64,000 nucleotides of DNA. Source: a virus. The position numbers were made by a program, and so were the translations under genes. The stretch covers positions 62,001 to 126,000 of the IMG/VR virus record IMGVR_UViG_3300007734_000759; one strand, written 5' to 3'. Below the pieces are notes generated by a model. That model was not told the DNA's origin, did no database searches, and worked only from the letters and a program-made list of their open reading frames with translations. Numbering within the stretch: position 1 is the stretch's first letter; each line of letters starts with the position of its first letter. Positions 1-64,000 of the stretch are shown here, piece after piece.

Positions 1-2
1 TG

Positions 3-494
3 TTATTTAAAAAAGATACAGAGAAGATTGTAATTACAAGACCGACTGTAGCAAGAGAAGAGATAGGATTTCTGCCAGGAGATATCAAAGAAAAACTTGA
101 TCCGTGGCTAGCTCCAATCTATGCAAACCTATACTTACTATACGATAAGGAGAAAGTTGATAAGATGATAGCAGATGGAACTATTGAGATCGTTCCATTT
201 GCGTTTATGAGAGGTCGAACGTTCCCAAACAATGTAGTTATCGTCGATGAGTGTCAAAACATTACACACGCGCAAACAGAACTTGTTTTAGGGCGTTTAG
301 GAAAAGGAGGGAAAATGATCTTTTGTGGAGATTTATCCCAAACAGACTTAAAGAATAAGAAAGATAGTGGTATTGGATTTTTTAATAGACTTGAGGAAAA
401 TATTAGAGGAGTAAAAGTAATAACCTTAAAGACAAACCACAGACATGAAATAGTAGAGCCTATCTTAAAAGTATACGAAGATTATCGAGACTAA
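3..494 (+). CDS. phoH: PhoH-like ATPase, 5'-truncated by window edge
   Basis: C-terminal ~163 residues of a PhoH-family P-loop ATPase; the reading frame is open from base 3, so the start and Walker A loop lie upstream of the window. Visible family features are the ITRPTVAREEIGFLPGD-type segment, FAFMRGRTF, the Walker B stretch VVIVDECQN, the sensor stretch FCGDLSQTD and a final TNHRH. PhoH proteins bind and hydrolyse ATP and are linked to phosphate stress and RNA metabolism; their role in phages is unsettled, although they are common in T4-like marine phages. It sits immediately before the neck genes, separated by a candidate late-promoter motif. Family call is firm; role is not. Confidence 0.9.
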   Translation, partial: LFKKDTEKIVITRPTVAREEIGFLPGDIKEKLDPWLAPIYANLYLLYDKEKVDKMIADGTIEIVPFAFMRGRTFPNNVVIVDECQNITHAQTELVLGRLGKGGKMIFCGDLSQTDLKNKKDSGIGFFNRLEENIRGVKVITLKTNHRHEIVEPILKVYEDYRD

Positions 495-496
495 TT

Positions 497-505
497 GATA
501 TTTAT
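497..505 (+). promoter_or_regulatory. GATATTTAT candidate late-promoter motif
   Basis: GATATTTAT lies 10 nt before the ATG at 516, right after the PhoH stop codon. The same word recurs before many structural genes in this window. No TTG is found about 20 nt upstream, so it differs from the host-type promoters. Confidence 0.45.
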
Positions 506-515
506 AACTAAAAAC

Positions 516-968
516 ATGGCTAACTTAACTATACTGATTAATGAAAAGCTAACCTTAGACGGTAATGATAGAGGTATACTAACTACTCAAGTGGTGTCAA
601 ATGTAAATAACATAGACAATAGAGTAGTAACTTGTCCCACAAGCTCTATCACTGAACTATTTAGTATGACAGACTCAGACCAATCATACGCAGCGTTTAA
701 AACAGGAAGCTTTAGATACGGTAGAGTAACAAATAGATCTGAACTTCCCATAAAATTACAGGTTACTACTTACAACAGTAAGACGAGTACCGAAGCTTTT
801 GCAAATTATATAGTAAGCGGAGGTTATTCTTTTATGATATCATCTCCAGTAGGTACAGGAAGTGCAGTACCAATAAATACTTTCGTATTCAACGACTACA
901 TCTCATCAATAGGAGTAGAACCCACAGGATCTGCAGCAGTTATCGAATACTTTATAGCAACAACTTAA
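516..968 (+). CDS. Hypothetical virion-module protein
   Basis: A 150-residue protein rich in Ser, Thr, Val and Asn, with the beta-strand-rich look of a structural protein. ATG at 516 is preferred over an upstream in-frame TTG at 495 because the GATATTTAT motif overlaps that TTG. No family recognised. It lies between phoH and the gp13-like neck gene (11-nt gap), so it is probably a capsid decoration, head-fibre or neck-associated component, but that is inference from position only. Confidence 0.7.
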   Translation: MANLTILINEKLTLDGNDRGILTTQVVSNVNNIDNRVVTCPTSSITELFSMTDSDQSYAAFKTGSFRYGRVTNRSELPIKLQVTTYNSKTSTEAFANYIVSGGYSFMISSPVGTGSAVPINTFVFNDYISSIGVEPTGSAAVIEYFIATT

Positions 969-979
969 TTTAAAATACA

Positions 980-2125
980 ATGTCAAGTGTATCAATTTGG
1001 GCAGGATCCAGCACATTTATTCCAGGAATGACTCCTTTTGGTTTCTACGATTACGATGTAGATTTCCAAAAAGATGCAGATAGAGTAGCAAAATTCTGTG
1101 CTCAACGCTTAGGATATCCGTTAGTTGATATTGAACTACAAGATATTAATTTTTATACAGCATTCGAGGAAGCTATCACAACCTATGGTAATGAAATGTA
1201 TGCTTTTAAAGTTAGAGAAAATTATCTATCCTTAGAAGGAGCTAGCAATCTTCCAACTTTAAATGATAAAACCATAACACCTAACATGGGAGTAGTGATC
1301 CGACAATCAGATCAATATGGAACTGAAGCAGGAGTAGGAGGTAGTGTAACATGGAGATCAGGATCTTTGGATCTACAAGCAGGACAACAGCAGTATGATT
1401 TAACTATCTGGGCATCAGCATCAGGGATTCAAGCAGGGGATTTGGAAGTTAAAAGAGTATTTTTTGAAGAAGCACCTGCAATTGTACGATACTTCGATCC
1501 TTATGCAGGTACTGGTACCGACATACAAGCACTAATGGATACTTTCGACTTTGGTAATTACTCACCAGGTATTAACTTCATGTTAATGCCTATTAATTAC
1601 GATCTCCAAAAGATACAAGCAATCGAGTTTAATGACCAGGTAAGAAAATCAAATTATAGCTTTGAATTAATAAATAACCAGTTAAGAGTGTTTCCAATTC
1701 CAGAAAGACCTAAAAAACTACTATTTCAATACATATTAAAATCTGATAGGGTTAGTGGAAGCATATCACAAGGAAATAATTTAGTAACAGACATCTCAAA
1801 CGTTCCTTACACAAATCCACAATACTTAATAATAAACTCAGTAGGAAGACAGTGGATATTTGAATACACACTAGCTCTTTGTAAAGAAATGTTAGGATAT
1901 ATTAGAGGAAAATATGGTCCCATCCCGATTCCAGGAGCAGAGGTAACTCTAAACCAATCCGACCTACTTAGCGCTGCAACAGCAGAAAAAACAGCACTAA
2001 TTGAAAGATTAAGAACCTACTTAGAGGATACATCTAGGAAAGCTTTACTAGAACGTCGAAAAGACGAAGCAGAATTTAGAAGAACTGAGCTTGGAAATGT
2101 GCCGTTTACTATTTATATTGGATAA
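980..2125 (+). CDS. Neck protein, T4 gp13-like
   Basis: A 381-residue protein resembling the T4 head-completion/neck protein gp13. In T4, gp13 and gp14 close the portal after packaging and accept the tail. Support: an N-terminal ADRVAKFCAQRLGYP-type helix followed by an acidic FEEAITTYGNE stretch, and a C-terminal helix (WIFEYTLALCKEMLGYIRGKYG) followed by a Pro/Gly loop and EAxxEK..LxERL, ending in a hydrophobic Tyr-Ile-Gly tail much like gp13's end. It is somewhat longer than T4 gp13 (309). The following gp14-like and gp15-like genes give matching synteny. Homology is from memory of the family pattern, not a search. Confidence 0.75.
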   Translation: MSSVSIWAGSSTFIPGMTPFGFYDYDVDFQKDADRVAKFCAQRLGYPLVDIELQDINFYTAFEEAITTYGNEMYAFKVRENYLSLEGASNLPTLNDKTITPNMGVVIRQSDQYGTEAGVGGSVTWRSGSLDLQAGQQQYDLTIWASASGIQAGDLEVKRVFFEEAPAIVRYFDPYAGTGTDIQALMDTFDFGNYSPGINFMLMPINYDLQKIQAIEFNDQVRKSNYSFELINNQLRVFPIPERPKKLLFQYILKSDRVSGSISQGNNLVTDISNVPYTNPQYLIINSVGRQWIFEYTLALCKEMLGYIRGKYGPIPIPGAEVTLNQSDLLSAATAEKTALIERLRTYLEDTSRKALLERRKDEAEFRRTELGNVPFTIYIG

Positions 2126-2128
2126 GAT

Positions 2129-2482
2129 ATGATTAGCTTAGTAGAATTAACAAAAGATGCACAAAGTTTGAACAAAATGTTCAAGGTGCAGGTCATACTT
2201 GTCACTGATAGAAAGCATAATAAAACTGAAATTATCAATGAGCTTAGAGGAGTAGAGGGAGTTGTTTATATAAAAGTACGCCAAAACCAAAACATAATCG
2301 ATAGAGGAGATGATAATAGCGAATACACTCTTCTAGAAATCAAATACATGGCTACAAAAAACACTCCAATAGCAGCAATCAAAGCTATTAAACTAAAGGC
2401 TACTAAAGGTGATGAGGAGCAAAAACGTATTTTAGGCCTCCGTAGTATGTATATTATTGAAAGGAGCGTAGTAGAAGTATAA
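2129..2482 (+). CDS. Small hypothetical protein in neck operon
   Basis: A 117-residue basic protein; residues ~18-75 alternate strands and helices in a way that could be a small alpha/beta (ferredoxin-like) fold, but no family is recognised. It starts 3 nt after the gp13-like gene and its stop overlaps the next start (ATAATGG), so it is translated together with the neck genes. Might be an assembly factor or minor neck component; this is inferred only from position. Confidence 0.7.
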   Translation: MISLVELTKDAQSLNKMFKVQVILVTDRKHNKTEIINELRGVEGVVYIKVRQNQNIIDRGDDNSEYTLLEIKYMATKNTPIAAIKAIKLKATKGDEEQKRILGLRSMYIIERSVVEV

Positions 2483-2976
2483 TGGCTTTATTTGGAAATA
2501 GAAGAGACGTCAACCTATTTACTACTATTAATAGGGAGCTTATCAGGAATATCATATCCCAAGAGGTAGGATACTATAAATATAAATTAAACGACACAGT
2601 AAGCAACCTATACGGAGAAGCTGGACAAACAAGATACTTTACGGATCCAGTTTTAATGAACTGCCTGATATCCAAAGTAGATAACGTATGGTCAGGAAAC
2701 GACTACGGACCTGATTTAGACCATGCTTTAACAATAAACTTCCTAAGGGAAGACTTACAAGACATTGAATTATATCCAGAAGTGGGAGACGTGTTTATAT
2801 ATATTGATAACTACTATGAAGTAGATACTGTAGCAGATAACCAGTTCGTAGTAGGTAAAGACTTTGAACACGCTTACTCATCTGATCTAACTACCTTTGG
2901 CAGAAACTTCTCAATAACAGTCACAGCACACCTAGTACCTGCAGATAAGTATGGATTATCAAAAGAAAGAACGTAA
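2482..2976 (+). CDS. Neck protein, T4 gp14-like
   Basis: A 164-residue protein placed exactly where T4-like phages keep gp14, between gp13 and gp15. A YPEVGDVFIYIDNYYEVDTV segment (split around residue 100-118) resembles the gp14 EGDLIYF...FEINWVE region. It is shorter than T4 gp14 (256). Its role would be head completion with the gp13-like protein, forming the collar that joins the tail. ATG overlaps the previous stop by one base and its own stop overlaps the next ATG, pointing to coupled translation. Call depends largely on synteny plus one motif. Confidence 0.6.
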   Translation: MALFGNRRDVNLFTTINRELIRNIISQEVGYYKYKLNDTVSNLYGEAGQTRYFTDPVLMNCLISKVDNVWSGNDYGPDLDHALTINFLREDLQDIELYPEVGDVFIYIDNYYEVDTVADNQFVVGKDFEHAYSSDLTTFGRNFSITVTAHLVPADKYGLSKERT

Positions 2977-3824
2977 TGGCAAAAAACGGACGCACTCCAA
3001 GACCTAAAACCCAGAAGGAGATTTCAATCACCCTGCAAGAGCCTTATAAACTTGCCAACTTAGAGAATCCAAATAATATATCTGTTCCAAACAGGGCAAC
3101 TAGAACCTCGTTCAGAAGTGATGACACTAAACCGTTTACATTAGGAATTGTAGATATTGATGAGTCTATAAAGTACTATATAGAGAATGTAATAAAACCA
3201 ACTGTAATACAAAACGGAGAAAAACTAGCAATACCAGTAATATATGGTAACCCGGAGAAATGGAAAGCTGTACAAGCTGATGGTTATTATCGAGATAAGT
3301 TGGGAAAAGTCATGTGTCCTTTAATTATGTTTAAGCGAGATAGTATTGAGAAAGTTCGAACTATAGGAAATAAGTTAGATGCAAATCAACCTAACTTATA
3401 TGGGTCTATGACTAAAAAATACTCTCCAATAAATGCTTATAGTAATTTTGATTTGCTAAATAACAGAATACCGGTAAAGCAACACTACTTGACGGTAATA
3501 CCTGATTACGTTACTATAACATATTCTTGCACCGTTATGACCTACTACATAGAACAATTAAATAAAGTAGTAGAAGCAATGAACTATGCATCTGACTCCT
3601 ATTGGGGAGATTCTAACAGGTTCAAGTTCAGAGCAATGATAGATTCATTTACATTAGCAACAGAATCAGAACTTAATAAAGAAAGAATTGTAAAAACTAC
3701 TTTTAACATAAAACTAAACGGGCACCTAATACCAGATGTAATTCAAAAAGATTTAGTAGCAGCTAAAAAAGTAAACTCCAAAGCGCAAGTAATAATTACA
3801 GCAGAAACAACAGGTTCATTATAA
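2976..3824 (+). CDS. Tail sheath stabiliser/completion protein, gp15-like
   Basis: A 282-residue protein matching the layout of T4 gp15 (272 aa), the ring that terminates the tail tube and sheath and binds the neck. Supporting segments: a basic Pro-rich N-terminus, an IPVIYGNPEKW stretch (compare IRVPITYASKEHF in gp15), a central TYSCTVMTYYIEQLNKVVEAM helix region, and a C-terminal TTFNIKLNGHLIPDV segment (compare LTFEVNGWMYPPV). Third of three syntenic neck genes. Followed by a short coiled-coil gene. Confidence 0.75.
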   Translation: MAKNGRTPRPKTQKEISITLQEPYKLANLENPNNISVPNRATRTSFRSDDTKPFTLGIVDIDESIKYYIENVIKPTVIQNGEKLAIPVIYGNPEKWKAVQADGYYRDKLGKVMCPLIMFKRDSIEKVRTIGNKLDANQPNLYGSMTKKYSPINAYSNFDLLNNRIPVKQHYLTVIPDYVTITYSCTVMTYYIEQLNKVVEAMNYASDSYWGDSNRFKFRAMIDSFTLATESELNKERIVKTTFNIKLNGHLIPDVIQKDLVAAKKVNSKAQVIITAETTGSL

Positions 3825-3834
3825 AATAAAATTT

Positions 3835-4083
3835 ATGGAAACTACAAAACTAATACAGGAAGAAATAGATTCAATTACAAATCTAAAACAGGAATTCAAT
3901 CAATTAATTAATACTACGGGGCTGATTGAGTATGAAATTCTAGACCTTACAGAGAAGAAAAAAATTATTGGACAACAATTACTAGCTGTTAGAAGTCAAG
4001 AGCAGGAAATCTATAAACAGTTAGTTGATAAGTATGGAGAAGGAACTTTATCTCTAGATACGGGGGAGTTCATTAAAGATTGA
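3835..4083 (+). CDS. Small coiled-coil protein
   Basis: An 82-residue, mostly helical, charged protein with heptad-like spacing of Leu/Ile (LIQEEIDSITNLKQEF and IIGQQLLAVRSQEQEIYKQL). No family recognised. It sits between the gp15-like gene and the fibre genes; its TGA stop overlaps the GATATTTAT motif of the next gene. Could be a chaperone or a fibre-attachment component; nothing in the sequence decides. Confidence 0.65.
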   Translation: METTKLIQEEIDSITNLKQEFNQLINTTGLIEYEILDLTEKKKIIGQQLLAVRSQEQEIYKQLVDKYGEGTLSLDTGEFIKD

Positions 4084-4090
4084 TATTTAT
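4082..4090 (+). promoter_or_regulatory. GATATTTAT candidate late-promoter motif
   Basis: Motif overlaps the TGA stop of the preceding gene and lies 13 nt before the ATG at 4104. Confidence 0.45.
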
Positions 4091-4103
4091 ACTAAAATAG
4101 TAA

Positions 4104-5360
4104 ATGGCAACAATTAACACAGGCAGTAATAAGATAGAGGATGGCTTAATAGTTTACGCTCAACACGTTAGACCAATCTACGATGCTTTAGTAGGAACGA
4201 CAACTACGGATATAATCGTAGGAGGGGATTTAACACTAAACGGAGGATCAGGACGTAAGCTAGATCTAGGCGCAGCCACTTTTACAGGCAGCTCTGCTCG
4301 CTTCACCTCTACAGTAAGTGCAAGTACAGACGTGTTTGTTGGCAATAAACTCACTGCAATAACAGGATCATTTACAAACGTTTTAGCTACTAATATAACA
4401 GCAAGTCTAATCTCAGCATCCACAAATATTGCAGCTCCAGTAGGACTATTTAACAACAATATTCAATTCCTAAGCTTAGGAACGATCATTACAGGATCAG
4501 GAAGTGTACCATTGCTGCAACACATTGTGACACAGTCTGGAGCTGTAGGACATGGGTTAATTTTAGGTAGTTCACAATTTAGAGACTACCTAATACACGG
4601 TAATGCATCTCCTAGAATAGGAATAGGATCGTCCACAAGTATATCAACAGCATCGCTAGCATCGGGATCATTTCTCTTGAACTTACCTTCTTTTACATTA
4701 GCACCATCAACCTTATTGATATCATCAAGTGATGCTTATGTAATGAAAGTAGCCACTGCAGCAAGATCGCAATCATTTGCAATATCAAGCTCAGGATTCG
4801 TAGGAATTAACACATGGACACCAAGAGAAGCACTAGATGTACAATTAGGTAACGCAGCAATAAAAAATCCAACAACAACATCAGGATCGATTTTATACGT
4901 TGAGAATAACTCAGGACGAATATTAGATATAACAAATCAAATAACAAATTCAATCTTTACTGTACAAACGATATCAGGAGCACCTATACTAGACGTAGGT
5001 ACAAACTCCTCAGGAGTATCATATGTAGCAGTGACAGGAAACGGCTCAGGAATAACTCCAGCAATCTCAAGTTCCTTAACTTTAACTAACGGTAGTTTAG
5101 GCTTACCCTTTACATCGGGAAGCACAGTTACGGCAGGCAATACTGATGTGGTAATAGTCGCAACAGGAAACGTAACACTTCCAACGGCTACAACAGCAGG
5201 AATTGGTAGATTTTATATTATTAGGAACGCAAATCCACTAGGAGGAAGTTCAATAACGGTAGGTGCAGGAGCTTCAGCAGTTAGTGGTATAACCTCACTA
5301 GGTCCTACAAGCGCATCTCAGTACATTAGTGATGGTACAGGTAGTTGGTATAGCTTATAA
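4104..5360 (+). CDS. Fibre-like structural protein
   Basis: A 418-residue protein very rich in Ser, Thr, Gly, Ala and short hydrophobics, with repeated xxITGSG/xxASG-type turns typical of beta-structured trimeric fibres. No enzymatic motif, no Cys clusters. The N-terminus (MATINTGSNKIEDGL) could be the virion-anchoring part and the C-terminal ~100 residues (GNVTLPTATTAGIG...) look like a compact tip domain. It and the next gene form a fibre/adhesin pair inserted between gp15-like and sheath genes, an unusual position compared with T4, where fibre genes sit elsewhere. Could equally be a head or neck fibre. Confidence 0.65.
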   Translation: MATINTGSNKIEDGLIVYAQHVRPIYDALVGTTTTDIIVGGDLTLNGGSGRKLDLGAATFTGSSARFTSTVSASTDVFVGNKLTAITGSFTNVLATNITASLISASTNIAAPVGLFNNNIQFLSLGTIITGSGSVPLLQHIVTQSGAVGHGLILGSSQFRDYLIHGNASPRIGIGSSTSISTASLASGSFLLNLPSFTLAPSTLLISSSDAYVMKVATAARSQSFAISSSGFVGINTWTPREALDVQLGNAAIKNPTTTSGSILYVENNSGRILDITNQITNSIFTVQTISGAPILDVGTNSSGVSYVAVTGNGSGITPAISSSLTLTNGSLGLPFTSGSTVTAGNTDVVIVATGNVTLPTATTAGIGRFYIIRNANPLGGSSITVGAGASAVSGITSLGPTSASQYISDGTGSWYSL

Positions 5361-5362
5361 TT

Positions 5363-7054
5363 ATGGGTATAGTAATAAAAGGAGGTTCCACTAAGGTAAC
5401 AGGTGTAGGAAGAGCTAACACAGGTCCGTCAATTCCTACAAATGGATTAGTAATGATCATAGACCCAAGTCTTGCACAAACAACATCATCAGCATATCCA
5501 CTAATAACACCTCTTACATCATCACTTCTAACAGCAACAACTTCAAATATTTTACCAGGAGCAGGTGTACTTGCTACTGTAGGATTGATAAGACGTGCAT
5601 ATCCAACAGGAGCAGACTCGTTTGTATATGCAAACACAGGTTCAACTCCAACAATTACAACGATAGATGCACGAAATACATTTATCGATGTGCAAGGAGA
5701 TGCATTAGCATATCTACAAAATAACGTACAAAATAATCTAACAATATTATACTGGTATTCCGGATTTTGTCCAGGTGTCAGCTATCCACAAGTTACTACT
5801 GACGCTACTCCTTATTATAAATTCAGCATGTTACTGAATCCATCTCCATCGCCAGTATTTCCAGTTAAAAGTGCCCTAGCAACCTCATTACCATCAGCCC
5901 AAATGGCATTTGCTTCTTCCGTATACGCAGGGGCTTCTACTTATAGGCTATGGCCCGCAACAGGTTTAAATACAACCCCGTTCCCGAATACAGGGTCGAT
6001 GACTAAGACCGAAACAATTAACATTCCATCCTCTGTAAACTGGGGATCAGGTAACCCAGCACCACTTCAAACAGGATCAAACACACCATCATACACAGCA
6101 CATCCAGCTACTCCAAATCTCCCTGCATTTCATAGAGGTTTACAAATGAGCTCCTTTGCAGGAAGAGAAGTGTATAGGGATAACGATACGTGGAACTGCT
6201 TTGCATTAACAGTACAGCAGACCGATAAGACTATAACATCGTCTGTGTTTTTAAATGGTGGTTTATATGGTACTGCTGCTTACATTACATCATCATTAAC
6301 CGTAGGAAAAGTTAGTGGAGGATCTACAAACTTAGGTAGCTACGATATTACAAACAACAACCTAGATGCTTTTTACTTTACGGGATCAATCATATCTACT
6401 ATAGGAGGAACAGGAGCAAGGATTCAAATCATCCCAACATCTTCAGGAACATTTACGGATACGACAGGTTTCCCTACAAGCACTAGAACATACTACTTCT
6501 CTTCAGGATCTACTATCGGAATAACTCTTCAAAATTTAGTAAATAAAATAAACAACACAGCAGGACTATCAATTTTCTTCACGGCATCTCTCAACGCAAC
6601 TACCGTAAACATTTCATCATCAGTAGTAGGCACGCAATTTAACAGTACCGTAACTTTTAACTTTTCTAGCTCAGCACAAGCAATAAATACCTCATTATTC
6701 ACATTTGCAGGAGGAACAGCCAACGCAGGATCGGGACCAATCACGACAACGCTACTGCAGTCGGACCCTAGCGCCAGTGCTTTAAGGGTTGGGGTATCGG
6801 AAATACCAGCCATTGCTTCAGGATTTTATCGTAATGGATTAGCTGGATTGTTGGGAGCAACTTACATATACAATCGTATACTATCACAAGATGAAATTAT
6901 ACAATTTTATAATGCGTTAAAAAGTAAATACGGCAACACAGCATTAGGAAACACTCCAAAAAACACATATAGGATATTTAACGCAGCGATATCAGGCTCA
7001 GGGGCATTAGGCATTTACGAAGAGCCAGTATCAAGCTCAGGAGTAGGATATTAA
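5363..7054 (+). CDS. Adhesin with LamG/concanavalin-like lectin domain
   Basis: A 563-residue protein that begins 2 nt after the fibre gene. The region from ~residue 250 to 540 looks like a LamG/concanavalin-A-like jelly roll: DNDTWNCFALTVQQTDKT, FLNGGLYGTA, and the highly typical ending GLLGATYIYNRILSQDEI followed by FYNALKSKYG. Such domains bind glycans. N-terminal region (MGIVIKGGSTKVTGVGRANT) is probably an attachment segment. In context it is likely a receptor-binding or surface-adsorption protein of the virion. The lectin assignment rests on the C-terminal signature. Confidence 0.7.
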   Translation: MGIVIKGGSTKVTGVGRANTGPSIPTNGLVMIIDPSLAQTTSSAYPLITPLTSSLLTATTSNILPGAGVLATVGLIRRAYPTGADSFVYANTGSTPTITTIDARNTFIDVQGDALAYLQNNVQNNLTILYWYSGFCPGVSYPQVTTDATPYYKFSMLLNPSPSPVFPVKSALATSLPSAQMAFASSVYAGASTYRLWPATGLNTTPFPNTGSMTKTETINIPSSVNWGSGNPAPLQTGSNTPSYTAHPATPNLPAFHRGLQMSSFAGREVYRDNDTWNCFALTVQQTDKTITSSVFLNGGLYGTAAYITSSLTVGKVSGGSTNLGSYDITNNNLDAFYFTGSIISTIGGTGARIQIIPTSSGTFTDTTGFPTSTRTYYFSSGSTIGITLQNLVNKINNTAGLSIFFTASLNATTVNISSSVVGTQFNSTVTFNFSSSAQAINTSLFTFAGGTANAGSGPITTTLLQSDPSASALRVGVSEIPAIASGFYRNGLAGLLGATYIYNRILSQDEIIQFYNALKSKYGNTALGNTPKNTYRIFNAAISGSGALGIYEEPVSSSGVGY

Positions 7055-7076
7055 TTTAGTTTTTGAAGTTGGAGCA

Positions 7077-7085
7077 GATATTTAT
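7077..7085 (+). promoter_or_regulatory. GATATTTAT candidate late-promoter motif
   Basis: Motif lies in the 48-nt gap before the tail sheath gene, 17 nt upstream of its ATG at 7103; followed by an A-rich GATAAAGTAAATA stretch. Confidence 0.5.
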
Positions 7086-7102
7086 GATAAAGTAAATATA
7101 TT

Positions 7103-8827
7103 ATGGCAGAAACTTTGATATCTCCTGGAGTTCTAGCAAGAGAGAACGACCAGTCACAAGTTACACAAGGACCCGTAGAAGCAGGAGCGGCTATTGTAGG
7201 ACCCACCGTAAAAGGTCCTGTAGGGATTCCGACAGTAGTAACATCATACTCAGATTACACAAATAAATTCGGAACTACGCTTGTATCAGCATCGACAACG
7301 TACACTTACTTTACATCGATAGCAGCTTACAACTACTTCCAAAACGGCGGTACTACTTTACTAGTTACTCGTGTTGTACCTGAGTCATTTACCCCAGCAA
7401 CTTCAAGCATCGTTTCAGGATCAAGCACAACACCAGTATTTACACTTGAAACACTAAGCTCTGGAGTAGTGATGAATAGCACAGGAAGTGAGCTTGCAGG
7501 AGGAGTACTAGTATCAGGCTCTTCTGATAACATTAGATGGGAAATTGTAACACCAAACACCTCATCTGGAACTTTCACATTGCTCATCAGACAAGGAAGT
7601 GATAACCAAACAACTCCTTCGGTATTAGAGACTTGGTCAAACTTATCACTTGATCCTTTCTCTCCAAACTACATCGAAGCTGTAATAGGAAACCAAGTAC
7701 AATCTGTAAATACCTCAGATACTACTTACTACGTACAAAGTGTCGGAGGGTACACAAACAAGAGTAGATACGTTCGTATTAAGTCTGTAAATTTTCCAAC
7801 TCCTAATTACTTAAATTCATTAGGAAATATTACCTCTGCAAGTAACGGAACCCCATTTGACACCTTTATTCCATTAGCTGGATCAGGATCTTTTGGAGGA
7901 GCCACAGGTAGAAACGTTACAATAGATGGAGCAGCTTTCTACAACTCAACAACCAGCGGTACAAATATTCAAGGTCTTTCTGCTGCTGCATACACAACTT
8001 CCATACAGCTATTAGGTAATGAAGATGATTACAAATTTAATATTCTAACAACTCCAGGTCTTACAACAGCAAATGCTCCAAGCCAAATTACATCACTTGT
8101 AACAACCTGCCAAAACAGAGGAGACGCAATCGCAGTCATTGACGTAGCAGCATACGGAGCTACTGTAAATACAGTGAAAACCAATGCTTCTGCCTACAAT
8201 AACAGCTATGCAACAACTTACTGGCCTTGGCTACAAACAATAGATCCAGATACTGGCAAGCAGGTATTTGTCCCAGCCTCCACAATGATCCCAGGGGTAT
8301 ACGCTTACAACGACTCAGTAGCTGAGCCTTGGTTTGCACCAGCAGGTATCAATCGTGGTGGATTAGGAACAGTAGTTCAAGCAGAAAGACGTCTATCACA
8401 GGCAGATAGAGATAGCTTATACGTAAGCAATGTCAATCCAATCGCAACATTTCCAGGAACAGGAGTAGTTGTGTATGGACAAAAGACTTTGCAGAAAGCA
8501 GCATCTGCATTGGATAGAGTAAACGTAAGACGTTTGTTGATCGCTTTGAAAGGATATATTTCTCAAGTAGCAAATAATCTAGTATTCGAACAGAACACAA
8601 CTGCTACGAGAAATAACTTCCTAGCGCAGGTAAACCCTTATTTGGAATCAGTACAACAAAGACAAGGTTTATATGCTTTCAAAGTAGTGATGGATGATTC
8701 AAATAACACCCCTGATGTAATTGACAGAAATCAATTAGTAGGTCAAATTTACTTACAACCAACTAAGACTGCTGAATTTATCTTGTTAGACTTTAATATT
8801 CTTCCTACAGGAGCAACTTTCAGCTAA
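7103..8827 (+). CDS. Contractile tail sheath protein, gp18-like
   Basis: A 574-residue tail sheath subunit. The N-terminus (ETLISPGVLARENDQS) followed by GPVEAGAAIVGPTVKGPVG is the classical sheath start (SPGVxxxExD ... GxxxGPA.G). C-terminal half has WPWLQTIDPDTGKQVFVPAS, a GVYAYNDSVAEPWFAPAGINRG segment (split here into overlapping pieces) and the LNPIATFPGTGVVVYGQKTL-type stretch that forms the conserved sheath core. The subunits polymerise around the tube and contract during infection. Directly followed by the tube gene, as in all T4-like phages. Confidence 0.95.
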   Translation: MAETLISPGVLARENDQSQVTQGPVEAGAAIVGPTVKGPVGIPTVVTSYSDYTNKFGTTLVSASTTYTYFTSIAAYNYFQNGGTTLLVTRVVPESFTPATSSIVSGSSTTPVFTLETLSSGVVMNSTGSELAGGVLVSGSSDNIRWEIVTPNTSSGTFTLLIRQGSDNQTTPSVLETWSNLSLDPFSPNYIEAVIGNQVQSVNTSDTTYYVQSVGGYTNKSRYVRIKSVNFPTPNYLNSLGNITSASNGTPFDTFIPLAGSGSFGGATGRNVTIDGAAFYNSTTSGTNIQGLSAAAYTTSIQLLGNEDDYKFNILTTPGLTTANAPSQITSLVTTCQNRGDAIAVIDVAAYGATVNTVKTNASAYNNSYATTYWPWLQTIDPDTGKQVFVPASTMIPGVYAYNDSVAEPWFAPAGINRGGLGTVVQAERRLSQADRDSLYVSNVNPIATFPGTGVVVYGQKTLQKAASALDRVNVRRLLIALKGYISQVANNLVFEQNTTATRNNFLAQVNPYLESVQQRQGLYAFKVVMDDSNNTPDVIDRNQLVGQIYLQPTKTAEFILLDFNILPTGATFS

Positions 8828-8841
8828 AAAATAGTAACGTA

Positions 8842-8850
8842 GATATTTAT
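8842..8850 (+). promoter_or_regulatory. GATATTTAT candidate late-promoter motif
   Basis: Motif in the 44-nt gap between sheath and tube genes, 21 nt before the tube ATG at 8872; allows separate, high expression of the tube subunit. Confidence 0.5.
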
Positions 8851-8871
8851 AAACGATAAACAAAGAATACC

Positions 8872-9360
8872 ATGGCAGTATTAGATCCAAATGAAATATT
8901 TTTCACCGCGTTCGAACCCAAAGTAAAGAACCGCTTTATTATGTACGTAGATGGTATTCCATCTTACGTAATTAAAAAAGTAGGAGCGATTGGTGTAGAT
9001 ATGGATGAAATTAAATTAAACCATATAAACGTATACCGTAAAATTAAAGGCAGAGCTAAGTGGGATGATGTGGAGATGACTCTTCACGATCCAATCACTC
9101 CATCAGGAGCTCAGGCAGTAATGGAATGGGTACGTCTACATCACGAATCAGTAACAGGACGTGATGGTTACTCTGACTTCTATAAGAAAGACGTAACTGT
9201 AAACGTACTAGGTCCAGTAGGTGATATAGTATCTGAGTGGATTATCAAAGGTGCTTTCATTAAATCAGCTAAGTTTGGTGACTATAGCTGGGATGATGAC
9301 AACGCAGCTCAGGAACTAACAGTAAACCTAGGAATGGACTACTGTATCTTGAATTTCTAA
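8872..9360 (+). CDS. Tail tube protein, gp19-like
   Basis: A 162-residue tail tube subunit, the same length as T4 gp19. It has the conserved pattern FEPKVKNRFIMYVDGIPSY near the start, KWDDVEMTLHDPITPS, and the Trp/Asp-rich end DYSWDDDNAAQELTVNLGMD. Subunits form the hexameric inner tube through which DNA passes. It is followed by a strong intrinsic terminator, ending the sheath-tube transcription unit. Confidence 0.95.
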   Translation: MAVLDPNEIFFTAFEPKVKNRFIMYVDGIPSYVIKKVGAIGVDMDEIKLNHINVYRKIKGRAKWDDVEMTLHDPITPSGAQAVMEWVRLHHESVTGRDGYSDFYKKDVTVNVLGPVGDIVSEWIIKGAFIKSAKFGDYSWDDDNAAQELTVNLGMDYCILNF

Positions 9361-9389
9361 TCAATACACATATTTTACTTAGGTACAAG

Positions 9390-9415
9390 CCTCCCACTGT
9401 TGTGGGAGGTTTTTT
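9390..9415 (+). terminator. Strong intrinsic terminator after tail tube gene
   Basis: Perfect 8-bp GC-rich stem: CCTCCCAC (9390-9397), 4-nt loop, GTGGGAGG (9402-9409), then TTTTTT (9410-9415) and more T/A. The TTG used by the downstream promoter (9400-9402) straddles the loop and right arm. Confidence 0.9.
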
Positions 9416-9431
9416 ATTTTAGTATATTTAT
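9400..9431 (+). promoter_or_regulatory. Host-type promoter overlapping the terminator, plus TATATTTAT
   Basis: TTG at 9400-9402, 20 nt, TATATTTA at 9423-9430. It fits both the Bacteroidetes housekeeping pattern and the phage ATATTTAT motif, so this gene may be read under both programmes. ATG follows 21 nt later at 9452. Confidence 0.6.
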
Positions 9432-9451
9432 AATAAAATGTTTTTTAAATT

Positions 9452-10213
9452 ATGGAATCAAAGTTTAAGTTGCCAACAGAAATAGTTGAGTTGCCATCAA
9501 AAGGTTTACTGTACTCACAAGAAAGTCCTCTATCTAAAGGTACAATTGAAATGAAGTACATGACCACAAAAGAAGAGGATATCCTAACAAATCAAAATTA
9601 TATCCGTCAAGGAATTGTAATTGATAAATTACTACAGTCGATGATTATTACTGATATAAATTTCGATGATTTATTGATCGGAGACAAAGACGCTATTATG
9701 GTAGCTGCAAGAATTTTAGGGTACGGTAAGGATTATGTAGTATCATACGAGGATCCGTTAACAGGACAAAACCAGAGCTATGCTGTTGACCTAACCTCGT
9801 TAAAGGACAAACCACTATCTCCAGCACTAAAGAAAGCACAGGGAGTGAATGAATTTACTTTTACGCTTCCTCATAGTAAGACTGACATAACTTTCCGTTT
9901 AATGACCCACGGATTGGATAAGCAAATTGATAAGGAACTTGCAGGATTGAAAAAAATTAATCCTAATGCAACAGCAGAAATGTCAACTAGGTTAAAGTAT
10001 ATTATCACATCTGCGGGAGGATCACGTGACCAAAAAGATATTAGAGAGTTTGTAGACAATTACCTACTTGCAATCGATTCACGTGCCTTACGCGAGTATA
10101 TGGCGGAACTTACCCCTGGAATCGATTTAACATATACTTTTGAAAAAGATGGCTACGTTGAGGAGGGCGTAGATCTCCCAATTGGGGTTGACTTTTTTTG
10201 GCCTAAGTCCTGA
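9452..10213 (+). CDS. T4-type baseplate / tail assembly chaperone-like protein
   Basis: A 253-residue protein with an N-terminal PTEIVELPSKGLLYSQESPL signature followed by IEMKYMTTKEEDILTNQNYI, recognisable as the T4-like baseplate protein family (gp26-like; T4_baseplate-type). Located between tail tube and tape measure, the place where many tailed phages keep tail assembly chaperones. The final residues are read through a seven-T run (10193-10199) and then a stop at 10211-10213. In the +1 (or -2) frame the run leads into the next small ORF, so this gene may make a minor longer product, as G/GT of lambda do. Which of the two roles applies is open. Confidence 0.65.
   Translation: MESKFKLPTEIVELPSKGLLYSQESPLSKGTIEMKYMTTKEEDILTNQNYIRQGIVIDKLLQSMIITDINFDDLLIGDKDAIMVAARILGYGKDYVVSYEDPLTGQNQSYAVDLTSLKDKPLSPALKKAQGVNEFTFTLPHSKTDITFRLMTHGLDKQIDKELAGLKKINPNATAEMSTRLKYIITSAGGSRDQKDIREFVDNYLLAIDSRALREYMAELTPGIDLTYTFEKDGYVEEGVDLPIGVDFFWPKS
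10193..10199 (+). other. T7 run, candidate frameshift site
   Basis: Seven consecutive T in the 41-nt overlap (10173-10213) where the upstream frame and the downstream frame are both open. Slipping +1 or -2 here would fuse the 253-residue protein to the downstream 87-residue ORF. Confidence 0.35.
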
Positions 10214-10220
10214 ATATAGA

Positions 10221-10484
10221 ATGTCTGTTTTTAGACAACTACATGAAATCGTTTATCATGGCAATGGAGGATACGATTGGGAAACTGTATATAATATGCC
10301 TCTATGGTTAAGAAGGTTTACTTTCAATGAAATCCAAGCATACCACAATAAACGTAGTAAACAAGAAGATGAGGATGTTGTAGAAACAACAAGACAAAAC
10401 ATACGAGCAGCAGGGTTTGACAGATCCTCAACAAACCAAAAGATACCAGTTCCAGACTATGTAACAAAAGCGGGCAAAAAGTAG
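10221..10484 (+). CDS. Small tail-assembly protein, possibly expressed by frameshift
   Basis: 87 residues from ATG at 10221, 7 nt after the upstream stop; the frame is open back to 10173 and includes the T7 run, so it may also be translated as a C-terminal extension of the preceding protein. Sequence begins MSVFRQLHEIVYHGNGGYDW and contains PLWLRRFTFNEIQAYHNKR, a Trp/Arg-rich segment seen in small T4-like tail assembly proteins. Its stop is inside the stem of a hairpin. Position between tube and tape-measure genes matches the second half of a chaperone G/GT pair. Confidence 0.6.
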   Translation: MSVFRQLHEIVYHGNGGYDWETVYNMPLWLRRFTFNEIQAYHNKRSKQEDEDVVETTRQNIRAAGFDRSSTNQKIPVPDYVTKAGKK

Positions 10485-10491
10485 CCCGCTT
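10470..10491 (+). terminator. Hairpin at end of tail-assembly gene, weak terminator
   Basis: GCGGGC (10470-10475), 8-nt A-rich loop, GCCCGC (10484-10489), then TTTATATTTAT. The T tract is short, so termination would be partial; the stem overlaps the stop codon. Confidence 0.5.
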
Positions 10492-10500
10492 TATATTTAT
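10492..10500 (+). promoter_or_regulatory. TATATTTAT candidate late-promoter motif
   Basis: Motif directly after the GCGGGC hairpin, 22 nt before the tape-measure ATG at 10523. No TTG 20 nt upstream. Confidence 0.45.
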
Positions 10501-10522
10501 AAGAGCATGCAAACTAATATAA

Positions 10523-13501
10523 ATGGGGCAAAGTAAACAAGATATACAAAATCTGATAGATCAACTTAATCAACTAAGAAAGGATGCTAACCGTCCTTTA
10601 GTGGATTTTGATGAGAAACAGTTTCAAGATGCTGCAAGATATGCTAAGGAGCTTAAAACACAGATCGACGAGGCACGAAGGACTTCAAAAGATTTAGCAA
10701 GTGAGTGGACTTATATTACAGATAGAATAAAAGAAGCATCTAAAAACTTAGAAGGTAACAATAGACATTTAGAAACTGCTAAACAAGCTTATAGTAGAAT
10801 AGCAAATTTAACAGAGCAACTAGAACAACATGCCACTCAACAGTCAAATTTATCGATTATAGAGCTAAGAACTATAAGAGCGAAGCTGGCTGAAGAAAAA
10901 AAATTACTAAATCAACAACTACAGCTGACAGATTTATCAGAGCAGGAACGACAGACTCTGGAAGAGAAATTAAAGCTTACTGATGAGCAGATTCAGAAAA
11001 GCACTAAGCTGATAAAGGAAGAGCAAAAACTTTCAAAGATTTTCTCGGATCAGAGAGAAATACTTAAAGAGGAAGTTCAACAAAGCATAAAACGAAACCT
11101 TGAAGCGATAAGCTACGGAAGTATTCTAAAAGGAGTATACAACGCAGCCGTAAACCTCAGCGATAAAACTTATCAAAACCAAGTAAACCTAGGGTTATCC
11201 AGCAAAGCAGCTCAGGAGATGACCAATAACCTGATGCAGGTGTCTTCGACAATGAAGAACGTCACGTTTGCAGATGCCGTAACGAGCAACCAGGAACTAA
11301 ATGATCAGTTCGGAGTATCGACACAGTTTTCTAATGAGATGATACAATCTCAACAGCAGATGAAAGATTTGCTGGGACTTAGCTCAGAGGAAGCAGGCAG
11401 GTTGGCGTCTTATACTGTATTGACAGGAGTAAAGCAAAACGATTTAACCAAGTCGATAGGTAAAAGCAGTGATAAACTCCTTAACAATAAAAAAATACTA
11501 AAAGAAGTTCTATCAATTGACGGGCAGCTGGCAGCCCAATATAAAAATGAGCCAAAACTTATAGCAAAGGCGGTTGAGCAAACAACTAAACTAGGTCTAA
11601 CTCTAAAACAAGCAGCAGATGCTTCAAGAGGTTTATTAGATTTTGAAAGCAGTATTGCCAACGAACTTGAAGCTGAACTACTGACAGGTAAGGACTTAAA
11701 TTTAGAAAAAGCACGATACCTAGCCCTACAAGGCGACTCTGCAGGGGCAGCTAAGGAGATGATGCGAGAGGTAGGAGGATTGGCTGGATTCCAAAAGATG
11801 AACGTCCTACAACAAGATGCATTAGCTAAGTCTGTGGGAATGACAACTGACCAGCTTGCGGATGCAATGAAGAAGGAGGAGGAGATAAATAAGATTCGCA
11901 GAGAAGGGGGACCTGCAGCATTAGGAAGAATTGAAGAACTAAAAAGACAAGGCAAGACAGAGGAAGCAAACCAACTCCAGAAAAGCTTAGCTGAAGGAAA
12001 AAGTCTAGATGTTGCTGAGAAGGAATTGTCCATCAGCCAACAAATGCAAAAAAATAAGGACAAGCTTACACAAGCATTAACTAAACTAGTTGCTTCTCCT
12101 GCAATGACAGCAATATCTAAAACACTAGGATTCCTAGCGGATATGCTAGCTAATCCAGTTGTAAGTGCTGCCTTAGGTGGTATAGGAGCAGCAGCAGCCA
12201 TAGTAGCAGGTATCGGAGCTGTTAGGAGTGTTATAGGAGTAGTAAAAAACATGCTGTTTGGCAAAAGAGGTGAATCAGCCAACCGACCTCTCTACACACA
12301 AAACGTAGGAGGAGGAGGAGGCGGAGGGTCTGCCTCTGCAGACTTAGCAGGAGCTCTTACAGGTGAAGGTGGAGGAGAAGGTGGAGGAGAAGGCGGAGGA
12401 GGTATTATGAGCATGTTTAAAAAAGGTGGATTAAAAAACATATTCAAAAAAGGAGGACTTAAAAATCTAATCAAAGGTGGAGGAGGATTGAAGGGTATGC
12501 TTAAAGGAGGATTAGGAGCAGTGATGGGAAGCGGTGGAGGAGGAATAGCATCAATGCTACTAGGAGGTGAAGGAGGAGGATTTTTAGATTCAATTATGGG
12601 GGGAGGAGCTTCAGAAAGTGCAGGAGGAGCTCCAAGCAGTACAGGTCCACTAACAAAGTCAGGTAAACCTGATATGCGGTACAAAGCTAATAGAGTAGGT
12701 GCTACAACTTCAAAAAGTGCATCCGTAGCAGGAGATGTAGCAGAAACAGCTTCAAAGGGAAAAGGAGGATTGTTTTCGAAAGTGGGAAACTTCTTTGGAG
12801 GAATGGCTAAAAAAGCAGGTGGCTTTTTAAGCAAACTTAATCCAATGACCTACTTAAAAAAAATATTTACAGATAAAGGAATACTTAAAAAGGTTTTAAG
12901 TAAAATACCTAAAATAGGAAGTATAGCCAATTTAGCTATGACCGCCTACGATCTATATAGCAAAGGTGCTTCACTAGCTGAAATGAAGGAGCAAGGAGCA
13001 AGTTATCAAGACATAGGAAAACAGTTACTGATGACGATAGGAGATTTAGGAGGAACCTTCTTAGGAGGAATGTTAGGAACGTTAATAGGTCCGGGACCAG
13101 GAAACCTACTAGGAGGTATGCTAGGAGGAATGGCAGGTAGTGCATTAGCAGGTTTGATAGCGGATAATGTTAACTTAGAGGGATTAGGCAAAACCGTTGC
13201 AGGAATATTTGGAGGGGGTGGCGGTAGTGCACCTAAACCTGCTACAAAGGTGGAAGACGCGATCATCTCGGGACAAGGCCCAATAGTGAAAACATCAGCA
13301 GGAGTATTTCAAGGTCGTCCGGATGATGTAGCTATACTTGGTACAAAGGTAGGAGCAGGTGGGGGAAATTCGGAAATGGTGAATGAACTTAGGGCAATTC
13401 GACAAGTGTTGAGTCAAATTTTAGCAAAAGAAGGAGATATAACTTTGGATGGAATTAAATTAGGTACAGCATTAAGCATTTCAACTAGAAAACTTCAATA
13501 A
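10523..13501 (+). CDS. Tape measure protein
   Basis: A 992-residue protein with the standard tape-measure build: residues 1-190 nearly continuous charged coiled coil, a central helical region (LGLSSKAAQEM..., GLTLKQAADASRGLLDF), a hydrophobic membrane-like segment near residues 547-575, a long Gly-rich zone (~590-700, many GGG and GGGEGGGEGGGG blocks), more hydrophobic Gly-zipper stretches (~835-885), and the common C-terminal end ITLDGIKLGTALSISTRKLQ. It sets tail length and is ejected ahead of DNA, where hydrophobic segments may act at the host membrane. Counterpart of T4 gp29 by position, though not by obvious sequence. Confidence 0.85.
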   Translation: MGQSKQDIQNLIDQLNQLRKDANRPLVDFDEKQFQDAARYAKELKTQIDEARRTSKDLASEWTYITDRIKEASKNLEGNNRHLETAKQAYSRIANLTEQLEQHATQQSNLSIIELRTIRAKLAEEKKLLNQQLQLTDLSEQERQTLEEKLKLTDEQIQKSTKLIKEEQKLSKIFSDQREILKEEVQQSIKRNLEAISYGSILKGVYNAAVNLSDKTYQNQVNLGLSSKAAQEMTNNLMQVSSTMKNVTFADAVTSNQELNDQFGVSTQFSNEMIQSQQQMKDLLGLSSEEAGRLASYTVLTGVKQNDLTKSIGKSSDKLLNNKKILKEVLSIDGQLAAQYKNEPKLIAKAVEQTTKLGLTLKQAADASRGLLDFESSIANELEAELLTGKDLNLEKARYLALQGDSAGAAKEMMREVGGLAGFQKMNVLQQDALAKSVGMTTDQLADAMKKEEEINKIRREGGPAALGRIEELKRQGKTEEANQLQKSLAEGKSLDVAEKELSISQQMQKNKDKLTQALTKLVASPAMTAISKTLGFLADMLANPVVSAALGGIGAAAAIVAGIGAVRSVIGVVKNMLFGKRGESANRPLYTQNVGGGGGGGSASADLAGALTGEGGGEGGGEGGGGIMSMFKKGGLKNIFKKGGLKNLIKGGGGLKGMLKGGLGAVMGSGGGGIASMLLGGEGGGFLDSIMGGGASESAGGAPSSTGPLTKSGKPDMRYKANRVGATTSKSASVAGDVAETASKGKGGLFSKVGNFFGGMAKKAGGFLSKLNPMTYLKKIFTDKGILKKVLSKIPKIGSIANLAMTAYDLYSKGASLAEMKEQGASYQDIGKQLLMTIGDLGGTFLGGMLGTLIGPGPGNLLGGMLGGMAGSALAGLIADNVNLEGLGKTVAGIFGGGGGSAPKPATKVEDAIISGQGPIVKTSAGVFQGRPDDVAILGTKVGAGGGNSEMVNELRAIRQVLSQILAKEGDITLDGIKLGTALSISTRKLQ

Positions 13502-13505
13502 GTTA

Positions 13506-13514
13506 GATATTTAT
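13506..13514 (+). promoter_or_regulatory. GATATTTAT candidate late-promoter motif
   Basis: Motif just after the tape-measure stop, 15 nt before ATG 13530; continues as CATAAAA, matching the extended form ATTTATnATAAA seen at several sites. Confidence 0.45.
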
Positions 13515-13529
13515 CATAAAAGTACTATC

Positions 13530-13859
13530 ATGGGATTATACGATAAACTCACAAAAGGAGGAACTCCTTTCTCAATCACAGGAAACGGATCAACTCCATC
13601 AACAAATCCTCTAGCAACTAAGGATTCTAAAATGCATGCTGATAATAACGCGGCAGGCTATTCACTAAGTGGCCAGAATGCTTCACTAGTTAATTCTCAA
13701 TACCAGCAGTACGTGGATGGAGTACCTAACTTCTTACCACAACCATCTGGATTGGATATCAACGGATTAAAGCCAATAACAGCATTAAAAGATCCTAAAA
13801 CGATATCTATTAACGACAGCTTTTCAAAAGGACAATACCTTAACAATTTACCTCGCTGA
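13530..13859 (+). CDS. Hypothetical tail/baseplate protein
   Basis: A 109-residue protein, Gly/Ser/Asn/Pro-rich and low in secondary structure signals (MGLYDKLTKGGTPFSITGNG start). No family recognised. It starts the baseplate gene run and is separated from the next gene by only 4 nt; the next protein also begins MGL-D-L, so both may use a similar N-terminal anchoring segment. Probably a small baseplate or tube-junction component by position. Confidence 0.65.
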   Translation: MGLYDKLTKGGTPFSITGNGSTPSTNPLATKDSKMHADNNAAGYSLSGQNASLVNSQYQQYVDGVPNFLPQPSGLDINGLKPITALKDPKTISINDSFSKGQYLNNLPR

Positions 13860-13863
13860 TTAA

Positions 13864-16686
13864 ATGGGTCTTGTAGATTTAAAAACCGATCTCAAATCTT
13901 TAAAGTTCGGAAAGGATAGACCTTTCGGTGGTAGCAGTAATCAACCTTATATACAAAAACCAATTCCTGACGAGCTGCCAGTATCCTCTCCTGATTTTCT
14001 TTTGAGAAATGGATTTTTAAATCCAGTTTCTTCTGCAACAGACGTTGTTAGACTCAGCAAGTATTTCACCGACTTGAAAACTCCTTCAGGTATTTTATTC
14101 ACACTAAAGCAGAATACTTTATCTAGAACAGCAGTAAGAACCCAAGCATCGGTAGGACCACTAAACGATAAAATATACCTACCAACAAATACACTAGCCC
14201 AGGCCGCAGGTGTATCTACTGGACTGCATCTCAACAAACAAGGCGCTTTTGGAGGCGTAGCAGAGGATTTAGGATTCGGAGCGACATACGTCTCCAGACT
14301 TAGATTTTTAGGCACTCTAGGGCCTGTAGCAAACAGGTTAGTTGAGTTATATGACAGTAAGATCGAAGGACAGTTTATAGCAGGTATTCCAATAAACAAT
14401 GTATCTCCATTTGGTGGAGAGCTGCTTAGGTATCAAGGAGGTCCTGGTGCTCCGTTGGGAATAGGACAAACTAAGATTAAATTTGCAAAAGGCAGCCCAG
14501 GAATTCCTTCACAGATAGGACCTTTAAGAACTGGTAACAATAATCTGCAAATAAAATTAGGGAAGGCAAAAGGATTCATCTCAAGTGTCAATCAAAACCT
14601 TATACAAGACTATACTCCAAAGTTAGGAGTTACGTATGAGTACGATGCATCCTCAACAACCAATACTAATATTATAGGAGATACACTATTTCCTAATCCA
14701 CTATCCCCAGGAGGAACCATCCTGAATCCACAATTCAATCCACAGATATATAATCAAAGTCCAAACGGAGATATATACATAGGTCCAACAGGTCCTGAAA
14801 TTAATCAAAGTAAACTTCAACAATCGATATTGAGACCTATTCCTACTATCGATTATGTGAAAGTAGCAGGAATTGATCCAACCCTAACTATATCTGGGAA
14901 AGCGGCATCAGCAACTTCTAAGTACTACCTAAGTGCTAATGCATCAGGATTTAGTGCTGCGCAGAAGGCACAAATATTAAGCAGTTATCCTAACGGTCCA
15001 AACAACACAGTTACATTAGCATTTGACGGAACTGTTTATAAAAAAGACAACAAAGGAGAATTACTATTTAATCCCAGCACATCAGGACCAGAGCTGCTAG
15101 GTACAGTAGCATCTAGGTATCAACAAGGCAATGCTAAGCAGGTAAGCTTAAATAACTCAAACTCAGGTCTTTTTAGATCAACATTAGGAGTAACTACCGG
15201 CTACCAAGGAGTACCAGTACAACCCCAATCATTTACACCTAACATATACAAATCAGGTTCGTACATAACCCCAATACTTGATACAACTCTAGCCGCTTTA
15301 AAAAATCCTCAAGCAACAGCAGCTCAAGTTAGCTTAAACAACTCAGCATCGGGAGATTTTAAATCTTTGCTGCAAATTACAAACGAAAGTGGCTCCCAAT
15401 TCGTAGATAGATCTTTTAAACTAGACTATGAGCCGACACTTAACTTAGGAGAGATAGGACCTTTACCAGCTCAGTATATACAAAAGAGCGTATATACTAC
15501 ATTAGAGCGAAATGCTGATAGTAAGGAATCTAGATTAGGATTAAGTTCGCTAGCAAGCGGAAGCTTTAAATTTGAAGCATCCCTAATAGGAGCACAGCTT
15601 AGAGCACCGAGCGTTTATCAAGACTCCGGTAGTGTGAAAGTTGATACAACAGCAGTTCGAGGGGGAGTAGGTGGAGGAGGAGCTTCTCTAACAGCAGGAT
15701 CTACCTACACATACACACAGCAACAATTAATAGATGTTAGTAAGGAAAATTTAAGAAAAGTACAGGATTTTCGCCAGGTACTTCGGGAACAGAAAAAACT
15801 AGGAGAGATATCTCCTGATTTGAATGTAAGTGCCAACGCACCTTCCTATGCTGATAACAATATAGAAAAAAGAACAAACCTAGGTGATCCAGGCAAGCCT
15901 GGAAGAAGTCTAGTCAGCTACACGGCAGGACCAGTACAAGCAGGATCCAAAGTAGCAGATCCGTTAGATAAAATAAACGCATTATCTGTATACAAAAGTA
16001 CTGGAGTAACAACTAACTTAGTTAAAAACGATTTAGTTAAGTTTAGAATAGCAGCCATCGATAGCAACAGTCCAAACAAAAAAGAATTCTTGCATTTTAG
16101 AGCTTTCTTAAACAACTTCAGCGATAGCTATACAGCAACATGGAATCCTATATCGTATGTAGGCAGAGGAGAAAGCTTTTACAGCTATAATGGATTCGGT
16201 AGAACAATTTCTTTAGGGTGGACCGTTGCCGCACAATCCAAACCTGAGTTAATTGCAATGTATAAGAAGTTAAACTTCCTAGCATCCAACTTAGCACCAG
16301 ATTATAGTGGATTAGGATACATGAGAGGACCATTAGTGCAATTGACAGTGGGAGGTTATATATACGAACAAGTAGGATTTATAACAGGAATGACACTTGA
16401 TATTCCTGAGGAAAGTACCTGGGAGATAGGAATTAATGACACGGATGCAGGAAACGATGCAACTGTTAAAGAACTACCTCACATGATCAAAGTTACAAGC
16501 TTTGGTTTTACACCTATTCACGAATTTATTCCAAGAAAGCAAAGGAATAGTTACGGAGAGGATGGCATAGGAGCTGTGCAATCCTACGGCCCTCAGCAGT
16601 ACATAGCATTGGCTGCAAACGAAGATGCAACAGCAACTAACTGGAGCGATGCTGAACAGTATACAATAAACACACTTAAACGTTGA
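13864..16686 (+). CDS. Large baseplate protein, possible tube-cap (gp48/gp54-like)
   Basis: A 940-residue protein. Residues ~1-620 are Gly/Ser/Pro/Asn-rich with repeated ASGxFxS-type motifs (VSLNNSNSGLFRSTLG, VSLNNSASGDFKSLLQ, GLSSLASGSFKFEASL), i.e. three related ~25-residue repeats. The last ~250 residues form a compact domain: FLHFRAFLNNFSDSYTATWN, YNGFGRTISLGWTVAAQSKP, MYKKLNFLASNLAPDYS, and GPLVQLTVGGYIYEQVGFIT, resembling the tube-like fold of baseplate tube-initiator proteins. Role suggested by this domain and by position before the gp53-like and hub genes. Not a firm ortholog call. Confidence 0.6.
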   Translation: MGLVDLKTDLKSLKFGKDRPFGGSSNQPYIQKPIPDELPVSSPDFLLRNGFLNPVSSATDVVRLSKYFTDLKTPSGILFTLKQNTLSRTAVRTQASVGPLNDKIYLPTNTLAQAAGVSTGLHLNKQGAFGGVAEDLGFGATYVSRLRFLGTLGPVANRLVELYDSKIEGQFIAGIPINNVSPFGGELLRYQGGPGAPLGIGQTKIKFAKGSPGIPSQIGPLRTGNNNLQIKLGKAKGFISSVNQNLIQDYTPKLGVTYEYDASSTTNTNIIGDTLFPNPLSPGGTILNPQFNPQIYNQSPNGDIYIGPTGPEINQSKLQQSILRPIPTIDYVKVAGIDPTLTISGKAASATSKYYLSANASGFSAAQKAQILSSYPNGPNNTVTLAFDGTVYKKDNKGELLFNPSTSGPELLGTVASRYQQGNAKQVSLNNSNSGLFRSTLGVTTGYQGVPVQPQSFTPNIYKSGSYITPILDTTLAALKNPQATAAQVSLNNSASGDFKSLLQITNESGSQFVDRSFKLDYEPTLNLGEIGPLPAQYIQKSVYTTLERNADSKESRLGLSSLASGSFKFEASLIGAQLRAPSVYQDSGSVKVDTTAVRGGVGGGGASLTAGSTYTYTQQQLIDVSKENLRKVQDFRQVLREQKKLGEISPDLNVSANAPSYADNNIEKRTNLGDPGKPGRSLVSYTAGPVQAGSKVADPLDKINALSVYKSTGVTTNLVKNDLVKFRIAAIDSNSPNKKEFLHFRAFLNNFSDSYTATWNPISYVGRGESFYSYNGFGRTISLGWTVAAQSKPELIAMYKKLNFLASNLAPDYSGLGYMRGPLVQLTVGGYIYEQVGFITGMTLDIPEESTWEIGINDTDAGNDATVKELPHMIKVTSFGFTPIHEFIPRKQRNSYGEDGIGAVQSYGPQQYIALAANEDATATNWSDAEQYTINTLKR

Positions 16687-16985
16687 TGAGAAGATATCTA
16701 AATATATCAACAGAGAGGATAGAAGGTAAACAAGCTTACATAACCACTCAATATCCTGAGATTCCTCTATCGGAGACTGATCTATACCTGTATGCAACAG
16801 TTGGAGATAGATACGATACCTTAGCATTACAATTTTACGACGATGCAACTTTTTGGTGGGTGATAGCAGCAGCAAATCCCAATAATGGATTAGATTCAAT
16901 TGTACCACCTCCGGGAGTGCAGTTGAGAGTTCCTCAAAATCCATTTGATGTAGTAGCATTATTTAATAGACAAAACGCAAGATAA
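16686..16985 (+). CDS. Baseplate wedge gp53-like / LysM-type protein
   Basis: A 99-residue protein; ATG at 16686 overlaps the previous TGA (TGATG). The segment LYLYATVGDRYDTLALQFYD followed by ATFWWVIAAANP and a Pro-rich loop (VPPPGVQLRVP) is a LysM-like module of the kind found in baseplate wedge protein gp53 and in tail protein X. It would link the hub/tube to the wedges. Only one base separates it from the hub gene, so the two are co-translated. Confidence 0.7.
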   Translation: MRRYLNISTERIEGKQAYITTQYPEIPLSETDLYLYATVGDRYDTLALQFYDDATFWWVIAAANPNNGLDSIVPPPGVQLRVPQNPFDVVALFNRQNAR

Positions 16986-16986
16986 A

Positions 16987-19900
16987 ATGCCAAATATAAT
17001 AGGTGAAGGTTTTAGAGACTTCGTAGTTGATCAAATAACACGAAGAGAAAGACAGTACGGACTTGCCACTAGAACAAACCAAAACATAGCATACCAAAAT
17101 AGTAAAACTGGATGGGTGTGTATGGCTTCTGGAGTAAATGTGGCTGATGTTAACTTTTTTAAAGGATCATCGTATCAAGGGTTAAATGTTGGAGACAATA
17201 CTTTAGCAAAGCAATATGTATTATTCAACGGAACTTATAACAGCTTCAACCAACAAACAACAACTAACGCAGATAAAATCCGAACAGGAATAAATAGAGC
17301 AAATCAGAAGGAAGGGATAAACCGAGACGGTAGTATTCTAAATGAAGGAGCTTATGGATTAGGAGGTCTCGAATTTGGACTAAGACCAATGCCAGGGATT
17401 TCATCTGTAAGCATTACATCAGGACCCAGAGGATCGTTAAGATTTGCTGAGGTAAAAATTAAAGCATGGAACAGAGCCCAGTTTGAAGCGTTGGATGCTC
17501 TATATATGCGAATAGGATACACAGTATTAATTGAATTTGGTCATAGTAATTTCTACTACAACAATGGAACATATGAGGAAAACAATCCTTGGACACTGAC
17601 AGATTCTTTCTTAGACGGTGTTAATAATCTCGGTTCTATAAAAAACGAAGCAGATACTGTGGAGGTTGTTAGAGCAGGTAAGGCATTGGGACAATATGAT
17701 GTGCTTGCTATGATTAGACACCTACGGGAAAAGTCCAATGGTAATTATGATGCTTTATACGGCAAAGTAGTTAATTTTAACTGGAGCTATCAGAAAGATG
17801 GTAGTTATGATATAACTGTTAAAGTAGTTAGTATGGGAGACGTTATTGAGGCCCTAAAGCTCAACACTATGTCAACCCCTAGAAGTCTAGCATCCGGAAG
17901 CACAGCTCAAGAAGGAGAAGCCCAAGCAATCGAAAACCCAACATCAGCACAGCTCATTGAAAGCTACTCAAGTAAGCACGACATAGGTAAGATGCTCAAC
18001 GATGTACGCCTATCAATAGACCAGAACGGTACTGATAGCCCTGGCTACATAAGGTATGTAAAGTATGGTGTTTCAAAAGACTCAACAGGAAGAACCTTAG
18101 TAGATGCATTTAGATTGGGAGTTCTAGGATCCTTTCCTAGGTACTACATACGTCTAGGGTCGTTTCTGCAATGGTACCAAGTAGCAAAAATGATTGTTGT
18201 CAAAGACGACCAACCGTTATTGTCCATTGACTACGACACTGACTCTAATCTAGTGTACTTTGCTGAAGGTCAACGCAGTACTGATCCTACAATATGTATT
18301 CTATCCTTAGAATACCCTCTTATTGACGGAACTAAGAGAGTATACGCCCCTGGAGTGGAGAAGTATGCCGAAAATATAAAGCAAGGGTACGGTAAAATAA
18401 TGAACACGTATATGAACTTCGAGTACCTGCTAACAACATTAGATGCTGTGCAGGATAGTGAAGGGAACGTAGTGTTAGTAGATTTTCTAGAAAAAATTCT
18501 TTCTGGAATCTGCGAAGCTACAGGCAATGTTAATAAACTATCAGTAGCGATAGATGAAGAGGAAAATATTATAAGAATCATAGACGAAGTAAAATTACCA
18601 GGTAGAGACGAGTTAATAGCCAAGCTCAACAAAGGTAAAGCACCTAAACTTGCATTATTTACTATGTATGGGTTTAGGACTGAAGGAAACGGTTCTGGAG
18701 CTAATAGAGGATCTTTCGTAAAAGATTTCAATATACAAACAGGTTTTTCTAAGGAAACCGCTGCAATGATAGCCATAGGAGCTCAAGCAAATGCACAAGT
18801 CGTAGGAGAAGATGCAACAGCATTTTCTGCTTGGAGTAGAGGCTTAGTTGATAGAATCGAACCTAGTAAATTAGATAAAGCAGTCAGCCCCGCTACAGGA
18901 TCATTTGATGAAACGTTTAAAACAGATCTTGTCAACTACAACAAATATCTGAGTGAAATATCAAACGGTAATGGAACAGGAGCACCTACCTTTAATACAA
19001 ACCAAATAAGCACCTGGGCTTCCTTTCAACGAACTTATCTACAATATAAGATTGGAGAAAATGCAAGATCCAAAGATGTAGCTTCGAATACAATAGGCTT
19101 TTTGCCAATCAACCTTTCTTTAACAATGGAAGGGTTATCAGGAATGAAAGTATATCAGAAATTTGCAGTTGATTCTGCTTTTCTACCTGCCAATTACCCA
19201 ACAGCCTTAGAGTTCATTGTAAAATCCATAGCACACTCAATTGAAGGCAACCAATGGACAACAACCATTGAATCGCTAGTAGTTCCTAATTCGATTCCTA
19301 AGACAGGAGAGATGGGATATTTACGAGAGGTACCGTCTGCAAACGGAGCACAAACAGGAACAGGAGGAGGAGCTGCACCACCTCCAACCAATCAAGAACA
19401 GATCATAGGAACAGTTCCAGCAAGAGGAAATGATTCACAAGCAGCAGTAAATGCAATTATTGCAGCTGCAAATCACGTATTTGGAGTACCACTATCACCG
19501 GAAACAAGGTCGCGATGTGCTAGGTACACCTACAACTTAGCAAAATCCTACGTGGAAGCATTAGCTAATAACATTACAAAGCCAAGAGGGGCGTCAGAAC
19601 CAGCAGGAGGAAATGCCAACGATGCCAGCTACCGAGCTGCTCTAACCAAGTTAGGTTATTCAGGAACTAAAATAGGCAATTTTAGAGGATCTGATCTAGA
19701 TGCAGAGTTAAGGAAATCTCAGTTCAACATCGGAGACGTAATAATATACTATAGAGGAAGTGAAAAATTCCACACTCAAATTTACCACAAAGGTTATATA
19801 TCTAAAGGATTCAATTGGGCTTGTGACCAGAAAAACAACTTTGGTGCTAATTTCGTATATAGACGTACACATTCAAACGCTATATTCGAGTTTTGGGTAT

Positions 19901-20286
19901 TTAAAGCTCCAGGCTCAGTACCCCAAACAGTAGCCAATAAACCGCAAACAACAACAACATCAGGACTGACAGCGGCTCAAGCAGCGCAGAAGATAAAAGA
20001 GTTTGGTGAGGATACTTTGATCGTGACAAATAAAGCAAAAGTGCAGTTAATAGTTTCACAGTTGGATACGGAAAACTGGCCTGAGTACAAAGTAGGTAGT
20101 GTGTTTCAAACATATCAAAATAAGGGAGCTGTGGCTAGAGTGGATCTCGAAGGAGGTGATCTAACATCAACCATTAAACCGCTAGGCAACGATTACGTTC
20201 AATTCCCATTAGACGTAAGTGGAGATACTGACGCTATAGTAGTTAAGATTAAAGTCACCGACATTGATACAATAACAAAAGAGTAA
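16987..20286 (+). CDS. Baseplate hub protein with C-terminal cysteine-peptidase-like domain
   Basis: A 1099-residue protein. The N-terminal ~800 residues look like a hub: LEFGLRPMPGISSVSITSGP, LRFAEVKIKAWNRAQFEALD, LYMRIGYTVLIEFGHSNFYY. After a low-complexity linker (~residues 795-815, GTGGGAAPPPTNQ) comes a separate ~150-residue domain with Cys844 (RSRCARYTYNLAKSY), a Gly/Asp stretch (FNIGDVIIYYRG) and His929 (EKFHTQIYHKG), the order expected for a CHAP/NlpC-P60 amidase or endopeptidase. T4 gp5 carries a lysozyme in the same position; here the peptidoglycan cutter would be of another class. The last ~120 residues after ~960 form a further unrecognised domain. Catalysis is inferred, not proven. 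Confidence 0.7.
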   Translation: MPNIIGEGFRDFVVDQITRRERQYGLATRTNQNIAYQNSKTGWVCMASGVNVADVNFFKGSSYQGLNVGDNTLAKQYVLFNGTYNSFNQQTTTNADKIRTGINRANQKEGINRDGSILNEGAYGLGGLEFGLRPMPGISSVSITSGPRGSLRFAEVKIKAWNRAQFEALDALYMRIGYTVLIEFGHSNFYYNNGTYEENNPWTLTDSFLDGVNNLGSIKNEADTVEVVRAGKALGQYDVLAMIRHLREKSNGNYDALYGKVVNFNWSYQKDGSYDITVKVVSMGDVIEALKLNTMSTPRSLASGSTAQEGEAQAIENPTSAQLIESYSSKHDIGKMLNDVRLSIDQNGTDSPGYIRYVKYGVSKDSTGRTLVDAFRLGVLGSFPRYYIRLGSFLQWYQVAKMIVVKDDQPLLSIDYDTDSNLVYFAEGQRSTDPTICILSLEYPLIDGTKRVYAPGVEKYAENIKQGYGKIMNTYMNFEYLLTTLDAVQDSEGNVVLVDFLEKILSGICEATGNVNKLSVAIDEEENIIRIIDEVKLPGRDELIAKLNKGKAPKLALFTMYGFRTEGNGSGANRGSFVKDFNIQTGFSKETAAMIAIGAQANAQVVGEDATAFSAWSRGLVDRIEPSKLDKAVSPATGSFDETFKTDLVNYNKYLSEISNGNGTGAPTFNTNQISTWASFQRTYLQYKIGENARSKDVASNTIGFLPINLSLTMEGLSGMKVYQKFAVDSAFLPANYPTALEFIVKSIAHSIEGNQWTTTIESLVVPNSIPKTGEMGYLREVPSANGAQTGTGGGAAPPPTNQEQIIGTVPARGNDSQAAVNAIIAAANHVFGVPLSPETRSRCARYTYNLAKSYVEALANNITKPRGASEPAGGNANDASYRAALTKLGYSGTKIGNFRGSDLDAELRKSQFNIGDVIIYYRGSEKFHTQIYHKGYISKGFNWACDQKNNFGANFVYRRTHSNAIFEFWVFKAPGSVPQTVANKPQTTTTSGLTAAQAAQKIKEFGEDTLIVTNKAKVQLIVSQLDTENWPEYKVGSVFQTYQNKGAVARVDLEGGDLTSTIKPLGNDYVQFPLDVSGDTDAIVVKIKVTDIDTITKE

Positions 20287-20290
20287 CAAT

Positions 20291-21004
20291 ATGGCATACT
20301 ATCCACTATCGCAAATTAAAACAGGATTTTTCACAAACGGACAAGAGTATGTTTACAAAAATACAACTACTCTGTATGAAGGTCCTTATTGGAAAACCTC
20401 CAAAGGGGAGGTTTTTAGTGGACAAGGTCCTAATGACCCTACAACAGCGGAGCTTCAAATTAAACCACCTACTTTTGGTGAAAGTAATGAAGAATTAGGA
20501 TACATACCCGAAGGAGAGGCAGGGTACGGAACTAAGCAAGTAATTCGATTACCTTTCGGAGAGCCTGACTTCGATTTTAGTGGTAATGAGTTAACTTCTA
20601 AATCAAAAGCTCCATATATAGGAGAGATGGTAGAGACGTATTTGAATATAACAAAACAAGACATAAATAATCTACCAATTATAGACATGCCTATATACAA
20701 CTCCAAACCCCCTACAGAAAAGGACTATGCAGTAGGAGAGTTTCGCAGGTACTTTTGTAAAAAAAACAATGAAGTGCTATATTTAGAGATAGATAAAAAC
20801 ACATACGACGCACTGGAATCAAAAACTCCAACAAGTGCGTGGACACTATACACACCATTCAACATTTCTTGGCAAATTACAGGAGATAGGGAAAGCACTT
20901 ATAGAACTAATAAAAACATTACCGAATTAGAAATTTCAAGAAAAAACTTAAAATCATTTGCAGAATATCTCAAAAATGATTATCTTAAATATTACAGAGG
21001 GTAG
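20291..21004 (+). CDS. Hypothetical baseplate-associated protein
   Basis: A 237-residue protein starting MAYYPLSQIKTGFFTNGQEY with YKNTTTLYEGPYWKTSKGEV, a Gly/Tyr-rich start typical of T4-like virion genes of unknown function that follow the hub. No enzymatic motif. Four nt after the hub stop, so part of the same unit. A structural or baseplate-assembly role is likely from position alone. Confidence 0.65.
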   Translation: MAYYPLSQIKTGFFTNGQEYVYKNTTTLYEGPYWKTSKGEVFSGQGPNDPTTAELQIKPPTFGESNEELGYIPEGEAGYGTKQVIRLPFGEPDFDFSGNELTSKSKAPYIGEMVETYLNITKQDINNLPIIDMPIYNSKPPTEKDYAVGEFRRYFCKKNNEVLYLEIDKNTYDALESKTPTSAWTLYTPFNISWQITGDRESTYRTNKNITELEISRKNLKSFAEYLKNDYLKYYRG

Positions 21005-21021
21005 TATGAAAGATAAAGGTT

Positions 21022-22302
21022 ATGTTTTGGTTAGTTGAGACAAAAGAGCAACTACAACAGCTTCCACATAGTGAGGAGATATTTGTAGAGTTGGTTCTTT
21101 ACCACGATAGGCTACATCCTGCATTAAATTGTATTAGCTGCATCTACGTTAGAGGTATTGAGCAAAGTAAAGGTTTTATGCTTGCCTTATCTCACAACGA
21201 GGCTCTACCTTTACAATACGAAGATGTAGTTGAAGCATTATCTAAATACAAAACAATCTTCGTAAGAGATAAGAAGCAATTCCTATACTTCTTCAATCTA
21301 AAGGGAGTTAAGGACATCAACCTAATCCAGCAAATAAAAGTAGATTGCACTACTCCAACTCACGAAATCCTATACAGAAAGAACCATCAATTAGATTACA
21401 TCAATACTTTTATTCCAATTGGTAAGCATTACGAGAGGTGTGAGGAGATATACAATAAGGTTACACCGGCTTTTACAAGTGATATACCCGACCATTTTAA
21501 GTTCTACAACAACGATGCCACTAAGGTATTTTGGTACATTGAAAAGCAAGGTATTCACGTAACACATCCTGAGGATTGCCTTGATTTACAAAACCCACAA
21601 TACTCGATTGGAGACGATAGGATATACACTCATTACAACCTATATACAACTACAACAAGACCGTCTAATGCTTTCAATGGAGTAAACTTTGCAGGTCTCA
21701 ACAAAGAAGACGGAACAAGAAAGTTCATAACACCTCAAAACGATTTCCTACTTGAGATAGACATTAATGGATATCATCCAACCTTAATTGCAAACGTAAT
21801 TGGGTATAATTTAGGATCAGATGGTGTTTATGAGCACTTTGCTCGAGTTTTAGATGTAGAGGTTAGCGAAGCAAAGGAGCTAATGTTCAGACAATTGTAC
21901 GGAGGTATTTCAAAAGAATATACTCACCTAGAGTATTTCAAAGAAGTAGATAGACTGATAAACGATCTATGGAACGACTATAGAAGTGAAGGATATGTAA
22001 AATGTCTAGTATCAGATTATAAATTCGATGGATACAATATAGAAAATATTAATAAACAGAAATTATTTAATTATTATATCCAAAACTTGGAAACAAGTAA
22101 TAATATTCGTATATTAAAAGAGATATTGCCACTACTAACAGGTAAAACTAAGCTAATACTATATACGTATGATGCTTTTTTGTTTGATGTTAGCAAGGAG
22201 GAAAAGCAAATGATTCAACAAATAGTAGATACTTTTACGCAACACAACCTAAAAATTAAAATGAGTTATGGAGGAAATTACGATTCCCTACGCAGATTGT
22301 GA
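21022..22302 (+). CDS. Exonuclease-less, divergent family A DNA polymerase-like protein
   Basis: A 426-residue protein with the three family A palm motifs in order. Motif A: EIDINGYHPTLIA with Asp247 (usual DYSQIELR; the steric-gate Glu position is His). Motif B: AKELMFRQLYGG with Lys285 and Tyr293 (usual AKAINFGLIYG). Motif C: YTYDAFLFDV with Asp384 (usual HDE; His is Tyr, Glu is Ala). The N-terminal ~150 residues may be a degenerate exonuclease fold without DEDD residues. Both metal-binding Asp are kept, so it may be active, but with altered sugar selection. It lies at the end of the virion module, far from the full-length polymerase at 39.9 kb. Could be a repair, translesion or primer-type polymerase. 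Confidence 0.75.
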   Translation: MFWLVETKEQLQQLPHSEEIFVELVLYHDRLHPALNCISCIYVRGIEQSKGFMLALSHNEALPLQYEDVVEALSKYKTIFVRDKKQFLYFFNLKGVKDINLIQQIKVDCTTPTHEILYRKNHQLDYINTFIPIGKHYERCEEIYNKVTPAFTSDIPDHFKFYNNDATKVFWYIEKQGIHVTHPEDCLDLQNPQYSIGDDRIYTHYNLYTTTTRPSNAFNGVNFAGLNKEDGTRKFITPQNDFLLEIDINGYHPTLIANVIGYNLGSDGVYEHFARVLDVEVSEAKELMFRQLYGGISKEYTHLEYFKEVDRLINDLWNDYRSEGYVKCLVSDYKFDGYNIENINKQKLFNYYIQNLETSNNIRILKEILPLLTGKTKLILYTYDAFLFDVSKEEKQMIQQIVDTFTQHNLKIKMSYGGNYDSLRRL

Positions 22303-22729
22303 TATTTATACCGAGAATAATTTCGGTAATCTAAATTTTAAGGACTTGAATAATAAATTGTTTTGTACTTTTACTAAGAAAGAGTACGTCGACGATCTTC
22401 TTAATACATTAACGTCCAAGTACACAATCATGTATAATAAAATCTTCGTTTTGCAAAGCAACAACGGAGAATATGTGTGCACTTATAATGTCGACAATGG
22501 CAACATCAACGATCTACCTGGAAATACTATATTGGTACATCGTAAGAAAGAATCAAATACACTATACACTATCAATGCTCTAAACGAGTTAATCAAACAA
22601 CTCAACAACGGAATTGTAGATACAAGTTTCAAAGTAGAATGGAATCACTACAGAAACACAATCCTACTAACCCAGCAGAACGAGCTCAAGCAACTCAAAA
22701 CTAAAATCTTTAAAATAGTTGAGCTATAA
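22268..22729 (+). CDS. Hypothetical protein upstream of ssDNA-binding protein
   Basis: A 153-residue protein with mixed alpha/beta character; no family recognised. ATG at 22268 overlaps the end of the polymerase-like gene by 35 nt, and a GATATTTAT word (22301) lies inside the overlap, so a shorter start further down is possible, but no ATG occurs until 22431. Segments LFCTFTKKEYVDDLLNTLTS and TLYTINALNELIKQLN are the best ordered. Placed between the small polymerase and gp32, it may take part in replication or in its regulation. Confidence 0.6.
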   Translation: MEEITIPYADCDIYTENNFGNLNFKDLNNKLFCTFTKKEYVDDLLNTLTSKYTIMYNKIFVLQSNNGEYVCTYNVDNGNINDLPGNTILVHRKKESNTLYTINALNELIKQLNNGIVDTSFKVEWNHYRNTILLTQQNELKQLKTKIFKIVEL

Positions 22730-22730
22730 G

Positions 22731-22761
22731 TTGCTTTTACCACAAAAATTAGTTATCTTAA
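22731..22761 (+). promoter_or_regulatory. Host-type promoter for gp32/uvsX
   Basis: TTG (22731-22733), 20 nt, TATCTTAA (22754-22761); ATG of the SSB gene follows 18 nt later at 22780. Confidence 0.75.
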
Positions 22762-22779
22762 AATAAAACTTTAATTGTT

Positions 22780-23625
22780 ATGGATTTAAACGCTATTAAA
22801 AACAAACTAGCAAGTTTGCAAAGTAAGCAAAATGGTGGAAGTCGCAAAGATTATGCGGATATCTACTGGAGACCGGAGATCGGTAAACACAATGTACGTA
22901 TTGTTCCTTCTAAGTTCGACAAGAAGAACCCATTTAAGGAGTTGTACATTCACTACGGAATCGACAAACCAGTAATGATTTCTCCTACTAACTTTGGTGA
23001 AAAAGACCCAATTGTTGAATTTGCAAAGCAATTACGTCAGACAACTGACAAAGAAAACTGGTCACTAGCAGGTAAACTTAATCCTAAAATGCGTGTATTC
23101 GTTCCTGTAATCGTACGTGGAGAAGAAGCAAAGGGAGTTCGCTTGTGGCAGTTCGGTAAAGAAGTATATACTGAGTTGTTGGCTATGGCTGACGATGATG
23201 ATATCGGAGATTACACAGACATTGCTGAAGGACGTGACTTTACCGTAGAAGTAACTAAGGGTAATCCTTACAATAAGACTTCTATTCGTCCTAAGACAAA
23301 ACAAACTGCTTTGCACGATGATGCTGAGGTAGTTAAGAAGTGGTTGGAAGAACAGCCAAATCCAACTGAAGCATTCAAACGCTACACCTTTGATGAAATG
23401 AAGGAAGCTTTGCAAAAATGGTTGAGTCCTGAATCTAAGGAAGATGAGATCATCGATGATGAGAAATCAACTACCGAGGAGGAAGATGGAGACTTACCAT
23501 GGGAGCAGAATCCACCTGTAGAGCAGAAAGCTGCTAAAAGCTCGAAGCCAATCTACAGCTTGGAAGCTAAACCTAAGCAAAGTGCTGAATCAAAGTTTGA
23601 TAGTTTGTTTGATGATGAAGACTAA
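22780..23625 (+). CDS. Single-stranded DNA-binding protein, gp32-like
   Basis: A 281-residue gp32-type SSB. N-terminal basic segment MDLNAIKNKLASLQSKQ resembles the cooperativity (LAST) region; the OB core includes YWRPEIGKHNVRIVPSKFDK and RVFVPVIVRGEEAKGVRLWQ followed by FGKEVYTELL; the C-terminus is strongly acidic and ends FDSLFDDED, the partner-recruiting tail. It coats ssDNA and loads replication and recombination proteins. No cysteine occurs anywhere, so the zinc-binding subdomain of T4 gp32 is absent or metal-free. The stop overlaps the ATG of uvsX (TAATGG). Confidence 0.9.
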   Translation: MDLNAIKNKLASLQSKQNGGSRKDYADIYWRPEIGKHNVRIVPSKFDKKNPFKELYIHYGIDKPVMISPTNFGEKDPIVEFAKQLRQTTDKENWSLAGKLNPKMRVFVPVIVRGEEAKGVRLWQFGKEVYTELLAMADDDDIGDYTDIAEGRDFTVEVTKGNPYNKTSIRPKTKQTALHDDAEVVKKWLEEQPNPTEAFKRYTFDEMKEALQKWLSPESKEDEIIDDEKSTTEEEDGDLPWEQNPPVEQKAAKSSKPIYSLEAKPKQSAESKFDSLFDDED

Positions 23626-24695
23626 TGGCTAAGAAATCTTTAACACAAGCAGTATCACAAGAACTAAAAGGAGCTTTCTCCTTGGAGAAATTCAAGGAGA
23701 AGAAGCTTCTCAGTTCAAGTGTTAAGTTCAAACCACAAAGATGGATTGCACTATCAGAAGCTTTTCAAGAAACAACATCTATTCCAGGAATCCCTCAAGG
23801 ACATATTGTACTTCTAAGAGGTCACTCCGATACAGGAAAGACAACAGCCCTACTAGAAGCAGCAATCTCAGCTCAGAAAGCTGGAGTACTTCCGGTATTT
23901 ATCATCACAGAGATGAAATGGAACTGGGAGCATGCTATCCAAATGGGATTAGAAGTAGAGCCAGTAGTTGACGAAGACACAGGTGAGATTCTAGATTACA
24001 GAGGGTTCTTCATCTATGTTGACAGAGAAACTCTACAGTCTATTGAAGATGTAGCAGCATTTATCTTAGATCTTTTAGATGAGCAGAAGAAAGGTAACCT
24101 ACCACACGATCTACTATTCCTATGGGATTCGATTGGATCAGTGCCATGTGAACTTTCAATCAAATCTAACAAGAACAACAACGAATGGAATGCAGGAGCG
24201 ATGTCAACACAATTCGGTAATGGCGTAAACCAAAAGATTGTGATGTCTCGTAAAGAATCTTCCAAGTACACCAACACATTGGTTTGTATTAACAAAGTAT
24301 GGACTCAGAAACCTGAATCACCAATGGGACAACCTAAGTTGATGAATAAGGGTGGATTTGCAATGTGGTACGATGCAACGTTCGTAGTTACGTTTGGAAA
24401 CATTACTAACGCAGGAACTTCTAAGATCAAAGCAATCAAAGGAGGTCAGCAGGTAGAGTTCGCTAAGAGAACCAACGTTCAGATTGACAAGAACCACATC
24501 AACGGGATTACAACTCGAGGTAAGATCATTATGACTCCACACGGCTTTATTGTTGATGAAGAAAAAGCTCTGAAGAAGTACAAAGATGAACATTCTGATG
24601 AATGGAGCAGAATCTTAGGTGGAGGGGACTTCGACGTAATCGAAGAGAAAGACGAACCAGAATCTACAAACTTCTTTGAAAACGAACCTGATTAA
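23625..24695 (+). CDS. uvsX: UvsX/RecA-like recombinase
   Basis: A 356-residue RecA-fold strand-exchange protein. Walker A is GHSDTGKTT at residues 66-74; Walker B is HDLLFLWDSIGSVP; a conserved NKVWTQKP and KGGQQVEFAKRTN segment follows, and the C-terminus is acidic. Together with gp32-like SSB it drives recombination-dependent replication and repair, as UvsX does in T4. One-base overlap with the SSB gene indicates coupled translation. No UvsY or UvsW is seen in this window. Confidence 0.9.
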   Translation: MAKKSLTQAVSQELKGAFSLEKFKEKKLLSSSVKFKPQRWIALSEAFQETTSIPGIPQGHIVLLRGHSDTGKTTALLEAAISAQKAGVLPVFIITEMKWNWEHAIQMGLEVEPVVDEDTGEILDYRGFFIYVDRETLQSIEDVAAFILDLLDEQKKGNLPHDLLFLWDSIGSVPCELSIKSNKNNNEWNAGAMSTQFGNGVNQKIVMSRKESSKYTNTLVCINKVWTQKPESPMGQPKLMNKGGFAMWYDATFVVTFGNITNAGTSKIKAIKGGQQVEFAKRTNVQIDKNHINGITTRGKIIMTPHGFIVDEEKALKKYKDEHSDEWSRILGGGDFDVIEEKDEPESTNFFENEPD

Positions 24696-24740
24696 TCAAT
24701 AAAAGCTTGCTATAGTGGAGAGTGTTGGATAAATGTAGAT

Positions 24741-24756
24741 ATATTTATTTATAAAG
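24741..24756 (+). promoter_or_regulatory. ATATTTAT-type candidate promoter motif
   Basis: ATATTTATTTATAAAG lies in the 67-nt gap after uvsX, about 14 nt before ATG 24763; extended ATTTATnATAAA-like form. Confidence 0.35.
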
Positions 24757-24762
24757 TATTGT

Positions 24763-25626
24763 ATGAACAATTTCGATTTGAGAAGATATCTTATTGAAAA
24801 TAAATTAACACGAAATTCTAGAGTATTAAAAGAATCTACCAAACCACAATACTCTCCACAGAAAGCTGCGAAAGCAGCAAATACAGATAATCCATATTCC
24901 GATAGACTACTACAAGCAATCGACCGCATCGATAGTAAGTATGGCTTGATGGAGAGGTTAATATTAGAAGTATCTTTTGAACAACTCAAAGCAGATTTTG
25001 TAGATAGTGGAAAGCTTACACAAGAGGTATTTGATGAAATTGTAGATGCTGCAGGTGGAAAAAAAGAAGTGGAGATGAAAGATGGAAAACCAGAGGAGAA
25101 GATAGTAGGTGGAAAATCAGCTTACGCTACATGGCTAGCTAAGAAAGTAGCTGATCGTGTTATAAAACCTAACGTCGTAGACAGCTTTAAACAATACTTC
25201 TCTATATTCGACAGGCATAGAACGGAGTTCGAAAAGCAAGACTTAAATCAATACAAAACAAAAGAAGATGTATCCACATTGGTAAGAAAGGCAAAAAAGA
25301 TTGCAAGGGCGATAGCAAAAGATCCATCTAAGGAAAAAGGAGTATCTCAGGAAGCCAAATACAAACAATACTTAATAGGTACCGTGGATGGATTTAATGT
25401 TTACAAAATACCACAAGGAGCCACAAACCTGTATGGAATGAACTGCGAGCTAGGTAAAGGAACAGAGTGGTGCACTGCTACTGAGAAAACAAAATTCCAT
25501 TTTAACCATTATGTTAAAAAAGGACCGCTATATGTGTTTATAAAACCGAACTCGAACGAGAAGTATCAATTTGCGTACGAAAGTGACGAGTACAGAGATA
25601 AGGACGACAAACGCTTACTTTGGTAA
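24763..25626 (+). CDS. WCTA-motif protein with leader peptide, possibly 5' half of a split gene
   Basis: A 287-residue protein. The start MNNFDLRRYLIENKL is an amphipathic leader ending around VLKES, of the type seen on several proteins here. The C-terminal part has GMNCELGKGTEWCTATEKTK, then KGPLYVFIKP and KYQFAYESDEY, a domain found in phage and bacterial proteins that often continue into LRR-like repeats. Those repeats follow here as the next gene, in the same reading frame, separated only by one TAA and 18 nt with no other stop. It may therefore be one gene interrupted by a nonsense codon, or two proteins working together. Function unknown. Confidence 0.6.
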   Translation: MNNFDLRRYLIENKLTRNSRVLKESTKPQYSPQKAAKAANTDNPYSDRLLQAIDRIDSKYGLMERLILEVSFEQLKADFVDSGKLTQEVFDEIVDAAGGKKEVEMKDGKPEEKIVGGKSAYATWLAKKVADRVIKPNVVDSFKQYFSIFDRHRTEFEKQDLNQYKTKEDVSTLVRKAKKIARAIAKDPSKEKGVSQEAKYKQYLIGTVDGFNVYKIPQGATNLYGMNCELGKGTEWCTATEKTKFHFNHYVKKGPLYVFIKPNSNEKYQFAYESDEYRDKDDKRLLW

Positions 25627-25644
25627 GTTAAACAATCACACATT

Positions 25645-26232
25645 ATGACAAACATATACAACTTATTTAAGTTCTTAGAAAAAACCGAAGGACGACCAAT
25701 TCCTCAGGCGGCAGAGCTGCTATATGGAGAACATAAACCAGGAGAGGACATCATATATGAACCAGAAACAGGAGGATTGTTGTTAGATTACTCAGTCTCT
25801 GTAAATCTTCCGGATAACCTTACAATAAAGGGCGATTTAACGATTGAAAATAGTAAAGACATCACAACTTTGCCAAAAAACCTAACAGTAACAGGAAATT
25901 TGAAAATATGGAACACAGGAATATCAGACTGGCCTGAAGGTCTAACAGTAGGGCGTAGCATAACCTTTGCAATGTCTCCTCTAGAACAAATACCTGATAA
26001 CCTAACAGTAAACGGACATTTATTCATCAGAGGAAGTAGTGTAAAGGAGTTACCTAAGGGGTTACACGTAAAAGATCTATTAAATATTGCGAAAACGGAA
26101 ATAGAAACTCTTCCTGCAGATCTTAAAGTGGATGAGGATTTGTTAGCCGGAGAGACCCTACTAGCGGAGAAGTATACAGAAGAACAAATCAGACAAATGT
26201 GTCCAGGAATACGAGGTTCGATTTATTTATAA
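25645..26232 (+). CDS. Leucine-rich-repeat-like protein
   Basis: A 195-residue protein whose residues ~50-175 are repeats of about 22-24 residues with the pattern LPxNLTVxGxLxIxxTxIxxLP (for example LPDNLTIKGDLTIENSKDIT, LPKNLTVTGNLKIWNTGISD, IPDNLTVNGHLFIRGSSVKE, LPADLKVDEDLLAGETLLAE). This is a bacterial/phage LRR solenoid, usually a protein-binding surface. It is in frame with the preceding gene. C-terminus ends GIRGSIYL within an ATTTATTTAT stretch, just before a terminator. Confidence 0.75.
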   Translation: MTNIYNLFKFLEKTEGRPIPQAAELLYGEHKPGEDIIYEPETGGLLLDYSVSVNLPDNLTIKGDLTIENSKDITTLPKNLTVTGNLKIWNTGISDWPEGLTVGRSITFAMSPLEQIPDNLTVNGHLFIRGSSVKELPKGLHVKDLLNIAKTEIETLPADLKVDEDLLAGETLLAEKYTEEQIRQMCPGIRGSIYL

Positions 26233-26247
26233 TAAAACACAATAAGA

Positions 26248-26270
26248 CCCTTGCCTAGCAAGGGTTTTTT
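26248..26270 (+). terminator. Intrinsic terminator after LRR gene
   Basis: CCCTTGC (26248-26254), loop CTA, GCAAGGG (26258-26264), then TTTTTT (26265-26270). The left arm contains the TTG used by the next promoter. Confidence 0.9.
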
Positions 26271-26281
26271 AGTTATATTAA
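26251..26281 (+). promoter_or_regulatory. Host-type promoter embedded in terminator
   Basis: TTG (26251-26253) in the terminator stem, 20 nt, TATATTAA (26274-26281). The ATG at 26287 starts 5 nt after the -7 element, so the transcript would be leaderless or nearly so. Confidence 0.75.
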
Positions 26282-26286
26282 GGTAT

Positions 26287-27333
26287 ATGAAACCAGATTT
26301 TAAATCAATGCTTGATAACCTTGTGGAGGAAGAAGCAAAGGCTGTGAAGCAATCAACCTTCCATAAACACTCACGAACAATGTTCGTAGATGGCTTGAAT
26401 CTTTTCTTTCGCAACTTCGCTACTTTGAATTACATTAACCAAGATGGAGTGCATATTGGAGGGTTAGCAGGTTTTCTTAGATCATTAGGAACTTTAATTA
26501 AAGTAATACAACCAACTTCTGTCTATTTGATATTCGACGGTATGGGTTCTTCCACTAACAGGAAGAACCTTATACCCGAGTATAAATCAGGTCGAGGAGT
26601 CACAAGGATGACCAACTGGGATATTTTTGACTCAATTGAAGATGAGGATGAAGCAAAGTATGGACAGATTGCAAGATTAGTACACTACCTCAAATGTTTA
26701 CCAGTTACTGTAATATCAATAGATAAAGCAGAGGCAGATGACGTTATTGCATACTTAGCAAAAAAGGTAACACAATCAACACCACAATCCAAAGCATTCA
26801 TTGTTTCATCAGATAAAGACTACTTACAATTAGTAAATGACGAGATTACTGTTTATAGACCTACTGAGAAAGATTTTTACACATACGCTACAGTTGTGGA
26901 TAAAATGGGAGTCCTTCCTGAGAACTTTATTCTTCTAAAAACATTAACTGGAGACAATTCAGATTCGGTAAAAGGAATTAAAGGAATGGGAGCAAAGACT
27001 GCTATTAAGTTATTTCCACAGTTGAAGACTGAACCTATTACATTTAACGATCTGATTACAATAGCTGAAAGCAAGTATAAAGATAACGTACTGTACTCTC
27101 GATTGATATTCGAAGAAGACCAGCTACGTAAGACACATAAGATTATGGATTTACATAATCCAATCTTAGATGAGAGTCAGATTGAACTAATTAATGAACT
27201 AGCAAGCGCACCAACTCCAAAACTAAGACCAGGAGAGTTTTTGAAAATGTACCATGAGGATGGTTTAGGACATATCCTAAAAGCACCTAATTACTGGATT
27301 GCTGAAACTTTTTCTACGATAAAAGGTTTCTAA
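26287..27333 (+). CDS. 5'-3' exonuclease / RNase H (FEN family)
   Basis: A 348-residue FEN-type nuclease corresponding to T4 RNase H, which removes RNA primers and 5' flaps. Metal-binding landmarks: FVDGLNLFFRN (Asp35), LIFDGMGSSTNRKNLIPEYK, the paired acids in KAEADDVIAYLAKK, FIVSSDKDYLQLV, and the helix-hairpin-helix GIKGMGAKTAIKLFP preceded by LTGDNSDSVK. ATG 26287 was chosen because it is the first after the promoter; an upstream in-frame start at 26251 would lie inside the terminator stem. Possibly leaderless mRNA. Confidence 0.9.
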   Translation: MKPDFKSMLDNLVEEEAKAVKQSTFHKHSRTMFVDGLNLFFRNFATLNYINQDGVHIGGLAGFLRSLGTLIKVIQPTSVYLIFDGMGSSTNRKNLIPEYKSGRGVTRMTNWDIFDSIEDEDEAKYGQIARLVHYLKCLPVTVISIDKAEADDVIAYLAKKVTQSTPQSKAFIVSSDKDYLQLVNDEITVYRPTEKDFYTYATVVDKMGVLPENFILLKTLTGDNSDSVKGIKGMGAKTAIKLFPQLKTEPITFNDLITIAESKYKDNVLYSRLIFEEDQLRKTHKIMDLHNPILDESQIELINELASAPTPKLRPGEFLKMYHEDGLGHILKAPNYWIAETFSTIKGF

Positions 27334-27372
27334 TCCAAAAAAGTTTCGTATATTATATAAAAGGTTATTACA

Positions 27373-28740
27373 ATGACACTGCAAAATTTATCTGCATACG
27401 GTTTTTCTTTTCAAGTAAAAGTTTTATCAGGACTCTTAACACACAAAGAGTTTCTACAATCAGTTCACGATTCAATTAAAGAGGAGTATTTCGACAATGC
27501 TGCTCACAAATGGATCATCAACCAAATCCTCAAATACTACGATAAGTACCACACAGTACCTACTATGGAAGTACTTAAAGTAGAAATGAAGAGAGTTGAA
27601 AACGAAGTACTCCAGCTATCAATCAAAGAACAGCTACGAGAGGCTTACAAATCAACTCAGGAGGATCTAAAATACGTTGAGGAAGAATTTAGTACATTCT
27701 GTAAGAACCAACAGTTAAAACAAGCGTTATTATCGTCCGTAGACTTACTTCATGCAGGAGATTATGACTCAATCCGATATCTCGTTGATAAGGCGTTGAA
27801 ATCCGGGCAAGACAAGAACCTAGGACATGAATATGATAAGAACATAGAATCAAGATTTAGAGAAGAGAATCGATTAGCAATCCCTACGCCATGGGCAGGA
27901 ATCAACAACCTACTACAAGGAGGAATCGGTGGTGGTGACTTCGGATTGATATTTGGTAACCCTGGCGGAGGTAAGTCTTGGACGTTAATAGCGTTAGGTG
28001 GAGCAGCAGCTAAGTTAGGATATAACGTAGTACACTACACATTAGAACTGAGTGAAGATTATGTAGGAAGACGATACGATGCATTCTTTACAGGTATTCC
28101 GGTAGCAAATATCCTACAGCATAGAGCTGAAGTGGAGCAAGCACTGGAAGCAATCCCAGGTAGAATTTTAATTAAAGAATTTCCAACAGGTAGAGCTTCA
28201 ATCACAACTGTGGAGAATCATATACAAAAATGTATAGATCAAGAATTTAAACCAGACTTGATCATTATCGACTATGTAGACCTACTCACATCTAAGAAAA
28301 AATCTAAGGAGCGCAAAGATGAGATTGATGATATTTATCTCAACACCAAAGGTTTGGCCCGTGAATTGAAGATTCCAATCTGGAGTGTTTCACAGGTAAA
28401 CCGATCAGGTGCAAAGGATGATATTATTGAAGGAGATAAAGCAGCAGGCTCATACGATAAGATTATGATTACAGATTTCGCAATGTCGTTAAGTAGAAAG
28501 AGGAAAGATAAAGTGGACGGTACAGGTCGATTCCACATTATGAAAAACCGTTATGGAATGGATGGGATGACCTTTGCAGCTAAGTTAGATACATCAACAG
28601 GACATATTGATATCGATTTGCATGAGTTCGATGAGGATAGTATGGATACAAGTGATGCAGGCAGACCCGATAGAGCAGGCTTCGACAACTACGATAAGAA
28701 GCTACTAGCTAAGAAGTTTTTTGAATTAAGCAATCAATAA
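27373..28740 (+). CDS. Replicative DNA helicase, DnaB/gp41-like
   Basis: A 455-residue hexameric helicase. N-terminal ~150 residues are a helical primase/loader-interaction domain; the RecA-like motor has Walker A GNPGGGKS at residues 195-202, YTLELSEDYVGRRYDAFFTG, Walker B DLIIIDYVDLL, and the SQVNRSGAKDD and RFHIMKNRYGMDG motifs of the DnaB family. It unwinds the fork 5'-3' in front of the polymerase. A TATATTAT box lies at 27349 but without a proper TTG 20 nt upstream, so it is probably read with the nuclease gene. No primase gene is visible in this window. Confidence 0.9.
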   Translation: MTLQNLSAYGFSFQVKVLSGLLTHKEFLQSVHDSIKEEYFDNAAHKWIINQILKYYDKYHTVPTMEVLKVEMKRVENEVLQLSIKEQLREAYKSTQEDLKYVEEEFSTFCKNQQLKQALLSSVDLLHAGDYDSIRYLVDKALKSGQDKNLGHEYDKNIESRFREENRLAIPTPWAGINNLLQGGIGGGDFGLIFGNPGGGKSWTLIALGGAAAKLGYNVVHYTLELSEDYVGRRYDAFFTGIPVANILQHRAEVEQALEAIPGRILIKEFPTGRASITTVENHIQKCIDQEFKPDLIIIDYVDLLTSKKKSKERKDEIDDIYLNTKGLARELKIPIWSVSQVNRSGAKDDIIEGDKAAGSYDKIMITDFAMSLSRKRKDKVDGTGRFHIMKNRYGMDGMTFAAKLDTSTGHIDIDLHEFDEDSMDTSDAGRPDRAGFDNYDKKLLAKKFFELSNQ

Positions 28741-28753
28741 TTTATTTTAAAAT

Positions 28754-29704
28754 ATGTTAACACAGGAACGCAATTTCTATAAGCCATTCGAATATCAACA
28801 AGCATTCGATTTCTATAAAGATCAACACAGAGCCCACTGGCTAGCTGATGAAGTACCCCTTGCATCAGATCTTAACGACTGGAAGATGAAACTTACGGTG
28901 GAGGAGAAAAACCTTATCGGTAATATTCTAAAGTCATTTGCTCAAACAGAAGTACACGTAAACGATTATTGGTCTTCAAAGGTATCTCAATGGTTTCCAA
29001 AGCCTGAGATTGTGGCTATGTCCTCTACTTTTGGTGCATTTGAAGCAATCCATGCTGAGGCTTATGCACGTCTAAATGATGAGTTAGGCCTAGATGACTT
29101 CCAAGCTTTCTTAGAAGATGAGGCAGCAAAGAGTAAAATTGAACGATTACTAGACACTAAATCAGAAACAATCGAGGAAAAAGCACAATCACTAGCCATT
29201 TTCTCAGCATTTACCGAAGGAGTTAATCTATTTTCATCGTTTGCTATCCTTATGTCGTTCCAACTACGCAACCTAATGAAGGGTACAGGACAGATTGTAG
29301 AGTGGTCAGTACGTGATGAATCGCTACATTCTAAAGCAGGATGTTGGTTATTTAAGACTTTAATCTCAGAAAATCCACACTTAGATACTCCACAACTACG
29401 TAATTCTATCGTAGAAGCATGTGAATTATCAGTACAATTGGAGTTCGACTTCATTGATAAAGCATTTGAGATGGGAGATATCGAAAACCTATCGAAAGTA
29501 CAGCTAAAGAACTTTATTAAGCAGAGAGCCAACGAAAAGATGATAGAATTAGGATATTCAGCAATTTATAACGATATTGACCCTAATTTACTACGTCAAA
29601 TGGAGTGGTTTGGACACTTAACTTCAGGCAAAACACAGCAGGATTTCTTCGCTGGAAGGGTGACTTCCTACTCAAAATCCACCGCAGATTGGTCAGATTT
29701 ATAA
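28754..29704 (+). CDS. nrdB: Ribonucleotide reductase, class I small subunit
   Basis: A 316-residue NrdB. Di-iron and radical residues follow the class Ia pattern: EAIHAEAY (Glu, His and the radical Tyr at the expected spacing), FTEGVNLFSSF, and VRDESLHSKAG. It generates the tyrosyl radical that NrdA uses to reduce ribonucleotides for phage DNA synthesis. It is shorter than E. coli NrdB (~375) mainly at the C-terminus. Normally adjacent to nrdA; here an unrelated ParB-like gene lies between them. Confidence 0.95.
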   Translation: MLTQERNFYKPFEYQQAFDFYKDQHRAHWLADEVPLASDLNDWKMKLTVEEKNLIGNILKSFAQTEVHVNDYWSSKVSQWFPKPEIVAMSSTFGAFEAIHAEAYARLNDELGLDDFQAFLEDEAAKSKIERLLDTKSETIEEKAQSLAIFSAFTEGVNLFSSFAILMSFQLRNLMKGTGQIVEWSVRDESLHSKAGCWLFKTLISENPHLDTPQLRNSIVEACELSVQLEFDFIDKAFEMGDIENLSKVQLKNFIKQRANEKMIELGYSAIYNDIDPNLLRQMEWFGHLTSGKTQQDFFAGRVTSYSKSTADWSDL

Positions 29705-29712
29705 ACAATAAT

Positions 29713-30450
29713 ATGAAAAAATTAAATTTAAAACAAATTATCAAAGAAGAAATACGAAAAATATTAAAAGAAATCACAAATCCATATTCAGTTAATTGGG
29801 TTGAACCCACTAATGAGTATTTTACTCAAGAATTAAGTGAACTTCTTGGAAATGAAATGAGGTTTTCTAAAAAAGAATTCTTTCACCCACAAAACTACGA
29901 TTTGATGTATTCAATACTACCACACACTTTTAAGATGATAGCTGAACATGCAAAAGGTGAAGAAATCAAGAATGAACAGGAAATTAAAAAAATATTGTTA
30001 AATAAAGAAGTAGGGGAATTAATGGACGATTGGGGTGATTTTAGACATACCCTAATGAAAGATTCTGAAGCCAAAACAGAAGCTTTGAGTTTATTTAAAA
30101 AAGGTAAAATGGAAGAATGGCCTGATGATAAAATTAATAAAACTTATTACATGGGGTCATTTAATAAATTATTTCCAAAAATGTTTAAAGACACAACTAC
30201 TTCTGGTTTAATGAAACAAATGAAAGGGGAAACTGGTGAAACCGAACCTCATTTCAAAGGTTACGAGAAAAATATCCAAGATTTTAGAAAAGAGAAAAAA
30301 AGAACATTACCACCACCATTTGTTATGAAATTACCATCAGGTGGGAGAGATGGAAATGAATACACATTAATTGGTGGTCATAAAAGATCTACAATAGCCA
30401 AACAATTAAATGTATCTCCTATATATGTTTGGTTTATAGATTTAGCATAA
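29713..30450 (+). CDS. ParB/sulfiredoxin-fold-like protein inserted between nrdB and nrdA
   Basis: A 245-residue protein from ATG 29713 (8 nt after nrdB). An upstream in-frame start inside nrdB is rejected since that part would be nrdB antiframe. The N-terminus KKLNLKQIIKEEIRKILKEI is a charged amphipathic helix like other leaders in this window. The C-terminal ~60 residues contain FVMKLPSGG, YTLIGGHKRSTIAKQL and PIYVWFIDL, the core of the ParB-like nuclease/transferase fold (GGHKR in place of GxxRxxA). Base composition is visibly more AT-rich than in its neighbours, suggesting later acquisition. Function unknown. Confidence 0.65.
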   Translation: MKKLNLKQIIKEEIRKILKEITNPYSVNWVEPTNEYFTQELSELLGNEMRFSKKEFFHPQNYDLMYSILPHTFKMIAEHAKGEEIKNEQEIKKILLNKEVGELMDDWGDFRHTLMKDSEAKTEALSLFKKGKMEEWPDDKINKTYYMGSFNKLFPKMFKDTTTSGLMKQMKGETGETEPHFKGYEKNIQDFRKEKKRTLPPPFVMKLPSGGRDGNEYTLIGGHKRSTIAKQLNVSPIYVWFIDLA

Positions 30451-30467
30451 ACTTTTAATAAAAATAT

Positions 30468-32186
30468 ATGAAAATAGATACTAGCACATGGACTAAGGGT
30501 AAACAATACCCTGTTTGGATGGATGAGATCGGCTTATCCACCGTATCCAATGGATATTTACTACCCGATGAGAACGTATTTGATGCTTTTAGACGAGTTT
30601 CTAAAGCAGCAGCACGTAGATTAAGACGTAAAGACTTGCAACCGTTGTTTTACGAAGCAATGACTAAGAACTGGTTGTGCCTTGCTTCACCTGTATTTTC
30701 TAATATGGGTACTGAAAGAGGAATGCCAATCTCTTGTTTTGGTATCGATGTAGACGATTCTATTGAAGGAATTGCTGGAGCAAACTCTGAATTGATGCGT
30801 TTATCATCACAAGGTGGTGGAGTTGGCGTAGGAGTTTCTCGTATTAGAGGTAGAGGTAAGTCAATTAAAGACAATGGAGTATCTGAAGGAGTAGTACCTT
30901 GGTGTAAGATTTACGATTCAACTATCTTAGCAACCAACCAAGGTTCAGTAAGAAGAGGGGCAGCATCTGTAAACTTAGATATCAATCACCCAGACATCGA
31001 AGAGTTCTTAGGTATTCGCAGACCAAAAGGTGATGTAAACCGTCAATGTCTCAACTTACACCAGTGTGTAGTAGTAGATGATAAGTTTATGAACAAGTTA
31101 GAAGATCGAGATGAGAAGTCTATGAAGTTGTGGGGAGAGATCCTAAAGACTCGATTAGAGACAGGTGAACCTTATATCATGTTTAAGGATAATGTAAACA
31201 ATGCAAATCCTGAAGCATATAAGAAGCACAGCTTAGAAGTTTCTATGACTAACATCTGCTCAGAGATTACTTTGTATACAGATCCTCTACACTCTTTCAT
31301 TTGCTGCCTATCATCTTTGAACGTAGCTCGTTGGGAAGAGTGGAAGGAGTATAAGTTTGAAAATGGAATGTCTCTACCTGAGCTTACTTGTTGGTTCTTA
31401 GAAGGAGTACTTCAAGAGTTTATTGATAGAGCTAAGAACTTAAAGTTCATGGAAAACACAGTTCGTTCTGCAATTAAAGGTAGAGCAATCGGTGTAGGAG
31501 TTCTAGGATGGCATACCTTCTTACAAGATAAGAATATCCCATTCGTAGGTCTCCAAGCAAATGCAATGACTCGTAAGATCTTTGGATTCATTCAAGAAGA
31601 AGTATTGAAAGCATCACGTGATCAAGCTACTGAATATGGAGAACCAGAATGGTGTAAAGGAACAGGACTACGTCATACTCACCACACGGCCATTGCTCCA
31701 ACAGTATCTAATGCAATTATCTCAGGAGGCGTAGCTGCATCTATCGAACCAATCCCTGCAAACGTATACAATCTTAAATCAGCTAAAGGAGTATTCATCA
31801 AACGTAATCCTATCTTAGAGAGATTACTACAGCAAAAAGGATACAACATCGATTCAGTGTGGGATCAGATTCTAAGAGACCACGGATCGGTAATGGGATT
31901 ACCTGACTACATTCTAACTGATGAAGAGAAAGAAGTATTCCTAACCTTTAAAGAGATCAACCAGCTTGAGATTGTAAAACAGAATGGTATTAGACAGCAG
32001 TTCATTGACCAAGCAATATCTTTGAACCTATCCTTTGATCCAAATGATACACCAAAATGGATCTCACAAGTACACAAAGAGGCATGGAAGCAAGGAATTA
32101 AAACTCTATACTACCTAAGAACCGAATCAGTACTTAGAGGAGATAATCTCCAAAGGTTAAGCGATTGCATCAGTTGCGAAGCCTGA
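30468..32186 (+). CDS. nrdA: Ribonucleotide reductase, class I large subunit (short form)
   Basis: A 572-residue NrdA. Active-site residues: MPISCFG (substrate cysteine), NICSEI with the radical Cys264 flanked by Asn and Glu, the partner Cys in ICCLSSLN, and a C-terminal CISCEA redox pair regenerated by thioredoxin/glutaredoxin. The N-terminal ATP-cone allosteric domain is absent, so dATP inhibition would be missing, which fits a phage that needs sustained dNTP supply. Ends with a clear terminator. Thioredoxin-like genes at 33.4 and 34.5 kb are possible reductants. Confidence 0.95.
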   Translation: MKIDTSTWTKGKQYPVWMDEIGLSTVSNGYLLPDENVFDAFRRVSKAAARRLRRKDLQPLFYEAMTKNWLCLASPVFSNMGTERGMPISCFGIDVDDSIEGIAGANSELMRLSSQGGGVGVGVSRIRGRGKSIKDNGVSEGVVPWCKIYDSTILATNQGSVRRGAASVNLDINHPDIEEFLGIRRPKGDVNRQCLNLHQCVVVDDKFMNKLEDRDEKSMKLWGEILKTRLETGEPYIMFKDNVNNANPEAYKKHSLEVSMTNICSEITLYTDPLHSFICCLSSLNVARWEEWKEYKFENGMSLPELTCWFLEGVLQEFIDRAKNLKFMENTVRSAIKGRAIGVGVLGWHTFLQDKNIPFVGLQANAMTRKIFGFIQEEVLKASRDQATEYGEPEWCKGTGLRHTHHTAIAPTVSNAIISGGVAASIEPIPANVYNLKSAKGVFIKRNPILERLLQQKGYNIDSVWDQILRDHGSVMGLPDYILTDEEKEVFLTFKEINQLEIVKQNGIRQQFIDQAISLNLSFDPNDTPKWISQVHKEAWKQGIKTLYYLRTESVLRGDNLQRLSDCISCEA

Positions 32187-32202
32187 TTTGTTAAAAAACC
32201 TT

Positions 32203-32230
32203 AAAGGGAGTTGAAATATACTCCCTTTTT
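32203..32230 (+). terminator. Intrinsic terminator after nrdA
   Basis: AAAGGGAGT (32203-32211), 8-nt loop, ACTCCCTTT (32220-32228), followed by T's. Confidence 0.85.
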
Positions 32231-32239
32231 ATTTTAACG

Positions 32240-32270
32240 TTGCAACAAACAATATTTATGCGTATCTTTA
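32240..32270 (+). promoter_or_regulatory. Host-type promoter for the queD/queE region
   Basis: TTG (32240-32242), 20 nt, TATCTTTA (32263-32270), one base from the Bacteroidetes TAnnTTTG consensus. ATG at 32290. Confidence 0.75.
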
Positions 32271-32289
32271 AGTATTAAACAGTTATAAC

Positions 32290-32538
32290 ATGAATGAACG
32301 TCAATCACTTTACGACTATTTAGGTCGAGCAGCAGGACCAGAGCTAGGATGGTCAGTAGCAAAATATGCAGGTAAGGTAAACGCTGTGGTAACACTAAGA
32401 GAAGTGCACACAACTTACTACAACGGAACAATAAACGTATACGACAAGAGTTTTCTCGATGAGTATTTTGCAAATCCACAACATGCACAAATTCTAGCAT
32501 ATGATAAAGAGCAGTACAATAAACGTAGAAACAAATGA
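32290..32538 (+). CDS. Small hypothetical protein
   Basis: An 82-residue, tyrosine-rich soluble protein (MNERQSLYDYLGRAAGPELG start, C-terminal YDKEQYNKRRNK). No family recognised. First gene after the promoter; its TGA overlaps the next ATG (ATGA), so the two small genes are coupled and precede the QueD-like gene. Confidence 0.65.
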   Translation: MNERQSLYDYLGRAAGPELGWSVAKYAGKVNAVVTLREVHTTYYNGTINVYDKSFLDEYFANPQHAQILAYDKEQYNKRRNK

Positions 32539-32825
32539 ATAGAGTAGCAGTAGATATTGATTTAGATGACATCTACTATCAGATGAATAGAGCTGATAAG
32601 CAAATGATGGCTGAGTGGCTAGCTGAGGATGATATTATGGAGGCAGTAACTGAGATTACTTGGCCAGATCCACAAAGCAGTACTGAACAAGAATTACTAC
32701 AAGCTATCAAAGCTGTTTGGGATAATAGATCTGTATTAGATAACTCTGACATATCAATCCTAAACAGATTAGGTAATAAAACAGCATACGAAGGAATCAC
32801 AGCTCCAGGTCACGGAGCATGTTAA
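32535..32825 (+). CDS. Small acidic hypothetical protein
   Basis: A 96-residue acidic protein (MNRVAVDIDLDDIYYQMNRA start; several Asp/Glu/Trp). No family recognised. Overlaps the previous gene by 4 nt (ATGA) and precedes the QueD-like gene by 9 nt. Probably an accessory of the nucleotide-metabolism operon, but nothing shows what it does. Confidence 0.65.
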   Translation: MNRVAVDIDLDDIYYQMNRADKQMMAEWLAEDDIMEAVTEITWPDPQSSTEQELLQAIKAVWDNRSVLDNSDISILNRLGNKTAYEGITAPGHGAC

Positions 32826-32834
32826 AAATAAAAT

Positions 32835-33386
32835 ATGAGTTATAGATCAACAAAATTATTTGACGGATTCAGTACAGTATTTCGTCAATGGGCTGCAGAA
32901 GGAACCCACTGCAAATATCTACATGGATATGATGTAGAGATTAGAGTAACATTTGAAGGTAAATTAGATCACCGTAACTGGGTATGGGACTTTGGAGGAA
33001 TGAAACGAGCTAAAGGAACTATCGATGGTATGAATCCAAAAGCTTGGTTTGATTATATGTTTGACCATACTACAATAGTAGCACAAGATGATCCATACCT
33101 ATTCACCTTCCAAGAACTACACGACTGTGGAGTAATTCAACTAAGAATAGTACCGAATGTAGGAGCAGAAAAGTTTGCTGAGTTTGTTTTCAATAAAGTT
33201 AACAACTTCGTACAAGAAGAAACTGAAGGACGAGTGCGAGTTGTAGAAGTTGAAGTTTTTGAAAACAATCGCAACAGTGCTATCTATACTTCAACTAATG
33301 AAAAGAAAGATTTACTATCTAAAAAATATGCTTCACGTAGAGATGATGAAGGAGCAGAAGATTGGGCAAACTATTTAAAAAAATAA
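32835..33386 (+). CDS. queD: 6-carboxytetrahydropterin synthase-like (QueD family)
   Basis: A 183-residue tunnelling-fold protein. QueD converts dihydroneopterin triphosphate to 6-carboxytetrahydropterin, step two of the preQ0 pathway. Landmarks: DGFSTVFRQW, then GTHCKYLHGYDVEI with catalytic Cys26, NWVWDFGGMKRAKG, a DHTTIVAQDDP segment and GAEKFAEFVF. Compared with standard QueD the zinc-site histidines are changed: the first His (FSAAH) is Phe16 and the second of HGH is Tyr32, leaving only His30. This pattern belongs to a phage-type subfamily, so activity or metal use may differ. FolE, QueE and a DpdA-like gene are nearby. Confidence 0.8.
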   Translation: MSYRSTKLFDGFSTVFRQWAAEGTHCKYLHGYDVEIRVTFEGKLDHRNWVWDFGGMKRAKGTIDGMNPKAWFDYMFDHTTIVAQDDPYLFTFQELHDCGVIQLRIVPNVGAEKFAEFVFNKVNNFVQEETEGRVRVVEVEVFENNRNSAIYTSTNEKKDLLSKKYASRRDDEGAEDWANYLKK

Positions 33387-33391
33387 ATAAT

Positions 33392-33646
33392 ATGAAAGGA
33401 TTTTTATACTTTACAGCGGCTTGGTGTCAACCTTGTCAAACTTTAGGACCTGTAATGGATATGCTAAAAGCATCAGGAACCCCTGTTAAGAAAATTAACG
33501 TAGACTACGACACACAGTACGTGCAAGAATATAACGTAATGAATATTCCTACCATCATTCTATTTGAGGAAGGAAGAGGGGAGTTGGGACGTCGGACAGG
33601 AGTACAAACTCAACAGTCGCTCATGGAGTGGTTTAATAATGGATAA
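33392..33646 (+). CDS. Thioredoxin-like protein
   Basis: An 84-residue minimal thioredoxin from ATG 33392, 5 nt after queD. Redox motif WCQPC (Cys12, Cys15), followed by the KINVDYDTQYVQEYNV and cis-Pro IPTIILF segments. Likely reduces the phage ribonucleotide reductase; small size suggests loss of an N-terminal strand compared with host thioredoxins (~105). An upstream in-frame ATG at 33362 lies within queD and is less likely. Confidence 0.85.
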   Translation: MKGFLYFTAAWCQPCQTLGPVMDMLKASGTPVKKINVDYDTQYVQEYNVMNIPTIILFEEGRGELGRRTGVQTQQSLMEWFNNG

Positions 33647-33647
33647 G

Positions 33648-33707
33648 ATGCAGTGGATTACTACAACGACATTTGGAGAAATAAAATACAAGTACATAGT
33701 AAAATGA
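33648..33707 (+). CDS. Possible 19-residue micro-ORF before queE
   Basis: ATG 33648 opens a 19-codon frame (MQWITTTTFGEIKYKYIVK) ending in TGA that overlaps the preferred queE start (AATGA). It may be a translational-coupling leader rather than a functional peptide, or chance. Confidence 0.25.
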   Translation: MQWITTTTFGEIKYKYIVK

Positions 33708-34477
33708 ATAAAAGAATACAAGATTACGATAAAGTACTTCCAGTTTTAGAACTATACGTATGCGTTCAATCTGAAGGTTCTCGTCAAGGAAGACCTACGG
33801 TAGCAGTACGAACTACAGGATGTACTCATAGATGCTACTTCGGTGAAGGTGGTTGGTGTGATAGCTGGTATACAAGTATTCATCCGGAGAAAGGAAAGTT
33901 TACATTTAACGACATTGTTAGAATGTATGACGAGAATCCAACCATCAAAGAAATGATGTTGACAGGAGGATCACCCACAATGCACCCAGCTCTAATTAAC
34001 GAACTTACCCACTTTGCAAATGAAAGAGGTATCATCATCACAATGGAGACTGAAGGGTCGCATTACGTTGAAACTGACTACCCGATCGGATTACTTTCAC
34101 TGAGTCCTAAGTTTGGTAACAGTGTACCTCAGGTAGGAGCAGTAACACCTATGGGAGATGTTGTCGATGAGAAGTTTGTAAAACAACACAACAAGTTTCG
34201 TCTAAACTACTCAGCAATCAAAGCAATGATGGACTTCCATTCCGACTATCATTTGAAACCGGTATGGGATGGAACAGAAGAAAACCTACAGGAGATTGAA
34301 GATGCTCGAGTGTTTTTAGAGATTCCAAAAGAGAAAGTATGGTTAATGCCAGCAGGTGATACTAGAGAGGAACTTATTAAGATGTATCCTATCTCAATTG
34401 AGAAAGCAGCAGAGATGGGTTATAACTGGACAGGTAGAGATCACATCATAGCATACGATACTAAACGAGGAGTTTGA
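33704..34477 (+). CDS. queE: 7-carboxy-7-deazaguanine synthase (radical SAM, QueE)
   Basis: A 257-residue radical SAM enzyme that makes 7-carboxy-7-deazaguanine from 6-carboxytetrahydropterin. Fe-S ligands are Cys40, Cys44 and Cys52 in GCTHRCYFGEGGWCDSW: the third Cys is displaced by a five-residue insertion from the usual CxxxCxxC. Other marks: ELYVCVQSEGSRQGRPTV (QueE start), EMMLTGGSPTMHP and the METEGSHY segment. ATG 33704 chosen since family members begin about ten residues before the ELY motif; a GTG at 33653 would add 17 residues. Follows queD and thioredoxin in one operon. Confidence 0.88.
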   Translation: MNKRIQDYDKVLPVLELYVCVQSEGSRQGRPTVAVRTTGCTHRCYFGEGGWCDSWYTSIHPEKGKFTFNDIVRMYDENPTIKEMMLTGGSPTMHPALINELTHFANERGIIITMETEGSHYVETDYPIGLLSLSPKFGNSVPQVGAVTPMGDVVDEKFVKQHNKFRLNYSAIKAMMDFHSDYHLKPVWDGTEENLQEIEDARVFLEIPKEKVWLMPAGDTREELIKMYPISIEKAAEMGYNWTGRDHIIAYDTKRGV

Positions 34478-34484
34478 TATTTAT
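34476..34484 (+). promoter_or_regulatory. GATATTTAT motif overlapping queE stop
   Basis: GATATTTAT overlaps the TGA of queE but is only 4 nt before ATG 34489, closer than at other sites; may be non-functional here. Confidence 0.2.
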
Positions 34485-34488
34485 CTCT

Positions 34489-34794
34489 ATGAAAGATATT
34501 AAAACACCACAAGATTTTAAGGAAGCCTTGCAATCGCACAGCGAGGCTTTCTTTTTTCTATACTCAAACGGATGTGAGAGCTGTAGAGAGATTAAACCAC
34601 AGGTAAGACTGTTTGAAAGTAAAACACAATCACATGCTCCTTTCTACAACGTTTCAACTTATGGAAAAGAAGCTTTAGTAGAAAGTCTTAAACTAGAATG
34701 GGTACCTACTTTAATTCACTTAACAGAGGGTAAAGTAAGACGTATCGAAGGAGCAGATAAAATTTTAGATTACATCAATGAACGTCCTTTTTGA
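34489..34794 (+). CDS. Second thioredoxin-like protein (CESC)
   Basis: A 101-residue thioredoxin-fold protein with CxxC motif GCESCRE (Cys29, Cys32) after a FFFLYSNG strand, and a cis-Pro segment EWVPTLIHL. The WC of classical thioredoxins is replaced by GC. The reductase or disulfide partner is unknown; candidates are NrdA or a QueE-type enzyme. Start at ATG 34489 preferred over an in-frame TTG at 34474. Last 17 nt overlap the next gene. Confidence 0.75.
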   Translation: MKDIKTPQDFKEALQSHSEAFFFLYSNGCESCREIKPQVRLFESKTQSHAPFYNVSTYGKEALVESLKLEWVPTLIHLTEGKVRRIEGADKILDYINERPF

Positions 34795-35302
34795 CAGAAA
34801 AACAATCCAGGCCAGAGTAGAATACCTAGCTGTAAAGATATCGCAAGACCATTACGATGACCCAACACCAGTTGTATTCATCTGTCTTTTGAATGGAGGA
34901 TATATGTTCTTTTCCGATCTTACAAGAGAAATAGACTTTCCAATCGAGTGTGAGTTTATGAGAGTAAAGAGTTACGTATCTAAAAAGAAACAAGGGGATA
35001 TTCAAATCACAAAAGATCTAGAAACTCCAGTCACAGGTAAGCACGTCTACATCGTAGACGACATTTACGATACAGGTAACACTATGAAAGCAGTAGCAGA
35101 GTACTTACATATTAAAGAACCTGCTTCTATTAATATGGTTACACTCACGAAGAGAAGAGAAAACAAAATCAATCCAACAGAGATTCCACATATTAGATCT
35201 TTCCTATATGGGTTTGAAATTAACGATGAGTGGATTATCGGATACGGCTGCGATAAAGAAGACGGCACAGGAAGGAACATTCCAGGAATCGTTGCAATCT
35301 AA
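34778..35302 (+). CDS. Phosphoribosyltransferase (hypoxanthine-guanine type)
   Basis: A 174-residue type I PRTase. The PRPP-binding loop is HVYIVDDIYDTGNTM; N-terminal FICLLNGGYMFFSDLTREI and the VKSYVSKKKQGDI hood match hypoxanthine phosphoribosyltransferases, and the C-terminal FEINDEWIIGYGCDKEDG completes the fold. It would salvage purine bases into nucleotides; among the deazaguanine genes an unusual base substrate is conceivable but speculative. Starts inside the previous gene. Confidence 0.85.
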   Translation: MNVLFDRKTIQARVEYLAVKISQDHYDDPTPVVFICLLNGGYMFFSDLTREIDFPIECEFMRVKSYVSKKKQGDIQITKDLETPVTGKHVYIVDDIYDTGNTMKAVAEYLHIKEPASINMVTLTKRRENKINPTEIPHIRSFLYGFEINDEWIIGYGCDKEDGTGRNIPGIVAI

Positions 35303-35322
35303 TCAATTGTTTTGTATATTAA
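35292..35322 (+). promoter_or_regulatory. Host-type promoter before dUTPase-like gene
   Basis: TTG (35292-35294), 20 nt, TATATTAA (35315-35322). The ATG at 35332 starts after 9 further nt, implying a very short leader. Confidence 0.7.
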
Positions 35323-35331
35323 GAGAAAAAT

Positions 35332-35811
35332 ATGTTTTTAAACGCACATCAAATCGAACCCTTAATTCAAGGAACACCAGGAAAGAAAGCTCAAGTAGGT
35401 ATTGATCTTACCGTTTGTGATATCAAATCAATCCACGGAGGAGCTTTATTGAAAGATAAAACAGAACTACAACCCTACGCAACTAAGGCGTTAGACACCT
35501 TTGACGGTAAAGAAGGATGGTACCTAATCTCAGGACATGCTTACTCAGTAACATTTGACCAAGGAGTTAAACTAGGAAGTATTCACACAGCCTTTATTCG
35601 ACACCGTAGTTCTCTCTTACGTATGGGATGGACCTGTACAAGCGGAGTATACGATCCAGGATTCGAAGTAGATCAAATGGGAGCAGTGCTTATGGGTAAT
35701 TGTAATATCTTCATCGAGAAAGGAGCTCGCATTGCTCAGATTGTTGTAGCAGAAAATTATAATGCAGACCTCTACAATGGCCAATGGCAGGGTCAAAAGG
35801 ATGTTAAGTAG
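35332..35811 (+). CDS. dCTP deaminase/dUTPase-family protein
   Basis: A 159-residue trimeric dUTPase-fold protein. Conserved pieces: GIDLTV near residue 23, the substrate loop RHRSSLLRMGWTCTSGVYDP (residues ~90-110) and GFEVDQMGAVLM, then EKGARIAQIVVAEN. It would hydrolyse dUTP or deaminate dCTP, keeping uracil out of DNA and feeding dTTP synthesis. Which of the two reactions is catalysed cannot be settled by eye. Own promoter just upstream. Confidence 0.8.
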   Translation: MFLNAHQIEPLIQGTPGKKAQVGIDLTVCDIKSIHGGALLKDKTELQPYATKALDTFDGKEGWYLISGHAYSVTFDQGVKLGSIHTAFIRHRSSLLRMGWTCTSGVYDPGFEVDQMGAVLMGNCNIFIEKGARIAQIVVAENYNADLYNGQWQGQKDVK

Positions 35812-35821
35812 TAATGTAGAC

Positions 35822-35834
35822 TATTTATTATAAA
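35822..35834 (+). promoter_or_regulatory. TATTTATTATAAA candidate late-promoter motif
   Basis: Extended form of the ATTTAT motif, ending 7 nt before ATG 35842 (core TATTTAT ends 13 nt before). Confidence 0.4.
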
Positions 35835-35841
35835 ACATAAG

Positions 35842-36702
35842 ATGGCACGAGTATTAAACGAGCAATTTATTAGAATGCAAAAGCTTGCTGGAGTAATTAC
35901 AGAAGGTGAGTATAAGATGAAGATGCAAGAAGCTGATGAACAACAACTTGAAAAAGTAGCAGATGCAGTTGAAAAAAAGGCAGAACAAGTTGCAGACGAT
36001 CCTGAAAAAGCAAAACAAATATTAGCCGCAGTGAAGGCGGCAGGTATAGATATGAATCTCGTAGCACAAGCAGCTGCGCAACTCAAACAGGGAAAAGATC
36101 CTAAAGATGTTTTAACATCGATAGATAGTAAAGCACAAAAGGAAGTCACAGAAGGAGACAATGATAGTGTAAAAACATCTAAAACAAAGAAACTGTTACA
36201 GAACATGGGGCTAGGCTTCCTAGTTGGCGGATCAGCAGGATTCCTGGGTGCAGCAGGTATAGCAGGAGCAGCATTACTTTCAGGACCAGTTGCACCAGCT
36301 GTACTTTTTGCTGCTTTCCTATTAGGAGGAGGAGCGATAGGAGCAGGAATCGGCGCAGCCAATACCAACCGAGGCGATACAGGAGGTAACATACCAGACT
36401 ACATACTTATTCAGAACGCCCAAAAGGATTTTGACGAAGAGCAAGACAAAGCTTACAGAGAAACAGGCCGTCATAGAGAAACACCTAAAAGGGATCAAAT
36501 TTATATTGTCGATAACGGTGCTACACCCGAAGAACTTAAAGGTAAGGATTTATGGAGAAGAAGTTACAAAAATCGGGATGTATTGATTGATTTGTCAAAC
36601 ATTCCTATCTCAACAGACCGGCGTTTCGTACTATCTCCCGAATTAGAAAAAGAAAAAGAAGAATTAGCTCGACTTTCAGATAAGGCATGGCGAGGACGTT
36701 GA
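35842..36702 (+). CDS. Leader-bearing glycine-zipper membrane protein
   Basis: A 286-residue protein. Its start LNEQFIRMQKLAGVITEG (residues 5-22) is the same leader as in two proteins at 42.3-42.9 kb. After a charged helical region (~25-100) comes a hydrophobic Gly/Ala-rich stretch (~125-175: FLVGGSAGFLGAAGIAGAAL, LFAAFLLGGGAIGAGIGAA) able to form two membrane helices or a glycine zipper, then a charged soluble C-terminus. If the leader is a capsid-targeting peptide cleaved after ITE, the product would be packaged and injected, where the hydrophobic part could meet the host membrane. Holin is an alternative, less likely. Confidence 0.65.
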   Translation: MARVLNEQFIRMQKLAGVITEGEYKMKMQEADEQQLEKVADAVEKKAEQVADDPEKAKQILAAVKAAGIDMNLVAQAAAQLKQGKDPKDVLTSIDSKAQKEVTEGDNDSVKTSKTKKLLQNMGLGFLVGGSAGFLGAAGIAGAALLSGPVAPAVLFAAFLLGGGAIGAGIGAANTNRGDTGGNIPDYILIQNAQKDFDEEQDKAYRETGRHRETPKRDQIYIVDNGATPEELKGKDLWRRSYKNRDVLIDLSNIPISTDRRFVLSPELEKEKEELARLSDKAWRGR

Positions 36703-36738
36703 GTAATATTATAAACTATATTCTTAAAAAATCTTAAC

Positions 36739-36768
36739 AAGCCAACTTTATGTTGGCTTTTTCTTTTT
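36739..36768 (+). terminator. Intrinsic terminator
   Basis: AAGCCAAC (36739-36746), 5-nt loop, GTTGGCTT (36752-36759), then T-rich tail. Right arm contains the TTG of the next promoter. Confidence 0.85.
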
Positions 36769-36783
36769 CTGTGCGTATCTTTA
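36753..36783 (+). promoter_or_regulatory. Host-type promoter embedded in terminator
   Basis: TTG (36753-36755) in the hairpin, 20 nt, TATCTTTA (36776-36783). ATG at 36789 is 5 nt after the box, so the mRNA may be leaderless. Confidence 0.75.
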
Positions 36784-36788
36784 AGTAT

Positions 36789-37130
36789 ATGAAAAAATAC
36801 ATAGAAGTAAGATTAGACATTGAAGGTTTACACAACTGGCCAGATTGTAACCTACCACACGTAGATTATTTAGCACATCTACATCGTCACACATTCCAGA
36901 TCTTCTGTAGATCAGAAGTTAGCCATGGTAATCGAGATATTGAATTCATCGATCTCAAGCACAGAGTTAAGAAGTACATTGCCAACACTTGGTACGATCC
37001 AGCTTACGGATGCTGCAACTTTGGTGCAATGAGTTGTGAAATGATTGCCGAAGACCTACTAAACTATTTTGGATTTTGTAGAGTATCTGTATCAGAAGAT
37101 GGTGAGTTTTTTGGAATTGTTGAAATCTAA
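36789..37130 (+). CDS. Conserved phage protein of unknown function, possibly T-fold
   Basis: A 113-residue protein from ATG 36789, the first after the promoter. LHRHTFQIFCRSEVSHGNRD followed by IEFIDLKHRV and YGCCNFGAMSCEMIAEDLL are well-ordered and recall the HxH / DF-xx-LK pattern of tunnelling-fold (QueD/FolB) enzymes, but the catalytic set is incomplete. Family members in other phages are annotated as hypothetical. Neighbouring dNMP kinase-like and FolE genes suggest a pterin or nucleotide link. Stop overlaps the next ATG. Confidence 0.65.
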   Translation: MKKYIEVRLDIEGLHNWPDCNLPHVDYLAHLHRHTFQIFCRSEVSHGNRDIEFIDLKHRVKKYIANTWYDPAYGCCNFGAMSCEMIAEDLLNYFGFCRVSVSEDGEFFGIVEI

Positions 37131-37612
37131 TGAAAGTATTGTTCCTATTCGGAGAGATCTGCTCAGGTAAGAGCACATATGATCCAGGAGCTGAGTATCA
37201 CAGATACACAGTATCATCAGTAGTTAAAAAAATAATGCAAACAGAGGATAGAGCATTGCTTCAAGATTCTAAACACCTTACCGAGCACATTGCAAACACG
37301 ATTTGTGAAGACATCTTCTACTATCAGAATTTTGTATTCGTTGATGAGCAAAGTACTCCTCAATATTTCGTGGTAGACGGGATTAGACAGTATGAAATAC
37401 TAACTATCATTGAAGATTATTTGACACGTACCTACCCGAGTTTAACACTGGAATACAAGTGGTTGGAAGTGGATCGAGAAGAACGTAAACGTAGATTTGA
37501 AGCTCGTAAGGATGTTAAAGATACTTTATCATTTGAAGAAGCAGAAAAAAGAGATAATGAGTTGGGATTATCAACTTTATTTAGTATATTAAAAGAACAA
37601 AATAAAATTTAA
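37130..37612 (+). CDS. P-loop (deoxy)nucleoside monophosphate kinase-like protein
   Basis: A 160-residue small kinase with Walker A GEICSGKST at residues 8-16, a FVVDGIRQYEIL segment, and an LEVDREERKRRFEARKD lid region rich in Arg, as in phage dNMP kinases and adenylate-kinase-like enzymes. It would phosphorylate dNMPs (possibly including modified ones) for DNA synthesis. Overlaps the upstream gene by one base and precedes folE by 2 nt. Confidence 0.75.
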   Translation: MKVLFLFGEICSGKSTYDPGAEYHRYTVSSVVKKIMQTEDRALLQDSKHLTEHIANTICEDIFYYQNFVFVDEQSTPQYFVVDGIRQYEILTIIEDYLTRTYPSLTLEYKWLEVDREERKRRFEARKDVKDTLSFEEAEKRDNELGLSTLFSILKEQNKI

Positions 37613-37614
37613 GT

Positions 37615-38256
37615 ATGGAGTTATTGAAAAAGCCTAATGGCAACATTGTACGAACTGAGGAGGAAAAAGCTCAAATGATCGAACAAGCAGCTGTGTATTA
37701 TGGTCAGTTTTTGAACGCTTTAGGGTTTGACTGGGCTGCTGATGCACACTCAGCAGATACCCCACGTCGAGTGGCTAAAGCATGGGTACATGATTTAATT
37801 AAAGGATCAATTAATGCAGAGCCGAAAATTACTGCTTTTCCTAATGATGAAGGGTACACGGGTATTATAGCACAAACAAGGATACCGGTGGTGAGTATGT
37901 GCGCACACCACAACTTGCAATTCGTTGGTATCTGCCATGCGGCCTACATACCAGGAAAGGAAAACACCGACATGGTTATTGGCCTAAGCAAGCTGAACCG
38001 CATTGTAGATTTCTATGCTCGCAGACCTCAGATTCAGGAAAGTTTGACCAAACAGATCCATGATCATATTGATCGTTTATGTGTAGGTAATCGTGGAGTT
38101 GCTGTGGTAATCGAATCACAACACAATTGTGTACGTTGTCGACAACTTAACCACGAAAGTGTTATGAAAACCTCTCAACTATCTGGATACTTCTTCACGA
38201 ATGAAATAGGCACTCGCACTGAGTTGTTTTCTCTAATCGAGAACTCCAGACTTTAA
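37615..38256 (+). CDS. folE: GTP cyclohydrolase I
   Basis: A 213-residue FolE. It converts GTP to dihydroneopterin triphosphate, the entry step to folate and to 7-deazaguanine synthesis. Zinc and catalytic motifs: DTPRRVAKAW, VVSMCAHHNLQFVGICHAAY (Cys and His ligands, with Ala in place of the usual Glu of CEHH), GLSKLNRIVDFYARRPQIQE and NCVRCRQLNHES. With QueD- and QueE-like genes 3-5 kb upstream and a DpdA-like gene downstream it forms a DNA-modification pathway. Confidence 0.95.
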   Translation: MELLKKPNGNIVRTEEEKAQMIEQAAVYYGQFLNALGFDWAADAHSADTPRRVAKAWVHDLIKGSINAEPKITAFPNDEGYTGIIAQTRIPVVSMCAHHNLQFVGICHAAYIPGKENTDMVIGLSKLNRIVDFYARRPQIQESLTKQIHDHIDRLCVGNRGVAVVIESQHNCVRCRQLNHESVMKTSQLSGYFFTNEIGTRTELFSLIENSRL

Positions 38257-38274
38257 TCTTTCAGGAATGTCGGC

Positions 38275-38287
38275 TATTTATTACAAA
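38275..38287 (+). promoter_or_regulatory. TATTTATTACAAA candidate promoter motif
   Basis: ATTTAT-type motif 18 nt before the HNH gene's ATG (core 38275-38281). Confidence 0.35.
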
Positions 38288-38299
38288 TAAACTAATACA

Positions 38300-39049
38300 A
38301 TGGCTGACATTTCATCTATTAAAGTTAACAAAGGAGATGTGTTTGGACACTGGACTGTTGTAAGCATCTACACAGCCCAGAAGGTTGAGTGTGTATGTAG
38401 ATGTGGGTATGTTAAAGAACAAAGACAAACAGACCTACTCAGAGGGGCAACTAAACAATGTCCAAGTTGCTATGCTAAAAAACCTAAGGCAGGAATTGAA
38501 ACAGGAAAGAGGTTTGGTAAGTGGACGGTTGTCGACGTTGAGGACTATACCTACCTGTATAGGAGGAATGGAAAGGTACTAGAGAGGCAGTATAGATGTA
38601 TTTGCGATTGTGGAACAGAAAAGTACATCAGAACATCACACATAACCAGAGGGCTATCAAAACAATGTGGCACGTGCCGTATGATGGATTACTCGGTAAG
38701 TACCGTAGGTTGTATACCAACCACAGATATTAAGAGGTATAAGGCAGGAGCAGCCAAGCGAAATAAGGAATGGAATATCACTTCCGAGTACTTATACGAA
38801 CTATACGAGAAGCAAAATAGGCTTTGTGCTCTGACAGGTATACCCATACAGTTTTCTCAAAAAGGTATAGGGACTCCAGGAGCTAAGGATGTTAGCACAG
38901 CTTCTCTTGATCGAATAGATTCGACGAAAGGGTACACACCTGATAACATACAGTGGATACATAAGGATGTAAATAAAATGAAAATGGATTTGGAAGAACT
39001 AAATTTTCTTCGTATAGTTAAACAAATATACGAATACAAACAACTATAA
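38300..39049 (+). CDS. HNH homing endonuclease with N-terminal zinc-ribbon DNA-binding region
   Basis: A 249-residue free-standing endonuclease. Residues ~1-130 hold two repeats of a G-x-x-FGxWTVV...C-x-CG...CxxC unit (VCRCGYVKEQ/QCPSCYAKK and ICDCGTEKYI/QCGTCRMMD), zinc-ribbon DNA-binding modules common in phage HNH proteins. The C-terminal nuclease has CALTGIPIQF, ASLDRIDSTKGYTPDNIQWI and HKDVNKMKMDL, a typical HNH core. It is inserted between folE and the DpdA-like gene with a private upstream motif; a selfish element. Confidence 0.85.
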   Translation: MADISSIKVNKGDVFGHWTVVSIYTAQKVECVCRCGYVKEQRQTDLLRGATKQCPSCYAKKPKAGIETGKRFGKWTVVDVEDYTYLYRRNGKVLERQYRCICDCGTEKYIRTSHITRGLSKQCGTCRMMDYSVSTVGCIPTTDIKRYKAGAAKRNKEWNITSEYLYELYEKQNRLCALTGIPIQFSQKGIGTPGAKDVSTASLDRIDSTKGYTPDNIQWIHKDVNKMKMDLEELNFLRIVKQIYEYKQL

Positions 39050-39059
39050 AAAAATTAAT

Positions 39060-39854
39060 ATGATGGATTTCTATGTAATATCTCCAGTAAGTGATCTTTC
39101 ACCTATGGATCTAGGTAACCGAATCTTCGTATTGGCTCACCTATGGGTACAGTTCCCACACTATCAGAATCACATTCTACAGAAAAAGGAAGAAGGATAC
39201 TGGATTACCTTAGATAACTCTGCAGCAGAACGAGCTCTAGTAACAGAGGATGTATTAATTGACGTATGCCACGAATTGATGCCTGACGAAGTAATTGCAC
39301 CTGATGTATTGTTCGATAAGGATGCAACTATCCAAAACGCAATCAAGTTTAGAGAGCGAATGGAAGAAGAAGGATTGTTAGGTACTATCGACATCTTCTT
39401 TTGCCCTCAAGGAGCAACTAAAGAGGATTGGTTAGAGGCATACGAATGGGGTATCAACCAAGACTGGATTAATGTAATTGGTTTCTCTAAGATTGCTATT
39501 CCAAATGCATGGCTTCCAGAGTGGAAAGATGATCAAGGAATCAAAGAAGCTCGTCATGCAGCATACGATTACCTGAAGGAAAGAGATATGTTAAAGAAGC
39601 CTATCCATTGCCTTGGCCAGGGGGATCCAACAGAATTCACATACTACGACCATCCAATGATGCGAAGCACAGACTCAGTATTCCCAGTACTAGCTGCTTC
39701 TTTAGGACAGGACTTCCGCATTGATCACGAGACTCGTACTCCAACACCTCACAACTTCTTAGAGACTTACGATATGAGTAAAGTAGATAAGGAGCTTATC
39801 AGAGCTAATGTTGAGTTCTTGAAGATGAGTTGTACAGGAGATCTATTAATCTAA
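39060..39854 (+). CDS. dpdA: DpdA-like DNA 7-deazaguanine transglycosylase
   Basis: A 264-residue TGT-like TIM-barrel protein. DpdA enzymes replace guanine in DNA with a 7-deazaguanine base. Marks: YWITLDNSAAERA (family LDNGAxE, substrate-binding Asp), ELMPDEVIAPDVLFDKDATI, IDIFFCPQGATKEDWLEAYE, and MRSTDSVFPVLAASLG with Asp205 as the expected nucleophile (family R-x-x-D-S/T). It is short, as phage DpdA are, and lacks the tRNA-binding zinc site of TGT. Co-location with FolE, QueD and QueE supports the role. Initial ATGATG allows a start at 39060 or 39063. Assignment by motif pattern only. Confidence 0.72.
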   Translation: MMDFYVISPVSDLSPMDLGNRIFVLAHLWVQFPHYQNHILQKKEEGYWITLDNSAAERALVTEDVLIDVCHELMPDEVIAPDVLFDKDATIQNAIKFRERMEEEGLLGTIDIFFCPQGATKEDWLEAYEWGINQDWINVIGFSKIAIPNAWLPEWKDDQGIKEARHAAYDYLKERDMLKKPIHCLGQGDPTEFTYYDHPMMRSTDSVFPVLAASLGQDFRIDHETRTPTPHNFLETYDMSKVDKELIRANVEFLKMSCTGDLLI

Positions 39855-39876
39855 CACACCACCCAGATGATAAATC

Positions 39877-39900
39877 AAGCCAACTTTTTGTTGGCTTTTT
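39877..39900 (+). terminator. Intrinsic terminator after dpdA-like gene
   Basis: AAGCCAAC (39877-39884), TTTTT loop, GTTGGCTT (39890-39897), then T's. Nearly the same stem as the terminator at 36739. Confidence 0.88.
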
Positions 39901-39921
39901 TATTTTTTATGCGTATCTTTA
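39891..39921 (+). promoter_or_regulatory. Host-type promoter embedded in terminator, before DNA polymerase
   Basis: TTG (39891-39893) in the stem, 20 nt, TATCTTTA (39914-39921); ATG at 39928 after 6 nt, so probably leaderless. Confidence 0.78.
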
Positions 39922-39927
39922 ATCAAT

Positions 39928-42234
39928 ATGAGCAATAAGAGTTATAAAATCATTACTACGCAAGAAGGTGTAGTTGAGTTGATGGAACATATCGAAAAGC
40001 ATAACATAATAGCTTTTGATACTGAAACCACAACCTTGAATCCAAGACACGGACAGATCATTGGATTCTCAGTATCAGGGCAAATAGGAGAGGGATATTA
40101 TTTTCCTACTCGTATTTGGAACCCTACTTCTCAACAAATCGAAGACTTAGAGATAGCAGGAATATCTTGTGATAAGATTGCAAAGAAGTTATTGAAGATG
40201 TTAGTAGGTAAACAGCTTGTCATGCACAACGCATCATTCGATACTCGATACACTAAGAACTTCTACGGTATAGACTTACTTCCTTCTCTATGGGTCGATA
40301 CAGGATTGCTAGTACATACAGTACAGGAAGAAGGAGCTTTTGGATTTGGTAATCCTTTTGGATTGAAATCTATTGCAATCATGGTTCAGAAAGAGATTGG
40401 ACTTGATGTAGAGAAAGCAGCTAACGAAGAGCAGTTAATCCTTAAAGAGAATATCAAAGCTAACGGAGGATCAACCACAAAGGAAAACTTTGAAATCTTC
40501 AAAGCAGATATGCAAATACTTGGAGAATATGCTGCAGCAGATACTGACTTAACTTTACGAATCTGTAATCACTTTTTAGAAATCTTAGAGAAAGAAGGTC
40601 TAACTGATTTCTTTTTTGAGGAAGAAGTTATGCCTCTATACCGAGAAGTAACAGTTCTAATGGAGGACAGAGGTATTGCTTTGGATATGGAACTGATCGA
40701 AAAGACAGATACACAGATTCAAGAAGATCAGAGACTGTATGGTAAGAAGGTACTAGATTCTCTGATGGCTTTACCTAAGACAAGAGAATGGATTATCGAT
40801 CAAGCATTTAAAGAATGTCCACCATCCCATAAAGGAAAGTGGGCAAGTGTATACGCTGAGATGCGACAACTACCACTACCTAAGACAGCTAAAGGATATT
40901 CTTTAACAGCAAAAACATTAGCAGTACTTACTGATCCTATGGATATTGCTTTTTTAAAGGACGGAAATATCGAAGCAGTACCTGAGGAATTCAGAGCTAA
41001 GATCTCTCTAAAACTATGGAAAGAGAAGAACGATGGAGTTTACATCAACATCCAATCAAAAGTCCAGCTAGGAGATATTGCATTCAACTACTTAGGTATT
41101 AAGCCACTATCAACAACTGCAAAAGGAAAACCACAGTTTGATGATGATATATTAGAGGCACTTGCTCCTAAACACGACTGGGCAGAGAACTTACGAATCT
41201 ATAACAAGCTATTGAAGATTAAATCTACATACATTGATAGGTTCTATCTTAAAGCAGAGGATGGAATCTTCTATCCCTACTTTAAACAAAACGGAACAGT
41301 ATCAGGACGTTATGGATCGGACATGCAACAGCTTCCCAAACCAAAAGAGGATGGAGAGGCAGCAGAGATTGTAGTTAGATACAATAACGAGATTCGAGCT
41401 TTCTTCAAAAGCAGACCAGGCTATAAGTTTGTAGATTGCGACTACGAATCATTAGAACCTCACTTATTTGCTTCAGTATCGGATGATAAGAACCTGCAAG
41501 AGATCTTTAATAACGGATATGACTTCTACTCCTATGTAGCGATTAGAACTGAGAAGATGGAAGGAGTATCCGCAGATAAGAAAGCACCTAACTTTTTGAA
41601 GAAAGTAGATCCAGTAAAGAGACAAAGAGCTAAGTCGTATTCACTTGGAATGGCTTATGGTATGAGTCCTTATGCATTAGCGATGTCGTTAGGAATTGAT
41701 AAGAAGGAAGGAGCACAACTGCACTCTGCTTACTTAGAAGGGTTCCCTGGTGTAGCTAACTGGATTGATAAGTCAAGAGAGCATTTCAAAGAACACGGAT
41801 ACGTTAAGAATAAAGTAGGACGTATTAGACATTTGAATAAAGGTAAAGAAGTGTACGATGTACTAGGAGAATCTATTATGGATTTCAAAGTACGTAAGAC
41901 TCTTTCACAGGAATATGGAACAGAAGCAGTACAAAAGTGGTATGGAGATTACAGAAACGCTCTGAACAACTGTTTGAACTTTCAAATCCAATCCTTTGCA
42001 GCATCAGTAGTGAATAGAGCAGCGCTAGCAATCAATAGAGCTTTCAAAGAAAGAGGATGGGATGCACAAGTAATAGCACAGATCCATGACCAATTAGTTA
42101 TGGAAGTGGCAGAGGAACACGCAGAGGAAGCAGCTAAGATTGTACAGCATCTAATGCAAACAACCACACAACCTCCAGGCATCACTCTAAAAGCACCACC
42201 AGAGATCGCAACTAACCTTAGAGATGGGCATTAA
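39928..42234 (+). CDS. DNA polymerase, family A with 3'-5' exonuclease
   Basis: A 768-residue replicative-type polymerase. Exonuclease: FDTETTTLNPRHGQIIGFS (Asp31, Glu33), HNASFDTRY, and YAAADTDLTLRI. Polymerase: motif A DCDYESLEPHLFA (Asp505, steric-gate Glu kept), motif B RQRAKSYSLGMAYGMSP, motif C QIHDQLVMEV (Asp721). Unlike T4 (family B gp43), this phage pairs T4-type gp32, UvsX, gp41 and RNase H with a PolA enzyme, and also has a second truncated PolA at 21.0 kb. Own terminator-embedded promoter, with the ATG 6 nt after the box. Confidence 0.95.
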   Translation: MSNKSYKIITTQEGVVELMEHIEKHNIIAFDTETTTLNPRHGQIIGFSVSGQIGEGYYFPTRIWNPTSQQIEDLEIAGISCDKIAKKLLKMLVGKQLVMHNASFDTRYTKNFYGIDLLPSLWVDTGLLVHTVQEEGAFGFGNPFGLKSIAIMVQKEIGLDVEKAANEEQLILKENIKANGGSTTKENFEIFKADMQILGEYAAADTDLTLRICNHFLEILEKEGLTDFFFEEEVMPLYREVTVLMEDRGIALDMELIEKTDTQIQEDQRLYGKKVLDSLMALPKTREWIIDQAFKECPPSHKGKWASVYAEMRQLPLPKTAKGYSLTAKTLAVLTDPMDIAFLKDGNIEAVPEEFRAKISLKLWKEKNDGVYINIQSKVQLGDIAFNYLGIKPLSTTAKGKPQFDDDILEALAPKHDWAENLRIYNKLLKIKSTYIDRFYLKAEDGIFYPYFKQNGTVSGRYGSDMQQLPKPKEDGEAAEIVVRYNNEIRAFFKSRPGYKFVDCDYESLEPHLFASVSDDKNLQEIFNNGYDFYSYVAIRTEKMEGVSADKKAPNFLKKVDPVKRQRAKSYSLGMAYGMSPYALAMSLGIDKKEGAQLHSAYLEGFPGVANWIDKSREHFKEHGYVKNKVGRIRHLNKGKEVYDVLGESIMDFKVRKTLSQEYGTEAVQKWYGDYRNALNNCLNFQIQSFAASVVNRAALAINRAFKERGWDAQVIAQIHDQLVMEVAEEHAEEAAKIVQHLMQTTTQPPGITLKAPPEIATNLRDGH

Positions 42235-42249
42235 TCGTGAACAACAGAC

Positions 42250-42262
42250 TATTTATAATTAA
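42250..42262 (+). promoter_or_regulatory. TATTTATAATTAA candidate late-promoter motif
   Basis: ATTTAT-type motif 14 nt (from core end 42256) before ATG 42271. Confidence 0.4.
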
Positions 42263-42339
42263 AAACAAATATGAAACAACCATTAAATGAACAATTCCGC
42301 AGAATGCAAAAACTTGCTGGAATTATTACTGAAGGAATG
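42261..42339 (+). repeat. Leader-coding direct repeat, copy 1
   Basis: 79 nt covering the upstream AAAAACAAAT and codons 1-23 of the first small leader protein; matches 42599-42677 at 74 of 79 positions by eye, after which the two genes are unrelated. Confidence 0.85.
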
Positions 42340-42597
42340 TCATCTACCGCTACTTACGAAGGCGATCCTGTAACTATAGTTGCAATGTATGATAACATTG
42401 GAGATGCTGTTGAAGGAGCAAAGAAATACTTAGACGGAGGTAATGGAGAGATCACCTCAGATCAGTGGATGGATGCTGATGGAAGATATTATATGCAAGA
42501 TCTTGCTGGAAGCACTCAAATTGCTCACATCGCAGGCGTAGGAGAAGTTCCAGGATCTCAACCACCTATGTTAGTAGATGCTTCTGAGCTAGACTAA
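42271..42597 (+). CDS. Leader-bearing small protein A (putative internal head protein)
   Basis: A 108-residue protein. Residues 1-22 (KQPLNEQFRRMQKLAGIITE then G) are an amphipathic basic leader shared with 42609 and 35842; the rest is acidic and unrelated to the neighbour (STATYEGDPVTIVAMYDNIG..., DQWMDADGRYYMQDLAG). T4 internal proteins carry short capsid-targeting leaders removed by the prohead protease after (L/I)-x-E; ITE|G fits. The prediction is that the mature ~86-residue part is packaged and injected. No known domain in the cargo. Confidence 0.65.
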   Translation: MKQPLNEQFRRMQKLAGIITEGMSSTATYEGDPVTIVAMYDNIGDAVEGAKKYLDGGNGEITSDQWMDADGRYYMQDLAGSTQIAHIAGVGEVPGSQPPMLVDASELD

Positions 42598-42598
42598 T

Positions 42599-42677
42599 AA
42601 AAACAAATATGAAACAACAACTAAATGAGCAATTCCGCAGAATGCAAAAACTTGCTGGAATTATCACCGAAGGAATG
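42599..42677 (+). repeat. Leader-coding direct repeat, copy 2
   Basis: Second copy of the 79-nt repeat (see 42261-42339); five mismatches, four of them synonymous, one Pro to Gln at residue 4. Confidence 0.85.
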
Positions 42678-42926
42678 GAAGGTGGAACACAGTACGACAT
42701 ACTACAGAATGGTGAAGGAGGAGAGGATTTTTTCCAAGATAAAGAAGAGATAGTACAATACTTTGAACGCCGAGGAATACTAAACTTTGAACTAGAAGAT
42801 GGTGAGCAGATCAGCGTAGAGGATGGAGTTGATAGAATGATGAATGGAGAGACTCTGGTAGTAACAAACGAAGAGTTGGTAGAGATGGGAGATGACTATG
42901 CTGAATGGTCTGTTGAAGAAGTGTAA
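42609..42926 (+). CDS. Leader-bearing small protein B (putative internal head protein)
   Basis: A 105-residue protein whose first 22 residues are almost identical to protein A (only Pro4 to Gln), while the rest is a different, strongly acidic sequence (GGTQYDILQNGEGGEDFFQD, FERRGILNFELEDGEQISVE). The same leader joined to an unrelated cargo argues that the leader has a targeting role, here proposed as capsid packaging with cleavage after ITE. Acidic cargo could be a DNA mimic, which would suit an anti-restriction or anti-nuclease role; speculative. Followed by a terminator. Confidence 0.65.
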   Translation: MKQQLNEQFRRMQKLAGIITEGMEGGTQYDILQNGEGGEDFFQDKEEIVQYFERRGILNFELEDGEQISVEDGVDRMMNGETLVVTNEELVEMGDDYAEWSVEEV

Positions 42927-42956
42927 TAGTAATTTATTATAAAAATTTTTACAAAG

Positions 42957-42981
42957 AGCCTTGCCAACGCAAGGCTTTTTT
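42957..42981 (+). terminator. Intrinsic terminator
   Basis: AGCCTTGC (42957-42964), loop CAAC, GCAAGGCT (42969-42976), then TTTTT. Left arm holds the next promoter's TTG. Confidence 0.9.
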
Positions 42982-42991
42982 GTTATATTAA
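42961..42991 (+). promoter_or_regulatory. Host-type promoter embedded in terminator, before hsp20
   Basis: TTG (42961-42963), 20 nt, TATATTAA (42984-42991). Leads to a ~70-nt leader before the hsp20 ATG, the longest in the window. Confidence 0.75.
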
Positions 42992-43051
42992 GATATGTAT
43001 TAGAGACCCAAGGGCAAAACTAAATTTATTGTTAAACTAAAAAACCATCTT

Positions 43052-43057
43052 AGGAGG
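43052..43057 (+). promoter_or_regulatory. Strong Shine-Dalgarno AGGAGG of hsp20
   Basis: AGGAGG with 7-nt spacing to ATG 43065. A consensus Shine-Dalgarno is exceptional here, since most starts are preceded only by A/T-rich sequence. Confidence 0.75.
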
Positions 43058-43064
43058 TAAAATT

Positions 43065-43499
43065 ATGACACATTTCTTGTTAAGGGAACGTATGAACGAC
43101 CCATTTGACATTTTGTTCAGAGACTTTTTTAATTCAAATTCAAATTTCAACTTTCTCTCTGACGTAAAAATCACACACCCAGTAGATATTTTCGAAGATC
43201 CACAAGGACTGCATTTTGAAATTGCATGTACTGGACTTACAAAAGAAGACGTAAACATCGACATCGAAGGCGATGTACTAAAGGTTTCGTATACAAGACC
43301 TAAAGGAGACGACTCTCCAGACTCAGAAGACCGTACTTATCTAGTTAAGAACGTAGCTCGTAGGTCTTTCAACTTAGGTTACAAAATCTCAACACGTTTT
43401 GATCTTACAAAAGCAGAGGCCAACATGCAAGGAGGTCTGTTGCACATCTCAATTCCATTTGCAGAAAGTTCCAAACCAAGATCTTTGAAAATTAAATAA
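43065..43499 (+). CDS. Small heat-shock protein, Hsp20 family
   Basis: A 144-residue alpha-crystallin-domain chaperone. The domain (residues ~37-135) contains PVDIFEDPQGLHFEIACTGL, VNIDIEGDVLKVSYTRP, the conserved RSFNLGYKIS and ANMQGGLLHISIPF, and an I-x-I-like C-terminal KIK end. It holds unfolding proteins for refolding by other chaperones; T4-like marine phages often encode one. Here it is just upstream of phage GroES and GroEL genes. Long leader with AGGAGG suggests specific translational control. Confidence 0.9.
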   Translation: MTHFLLRERMNDPFDILFRDFFNSNSNFNFLSDVKITHPVDIFEDPQGLHFEIACTGLTKEDVNIDIEGDVLKVSYTRPKGDDSPDSEDRTYLVKNVARRSFNLGYKISTRFDLTKAEANMQGGLLHISIPFAESSKPRSLKIK

Positions 43500-43533
43500 T
43501 CCAATAGCCCTTGGGTTTTTTCAAAGATTATTG

Positions 43534-43564
43534 TTGGGAAATCGAAAAAAGTTTCGTATCTTAA
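43534..43564 (+). promoter_or_regulatory. Host-type promoter before groES/groEL unit
   Basis: TTG (43534-43536), 20 nt, TATCTTAA (43557-43564); ATG 43582 follows 17 nt later. Confidence 0.75.
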
Positions 43565-43581
43565 AGATATAATCAAAAGTT

Positions 43582-43857
43582 ATGGGAAAAAAGAAAACAG
43601 ATCAAAACAGCGGAGTAATTACTGATCCTGCAATGGAGCCTTACTTCATTACAATGGATGAATACAATTTCACATTGATGAAGAAGTACAATGGAGAAAA
43701 GGGACACGCAGCTACTGTAGGATACTTCAACTCCTTCGGTGCATGCGTACGAGCTATTGCTTCATACCAATCCAGACAAGGACAGTTTGACTCGCTCAAT
43801 GAGTATGTGACAAACTATCAAACAATTGTTGACAAATTAAATGTATTAGATAAATAA
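43582..43857 (+). CDS. Small conserved phage protein
   Basis: A 91-residue protein with PYFITMDEYNFTLMKKYNGE and a helical C-terminus (FDSLNEYVTNYQTIVDKLNV). The motif recurs in small phage proteins of unknown function. It is the first gene after the promoter and is 1 nt from groES, so it belongs to the chaperonin operon and may modulate it; no direct evidence. Confidence 0.6.
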   Translation: MGKKKTDQNSGVITDPAMEPYFITMDEYNFTLMKKYNGEKGHAATVGYFNSFGACVRAIASYQSRQGQFDSLNEYVTNYQTIVDKLNVLDK

Positions 43858-43858
43858 C

Positions 43859-45786
<1,928 letters not shown>

Positions 45787-45794
45787 TCAAGGTT

Positions 45795-46061
45795 ATGTCA
45801 AAGACAGAACAAGTAGAAGTTTTGACTAAGATCGCCGTAAGGGTTCCACCTGGTGATCGCTGGCAGATGGTGGTAGGAGAGGATCAGAAAACGATCCTCC
45901 CTACTCTCACCGATGCTTTGGAGAAGTATGTTACACAAGCAGCAGGACGTTGTCCCTTTCGCTTAGATCCTTTTGAAGGTAGTTTATATGCAATTGGAAC
46001 TCAAGAACAACCTCTTCCTGAACCTGAAGTTAAAAGATACAGCATCTACGACGAGTATTAA
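45795..46061 (+). CDS. Small hypothetical protein
   Basis: An 88-residue protein, 8 nt after groEL (MSKTEQVEVLTKIAVRVPPG start, Pro-rich C-terminus). Not recognised. Stop overlaps the ATG of the following membrane-like gene (TAATG), so it continues the chaperonin operon. Confidence 0.6.
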   Translation: MSKTEQVEVLTKIAVRVPPGDRWQMVVGEDQKTILPTLTDALEKYVTQAAGRCPFRLDPFEGSLYAIGTQEQPLPEPEVKRYSIYDEY

Positions 46062-46264
46062 TGAAACACTTTATCCACTATACAGTAAAATGGATTGCAG
46101 GAAACTTATCGATACCTTTTTGGATGGTAGGTCATGTGCACCTAAGCTTGAATGTATATGAGGATATTTACGAGATCCTGGCGTCATTAGGAATGAACAT
46201 CTTAGTTGGCGCTGGGTTCTTTTTAGAATGGAAAGAATATAAAAACCAGTTAAATAATAAATGA
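46061..46264 (+). CDS. Small membrane-like protein
   Basis: A 67-residue protein with two hydrophobic segments: ~8-30 (TVKWIAGNLSIPFWMVGHVH) and ~40-57 (ILASLGMNILVGAGFFLEW), followed by a charged C-terminus. Two predicted membrane helices make it a candidate inner-membrane protein; holin-like in size, but no evidence of lysis genes next to it. ATGA overlap with the next gene. Confidence 0.55.
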   Translation: MKHFIHYTVKWIAGNLSIPFWMVGHVHLSLNVYEDIYEILASLGMNILVGAGFFLEWKEYKNQLNNK

Positions 46265-46515
46265 TGGAAAATCAACAACAGATGAAGTTGAATATCGACT
46301 TCAATAACACCACAGGTGTAGAATCAGAAGATGGAAATGTAGTGTTTCAAGAAGGATTTATTCTTCGTAGAGTATCTAAATTTGTAACAGGAACACAAGA
46401 AGACGGCATCATCCCCATCCCAGTATTCTACGACGTTGCAACAGGAAAGATTTTGAAAGAGACATTACCTAAGGAAATCCGTAAGTTTTACGAGGATGGA
46501 TCAACTGAAGGATAA
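46261..46515 (+). CDS. Small hypothetical protein
   Basis: An 84-residue soluble protein (VVFQEGFILRRVSKFVTGTQ, PIPVFYDVATGKILKETLP), all-beta in appearance. Not recognised, though similar small proteins are frequent in T4-like marine phages. Starts by ATGA overlap; a second ATG at 46264 is equally possible. Overlaps the next gene by 20 nt. Confidence 0.6.
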   Translation: MMENQQQMKLNIDFNNTTGVESEDGNVVFQEGFILRRVSKFVTGTQEDGIIPIPVFYDVATGKILKETLPKEIRKFYEDGSTEG

Positions 46516-46759
46516 GATCACGGAAGCAGTTATCGAGGACTTAAAGTCTCGAAGTGAGAGAGGTATTAAGAAGTACAACACAACTTTGGACCAGAATAAC
46601 AAAGACAACTACATGCAACACGCATACGAAGAAGCCTTGGATCTGGCTCAGTACCTCAAAAAGGAAATGTCTATCATTCCAGATCTACAACAGATGATGA
46701 TGGATTATCCAAACGATATTGAATTTGCTCAGGCAGTTCGTAAAAAGTATTCTAAGTAA
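46496..46759 (+). CDS. Small helical protein, MazG-like pattern
   Basis: An 87-residue helical protein. The pattern RSERGIKKYNTTLDQNNKDN followed by YMQHAYEEALDLAQYLKKEM resembles small phage proteins related to all-alpha NTP pyrophosphohydrolases (MazG/dUTPase-like), where EExxD residues bind Mg; here E-E-A-L-D is kept. If active it would hydrolyse an abnormal NTP. Stop overlaps the ATG of the nuclease gene. Confidence 0.5.
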   Translation: MDQLKDKITEAVIEDLKSRSERGIKKYNTTLDQNNKDNYMQHAYEEALDLAQYLKKEMSIIPDLQQMMMDYPNDIEFAQAVRKKYSK

Positions 46760-47688
46760 TGGCAAAGAAAGTACCTTCTGCTGTAAAGCAAATACAAAAC
46801 CATATATTGATGGAGCAAGGAGAGACTAAAGCAATCTCATTCTCTCAAATGCAGACATATTTAACCTGCCCTCACAAATGGGATTTGCAGTACCGGCAGA
46901 AGTTACTTCCTTTTGAACAGTCAATACATACAACTTTTGGAACAAGCTTCCACGAGCTGATGCAACACTACTTGACAACTCTATACACAGAGACAGCTAA
47001 AGCAGCAGATCAAATCGATGCACAGCAGTACTTACTTGAAAGACTGCAACACAATTACAGAGAGGGTGTAGAGCAGAACGGAGAACACTACTCAACCAAA
47101 CAACAACTTGCAGAGTTCTATGAAGATGGTTTAGCTATCTTCGAATGGTTTCGTAAAAAAAGAACTGCATACTTCACAACTAAAGGTTGGCATTTAGTAG
47201 GAGTTGAGATTCCGTTACTAACCCCTGCGTTTGACAGTAATCCTAACGTGTTATACAAAGGATTTATCGATTTGGTGATGTACGATGAGGGTAGTGAGAA
47301 ATATTACATCTACGACATCAAAACATCTACAAGAGGATGGGGAGATAGAGAAAAGAAAGATCCAACCAAAGTAGCACAAGTACTCCTATATAAAAAGTAC
47401 TACGCTCAGCAATTTAACGTTAGTGAGGATCAAATCGAAGTAGAATTCTTTATTGTTAAGAGGAAGCTGATGGAGAACTGCGACTTTCCTCAAAAAAGAG
47501 TTCAGCTATTTAAACCTACACAAGGAGCAGCCAAGGTAAAGGCAGCAGTACAATTAGTACATGACTTCATCACTGACTGTTTCGATGAGCAAGGTAAACC
47601 TATTGAAAAGGAATATACAAAGAATCTTAATGAGTATTCTTGTAAGTTTTGTCCATTTTTAGATCGAAATGATCTATGTAGTAAATGA
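46759..47688 (+). CDS. PD-(D/E)XK nuclease with Fe-S cluster (RecB/Cas4-like)
   Basis: A 309-residue nuclease. Active site: Asp171 in YKGFIDLVMY and Asp186-Ile-Lys188 in YIYDIKTST, the PD-(D/E)XK core, plus an N-terminal His in SFHELMQHYL. Four cysteines (Cys37 in LTCPHKW; Cys295, Cys298 and Cys307 near the C-terminus) match the 4Fe-4S clasp of AddB, Dna2 and Cas4. It likely trims DNA ends during recombination or degrades host DNA. Last gene of the chaperonin-containing unit. Confidence 0.88.
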   Translation: MAKKVPSAVKQIQNHILMEQGETKAISFSQMQTYLTCPHKWDLQYRQKLLPFEQSIHTTFGTSFHELMQHYLTTLYTETAKAADQIDAQQYLLERLQHNYREGVEQNGEHYSTKQQLAEFYEDGLAIFEWFRKKRTAYFTTKGWHLVGVEIPLLTPAFDSNPNVLYKGFIDLVMYDEGSEKYYIYDIKTSTRGWGDREKKDPTKVAQVLLYKKYYAQQFNVSEDQIEVEFFIVKRKLMENCDFPQKRVQLFKPTQGAAKVKAAVQLVHDFITDCFDEQGKPIEKEYTKNLNEYSCKFCPFLDRNDLCSK

Positions 47689-47696
47689 TAAAACAT

Positions 47697-47715
47697 ATAT
47701 ATTTATATATAAATA
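47697..47715 (+). promoter_or_regulatory. ATTTAT motif merged with T4-like TATAAATA
   Basis: ATATATTTAT (47697-47706) runs into TATAAATA (47708-47715), the T4 late consensus on the + strand. Both lie within 32 nt of ATG 47728. Confidence 0.4.
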
Positions 47716-47727
47716 ACTGTTACGAAC

Positions 47728-47904
47728 ATGGATACCAAAGGAAGAGTTTTAACAAGTGTGAAGGTCGATAAAGACATCTTCGAAGAGTACAAAGTAGCTT
47801 GTGTCAAGTACAAATTTAATTTTCAGAAGCTTGCCGATAGAGCAATGCATCTTTATCTAACAGACGAGGACTTTAGAAGAAAATTAAATAGTCATAAGTT
47901 GTAA
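47728..47904 (+). CDS. 58-residue ribbon-helix-helix regulator-like protein
   Basis: A small ORF (MDTKGRVLTSVKVDKDIFEE start) with the Arc/MetJ pattern: a basic N-terminal strand GRVLTSVKVDKDIF, helix EEYKVACVKYKFNF, and helix QKLADRAMHLYLTDEDFRRK. RHH proteins are dimeric DNA-binding repressors. It stands alone between the nuclease and the sugar island. The TTG of the next promoter is the last sense codon of this gene, which would suit autoregulation or control of the sugar genes. Function inferred from fold pattern. Confidence 0.65.
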   Translation: MDTKGRVLTSVKVDKDIFEEYKVACVKYKFNFQKLADRAMHLYLTDEDFRRKLNSHKL

Positions 47905-47929
47905 GTATTAAATTTAGTTACTATATTAG
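47899..47929 (+). promoter_or_regulatory. Host-type promoter at the head of the sugar island
   Basis: TTG (47899-47901, last codon of the RHH gene), 20 nt, TATATTAG (47922-47929); ATG at 47947. Confidence 0.7.
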
Positions 47930-47946
47930 TTTTATAAATCAAATTT

Positions 47947-49380
47947 ATGGAAATGAAACAGGGTTATATCCCAAAAAATCAAAGAAAGAAAATCTTACTG
48001 ATGTGCGATGATATTCGAATGCACTCAGGAGTGGCTAACGTAGGTAAGGATTTAGTTATCCATCTAGCACATAAGTACAATTGGCTCAACATTGGAGGAG
48101 CAATTAACCACCCTGAGGCAGGACAAAAGCTGGATATTTCACAAGACACTAATAAACTAGCAGGCATTGAAGATTCTGAGGTATTCGTAATTCCCTCTAA
48201 CGGGTACGGAGATCAAATGTTCCTTCGTCAAATCTTACAAATTGAGAAACCGGATGCTATCTTTTTAATTACCGATCCTAGATACTGGGCTTGGTTATTC
48301 GCAATGGAAAATGAAATTCGTAAGAATATACCAATTGTTTACTTAAACATCTGGGATGATTATCCTGCACCACAATACAATGAAGCGTTTTACGAATCTT
48401 GTGATGCTCTTCTTGCAATTTCAAAACAGACTAAGAATATCAATGAGATTGTATTAGGAGCAAAAGCTAAAAGTAAAATTATTGAGTATGTTCCTCATGG
48501 GATAAATGAAAATAATTTCTTTCCTATTAGTACTACTGATATTGAATACAATAATTTTAAAAATAGATTATTAGGAGGTGAGAAGGATTTTGTATTACTA
48601 TTCAATTCTCGAAACATTCGTAGAAAACAAATCGCAGACACAATCTTAGCATATAAACATTTTATTGACGGACTATCGGAAGAGCAAGCTAAAAAATGTG
48701 CTTTTGTATTGCATACACAACCAGTGGATGAGAATGGAACTGATCTGTATGCAGTTAAAGAATATTTCTGCTCCGATGAAAAGTACAACATTATATTCTC
48801 AGATAAGCCACTTCCTCCTAAAGAGATGAACTACCTATACAACATGGCAGATGCTACTATCTTATTAACTTCTAACGAAGGTTGGGGATTGGCATTGACA
48901 GAGAGTTTAGTAGCAGGTACTTGCATTATCGCAAACGTAACAGGAGGTATGCAAGATCAAATGCGATTTGTAGATAAGAAAGGAAAATGGATTAACTTCA
49001 CACCTGAGTTCCCATCTAACCATAGAGGAACCTTTAAGAAGTGTGGAGAGTGGGCATTTCCTGTATTTCCAACTAACTTATCAATTCAAGGGTCGGTTCC
49101 TACACCTTACATCTTCGACGATAGATGTTCTTGGGAGGACGCTGCTAAGCAAATAAAAGCAGTATACAGTTTACCAAAGCAAGAAAGAATTGAAAGAGGT
49201 TTGAAAGGTAGAGAATGGGCTACAGGAGATGAAGCAGGATTCACAGCCGAGAAGATGGCAAAACGAGCTGAGAACGCTATGGAGGAGTTGTTTGAAACTT
49301 GGAAACCACGAAAGAAGTATGAACTAGTGGCTGACACAGATTATACTAAGAAAACCCTTAAACATAATTTGATTTATTAA
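47947..49380 (+). CDS. Glycosyltransferase, GT-B fold (GT4-like)
   Basis: A 477-residue GT-B enzyme. N-terminal domain: KKILLMCDDIRMHSGVANVG and the EYVPHGINENNFFPI linker; C-terminal domain: LFNSRNIRRKQ, MNYLYNMADATILLTSNEGW and GLALTESLVAGTCIIANVTGGM, the E-x7-E donor-binding region of GT4. It transfers a sugar from a nucleotide donor to a glycan or protein acceptor. First gene of the island, with its own promoter; the next gene is a related enzyme one base downstream. Confidence 0.85.
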   Translation: MEMKQGYIPKNQRKKILLMCDDIRMHSGVANVGKDLVIHLAHKYNWLNIGGAINHPEAGQKLDISQDTNKLAGIEDSEVFVIPSNGYGDQMFLRQILQIEKPDAIFLITDPRYWAWLFAMENEIRKNIPIVYLNIWDDYPAPQYNEAFYESCDALLAISKQTKNINEIVLGAKAKSKIIEYVPHGINENNFFPISTTDIEYNNFKNRLLGGEKDFVLLFNSRNIRRKQIADTILAYKHFIDGLSEEQAKKCAFVLHTQPVDENGTDLYAVKEYFCSDEKYNIIFSDKPLPPKEMNYLYNMADATILLTSNEGWGLALTESLVAGTCIIANVTGGMQDQMRFVDKKGKWINFTPEFPSNHRGTFKKCGEWAFPVFPTNLSIQGSVPTPYIFDDRCSWEDAAKQIKAVYSLPKQERIERGLKGREWATGDEAGFTAEKMAKRAENAMEELFETWKPRKKYELVADTDYTKKTLKHNLIY

Positions 49381-49381
49381 T

Positions 49382-50707
49382 ATGAAACCAGTATTTGTAA
49401 TAAGCTGCCCTATCGATACCTACTCAGGATACGGAGCTCGTTCTAGAGACTTAGTCAAAGCAGTTATAGACTTAGATAAGTATGATGTAAAAATAGCACC
49501 ACAACGATGGGGAAATACTCCTTGGAACTTTATTGAAGATCATAAAGAGCAGTGGGGATTCTTAAAAAAATATTTTCTAAACTCTCCTCAACTCAACAAG
49601 CAGCCAGAAGTATGGATGCAGATCACTGTACCAAACGAGTTTCAACCTATCGGAAAGTTTAATATAGGGGTGACAGCGGGTATTGAGACAACAATCTGTG
49701 ATGCTTCATGGATCCAAGGATTGAACCGTATGAACTTAAATTTAGTCTCCTCAAATCACGCTAAGCAAGTATTTATGGAATCTAAATACGAGCAAAGGGA
49801 TCAAAACACTCACCAAGTGGTAGGCATAGTAGAGTTGAATAAACCTGTAAAAGTGTTAATGGAAGGAGCTCATTTAGATGTCTATAAACACCTCAATTGG
49901 GAAGACATGACCAACCCAATTCCAGAACTAGACTCTATTACAGAAGATTTTTGCTACCTTGTTGTAGGTCATTGGATGCAAGGAGACTTAGGAGAGGATA
50001 GAAAGAATATAGGACTAACAGTAAAATCTTTTTACGAAACGTTTAAGAATAGGGAAAAAGCTCCTGCATTAATTTTAAAAACTAGCAGCATAGGAGCATC
50101 TTATATGGACCGTAGTGATATACTACGTAGGATAAACATTATACGAGATTCTGTTAAAGCAACAACTTTACCAAAAGTATACTTGCTCCATGGCGAGTTC
50201 TCCGATACAGAGATGAATATTATATATAATCATCCTAAGGTTAAAGCAATGGTTAGTTTGACTAAGGGTGAAGGTTTTGGGAGACCCTTACTAGAATTCT
50301 CATTGACTAAAAAACCAATCATAGCAACAGGTTGGTCGGGCCACACAGACTTCCTGGATCCTGAATATACTAATCTACTAACAGGAGAGCTTAAAAACGT
50401 ACATCCATCAGCAGCAATACAGTCTATGATTCTTCAAGAGTCTCAATGGCTGTCTGTAGATGTGCAGCAGGTAGCAGCCACACTTATGGATGTTTTTACA
50501 AACTATGATAAACAGCTATCTAAAGCAAAGAGACAGTACCATAGGTCTAAATCCAAATTCAGCTACGAAGCAATGGCAACTGATTTAGGATACATCTTGG
50601 ATAGATACCTTCCAGAGTTTCCAAAACCTTTGCAACTGAAGTTACCCCAGCTTAAAAAAATTGAATTACCTAAGCTTAAAAAAGTAGAAGAAAATGAAAA
50701 AGGATAA
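49382..50707 (+). CDS. Glycosyltransferase, GT-B fold
   Basis: A 441-residue GT-B enzyme related in outline to the previous one: SCPIDTYSGYGARSRDLVKA start, TAGIETTICDASWIQGLNRM, VPLA-type linker replaced by VLMEGAHLDVYK, and a C-terminal MVSLTKGEGFGRPLLEFSLT with IIATGWSGHTDFL, the donor-site region of GT4-like enzymes. The C-terminus ends in Lys/Leu-rich repeats (LKLPQLKKIELPKLKKVEEN). Overlaps the next gene by 14 nt. Confidence 0.82.
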   Translation: MKPVFVISCPIDTYSGYGARSRDLVKAVIDLDKYDVKIAPQRWGNTPWNFIEDHKEQWGFLKKYFLNSPQLNKQPEVWMQITVPNEFQPIGKFNIGVTAGIETTICDASWIQGLNRMNLNLVSSNHAKQVFMESKYEQRDQNTHQVVGIVELNKPVKVLMEGAHLDVYKHLNWEDMTNPIPELDSITEDFCYLVVGHWMQGDLGEDRKNIGLTVKSFYETFKNREKAPALILKTSSIGASYMDRSDILRRINIIRDSVKATTLPKVYLLHGEFSDTEMNIIYNHPKVKAMVSLTKGEGFGRPLLEFSLTKKPIIATGWSGHTDFLDPEYTNLLTGELKNVHPSAAIQSMILQESQWLSVDVQQVAATLMDVFTNYDKQLSKAKRQYHRSKSKFSYEAMATDLGYILDRYLPEFPKPLQLKLPQLKKIELPKLKKVEENEKG

Positions 50708-51158
50708 TATGGTAACATGCAATCGCTGTGGAGGTGATGCTTGCTATGAAAATAAAGTTAATGAATCTTTTACAACATATTGGTGTTTCGGATGTGGTTT
50801 TACATCCAACACCTTTATGCTTGAGGACCATGAATTTTTTCTAAACCAGAAAGAAATTCTACCTGAGTTGTACAAGGATTTACTTTTTTACGATAAAGAT
50901 CGCTACATTTGGATGCCTTCTAATACAAATATTCCAACCAAGGGTATGGTATTTTTAGATGGTCCTTCTAAGGATGATTGGTGGTGGAGCGCTGTATTAG
51001 CAGTACCTGTGAAGGATGAGGAAAAAGAAAAGTTCCCTATCCCCAGCCAAAAAGGAAAGTATTACTCTCATAGAGTAGATATGACTACTTTAAAGAAATA
51101 TTCACATAGTGATTATATGGATGCATTGGACTACATTGGAATTTTTGACGAGCAATGA
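50694..51158 (+). CDS. Zinc-ribbon protein of unknown function
   Basis: A 154-residue protein with an N-terminal zinc ribbon: CNRCGG (Cys9, Cys12) and CFGCGF (Cys31, Cys34), then a Trp/Asp-rich body (GPSKDDWWWSAVLAVPVKDE). No enzyme family recognised. It lies between two glycosyltransferase genes with overlaps on both sides, so it is co-expressed with the island. An internal ATG at 50709 could also be the start. Confidence 0.65.
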   Translation: MKKDNMVTCNRCGGDACYENKVNESFTTYWCFGCGFTSNTFMLEDHEFFLNQKEILPELYKDLLFYDKDRYIWMPSNTNIPTKGMVFLDGPSKDDWWWSAVLAVPVKDEEKEKFPIPSQKGKYYSHRVDMTTLKKYSHSDYMDALDYIGIFDEQ

Positions 51159-51787
51159 AGATTACATACGCAATAACAGCTTGTGATGAGCATAAGGAGC
51201 TAGAAAGGCTCCTTAGCTTTTTACAAGATAATATAGACGAGCAGGACGAGATTATAGTACAGCTTGATGCCGAAAATGCAACACCGGCTGTGATAAACGT
51301 TTGTCAAGCAGCTTTTAATCGTGATACAAAGGTTTATTTTAACTATACATACTTTGCATTGGAAAAAGATTTTGCATCGTTTAAAAACAATCTATTTAAT
51401 TTTTCCAAAGGAGATTTTATCTTTCAGATTGATGCTGATGAAATGCCGAGCATTGAGTTGATTTGCAATCTCAGACCTTTACTGGAGAGCAATCCCGACA
51501 ACGAAGTGTATTTAGTTCCAAGAATCAATACAGTCGATGGACTTACTACAGAGCATATTATGAAGTGGGGGTGGAGATTGGACGAAAAAGGAAGAGTAAA
51601 TTTTCCAGATTACCAGTGGCGGATTTACAAAAATTGTTCGTATATTAAATGGAAGAACAAAGTACATGAAGTTTTAGAAGGGTTCAAAACATATGCAGCA
51701 TTACCGGCAGAGGATGGGTGGTGTTTAGTTCATCCAAAGAATATTAAAAGACAGGAAGCACAGAATAGTTTTTATAATAATTTATGA
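51155..51787 (+). CDS. Glycosyltransferase, GT2-like
   Basis: A 210-residue GT-A enzyme. ITYAITACDEHKELERLLSF and EQDEIIVQLDAENATP form the nucleotide-binding half; FIFQIDADEMPS contains the metal-binding DxD (DAD). The C-terminal part (FPDYQWRIYKNCSYIKWKNK) matches small GT2-like proteins. Overlaps neighbours by 4 nt on each side (ATGA). Confidence 0.82.
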   Translation: MKITYAITACDEHKELERLLSFLQDNIDEQDEIIVQLDAENATPAVINVCQAAFNRDTKVYFNYTYFALEKDFASFKNNLFNFSKGDFIFQIDADEMPSIELICNLRPLLESNPDNEVYLVPRINTVDGLTTEHIMKWGWRLDEKGRVNFPDYQWRIYKNCSYIKWKNKVHEVLEGFKTYAALPAEDGWCLVHPKNIKRQEAQNSFYNNL

Positions 51788-52785
51788 AAAAAGCAGTAGT
51801 ATTAGGAGGCGGTGGATTCATCGGAGGCCACTTAGCTAAAAGATTAAAACAAGAAGGGTATTGGGTTCGTATAGTGGATATTAAAAAACATGAATATTTT
51901 AACCATAATGATATTTGTCACGAGTTTATATTAGGAGATTTGAGAGATCCTGCGGTAGTCTCTCATGTAATCGATCAAGAGATTGACGAGCTATACCAAC
52001 TAGCAGCTGATATGGGAGGTGCGGGATACATTTTTACAGGAGATAACGACGCAAACGTAATGCACAACTCAGCTCTAATTAATTTAAACGTTGCCCTCGA
52101 GGCAACTAAAAAGAATGTAAAGAAGATATTCTACTCATCATCAGCTTGCATGTATCCTGAATATAATCAAATGGATCCTGATAACCCAAACTGTGAGGAA
52201 GCCTCCGCATACCCAGCTAATCCGGATTCAGAGTATGGATGGGAAAAGTTATTTAGTGAGAGATTATTTTTAGCGTTTAATCGTAATTACAAGTTGGATG
52301 TTCGAATAGCTCGCTTTCATAACATATTCGGACCTTATGGTACTTGGAGAGGTGGTAAAGAGAAAGCACCAGCAGCTATGTGCCGTAAAGCAGCTGAAGC
52401 GCAAGATGGAGAAGAGGTTGAGGTGTGGGGAGATGGACTACAAACGAGATCTTTTCTGTATATTGATGAATGCCTTGAGATGGTACTTAGATTAATGAGA
52501 CAAGATGGATTCACGGGACCCGTCAACATCGGTTCAGAAGAGATGGTCACAATTAATCAGCTTGCAAAGCTTGCCATTGAAGCTTCTAATAAGGATATTA
52601 CTATTAATAACATCAGCGGAGAAGAATTCAAAGCTAAGTATGGATTTAAGTGTCCTATAGGTGTTAGAGGAAGAAACTCTGATAACAAATTATATAAAGA
52701 AAAAATAGGGTGGGAACCGACTCAACCACTCTATGAGGGTATGTTGAAAACGTTCGAATGGATAAATAAACAAGTAAATAAATGA
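51784..52785 (+). CDS. NAD-dependent sugar epimerase, GDP-mannose 3,5-epimerase-like
   Basis: A 333-residue extended short-chain dehydrogenase. Rossmann GGGGFIGGHLAKRL; LAADMGGAGYI; YSSSACMYPEYNQ; active-site YGWEKLFSE (Tyr-x3-Lys); RFHNIFGPYGTWRGGKEKAP. This set is characteristic of GDP-mannose 3,5-epimerase, which makes GDP-L-galactose and GDP-gulose. With the GDP-mannose dehydratase directly downstream (4-nt overlap), the island starts from GDP-mannose. Confidence 0.85.
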   Translation: MKKAVVLGGGGFIGGHLAKRLKQEGYWVRIVDIKKHEYFNHNDICHEFILGDLRDPAVVSHVIDQEIDELYQLAADMGGAGYIFTGDNDANVMHNSALINLNVALEATKKNVKKIFYSSSACMYPEYNQMDPDNPNCEEASAYPANPDSEYGWEKLFSERLFLAFNRNYKLDVRIARFHNIFGPYGTWRGGKEKAPAAMCRKAAEAQDGEEVEVWGDGLQTRSFLYIDECLEMVLRLMRQDGFTGPVNIGSEEMVTINQLAKLAIEASNKDITINNISGEEFKAKYGFKCPIGVRGRNSDNKLYKEKIGWEPTQPLYEGMLKTFEWINKQVNK

Positions 52786-53777
52786 AAAAAAGAGCACTCA
52801 TTACAGGCATCACAGGACAAGATGGTTCTTACTTGGCTGAGTTTTTGTTGGAAAAAGATTACGAAGTGTGGGGCATAGTTAGAAGACAATCTACTTCTAA
52901 CACACATAACATAGAACATCTGTTAGATAAAATTAATTTAGTATACGCTGATTTAACAGACCTAGCTTCCTTACAATCAGCTATAATAAAATCAAATCCT
53001 CATGAAATTTACAATTTAGCAGCTCAAAGCCATGTAACTGTTAGTTATGAAAACCCTATTTATACTACAAATGTAGTAGCCATAGGTACTTTAAATTTAC
53101 TAGAAGCTATAAGAAATTACGTCCCCTACGCTAAATTATACCAGGCAGGGACTTCTGAGATGTTCGGTAACTCTATAGATTCTGATGGGTTTCAAAGAGA
53201 AACTACACAATTTAAACCAGCTAATCCATACGCTTGTGGAAAAGTGTTTTGTTATAATATTTGTAAAAATTATAGAAATGCATATAATTTATTTATAAGT
53301 AATGGTATTTTATTTAATCACGAATCACCAAGAAGAGGTGAAGAATTTGTAACAAGTAAAGTAGTTAGAGAAGCAGTTAAAATATCTCAAGGATTAGAAA
53401 CAGAGCTTCACTTAGGAACATTATCCACATCAAGAGATTGGGGTCATGCTAAAGACTATGTTAAAGCTATGTGGATGATACTCCAACATGATGAACCAGA
53501 TGATTTTGTTTGCTCTACAGGAATAACATATACTGTAGAGTATTTATGTGATTATGTGTTTAAAAAATTAGGATTAGATTATAAGCAGCATGTAGTACTA
53601 GATCCTAACTACTCTCGCCCAGAGGAAACCCACCATTTAAAAGGAGACTGCTCTAAGTTAAAATTAGTGTTAGGTTGGAAACCTGAGTATACTTTTGAAA
53701 GTTTATTAGATGAAATGATTGAGTATTACCAAAATAAACTTCCTTTAAGGTTATCTGATACGCATGGATGGAGATGA
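52782..53777 (+). CDS. gmd: GDP-mannose 4,6-dehydratase
   Basis: A 331-residue Gmd. Marks: ALITGITGQDGSYLAEFLLE, VRRQSTSNTHNIEHL, NLAAQSHVTVSYENP, GTSEMFGN, active-site YACGKVFCYN (Tyr-x3-Lys), FNHESPRRGEEFVTSKV and LGTLSTSRDWGHAKDYVKAM. It produces GDP-4-keto-6-deoxymannose, precursor of fucose, rhamnose, colitose and perosamine-type sugars. A second, divergent paralog is at 62.6 kb. Codon use turns more AT-rich from about here to 57 kb. Confidence 0.93.
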   Translation: MKKRALITGITGQDGSYLAEFLLEKDYEVWGIVRRQSTSNTHNIEHLLDKINLVYADLTDLASLQSAIIKSNPHEIYNLAAQSHVTVSYENPIYTTNVVAIGTLNLLEAIRNYVPYAKLYQAGTSEMFGNSIDSDGFQRETTQFKPANPYACGKVFCYNICKNYRNAYNLFISNGILFNHESPRRGEEFVTSKVVREAVKISQGLETELHLGTLSTSRDWGHAKDYVKAMWMILQHDEPDDFVCSTGITYTVEYLCDYVFKKLGLDYKQHVVLDPNYSRPEETHHLKGDCSKLKLVLGWKPEYTFESLLDEMIEYYQNKLPLRLSDTHGWR

Positions 53778-53795
53778 CAAATATAATTTGAATAT

Positions 53796-54539
53796 ATGAT
53801 AAACGATAAATTAAATAGTAAAATATGCTTAGTCTTCCAACCTCTTGGAATAGGAGATGTATTTTTTTGTCAAGCTATAGGTAAACATTTTATAGAAAAA
53901 GGATATAGAGTAGTATGGCCTTTAGCTTCCCATATAATGTATATTACTGATTATATTGAAACTTATGGTATAGAATATGTAGATAGAGAAAGTGATTTCC
54001 CTAAAAAAGATTTTTATGTTGAACAAAATCCTTTAGTATTAGAAGAAGATTTTGTTTTTTTACCATTAGCTAATGCTTCTCATCGAGTGCCTAATTCCTC
54101 TCTTATGTATGCTAAATATGAATTAGTTGGATTAGATTTTAAAATTTGGAAAGATTCTTTTACAATCAAAAGAAATGTAGAAAGAGAAAATAATCTATAT
54201 TACAATGTATTAGGACTAAAAGAAGATGAAGAATATGTTTTCTTAAATAGAAAATGGGGTACCCCACCTTATTACAACGAAGCACCATTTAGTGTGGATA
54301 CAGATCTTAAAACAGTTGAAATGCAATTTATCCCAGGAGATAATATATTTGATTGGTTAAAGGTTATAGAAAACGCTTCTATGATAGTTACAGTTGATAC
54401 AAGTTACTTGCTTTTAATGGAAAAATTAGATAATATAAAATCAACAGCTTTTTATTGTTATCCAAGAAGTGGTACTTTAGATTTTGTTCCTATCATAGAA
54501 AAAATGTATAGCATAGATTGGCAATACTTTGTAAAATAG
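53796..54539 (+). CDS. Glycosyltransferase-like protein, paralog 1
   Basis: A 247-residue protein with LGIGDVFFCQAIGKHF and WPLASHIMYITDYIETY at the start, resembling the N-terminal half of GT9/heptosyltransferase-type GT-B enzymes. The middle (FTIKRNVERENNLYYNVLGL) and a second segment (KTVEMQFIPGDNIFDWLKVI) are nearly identical at nucleotide level to paralog 2 at 55.9 kb, while the ends differ; see findings. Strongly AT-rich. Function inferred as sugar transfer; acceptor unknown. Confidence 0.55.
   Translation: MINDKLNSKICLVFQPLGIGDVFFCQAIGKHFIEKGYRVVWPLASHIMYITDYIETYGIEYVDRESDFPKKDFYVEQNPLVLEEDFVFLPLANASHRVPNSSLMYAKYELVGLDFKIWKDSFTIKRNVERENNLYYNVLGLKEDEEYVFLNRKWGTPPYYNEAPFSVDTDLKTVEMQFIPGDNIFDWLKVIENASMIVTVDTSYLLLMEKLDNIKSTAFYCYPRSGTLDFVPIIEKMYSIDWQYFVK
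54159..54253 (+). repeat. Near-identical patch A, copy 1
   Basis: 95 nt matching 56254-56348 with a single mismatch, inside genes that are otherwise diverged. Confidence 0.9.
54309..54380 (+). repeat. Near-identical patch B, copy 1
   Basis: 72 nt matching 56407-56478 with two mismatches. Confidence 0.9.
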
Positions 54540-54547
54540 TATATTAA
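54518..54547 (+). promoter_or_regulatory. Host-type promoter (19-nt spacer) inside the sugar island
   Basis: TTG (54518-54520), 19 nt, TATATTAA (54540-54547); ATG 54560 after 12 nt. Confidence 0.5.
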
Positions 54548-54559
54548 TAATAAATAAAT

Positions 54560-55783
54560 ATGAAGAAATTAACAGAATTAGGAAACCATTATGTATCTGA
54601 TTTCATTAAAAATGAATCTGATTATGTGAATAGAAAAAAATACAGTTTAGATGTTTACCTAGATGAAACAATAGGAGCAGCCAGATTAAAAGAAATAGCG
54701 CCTTCCGACTCTATGTGGGGGCAATACTGGTACCGATCAGGCATTAATGCTACCATGACTAAAGAATTAAGTAGTATAGTTACTGAAATTACATCTAGGA
54801 TTAAATATAATCGAGGTGATATTTGGTTAGATATTGCATGTAATGATGGAACTTTACTCAAACAGATACCTAATGACTTTATTAAATTAGGTATAGATCC
54901 ATGTGATGATTCTTTTTATAAAGAAGCTAGTCAATATGGTACTATTACTCAAGATTATTTTAGTTATAATGCCTATCAAAAAACTGGATATGGAGATAAA
55001 AAAGCAAAAGTAATTACAACTATAGCTATGTTTTATGATTTGGATAATGCTAATCCATTTATTGAGGATATAAATAAAGTATTAGATGATAACGGTCTAT
55101 GGGTCATACAGCTATCTTATACTCCTTTAATGCTACAACAATTAGCTTTTGATAACATATGTCATGAACATATTTACTATCACTCTTTAAATAGTATCAA
55201 AAACTTAATAGTACCTCATAACTTAAAAATAGTAGATGCTAGTTTAAATGATGTTAATGGAGGAAGTATACGAATTTATATGCAAAAAAATATTGCTAAA
55301 GAATCATCATTTGCTACTGGACCTCTTAGAGATGTATGTAATTTTAGAGTTCAATCTTTATTAGAATATGAAAACACTAAATTTGATATCAGCAAACCAG
55401 AAGTATGGGAAGAGTTTAATGAAAAAATTACAGCGTTAAAAGAACAAACTGTTAATTTTATTAAAGAAGAAAAAGCTAAAGGTAAAATAATTTGTGGGTA
55501 TGGAGCATCAACTAAAGGAAATACATTGCTACAATGGTTTGGATTAGATCATACTTTAATTGATGCTATTGCTGAACGCTCACCTTATAAATTTGGATTA
55601 AAAACCATTGGAACTAATATCCCTATTAAATCTGAAGAAGAAGTTAGAGCCATGAACCCAGATTATATGTTAGTTTTACCTTGGCATTTTATTTCTGAGT
55701 TTATTCAACGTGAAGATGAATTTTTATCTAAAGGAGGAAAATTTATAGTACCGTGCCCTCAATTTGAAATTTATAAAAAATAA
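54560..55783 (+). CDS. NDP-sugar C-methyltransferase
   Basis: A 407-residue methyltransferase. Residues ~90-190 form the SAM-binding core (GDIWLDIACNDGTLLKQIP, KLGIDPCDD), the central VIQLSYTPLMLQQLAFDNIC segment is followed by HEHIYYHS, and the C-terminal domain has IICGYGASTKGNTLLQWFGL, as in TylC3-type sugar 3-C-methyltransferases. It adds a methyl branch to a keto-sugar nucleotide, fitting the output of Gmd. An N-terminal zinc-binding part typical of the family is reduced. AT-rich. Confidence 0.85.
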   Translation: MKKLTELGNHYVSDFIKNESDYVNRKKYSLDVYLDETIGAARLKEIAPSDSMWGQYWYRSGINATMTKELSSIVTEITSRIKYNRGDIWLDIACNDGTLLKQIPNDFIKLGIDPCDDSFYKEASQYGTITQDYFSYNAYQKTGYGDKKAKVITTIAMFYDLDNANPFIEDINKVLDDNGLWVIQLSYTPLMLQQLAFDNICHEHIYYHSLNSIKNLIVPHNLKIVDASLNDVNGGSIRIYMQKNIAKESSFATGPLRDVCNFRVQSLLEYENTKFDISKPEVWEEFNEKITALKEQTVNFIKEEKAKGKIICGYGASTKGNTLLQWFGLDHTLIDAIAERSPYKFGLKTIGTNIPIKSEEEVRAMNPDYMLVLPWHFISEFIQREDEFLSKGGKFIVPCPQFEIYKK

Positions 55784-55789
55784 AAAATT

Positions 55790-55888
55790 ATGTCTAATAA
55801 TAATTGGAAAGAATTTATAGGAGAAAATATTGAATTACGTGACCATAGTGAAAAATATTTTAATTTATTTACAAAATTTTTATCTTAA
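55790..55888 (+). CDS. 32-residue micro-ORF, possible remnant
   Basis: ATG 55790 to TAA, overlapping the next ATG by one base (TAATGG). Sequence MSNNNWKEFIGENIELRDHS then EKYFNLFTKFLS. May be a remnant or a coupling peptide. Confidence 0.3.
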   Translation: MSNNNWKEFIGENIELRDHSEKYFNLFTKFLS

Positions 55889-56640
55889 TGGACCATAGTT
55901 TAATAAAAACAATTCTAATAAAACAACCAGCAGGTTTAGGAGATATATTTTTCTGCCAAAAAATAGCACATGCTTTATATAATAAATATAAATGTAATAT
56001 TATTTGGCCAGTAATACCAGAGTTTATATGGGTTAAAGAATATATTCAGGTACCTTTTATACAATTTGTAGATATAGAATCTAATTTTTTATTTAAAGAA
56101 GCTTTTGACAATATAAATGATGTTTCTTATATTTTCTCATTGCAAGATTGTTTAGTAATTCCTCTACAAAGAGCAGACTGGGCTATACCTGGATCAGTTA
56201 TGGAAGCTAAATATAAATTTATAGGATTAGACTTTGATGATTGGACTAATTACTTTACAATTAAAAGAAATGTAGAAAGAGAAAATAATCTATATTACAA
56301 TGTATTAGGACTAAAAGAAGATGAAGAATATGTTTTCTTAAATAGAAACTTTGCTTCTCCTCCTAATACTAAAAAAATAACAAACATAGAATACTTTGGT
56401 GATAAAAAAACAGTTGAAATGCAATTTATCCCAGGAGATAATGTATTTGATTGGTTAAAGGTTATAGAAAATGCTTCTGAAATTTATACTGTAGAAACTT
56501 CTATATGTTATTTTATAGAAAAATTAGATTGCAAGTCAAAACAAATAAACCTTTATTCAAGAGATAGAGAACTTAATTTTGATTATATTAAAAATATTTT
56601 TAACAAAAATTATATATACTATGAAGGTAGATGTGCCTAA
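55888..56640 (+). CDS. Glycosyltransferase-like protein, paralog 2
   Basis: A 250-residue protein paralogous to 53796-54539: AGLGDIFFCQKIAHALYNKY start and WPVIPEFIWVKEYIQ. Two internal blocks (95 and 72 nt) are nearly identical to the paralog, while N- and C-terminal parts diverge, suggesting gene conversion or domain shuffling. Same uncertain GT-B/heptosyltransferase-like assignment. The C-terminal 20 nt overlap the next gene. Confidence 0.55.
   Translation: MDHSLIKTILIKQPAGLGDIFFCQKIAHALYNKYKCNIIWPVIPEFIWVKEYIQVPFIQFVDIESNFLFKEAFDNINDVSYIFSLQDCLVIPLQRADWAIPGSVMEAKYKFIGLDFDDWTNYFTIKRNVERENNLYYNVLGLKEDEEYVFLNRNFASPPNTKKITNIEYFGDKKTVEMQFIPGDNVFDWLKVIENASEIYTVETSICYFIEKLDCKSKQINLYSRDRELNFDYIKNIFNKNYIYYEGRCA
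56254..56348 (+). repeat. Near-identical patch A, copy 2
   Basis: See 54159-54253; one mismatch in 95 nt. Confidence 0.9.
56407..56478 (+). repeat. Near-identical patch B, copy 2
   Basis: See 54309-54380; two mismatches in 72 nt. Confidence 0.9.
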
Positions 56641-56998
56641 TGGAGAAATTGTAGATAAAATTACAATACTAGAACTTAAGCAAAAACATATAAAAGATCC
56701 TATTAAATTATTAAATATTAAAAAAGAATTAGAATCTTTAATGGAATATTATCCTTTTATAATAAATGATTCTAACAAAAAATTCTATATAGACTTATAT
56801 GAAATTAATTCTAAATTATGGAATATTGAAGATCAAATTCGAAAAAAAGAATACAATAAAGAATTTGATGAGGAATTTATATCTCTTGCTAGAAGTGTTT
56901 ATGTGTGTAATGATAAAAGAGCTAAAATAAAATATGATATAAATATATCTACTTCATCTAATTTAATAGAAGAAAAACAATATTCTTCTTATTTATAA
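56621..56998 (+). CDS. DUF6165-like small protein
   Basis: A 125-residue protein from ATG 56621 (in-frame earlier start at 56579 lies inside the previous gene). The start MKVDVPNGEIVDKITILELK is the signature of a family of uncharacterised proteins found in LPS/glycan clusters (DUF6165-type), followed by a helical ESLMEYYPF, LYEINSKLWNIEDQIRKKEY region. Molecular role unknown; probably an accessory to the neighbouring transferases. Confidence 0.7.
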   Translation: MKVDVPNGEIVDKITILELKQKHIKDPIKLLNIKKELESLMEYYPFIINDSNKKFYIDLYEINSKLWNIEDQIRKKEYNKEFDEEFISLARSVYVCNDKRAKIKYDINISTSSNLIEEKQYSSYL

Positions 56999-57010
56999 AT
57001 TATAAAAAAC

Positions 57011-57796
57011 ATGAATCAAAAAACAGATATAGTACTGCAAGGTCCAATTTGGCCTACAACACTTCAAACTGCTGTTTACTATTTAGAATTACCATTTGTT
57101 AGTAAAGTGATTGTATCAACTTGGGAGGAGGAGAATATAGAAGACCCGAATATTCCTAATATTGAAATAATTAAATCACCTAAACCTCCTTTTAGACCTA
57201 GTGCCACTGGTTTAAATACTATAGACTATCAAATATTATCATCATTCGAAGGTGTTAAAAAAACCACTTCAGACATCATAGTTAAAATGAGAACAGATCA
57301 AACCATCCACAAAGATGATATGGTGATGATGAACAACTTCGTTCTAGGAGATATAGACAACACAGATTTAATCTATGTGGATGGTACAAAAAGAAAAGGA
57401 AACGTGTATGTTCTAGGTTTGAATAGAATATTTCCTTTCCATCCTCAAGATCACGTATTCTGGGGGTATCGAGAAGACGTTCGTAGAATATTTGATATAC
57501 CTCTTAAACCTGAACACCTAGCTAATGATCCTGGATTATTTAGAGACCCATCTTACATAGGAGCAATGTATTTCAAACAATTTTATCCTGAAGTAGAATT
57601 ATATTTAGATAATTTTAAAGAATACATGATTGACAATCCTTCTAAGCTAGATGCTAGAGTCCTTTCTGAAAAAACTAGAGATAAAGTATTTAAAGTCTTT
57701 CCTAGGATATACATGGAATGGCCTAAGTATAATTGCAACTATCCGTACGATTTATACTACCCACAGGGAGAGTATTATTACGAAGATTTAGTATAA
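57011..57796 (+). CDS. WavE-like LPS biosynthesis glycosyltransferase
   Basis: A 261-residue protein with the WavE pattern: DIVLQGPIWPTTLQTAVYYL, VSKVIVSTWEEEN, NTIDYQILSSFEGVKKT, DIIVKMRTDQTI, and PFHPQDHVFWGYREDV. WavE-type proteins act in LPS core oligosaccharide synthesis. Follows the DUF6165-like gene by 12 nt. Confidence 0.8.
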   Translation: MNQKTDIVLQGPIWPTTLQTAVYYLELPFVSKVIVSTWEEENIEDPNIPNIEIIKSPKPPFRPSATGLNTIDYQILSSFEGVKKTTSDIIVKMRTDQTIHKDDMVMMNNFVLGDIDNTDLIYVDGTKRKGNVYVLGLNRIFPFHPQDHVFWGYREDVRRIFDIPLKPEHLANDPGLFRDPSYIGAMYFKQFYPEVELYLDNFKEYMIDNPSKLDARVLSEKTRDKVFKVFPRIYMEWPKYNCNYPYDLYYPQGEYYYEDLV

Positions 57797-57799
57797 GAG

Positions 57800-58540
57800 A
57801 TGATAACTCTACAAGGACATTCAGGTTGCAATGTTACTCTACTGAACCGAGGTGTGGTTAGGAAGACTTCACCTACTGTGGATTATAACGAAAGATTGAA
57901 ACATCAAATGGAAAAGCAACAGACCTTCTCACATAGCATCTTGGAAACTCCTCAGGTATATGATTTGGGATACACTACGGATGGTCTGTTTTATTTCGAT
58001 ATGGAGTACATACATGGAGTAAATCTTAACATATATTTTGAAAGAGAAAGACTACATCGGTGTCTGGAGATAATAGATTTAGTTACATCCTTCCAAACTA
58101 CAACTAAGCAGGTGGACATAACAGCTCAAGTTGTGGATAAAATTCAAAATATAAGACTAGATGAGAATACGAAGGAGGTTTTAATGACTAGCAATTGGGT
58201 TATTGATGTTGGATATGGCCATGGAGACTTGACTTTTGAAAATATTATAGTCAATAAAAATAAAATATATTTAATAGATTTTCTAGACTCATTTGTAAAT
58301 GGTCCCCTAATCGATCAATCAAAGCTATTGCAAGACGCGTTTTGCTACTGGTCCTTCAAGAACCAATCATCAGTACCCAAAAGAAAACTCCTACCAGTAA
58401 GAGATAGATTCAACTCTAAACAACACTACTCCATGCTACTGCTACACTTAGTAAGAGCAATACCGTATGCAAATATAAATAAAAAACAAGAAATAATATG
58501 CATGATAAAAAACGTGAAATCGCAAATAAACCAACTTTAA
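57800..58540 (+). CDS. APH-like small-molecule kinase
   Basis: A 246-residue aminoglycoside-phosphotransferase-fold protein. VLMTSNWVIDVGYGHGDLTF followed by ENIIVNKNKIYLIDF gives the catalytic HGD and the metal-binding IDF motifs; the N-lobe has VVRKTSPTVDYNERLKHQME. In sugar clusters such kinases phosphorylate a sugar or choline-like compound. It overlaps the nucleotidyltransferase-HAD gene by 43 nt, suggesting a kinase then nucleotidyl-transfer order. Confidence 0.75.
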   Translation: MITLQGHSGCNVTLLNRGVVRKTSPTVDYNERLKHQMEKQQTFSHSILETPQVYDLGYTTDGLFYFDMEYIHGVNLNIYFERERLHRCLEIIDLVTSFQTTTKQVDITAQVVDKIQNIRLDENTKEVLMTSNWVIDVGYGHGDLTFENIIVNKNKIYLIDFLDSFVNGPLIDQSKLLQDAFCYWSFKNQSSVPKRKLLPVRDRFNSKQHYSMLLLHLVRAIPYANINKKQEIICMIKNVKSQINQL

Positions 58541-59574
58541 TCATCCCAGCTGCAGGCAAGTCATCTAGGTATCCTAATATGAAACCTAAATGGATGCTGA
58601 CACACCCATCAGGAAAATTAATGATTGAAAAAGTTGTCGATGGATTAAAAATAGACGATTATGAGAAAGTCTACTTCGTCGTCTTGAAAGAGCATTGCAT
58701 CGAGCACGATGCGGCTTTTATACTAAAGCAAGCTTTTCCTGATGATATCTTCGAAGTAGTGGTTCTAGAGTCCCCAACACAAAGCAGTCCAGAAACAGTA
58801 TACCAGTGTATTAAGTTACGCGATATTGAAAGCAGCATTGTGGTAAAAGATTGTGATTGTTTAGTTGAATATGAGATTCCCGATACAACTAATTTTGTTG
58901 TAGGTTTGCCTTTAACCGACAAGTGGAATGTTAAAAATTTACAACAAAAATCATTTGTCATAGCTAACCAAGATAGTGTTGTTCAAGAGATTGTAGAAAA
59001 GAAAATAGTATCAGATATCGTATGCGTAGGAGTATACGGAATGAATGCTCAAGATATGGTAAGATCGTATGAGAAACTTTTAAACATACTATCTCGAGAA
59101 ATGTACTTTAGCCACATAGTTTCTGATATGGTAGATACATCCGGTGTGATTTTCAAGACAGTCGAGGCTAACAACTTCGTCGACTGGGGAACGAAGGAGG
59201 AATGGTTCTCAACAACTACTATGAAGACCACTTACCTATTTGACGTTGATGGGGTGGTGTTGTTCAATACTGGAAAGTATGGAAGAGAGAATTGGTTTAA
59301 TACCATTAAACCCATAGAGGAAAATATAAACCTAATCAAACAGTTGTCAGATGAGGGAAATGAGATTATCTTTATAACATCGAGAACTAAAGATGCGATC
59401 GTATTATTTGAGAAATTTTTAGAAGATAGAGGTATAACATATAAAACAATAATCCACTCTTGCCTACATTCGAAACGAATCCTAATCAACGACTTTGCAA
59501 CCAGCAACCCATTTCCAAGTTGCTTAGCTATCAGCATCCCAAGAAACCAATCTATAAAACTGTACTTAAAATAA
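58498..59574 (+). CDS. Bifunctional NTP-transferase / HAD-like protein
   Basis: A 358-residue fusion. Residues ~10-235 are a nucleotidyltransferase (PTLIIPAAGKSSRYPNMKPK, the G-x-x-x-R signature loop, then KDCDCLVEY as metal site and FVVGLPLTDKWNVKNLQQ). From ~242 on it is HAD-like: YLFDVDGVVLFNTGKYG (Asp249, Asp251), IIFITSRTKDAIVLFEKFL and RILINDFATSNP. Such fusions occur in capsule and LPS loci. Met242 could be a separate internal start for the HAD domain. Substrate unknown. Confidence 0.78.
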   Translation: MHDKKREIANKPTLIIPAAGKSSRYPNMKPKWMLTHPSGKLMIEKVVDGLKIDDYEKVYFVVLKEHCIEHDAAFILKQAFPDDIFEVVVLESPTQSSPETVYQCIKLRDIESSIVVKDCDCLVEYEIPDTTNFVVGLPLTDKWNVKNLQQKSFVIANQDSVVQEIVEKKIVSDIVCVGVYGMNAQDMVRSYEKLLNILSREMYFSHIVSDMVDTSGVIFKTVEANNFVDWGTKEEWFSTTTMKTTYLFDVDGVVLFNTGKYGRENWFNTIKPIEENINLIKQLSDEGNEIIFITSRTKDAIVLFEKFLEDRGITYKTIIHSCLHSKRILINDFATSNPFPSCLAISIPRNQSIKLYLK

Positions 59575-59598
59575 TTTAAAACTTAAACATAAAAAATA

Positions 59599-60246
59599 AT
59601 GAACGACCTAAACATCCACTTAGGATGGTTAGCGCAGATTCCTCAAGATTTAGATTTGGTTCTGGATTTAGGAGCTAACCACGGCGATTTTTTAATTGAG
59701 GCTTTAGTCTCACCTTCTGGCAAAAAAAACATTAATCAATTCGTGTATTTTGAACCTGATCCCGAAAACTTCAACATCTGCCAATCTCGACTAAACTCCT
59801 ACGAATTTGCACAGGGTCACAATATTGGAATTTACTATGGACATGATCAATCTAGTGTTAATGGAGTAGGAGATAATAACGTCGGAGGTTATATGGTTTC
59901 ACATATCGATCCTCTATACACAGCGCAGTGGGCAACCCCAACAAGCAACCCTTGGAATAAGCACCTAACAACCTATCCAGATAAGATCTTCACTTTAAAA
60001 CCTCTAGAGACTATCATCAACAGACCAGCCGACTTAGTGAAGATGGATATAGAAGCTTCAGAGTGGAACGTTATCGAACACTCGACTCTACTTAAAGTTA
60101 GTAATTACTTAATGATAGAATGGCATAATATTCCAAATTACGAAACTGAAGGGATGTCTTATGTTTTCGATTTTATTACTAAACATCTACCCAACCACAT
60201 TATAATAGATGCTACAAAAGGATATACATTTTTAAAACTCAAATAA
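59599..60246 (+). CDS. FkbM-family methyltransferase
   Basis: A 215-residue SAM-dependent O-methyltransferase: LVLDLGANHGDFLIEAL (SAM loop), QFVYFEPDPENFNICQSRL, and LVKMDIEASEWNVIEHSTLL with the C-terminal EWHNIPNYETEGM. FkbM enzymes methylate sugar or polyketide hydroxyls; in this cluster a glycan O-methylation is likely. Starts after a 24-nt A-rich gap. Confidence 0.85.
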   Translation: MNDLNIHLGWLAQIPQDLDLVLDLGANHGDFLIEALVSPSGKKNINQFVYFEPDPENFNICQSRLNSYEFAQGHNIGIYYGHDQSSVNGVGDNNVGGYMVSHIDPLYTAQWATPTSNPWNKHLTTYPDKIFTLKPLETIINRPADLVKMDIEASEWNVIEHSTLLKVSNYLMIEWHNIPNYETEGMSYVFDFITKHLPNHIIIDATKGYTFLKLK

Positions 60247-60249
60247 CAT

Positions 60250-60909
60250 ATGCAAAAACTAAATTTTCATCCCAACCACGGAATAGATATCAATCCCGAG
60301 GAGTTTAATACTAACGTGGGATTATCCGAACTAAGGAAGATAAATAATCGAGTAATGGGAGGAGGATCCTCTCAAGGCTTTGCAGCGTTCAAGCTATTGG
60401 AACATTTAATAGTCTATGATAAGTTCCAGTACGTTGTGGAGATAGGTTCTCAAAAAGGAGGGATGTCAGTGTACTTAGGAACTATGGCGTGTGCTTCTGA
60501 GAAGTTTTTATTTCATACTTTTGAAATTAACAAAGATCGTGATTGGTATAATAGAGTAGTTGAAGGAGTGGGCCACTGGTTTGAGAAGATGGAAACTCTG
60601 TCCCCATACTGTAAATCATATGAAGGAAACATATTCTCCTCGGGGATGTACAACCTTATAAAAGAAACGTCATCCAATTACAAAACATTAATTATTTGCG
60701 ATGGTGGTGATAAAATTAAAGAGTTGGAAATGTACAGCGGCGTTCTAAAACCAGGAGACGTTATTATGGCTCACGATTTTCCTGATAGCAGAGGACATGC
60801 AGAGATCAGAGATGAGAATGTTAATTACAACGTTCTTAAAGAATACCAACCTTGGAACACTCGCTTTGTAGAAAATGAAACCCTTTTCAAAGTATTTACC
60901 CTAAAGTGA
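60250..60909 (+). CDS. CmcI-like class I methyltransferase
   Basis: A 219-residue methyltransferase of the cephalosporin-hydroxylase (CmcI)/Methyltransf_24 type: GSSQGFAAFKLLEHLIVY, YVVEIGSQKGGMSVYLGTMA, and LIICDGGDKIKELEMYSGVL with the DVIMAHDFPDSR segment. Likely modifies a glycan. A related partial gene occurs at the 3' end of the window (63538). 3 nt from FkbM. Confidence 0.8.
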   Translation: MQKLNFHPNHGIDINPEEFNTNVGLSELRKINNRVMGGGSSQGFAAFKLLEHLIVYDKFQYVVEIGSQKGGMSVYLGTMACASEKFLFHTFEINKDRDWYNRVVEGVGHWFEKMETLSPYCKSYEGNIFSSGMYNLIKETSSNYKTLIICDGGDKIKELEMYSGVLKPGDVIMAHDFPDSRGHAEIRDENVNYNVLKEYQPWNTRFVENETLFKVFTLK

Positions 60910-60910
60910 A

Positions 60911-61732
60911 ATGAATATATTCTCAAACTTCATAGAGCAAGAGAGATGGGAGAAAGCCTTCGCAGATCTAAAAGAAGTGAAGGCTTCTTTGTTTAACGAG
61001 TACCGACCCTCCTTAGAAGAATTAGCGATAAACCCTATCAACATATTGGTTATAGGTAGCGAACCCAACGAATACTTCGGCAACCATGACTATGCAGTCC
61101 AGAACTGGGATCAATTTAGTGTGATTCTAACTTGGAGTACTAAAATATTAAACCAGGTGCCTAATGCAGTTCATATAACATATGGTGAGAGTTGGTGGCA
61201 GGATAATCCATACCAATACGAGGAATGTGAAAAAGATTTTAAAGTTTCTTTTTTACGAGGTTCTTTGTTGAAATTGCCTGGACATTTTATTCGCCATGAG
61301 GTGTTTGCTAGGCAGAATGAGTTTAAAATTCCTACACAATTTTGGGATAAGTTAGGAGAGAGAGGGGATTTTGAAAAATGGAGACAGGATAAGATAGACT
61401 CCTTCCGACCCTACCAATATTCCTTATGCATTGAAAATTCATCAAGGGATAATTACTTCTCGGAAAAGATCACAGATTGTATTTTAAACAAGACCATACC
61501 CATTTACTTTGGATGCTCTAATATTGAGAAATACTACAACCCTGATGGAATTATACAAGTGCGTAATGCGGATGAGATCATAAGAGTCTGTAATGAATTA
61601 ACTCCTGAATTATACCAAACGAAATTAACAGCTATTGAAGAAAACTACAATACAGCGTTGTATTATAAAGATTATGTGGGGAATGTTAAGAGTACGGTTA
61701 TTGATATACTACAAATGAATAATATACTATGA
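60911..61732 (+). CDS. Glycosyltransferase GT10-like (fucosyltransferase-like)
   Basis: A 273-residue protein whose C-terminal half has the GT10 signature: YQYSLCIENSSRDNYFSEKI, then TDCILNKTIPIYFGCSNIEK and YYNPDGII. The N-terminal half (ILVIGSEPNEYFGNHDYAVQ, VSFLRGSLLKLPGH) is consistent with the acceptor domain. GT10 enzymes use GDP-fucose; two Gmd-like enzymes in the island would supply its precursor, though no GDP-fucose synthase is seen here. Overlaps the next gene by 4 nt. Confidence 0.8.
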   Translation: MNIFSNFIEQERWEKAFADLKEVKASLFNEYRPSLEELAINPINILVIGSEPNEYFGNHDYAVQNWDQFSVILTWSTKILNQVPNAVHITYGESWWQDNPYQYEECEKDFKVSFLRGSLLKLPGHFIRHEVFARQNEFKIPTQFWDKLGERGDFEKWRQDKIDSFRPYQYSLCIENSSRDNYFSEKITDCILNKTIPIYFGCSNIEKYYNPDGIIQVRNADEIIRVCNELTPELYQTKLTAIEENYNTALYYKDYVGNVKSTVIDILQMNNIL

Positions 61733-62601
61733 AGTCTACTTTAATATGCTTGCACGTAATGCCTCACGAGATTGAACTGTTAGAGCGGTTTACAGCGCAG
61801 CTAAGAAGATCTTTTTCCTACTTAGATGAGACAGATAGGGTTACTATAAAAGCATCTTTAAACCTTAATCCACTACTCACTGATTGGAGTAGTAGCGAGT
61901 TATCTCAACAATACTTCATAGATATTTTTAACGAATGCTTCAAAGATATCCCTAACATAAATGAAGTGGTAACTAACACAACTCTTATGGGAACAACTCA
62001 ACAGAAGAGAGAGTGTATTCTACTACCATACGATCAATTTATATTCGTCGATACCGATATAGCGTTTTCTGAAACATTATTAAAGTACCAAATTACAGCT
62101 GCGGAGCATCTGCAGGGTATGTACGTTGTGATCCCTCAACTAGTCAAATTGTGGGATGCTAGCTGGGATATGCTAGTGCATGAAGATTATATCGACAAGC
62201 CCTACGGGTACTACAATCAACACGATCCTGAGTTGACGTATAACCAGCCTGTAGGAGACGTTGCATTAAAACAATTACCTGTTGTTAAGTTTGGATGTGG
62301 AATGCATACCTTATACTCTAAAGAGTTTTGGAATTTTATAGGCATACCTCAATCCTTTGGAGGATACGGCTCCGAGGACTCATTTGCAATGATGGCAAGC
62401 GGTATGGCTATTTCTAAAGGACATCAGATCAATCAATACTATTTAGAAGGTTTGTATATTACTGAGAATCTCGTAGATAGGACTCCATCCTTCGAAGGAA
62501 AGATAGTAAATACATTCCACAAAGAAAAATCAAAAGAAGCTTCCTGGCAGATAATGAATGAGGAGCTGAGCAAGTTTGCAAACAAACTCCAGGACAGATG
62601 A
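61729..62601 (+). CDS. GT-A-fold glycosyltransferase
   Basis: A 290-residue protein with FIFVDTDIAFSETLLKYQIT (DxD: Asp-Thr-Asp), a VKFGCGMHTLYSKEFWNFIG acceptor segment and GGYGSEDSFAMMASGMAIS, resembling the galactosyltransferase-type ED motif. A family number cannot be given with confidence. Overlaps both neighbours by 4 nt (ATGA), so it is co-translated. Confidence 0.68.
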   Translation: MKSTLICLHVMPHEIELLERFTAQLRRSFSYLDETDRVTIKASLNLNPLLTDWSSSELSQQYFIDIFNECFKDIPNINEVVTNTTLMGTTQQKRECILLPYDQFIFVDTDIAFSETLLKYQITAAEHLQGMYVVIPQLVKLWDASWDMLVHEDYIDKPYGYYNQHDPELTYNQPVGDVALKQLPVVKFGCGMHTLYSKEFWNFIGIPQSFGGYGSEDSFAMMASGMAISKGHQINQYYLEGLYITENLVDRTPSFEGKIVNTFHKEKSKEASWQIMNEELSKFANKLQDR

Positions 62602-63566
62602 GCAGCACCAAGGCATTTATAACAGGAGCATCGGGACAGGATGGATCTCTTTTAGCTGAACTATTGCTTGCTAAGGGTTATGTGGTGTACGGATTAGTTA
62701 GAGAAAAATCTAGTATTGAAAATTTACAAGATTTAATTGATAATCCTAATTTACATATCATATACGGAGACTCTCAAAACAATGATTTGCTTAGGTTTGT
62801 CTTGGAGAAGTATCAATTTGATGAGATATACAACTTAGCATCCCAAAGTAATGTTCGCCTAAGCTACGACAGCCCCATATTAACTTTCAACGTAACCCTA
62901 CTAGGAACTTTAATACTACTTGAGAATATTAGAAAACACTCCCCTAACTCCAGAGTGTTTCAGGCAGGATCATCAGCCATGTTTGGAAACAGTACCGACC
63001 CTGATGGATTTCAGAGAGAAACAACTCCTTTTTTTCCAGTAAGTCCTTACGCGTCCTCTAAGCTATTTTCTCACAATATTTGTTGCAATTATAGAAATAA
63101 TTACGGATTGTATATAAGTAATGGGATATTATACAACCACGAATCTACTAAATCCAAAACATTGTTAGGAGTATTGAATACGATAACAAAGAATGCCGTT
63201 GATATTAAAAATAAGAATACCGATAAGTTTCACATACCTAATATCAACATACGGATTGACTGTGGTGACGCAGCGGAATATGTAGAAGCTATGTGGCTTA
63301 CGTTACAACAACAAGAACCCGACGACTACATAATATCAACAGGTGTCACTCACAGCCTTGCTGAGATTTGTGATTATGTGTTTAGCAAACTAGGTTTGGA
63401 TTGGACTCAACATATCACAACAGACCATCATACATCACTTACAGCTTTTGCTAAAGGAGATAATTGTAAAATAAAAAATATAGGATGGAATAAAGATTTC
63501 AACATCCACACTCTATTAGATAAATTATTAAATTACTATGATACACAACCTGCAAACACTAATTAA
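62598..63566 (+). CDS. Divergent GDP-mannose 4,6-dehydratase paralog
   Basis: A 322-residue extended SDR with FITGASGQDGSLLAELLLAK, YNLASQSNVRLSYDSPI, GSSAMFGN, and active-site YASSKLFSHN (Tyr-x3-Lys). It follows Gmd closely until the RRGEEFVTSK region, which is replaced by NHESTKSKTLLGVLNTITKN, and the following RDWGHAKDYVKAM becomes IDCGDAAEYVEAM. The change lies in the substrate-facing part, so another GDP- or NDP-sugar may be used. Paralog of 52782-53777. Confidence 0.8.
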   Translation: MSSTKAFITGASGQDGSLLAELLLAKGYVVYGLVREKSSIENLQDLIDNPNLHIIYGDSQNNDLLRFVLEKYQFDEIYNLASQSNVRLSYDSPILTFNVTLLGTLILLENIRKHSPNSRVFQAGSSAMFGNSTDPDGFQRETTPFFPVSPYASSKLFSHNICCNYRNNYGLYISNGILYNHESTKSKTLLGVLNTITKNAVDIKNKNTDKFHIPNINIRIDCGDAAEYVEAMWLTLQQQEPDDYIISTGVTHSLAEICDYVFSKLGLDWTQHITTDHHTSLTAFAKGDNCKIKNIGWNKDFNIHTLLDKLLNYYDTQPANTN

Positions 63567-64000
63567 CAACCTACACAGCACTCCCTCAGACATAAATGAA
63601 CACTTCCCTGCTATACTAAAATATGGAAGTGAGTGTGATCACATTACGGAAATGGGGGTACGAGGGATTGTTTCTACATGGGGGTGGTTAGCATGTGCAC
63701 CTAAAAAACTAATAAGTTACGATATAGCTGATCCTTCCCACTGGGGAGCAAGTATTCAAGATGTATACGACACAGCTGAGGCTTACGGCATACCTTTTGA
63801 ATTTAGACTCAACGATGTGCTAAAAATTGAAATAGAAGAAACAGATTTACTATTCCTCGACACAGCTCATTTATATACGCAAGTTAAGGCTGAGCTTGCT
63901 CTCCACAGCTCTAAGGTAAGGAAGTATATTTGTTTCCACGACACAACTTCCTACGAAACTAAGGGTGAGGATGGAATCGAGGGCAATGGTATATGGAAAG
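63538..64000 (+). CDS. Class I methyltransferase, CmcI-like, 3'-truncated by window edge
   Basis: Starts at ATG 63538, overlapping the previous gene by 29 nt, and remains open to the end of the window (154 codons). HITEMGVRGIVSTWGWLACA is the SAM-binding loop region, ISYDIADPSHWGASIQDVY follows, and TDLLFLDTAHLYTQVKAELA with the YICFHDTTSYE segment are typical of Methyltransf_24/CmcI-like enzymes. Member of the sugar island; target unknown. Confidence 0.75.
   Translation, partial: MIHNLQTLINNLHSTPSDINEHFPAILKYGSECDHITEMGVRGIVSTWGWLACAPKKLISYDIADPSHWGASIQDVYDTAEAYGIPFEFRLNDVLKIEIEETDLLFLDTAHLYTQVKAELALHSSKVRKYICFHDTTSYETKGEDGIEGNGIWK

Follow-up and report, generated by a model that had tools for sequence, protein, structure and literature searches.

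The window analysed here comprises 64,000 nucleotides, bases 62001-126000 of the 159,435-base record of a 159-kb phage. Three of its proteins, all encoded on the + strand, open with the same leader (leader A, LNEQFxRMQKLAGxITE|G or a near variant) and differ over the rest of their length. Leader-A protein 1 (35842..36702, +, 286 aa; N-terminus MARVLNEQFIRMQKLAGVITEG) carries the leader MARVLNEQFIRMQKLAGVITE (35842..35904, +), which resembles the scaffold tail RMKKLAGL described below and for which we propose cleavage after ITE. The leader is followed by a predicted membrane-hairpin body with a Gly-rich hydrophobic stretch at about residues 120-175, and the hydropathy maximum of this body (2.07) is the highest among all cargo families. 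The other two genes form a pair. Leader-A protein 2 (42271..42597, +, 108 aa; N-terminus MKQPLNEQFRRMQKLAGIITEG) joins the leader MKQPLNEQFRRMQKLAGIITE (42271..42333, +) to a small acidic body with a mature charge of -12, and the downstream gene of the pair encodes leader-A protein 3 (42609..42926, +, 105 aa; N-terminus MKQQLNEQFRRMQKLAGIITEG), in which the leader MKQQLNEQFRRMQKLAGIITE (42609..42671, +) precedes a small, very acidic body with a mature charge of -21.

Once the leaders are removed, the bodies of 42271 and 42609 do not align (E=0.76), and the three bodies fall into three separate clusters. The first-pass annotation had described a common leader on otherwise unrelated proteins, and the open reading frames, the non-aligning bodies and the clustering all confirm it. 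The leader regions of 42271 and 42609, upstream part included, share 71 of 76 bases, hence part of their identity reflects recent DNA copying, with the leader region of 42609 a recent copy of that of 42271. Structure prediction with AlphaFold, run on each sequence by itself, gave low confidence (mean pLDDT 46 for 35842 and 39 for 42271). When all open reading frames of the genome were searched with the leader core, the additional matches were a fourth leader-A protein at genome position 136220, outside the window (N-terminus MKDIIRMNQLAGLITEGQ), and the extreme C-terminus of the scaffold.

The motif TATTTATNATAAAA lies about 20 bases before the start codon of every leader-A transcription unit in this phage, three in all, and within the window it occurs as TATTTATTATAAAA (35822..35835, +, 0 mismatches) and TATTTATAATTAAA (42250..42263, +, 1 mismatch). 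At no more than one mismatch there are 15 sites in the genome, including those upstream of the portal, tail sheath and other structural genes. In Flavobacterium phage immuto, the nearest isolated relative (capsid protein 57% identical, same head gene order), the motif with 0 or 1 mismatch precedes the sheath, tube and tail-spike genes, leader protein 25061 and two short-leader proteins. Allowing up to two mismatches, it precedes 31% of 127 leader genes gathered from viral contigs versus 10% of control genes taken from the same loci with mechanically called starts (p=2e-9), and it was found in about 5% of shuffled upstream sequences. From the genes downstream of it we infer that TATTTATNATAAAA is a putative late promoter, and its presence before portal, sheath and leader genes alike favours their joint expression. 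A separate repeated promoter-like element, GTATCTTTAAGTAT, stands before many small genes, upstream of window position 36789 and at about 20 other places along the genome.

Head operon, scaffold tail and proposed cleavage sites

A T4-type head operon (gp20/gp21/gp23) lies directly upstream of the window, in the order terminase, portal, two small genes and a 347-aa gene, prohead protease, a 445-aa acidic protein and major capsid protein. The Pfam assignments (Portal_T4 4e-65, Peptidase_S77 2e-29, Gp23 1e-73) are concordant with those from PHROGs. The 445-aa acidic protein had no match in a family search; we call it the scaffold because it sits between the protease and capsid genes, the same place as T4 gp22. 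Its C-terminus reads ...DAVIARMKKLAGL (...IARMKKLAGL), and that of the immuto scaffold ...EQVSRWQKLAGIIK (...SRWQKLAGIIK). Two immuto proteins start with MKKQILSEQF(K/R)RMQ(F/K)LAGIITES, and the immuto tail-to-leader matches score 49 and 42 while other C-termini reach 34 at most. In the phage under study each single tail-to-leader match is non-significant against other C-termini, with leader proteins making up four of the five best matches.

The peptide ends the gene between the gp21-type protease and the gp23-type capsid gene in this phage, in immuto and in more than 100 contigs. Scaffold tails gathered through the capsid protein, and thus without selection on the tail motif, nearly all end in [VI]-x-E, 5-8 residues, then R[MWF]xxLAG[IL]. 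The tail also extends to more distant phages: in Microcystis phage Mel-JY01 (capsid 49% identical) the gene preceding that for the capsid protein finishes with ERMKKLAGIVK, and in Rhodothermus phage RM378 (capsid 35% identical) the corresponding gene finishes with LERIKRLAGL. As a search of these two phages for leader-type proteins found none, the scaffold tail probably predates its use as a leader, which would be the derived form. Strict covariation of leader and scaffold tail within single genomes was considered and rejected, since RMQ leaders also occur in phages whose scaffold tails are of RWQ or RFK type. That leaders do not track the M/W/F residue of their own scaffold tail suggests that leader cassettes move between phages and that the dock tolerates those residues. 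The scaffolds of this phage and of immuto (genome G000 58638-59975; immuto 125626-126867) each have a tandem repeat of about 50 residues inside the protein, with a unit that differs between the two phages.

T4 gp21 cleaves after L/I-x-E (PMC9026906), and sites of this kind recur in the head proteins and leaders. In the major capsid protein, a Glu close to residue 60, preceded by [LI][VIL]x, is invariant (135 of 136 aligned sequences, with one gap) and corresponds in position to the T4 gp23 site; in the scaffold, [VI]xE directly precedes the tail; and leaders finish IITE|[GNSE]. A phi-x-E site occurs within nine residues after LAG in all 19 cargo proteins of the first scan, which were not selected for such a site, versus 10% of body windows. 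Four of the 127 leader proteins are without a nearby phi-x-E site. Removal of the leader by the gp21-type protease, for which a Peptidase_S77 gene is present, is the best reading of these sites.

Census of the peptide, its bodies and alternative leaders

Viral contigs were scanned with the degenerate DNA of RMQKLAGI, the figures being those of a sample of at least 120 translated matches. Among the 120 matches listed, 84 end the gene adjoining, and just upstream of, a gp23-type capsid gene and five are the ends of truncated scaffolds; 25 are N-termini of unrelated proteins, four are C-termini of other proteins and two are ambiguous. A cargo-specific pattern that leaves out scaffold tails, the 33-base degenerate RMQKLAGI-I-(T/S)-E, was found in 73 viral contigs and was absent from 84,980 prokaryote genomes (257 Gb). 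By these counts the occurrence of the leader is far beyond chance. Leader variants with W or F were seen in only four contigs. The third codon positions of the leader, free in the search pattern, vary freely across the family, which indicates that conservation acts on the peptide, not on the DNA, in a test made partly circular by a search pattern that fixed codon positions 1 and 2.

A search for the leader on other cargos, suggested in the first-pass annotation, yielded 127 non-redundant leader proteins, which BLASTP grouped into 72 body clusters (54 singletons). Homologues of these bodies in other phages often bear a different leader at the same place. The alternatives are type B (FDLKKFLVENKLT...), type C (L-x-QIIKEE..., a weak and low-complexity motif) and a very short leader, MKL-x-x-IILES. 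One body (C096) has leader A in one contig and leader C in the phage under study (genome 136730); another (C032) has leader A in one contig and leader B in immuto. A membrane family, C041, occurs with leaders A, B and C as well as the short leader, and is widespread (L019, L045, L070, L079, L100, L101, L109, L117, L204, L367 and immuto 102294); it is a candidate ejected membrane component. The 72 unrelated bodies and the swapping of leaders exclude the idea, raised in the first-pass annotation as a possible refutation, that the leader is simply part of one conserved domain.

Two further proteins of the window bear alternative leaders, in both cases with no promoter motif. The protein at 24763..25626 (+) opens with the type B leader MNNFDLRRYLIENKLTRNSRVLKE; type B was found on 14 unrelated bodies and is swapped with leader A on shared bodies, so this is a probable second targeting leader. 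The protein at 29713..30450 (+) opens with the type C leader MKKLNLKQIIKEEIRKILKE, which is a possible third, since elsewhere among the phages types C and A replace one another on common bodies. The first-pass annotation had placed both proteins beside the leader-A set; the general design is indeed held in common, but the leader sequences differ. The A peptide is also found at the C-terminus of non-scaffold proteins (L030 10419-11087, L032 12686-13351, L087 9121-9978, L098 47-1831). Three of the C-terminally tagged proteins also have a C-type N-terminus, with no head gene nearby, and the position of the peptide away from the head genes suggests that it may act as a tag at either end.

Mature cargo is acidic, with a median of -0.083 charges per residue versus -0.019 for the proteins of the phage under study, and nearly all bodies were without a known family when compared with Pfam and PHROGs. 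Predicted membrane proteins are present among the cargo, 35842 being the most hydrophobic. One leader-A protein (L165 4604-5464) contains a DnaQ/RNase T exonuclease domain and is a candidate packaged nuclease. As to the counter-defence effectors suggested in the first-pass annotation, the results gave support in neither direction. Upstream of the window, the phage encodes an Fe/Mn superoxide dismutase (genome G000 47433-48122) in which the domain begins at residue 25, preceded by an extension that resembles a leader (MITLLEILKEAS); a relative from another contig has MINLIQLLTEA. The dismutase has a neighbour at 46089-46646, and a ferritin-like gene lies nearby.

Proposed loading of proteins into the head

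We consider it likely that the leader is a capsid-targeting sequence which reproduces the C-terminal tail of the gp22-type scaffold encoded by the same phage and is cut by the gp21-type protease. A capsid-targeting role had been suggested from the window alone, and it gains support from the identity with the scaffold tail, the head operon, the capsid maturation site, the shared promoter motif, the 72 bodies and the leader swapping. Counting against it are the lack of a strict fit between leader and scaffold tail within single genomes, the mostly acidic cargo where T4 internal proteins are basic, the four leader proteins with no phi-x-E site nearby, the non-significance of each single tail-to-leader match in this phage and the low confidence of the AlphaFold models. 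Under this reading, the tail helix R-[MWF]-x-x-L-A-G-[IL] would dock in the growing prohead, the major capsid protein being the most likely partner, on its inward-facing side. Late-expressed cargo with an N-terminal copy of the peptide would dock at the site used by the tail and be built into the prohead. The protease would then cut after phi-x-E (ITE|G), as in the capsid propeptide and before the scaffold tail, freeing mature cargo within the head to exit with the DNA at infection. Docking on the capsid protein is suggested by the C-terminal position and deep conservation of the tail, and by analogy with the scaffolds of P22 and herpesviruses, whose C-terminus binds the shell; the LAG tail would likewise dock the scaffold on the capsid protein and be removed at maturation. 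The scaffold core itself may be an alternative dock.

The scaffold dock could also serve accessory core or assembly factors that are later degraded or lost and not injected. T4 has factors of this kind in its core proteins gp67 and gp68 (PMC9026906), and many of the cargo proteins are small and acidic, as core proteins are. However, 72 unrelated, fast-changing bodies, with membrane and exonuclease-domain proteins among them, have the look of variable cargo, and bodies pass between phages under different leaders, hence we regard this explanation as unlikely. The short amphipathic helix formed by the leader (moment 0.51) and the membrane-protein bodies would also suit a helix that docks more generally, on some other late phage structure or on the host envelope, its likeness to the scaffold stemming from a common partner. 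Such a role is very improbable given that the scaffold works inside the prohead, that the cleavage motif fits the head protease and that the cellular genomes gave zero matches (257 Gb of prokaryote sequence). The 71 of 76 bases common to 42271 and 42609, upstream region included, could point to a mobile 5' gene cassette, a ribosome site and first codons serving expression, with a peptide that has no role. Yet the peptide stays fixed while third codon positions vary, it forms the C-terminus of scaffolds and of other proteins, and the cleavage site is retained, which leaves such a cassette scarcely credible as the explanation. In a literature search of partial coverage, no virion proteomics was found for leader-bearing phages, for immuto or for the immuto host strain.

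The preferred reading, a targeting peptide copied from the scaffold tail, can be compared with several known systems. The capsid-targeting sequences (CTS) of T4 IPI, IPII and IPIII and the propeptide of Alt are, like leader A, short N-terminal propeptides on unrelated bodies; the T4 CTS ends at a gp21-type phi-x-E site and its cargo is interchangeable (PMC9026906, PMC3012670), a design that leader A resembles. There is no sequence homology between leader A (RMQKLAGI-type) and the T4 CTS MKTYQEFIAE. Leader A matches the scaffold tail, whereas the T4 CTS is unlike the gp22 tail, and when the T4 CTS was tried as a copy of gp22 or another tested core protein, no significant ungapped match was obtained. 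Leader-A cargo is mostly acidic and far more varied in type, whereas the T4 internal proteins are basic. That leader A works like the T4 CTS through an unrelated sequence is the best reading of this comparison.

In engineered loading of P22, the C-terminal coat-binding part of the scaffold brings fused cargo into the procapsid (PMC9962691). The P22 fusions are laboratory constructs, whereas here natural genes appear to employ a short tail peptide that is usually N-terminal and has a cleavage site. In herpesviruses the scaffold binds the capsid protein through its C-terminus, which the maturation protease removes by cutting just before that end (PMC12474303); the phage scaffold tail similarly follows a protease-type site, a likeness of arrangement. 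For ejection proteins of SPN3US/phiKZ, N-terminal propeptides have been proposed that direct them to the head and are cut after Glu (PMC7411985), although those described are long (>100 residues) and leader A is short.

Implications for candidate head cargo in this phage group

What is new in these results is the connection between leader and scaffold tail, and no earlier description of a scaffold-tail leader was found in a literature search of partial coverage. To our knowledge, the determinants of head entry have been worked out mainly in T4, and even there the partner of the targeting peptide is known only broadly, as the core. In the present phages the sequence of the peptide suggests a mechanism, mimicry of the scaffold tail, and immuto is an isolated phage in which this reading can be tested. 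The tag may also be used as bioinformatic bait for many unknown candidate injected proteins in metagenomes.

In this phage group, a removable N-terminal copy of the scaffold tail probably serves to bring many unrelated small proteins into the head. On balance, we favour the broader view that, in a T4-type clade of aquatic phages, probably infecting Bacteroidota, any late gene that gains a copy of the scaffold tail or another short leader may become head cargo. If true, such open loading would use at least two other interchangeable short leaders beside the scaffold-tail copy, and would imply injected protein families numbering from dozens to hundreds, most of them unknown, with membrane proteins and enzymes among them, recognisable from the tag alone.
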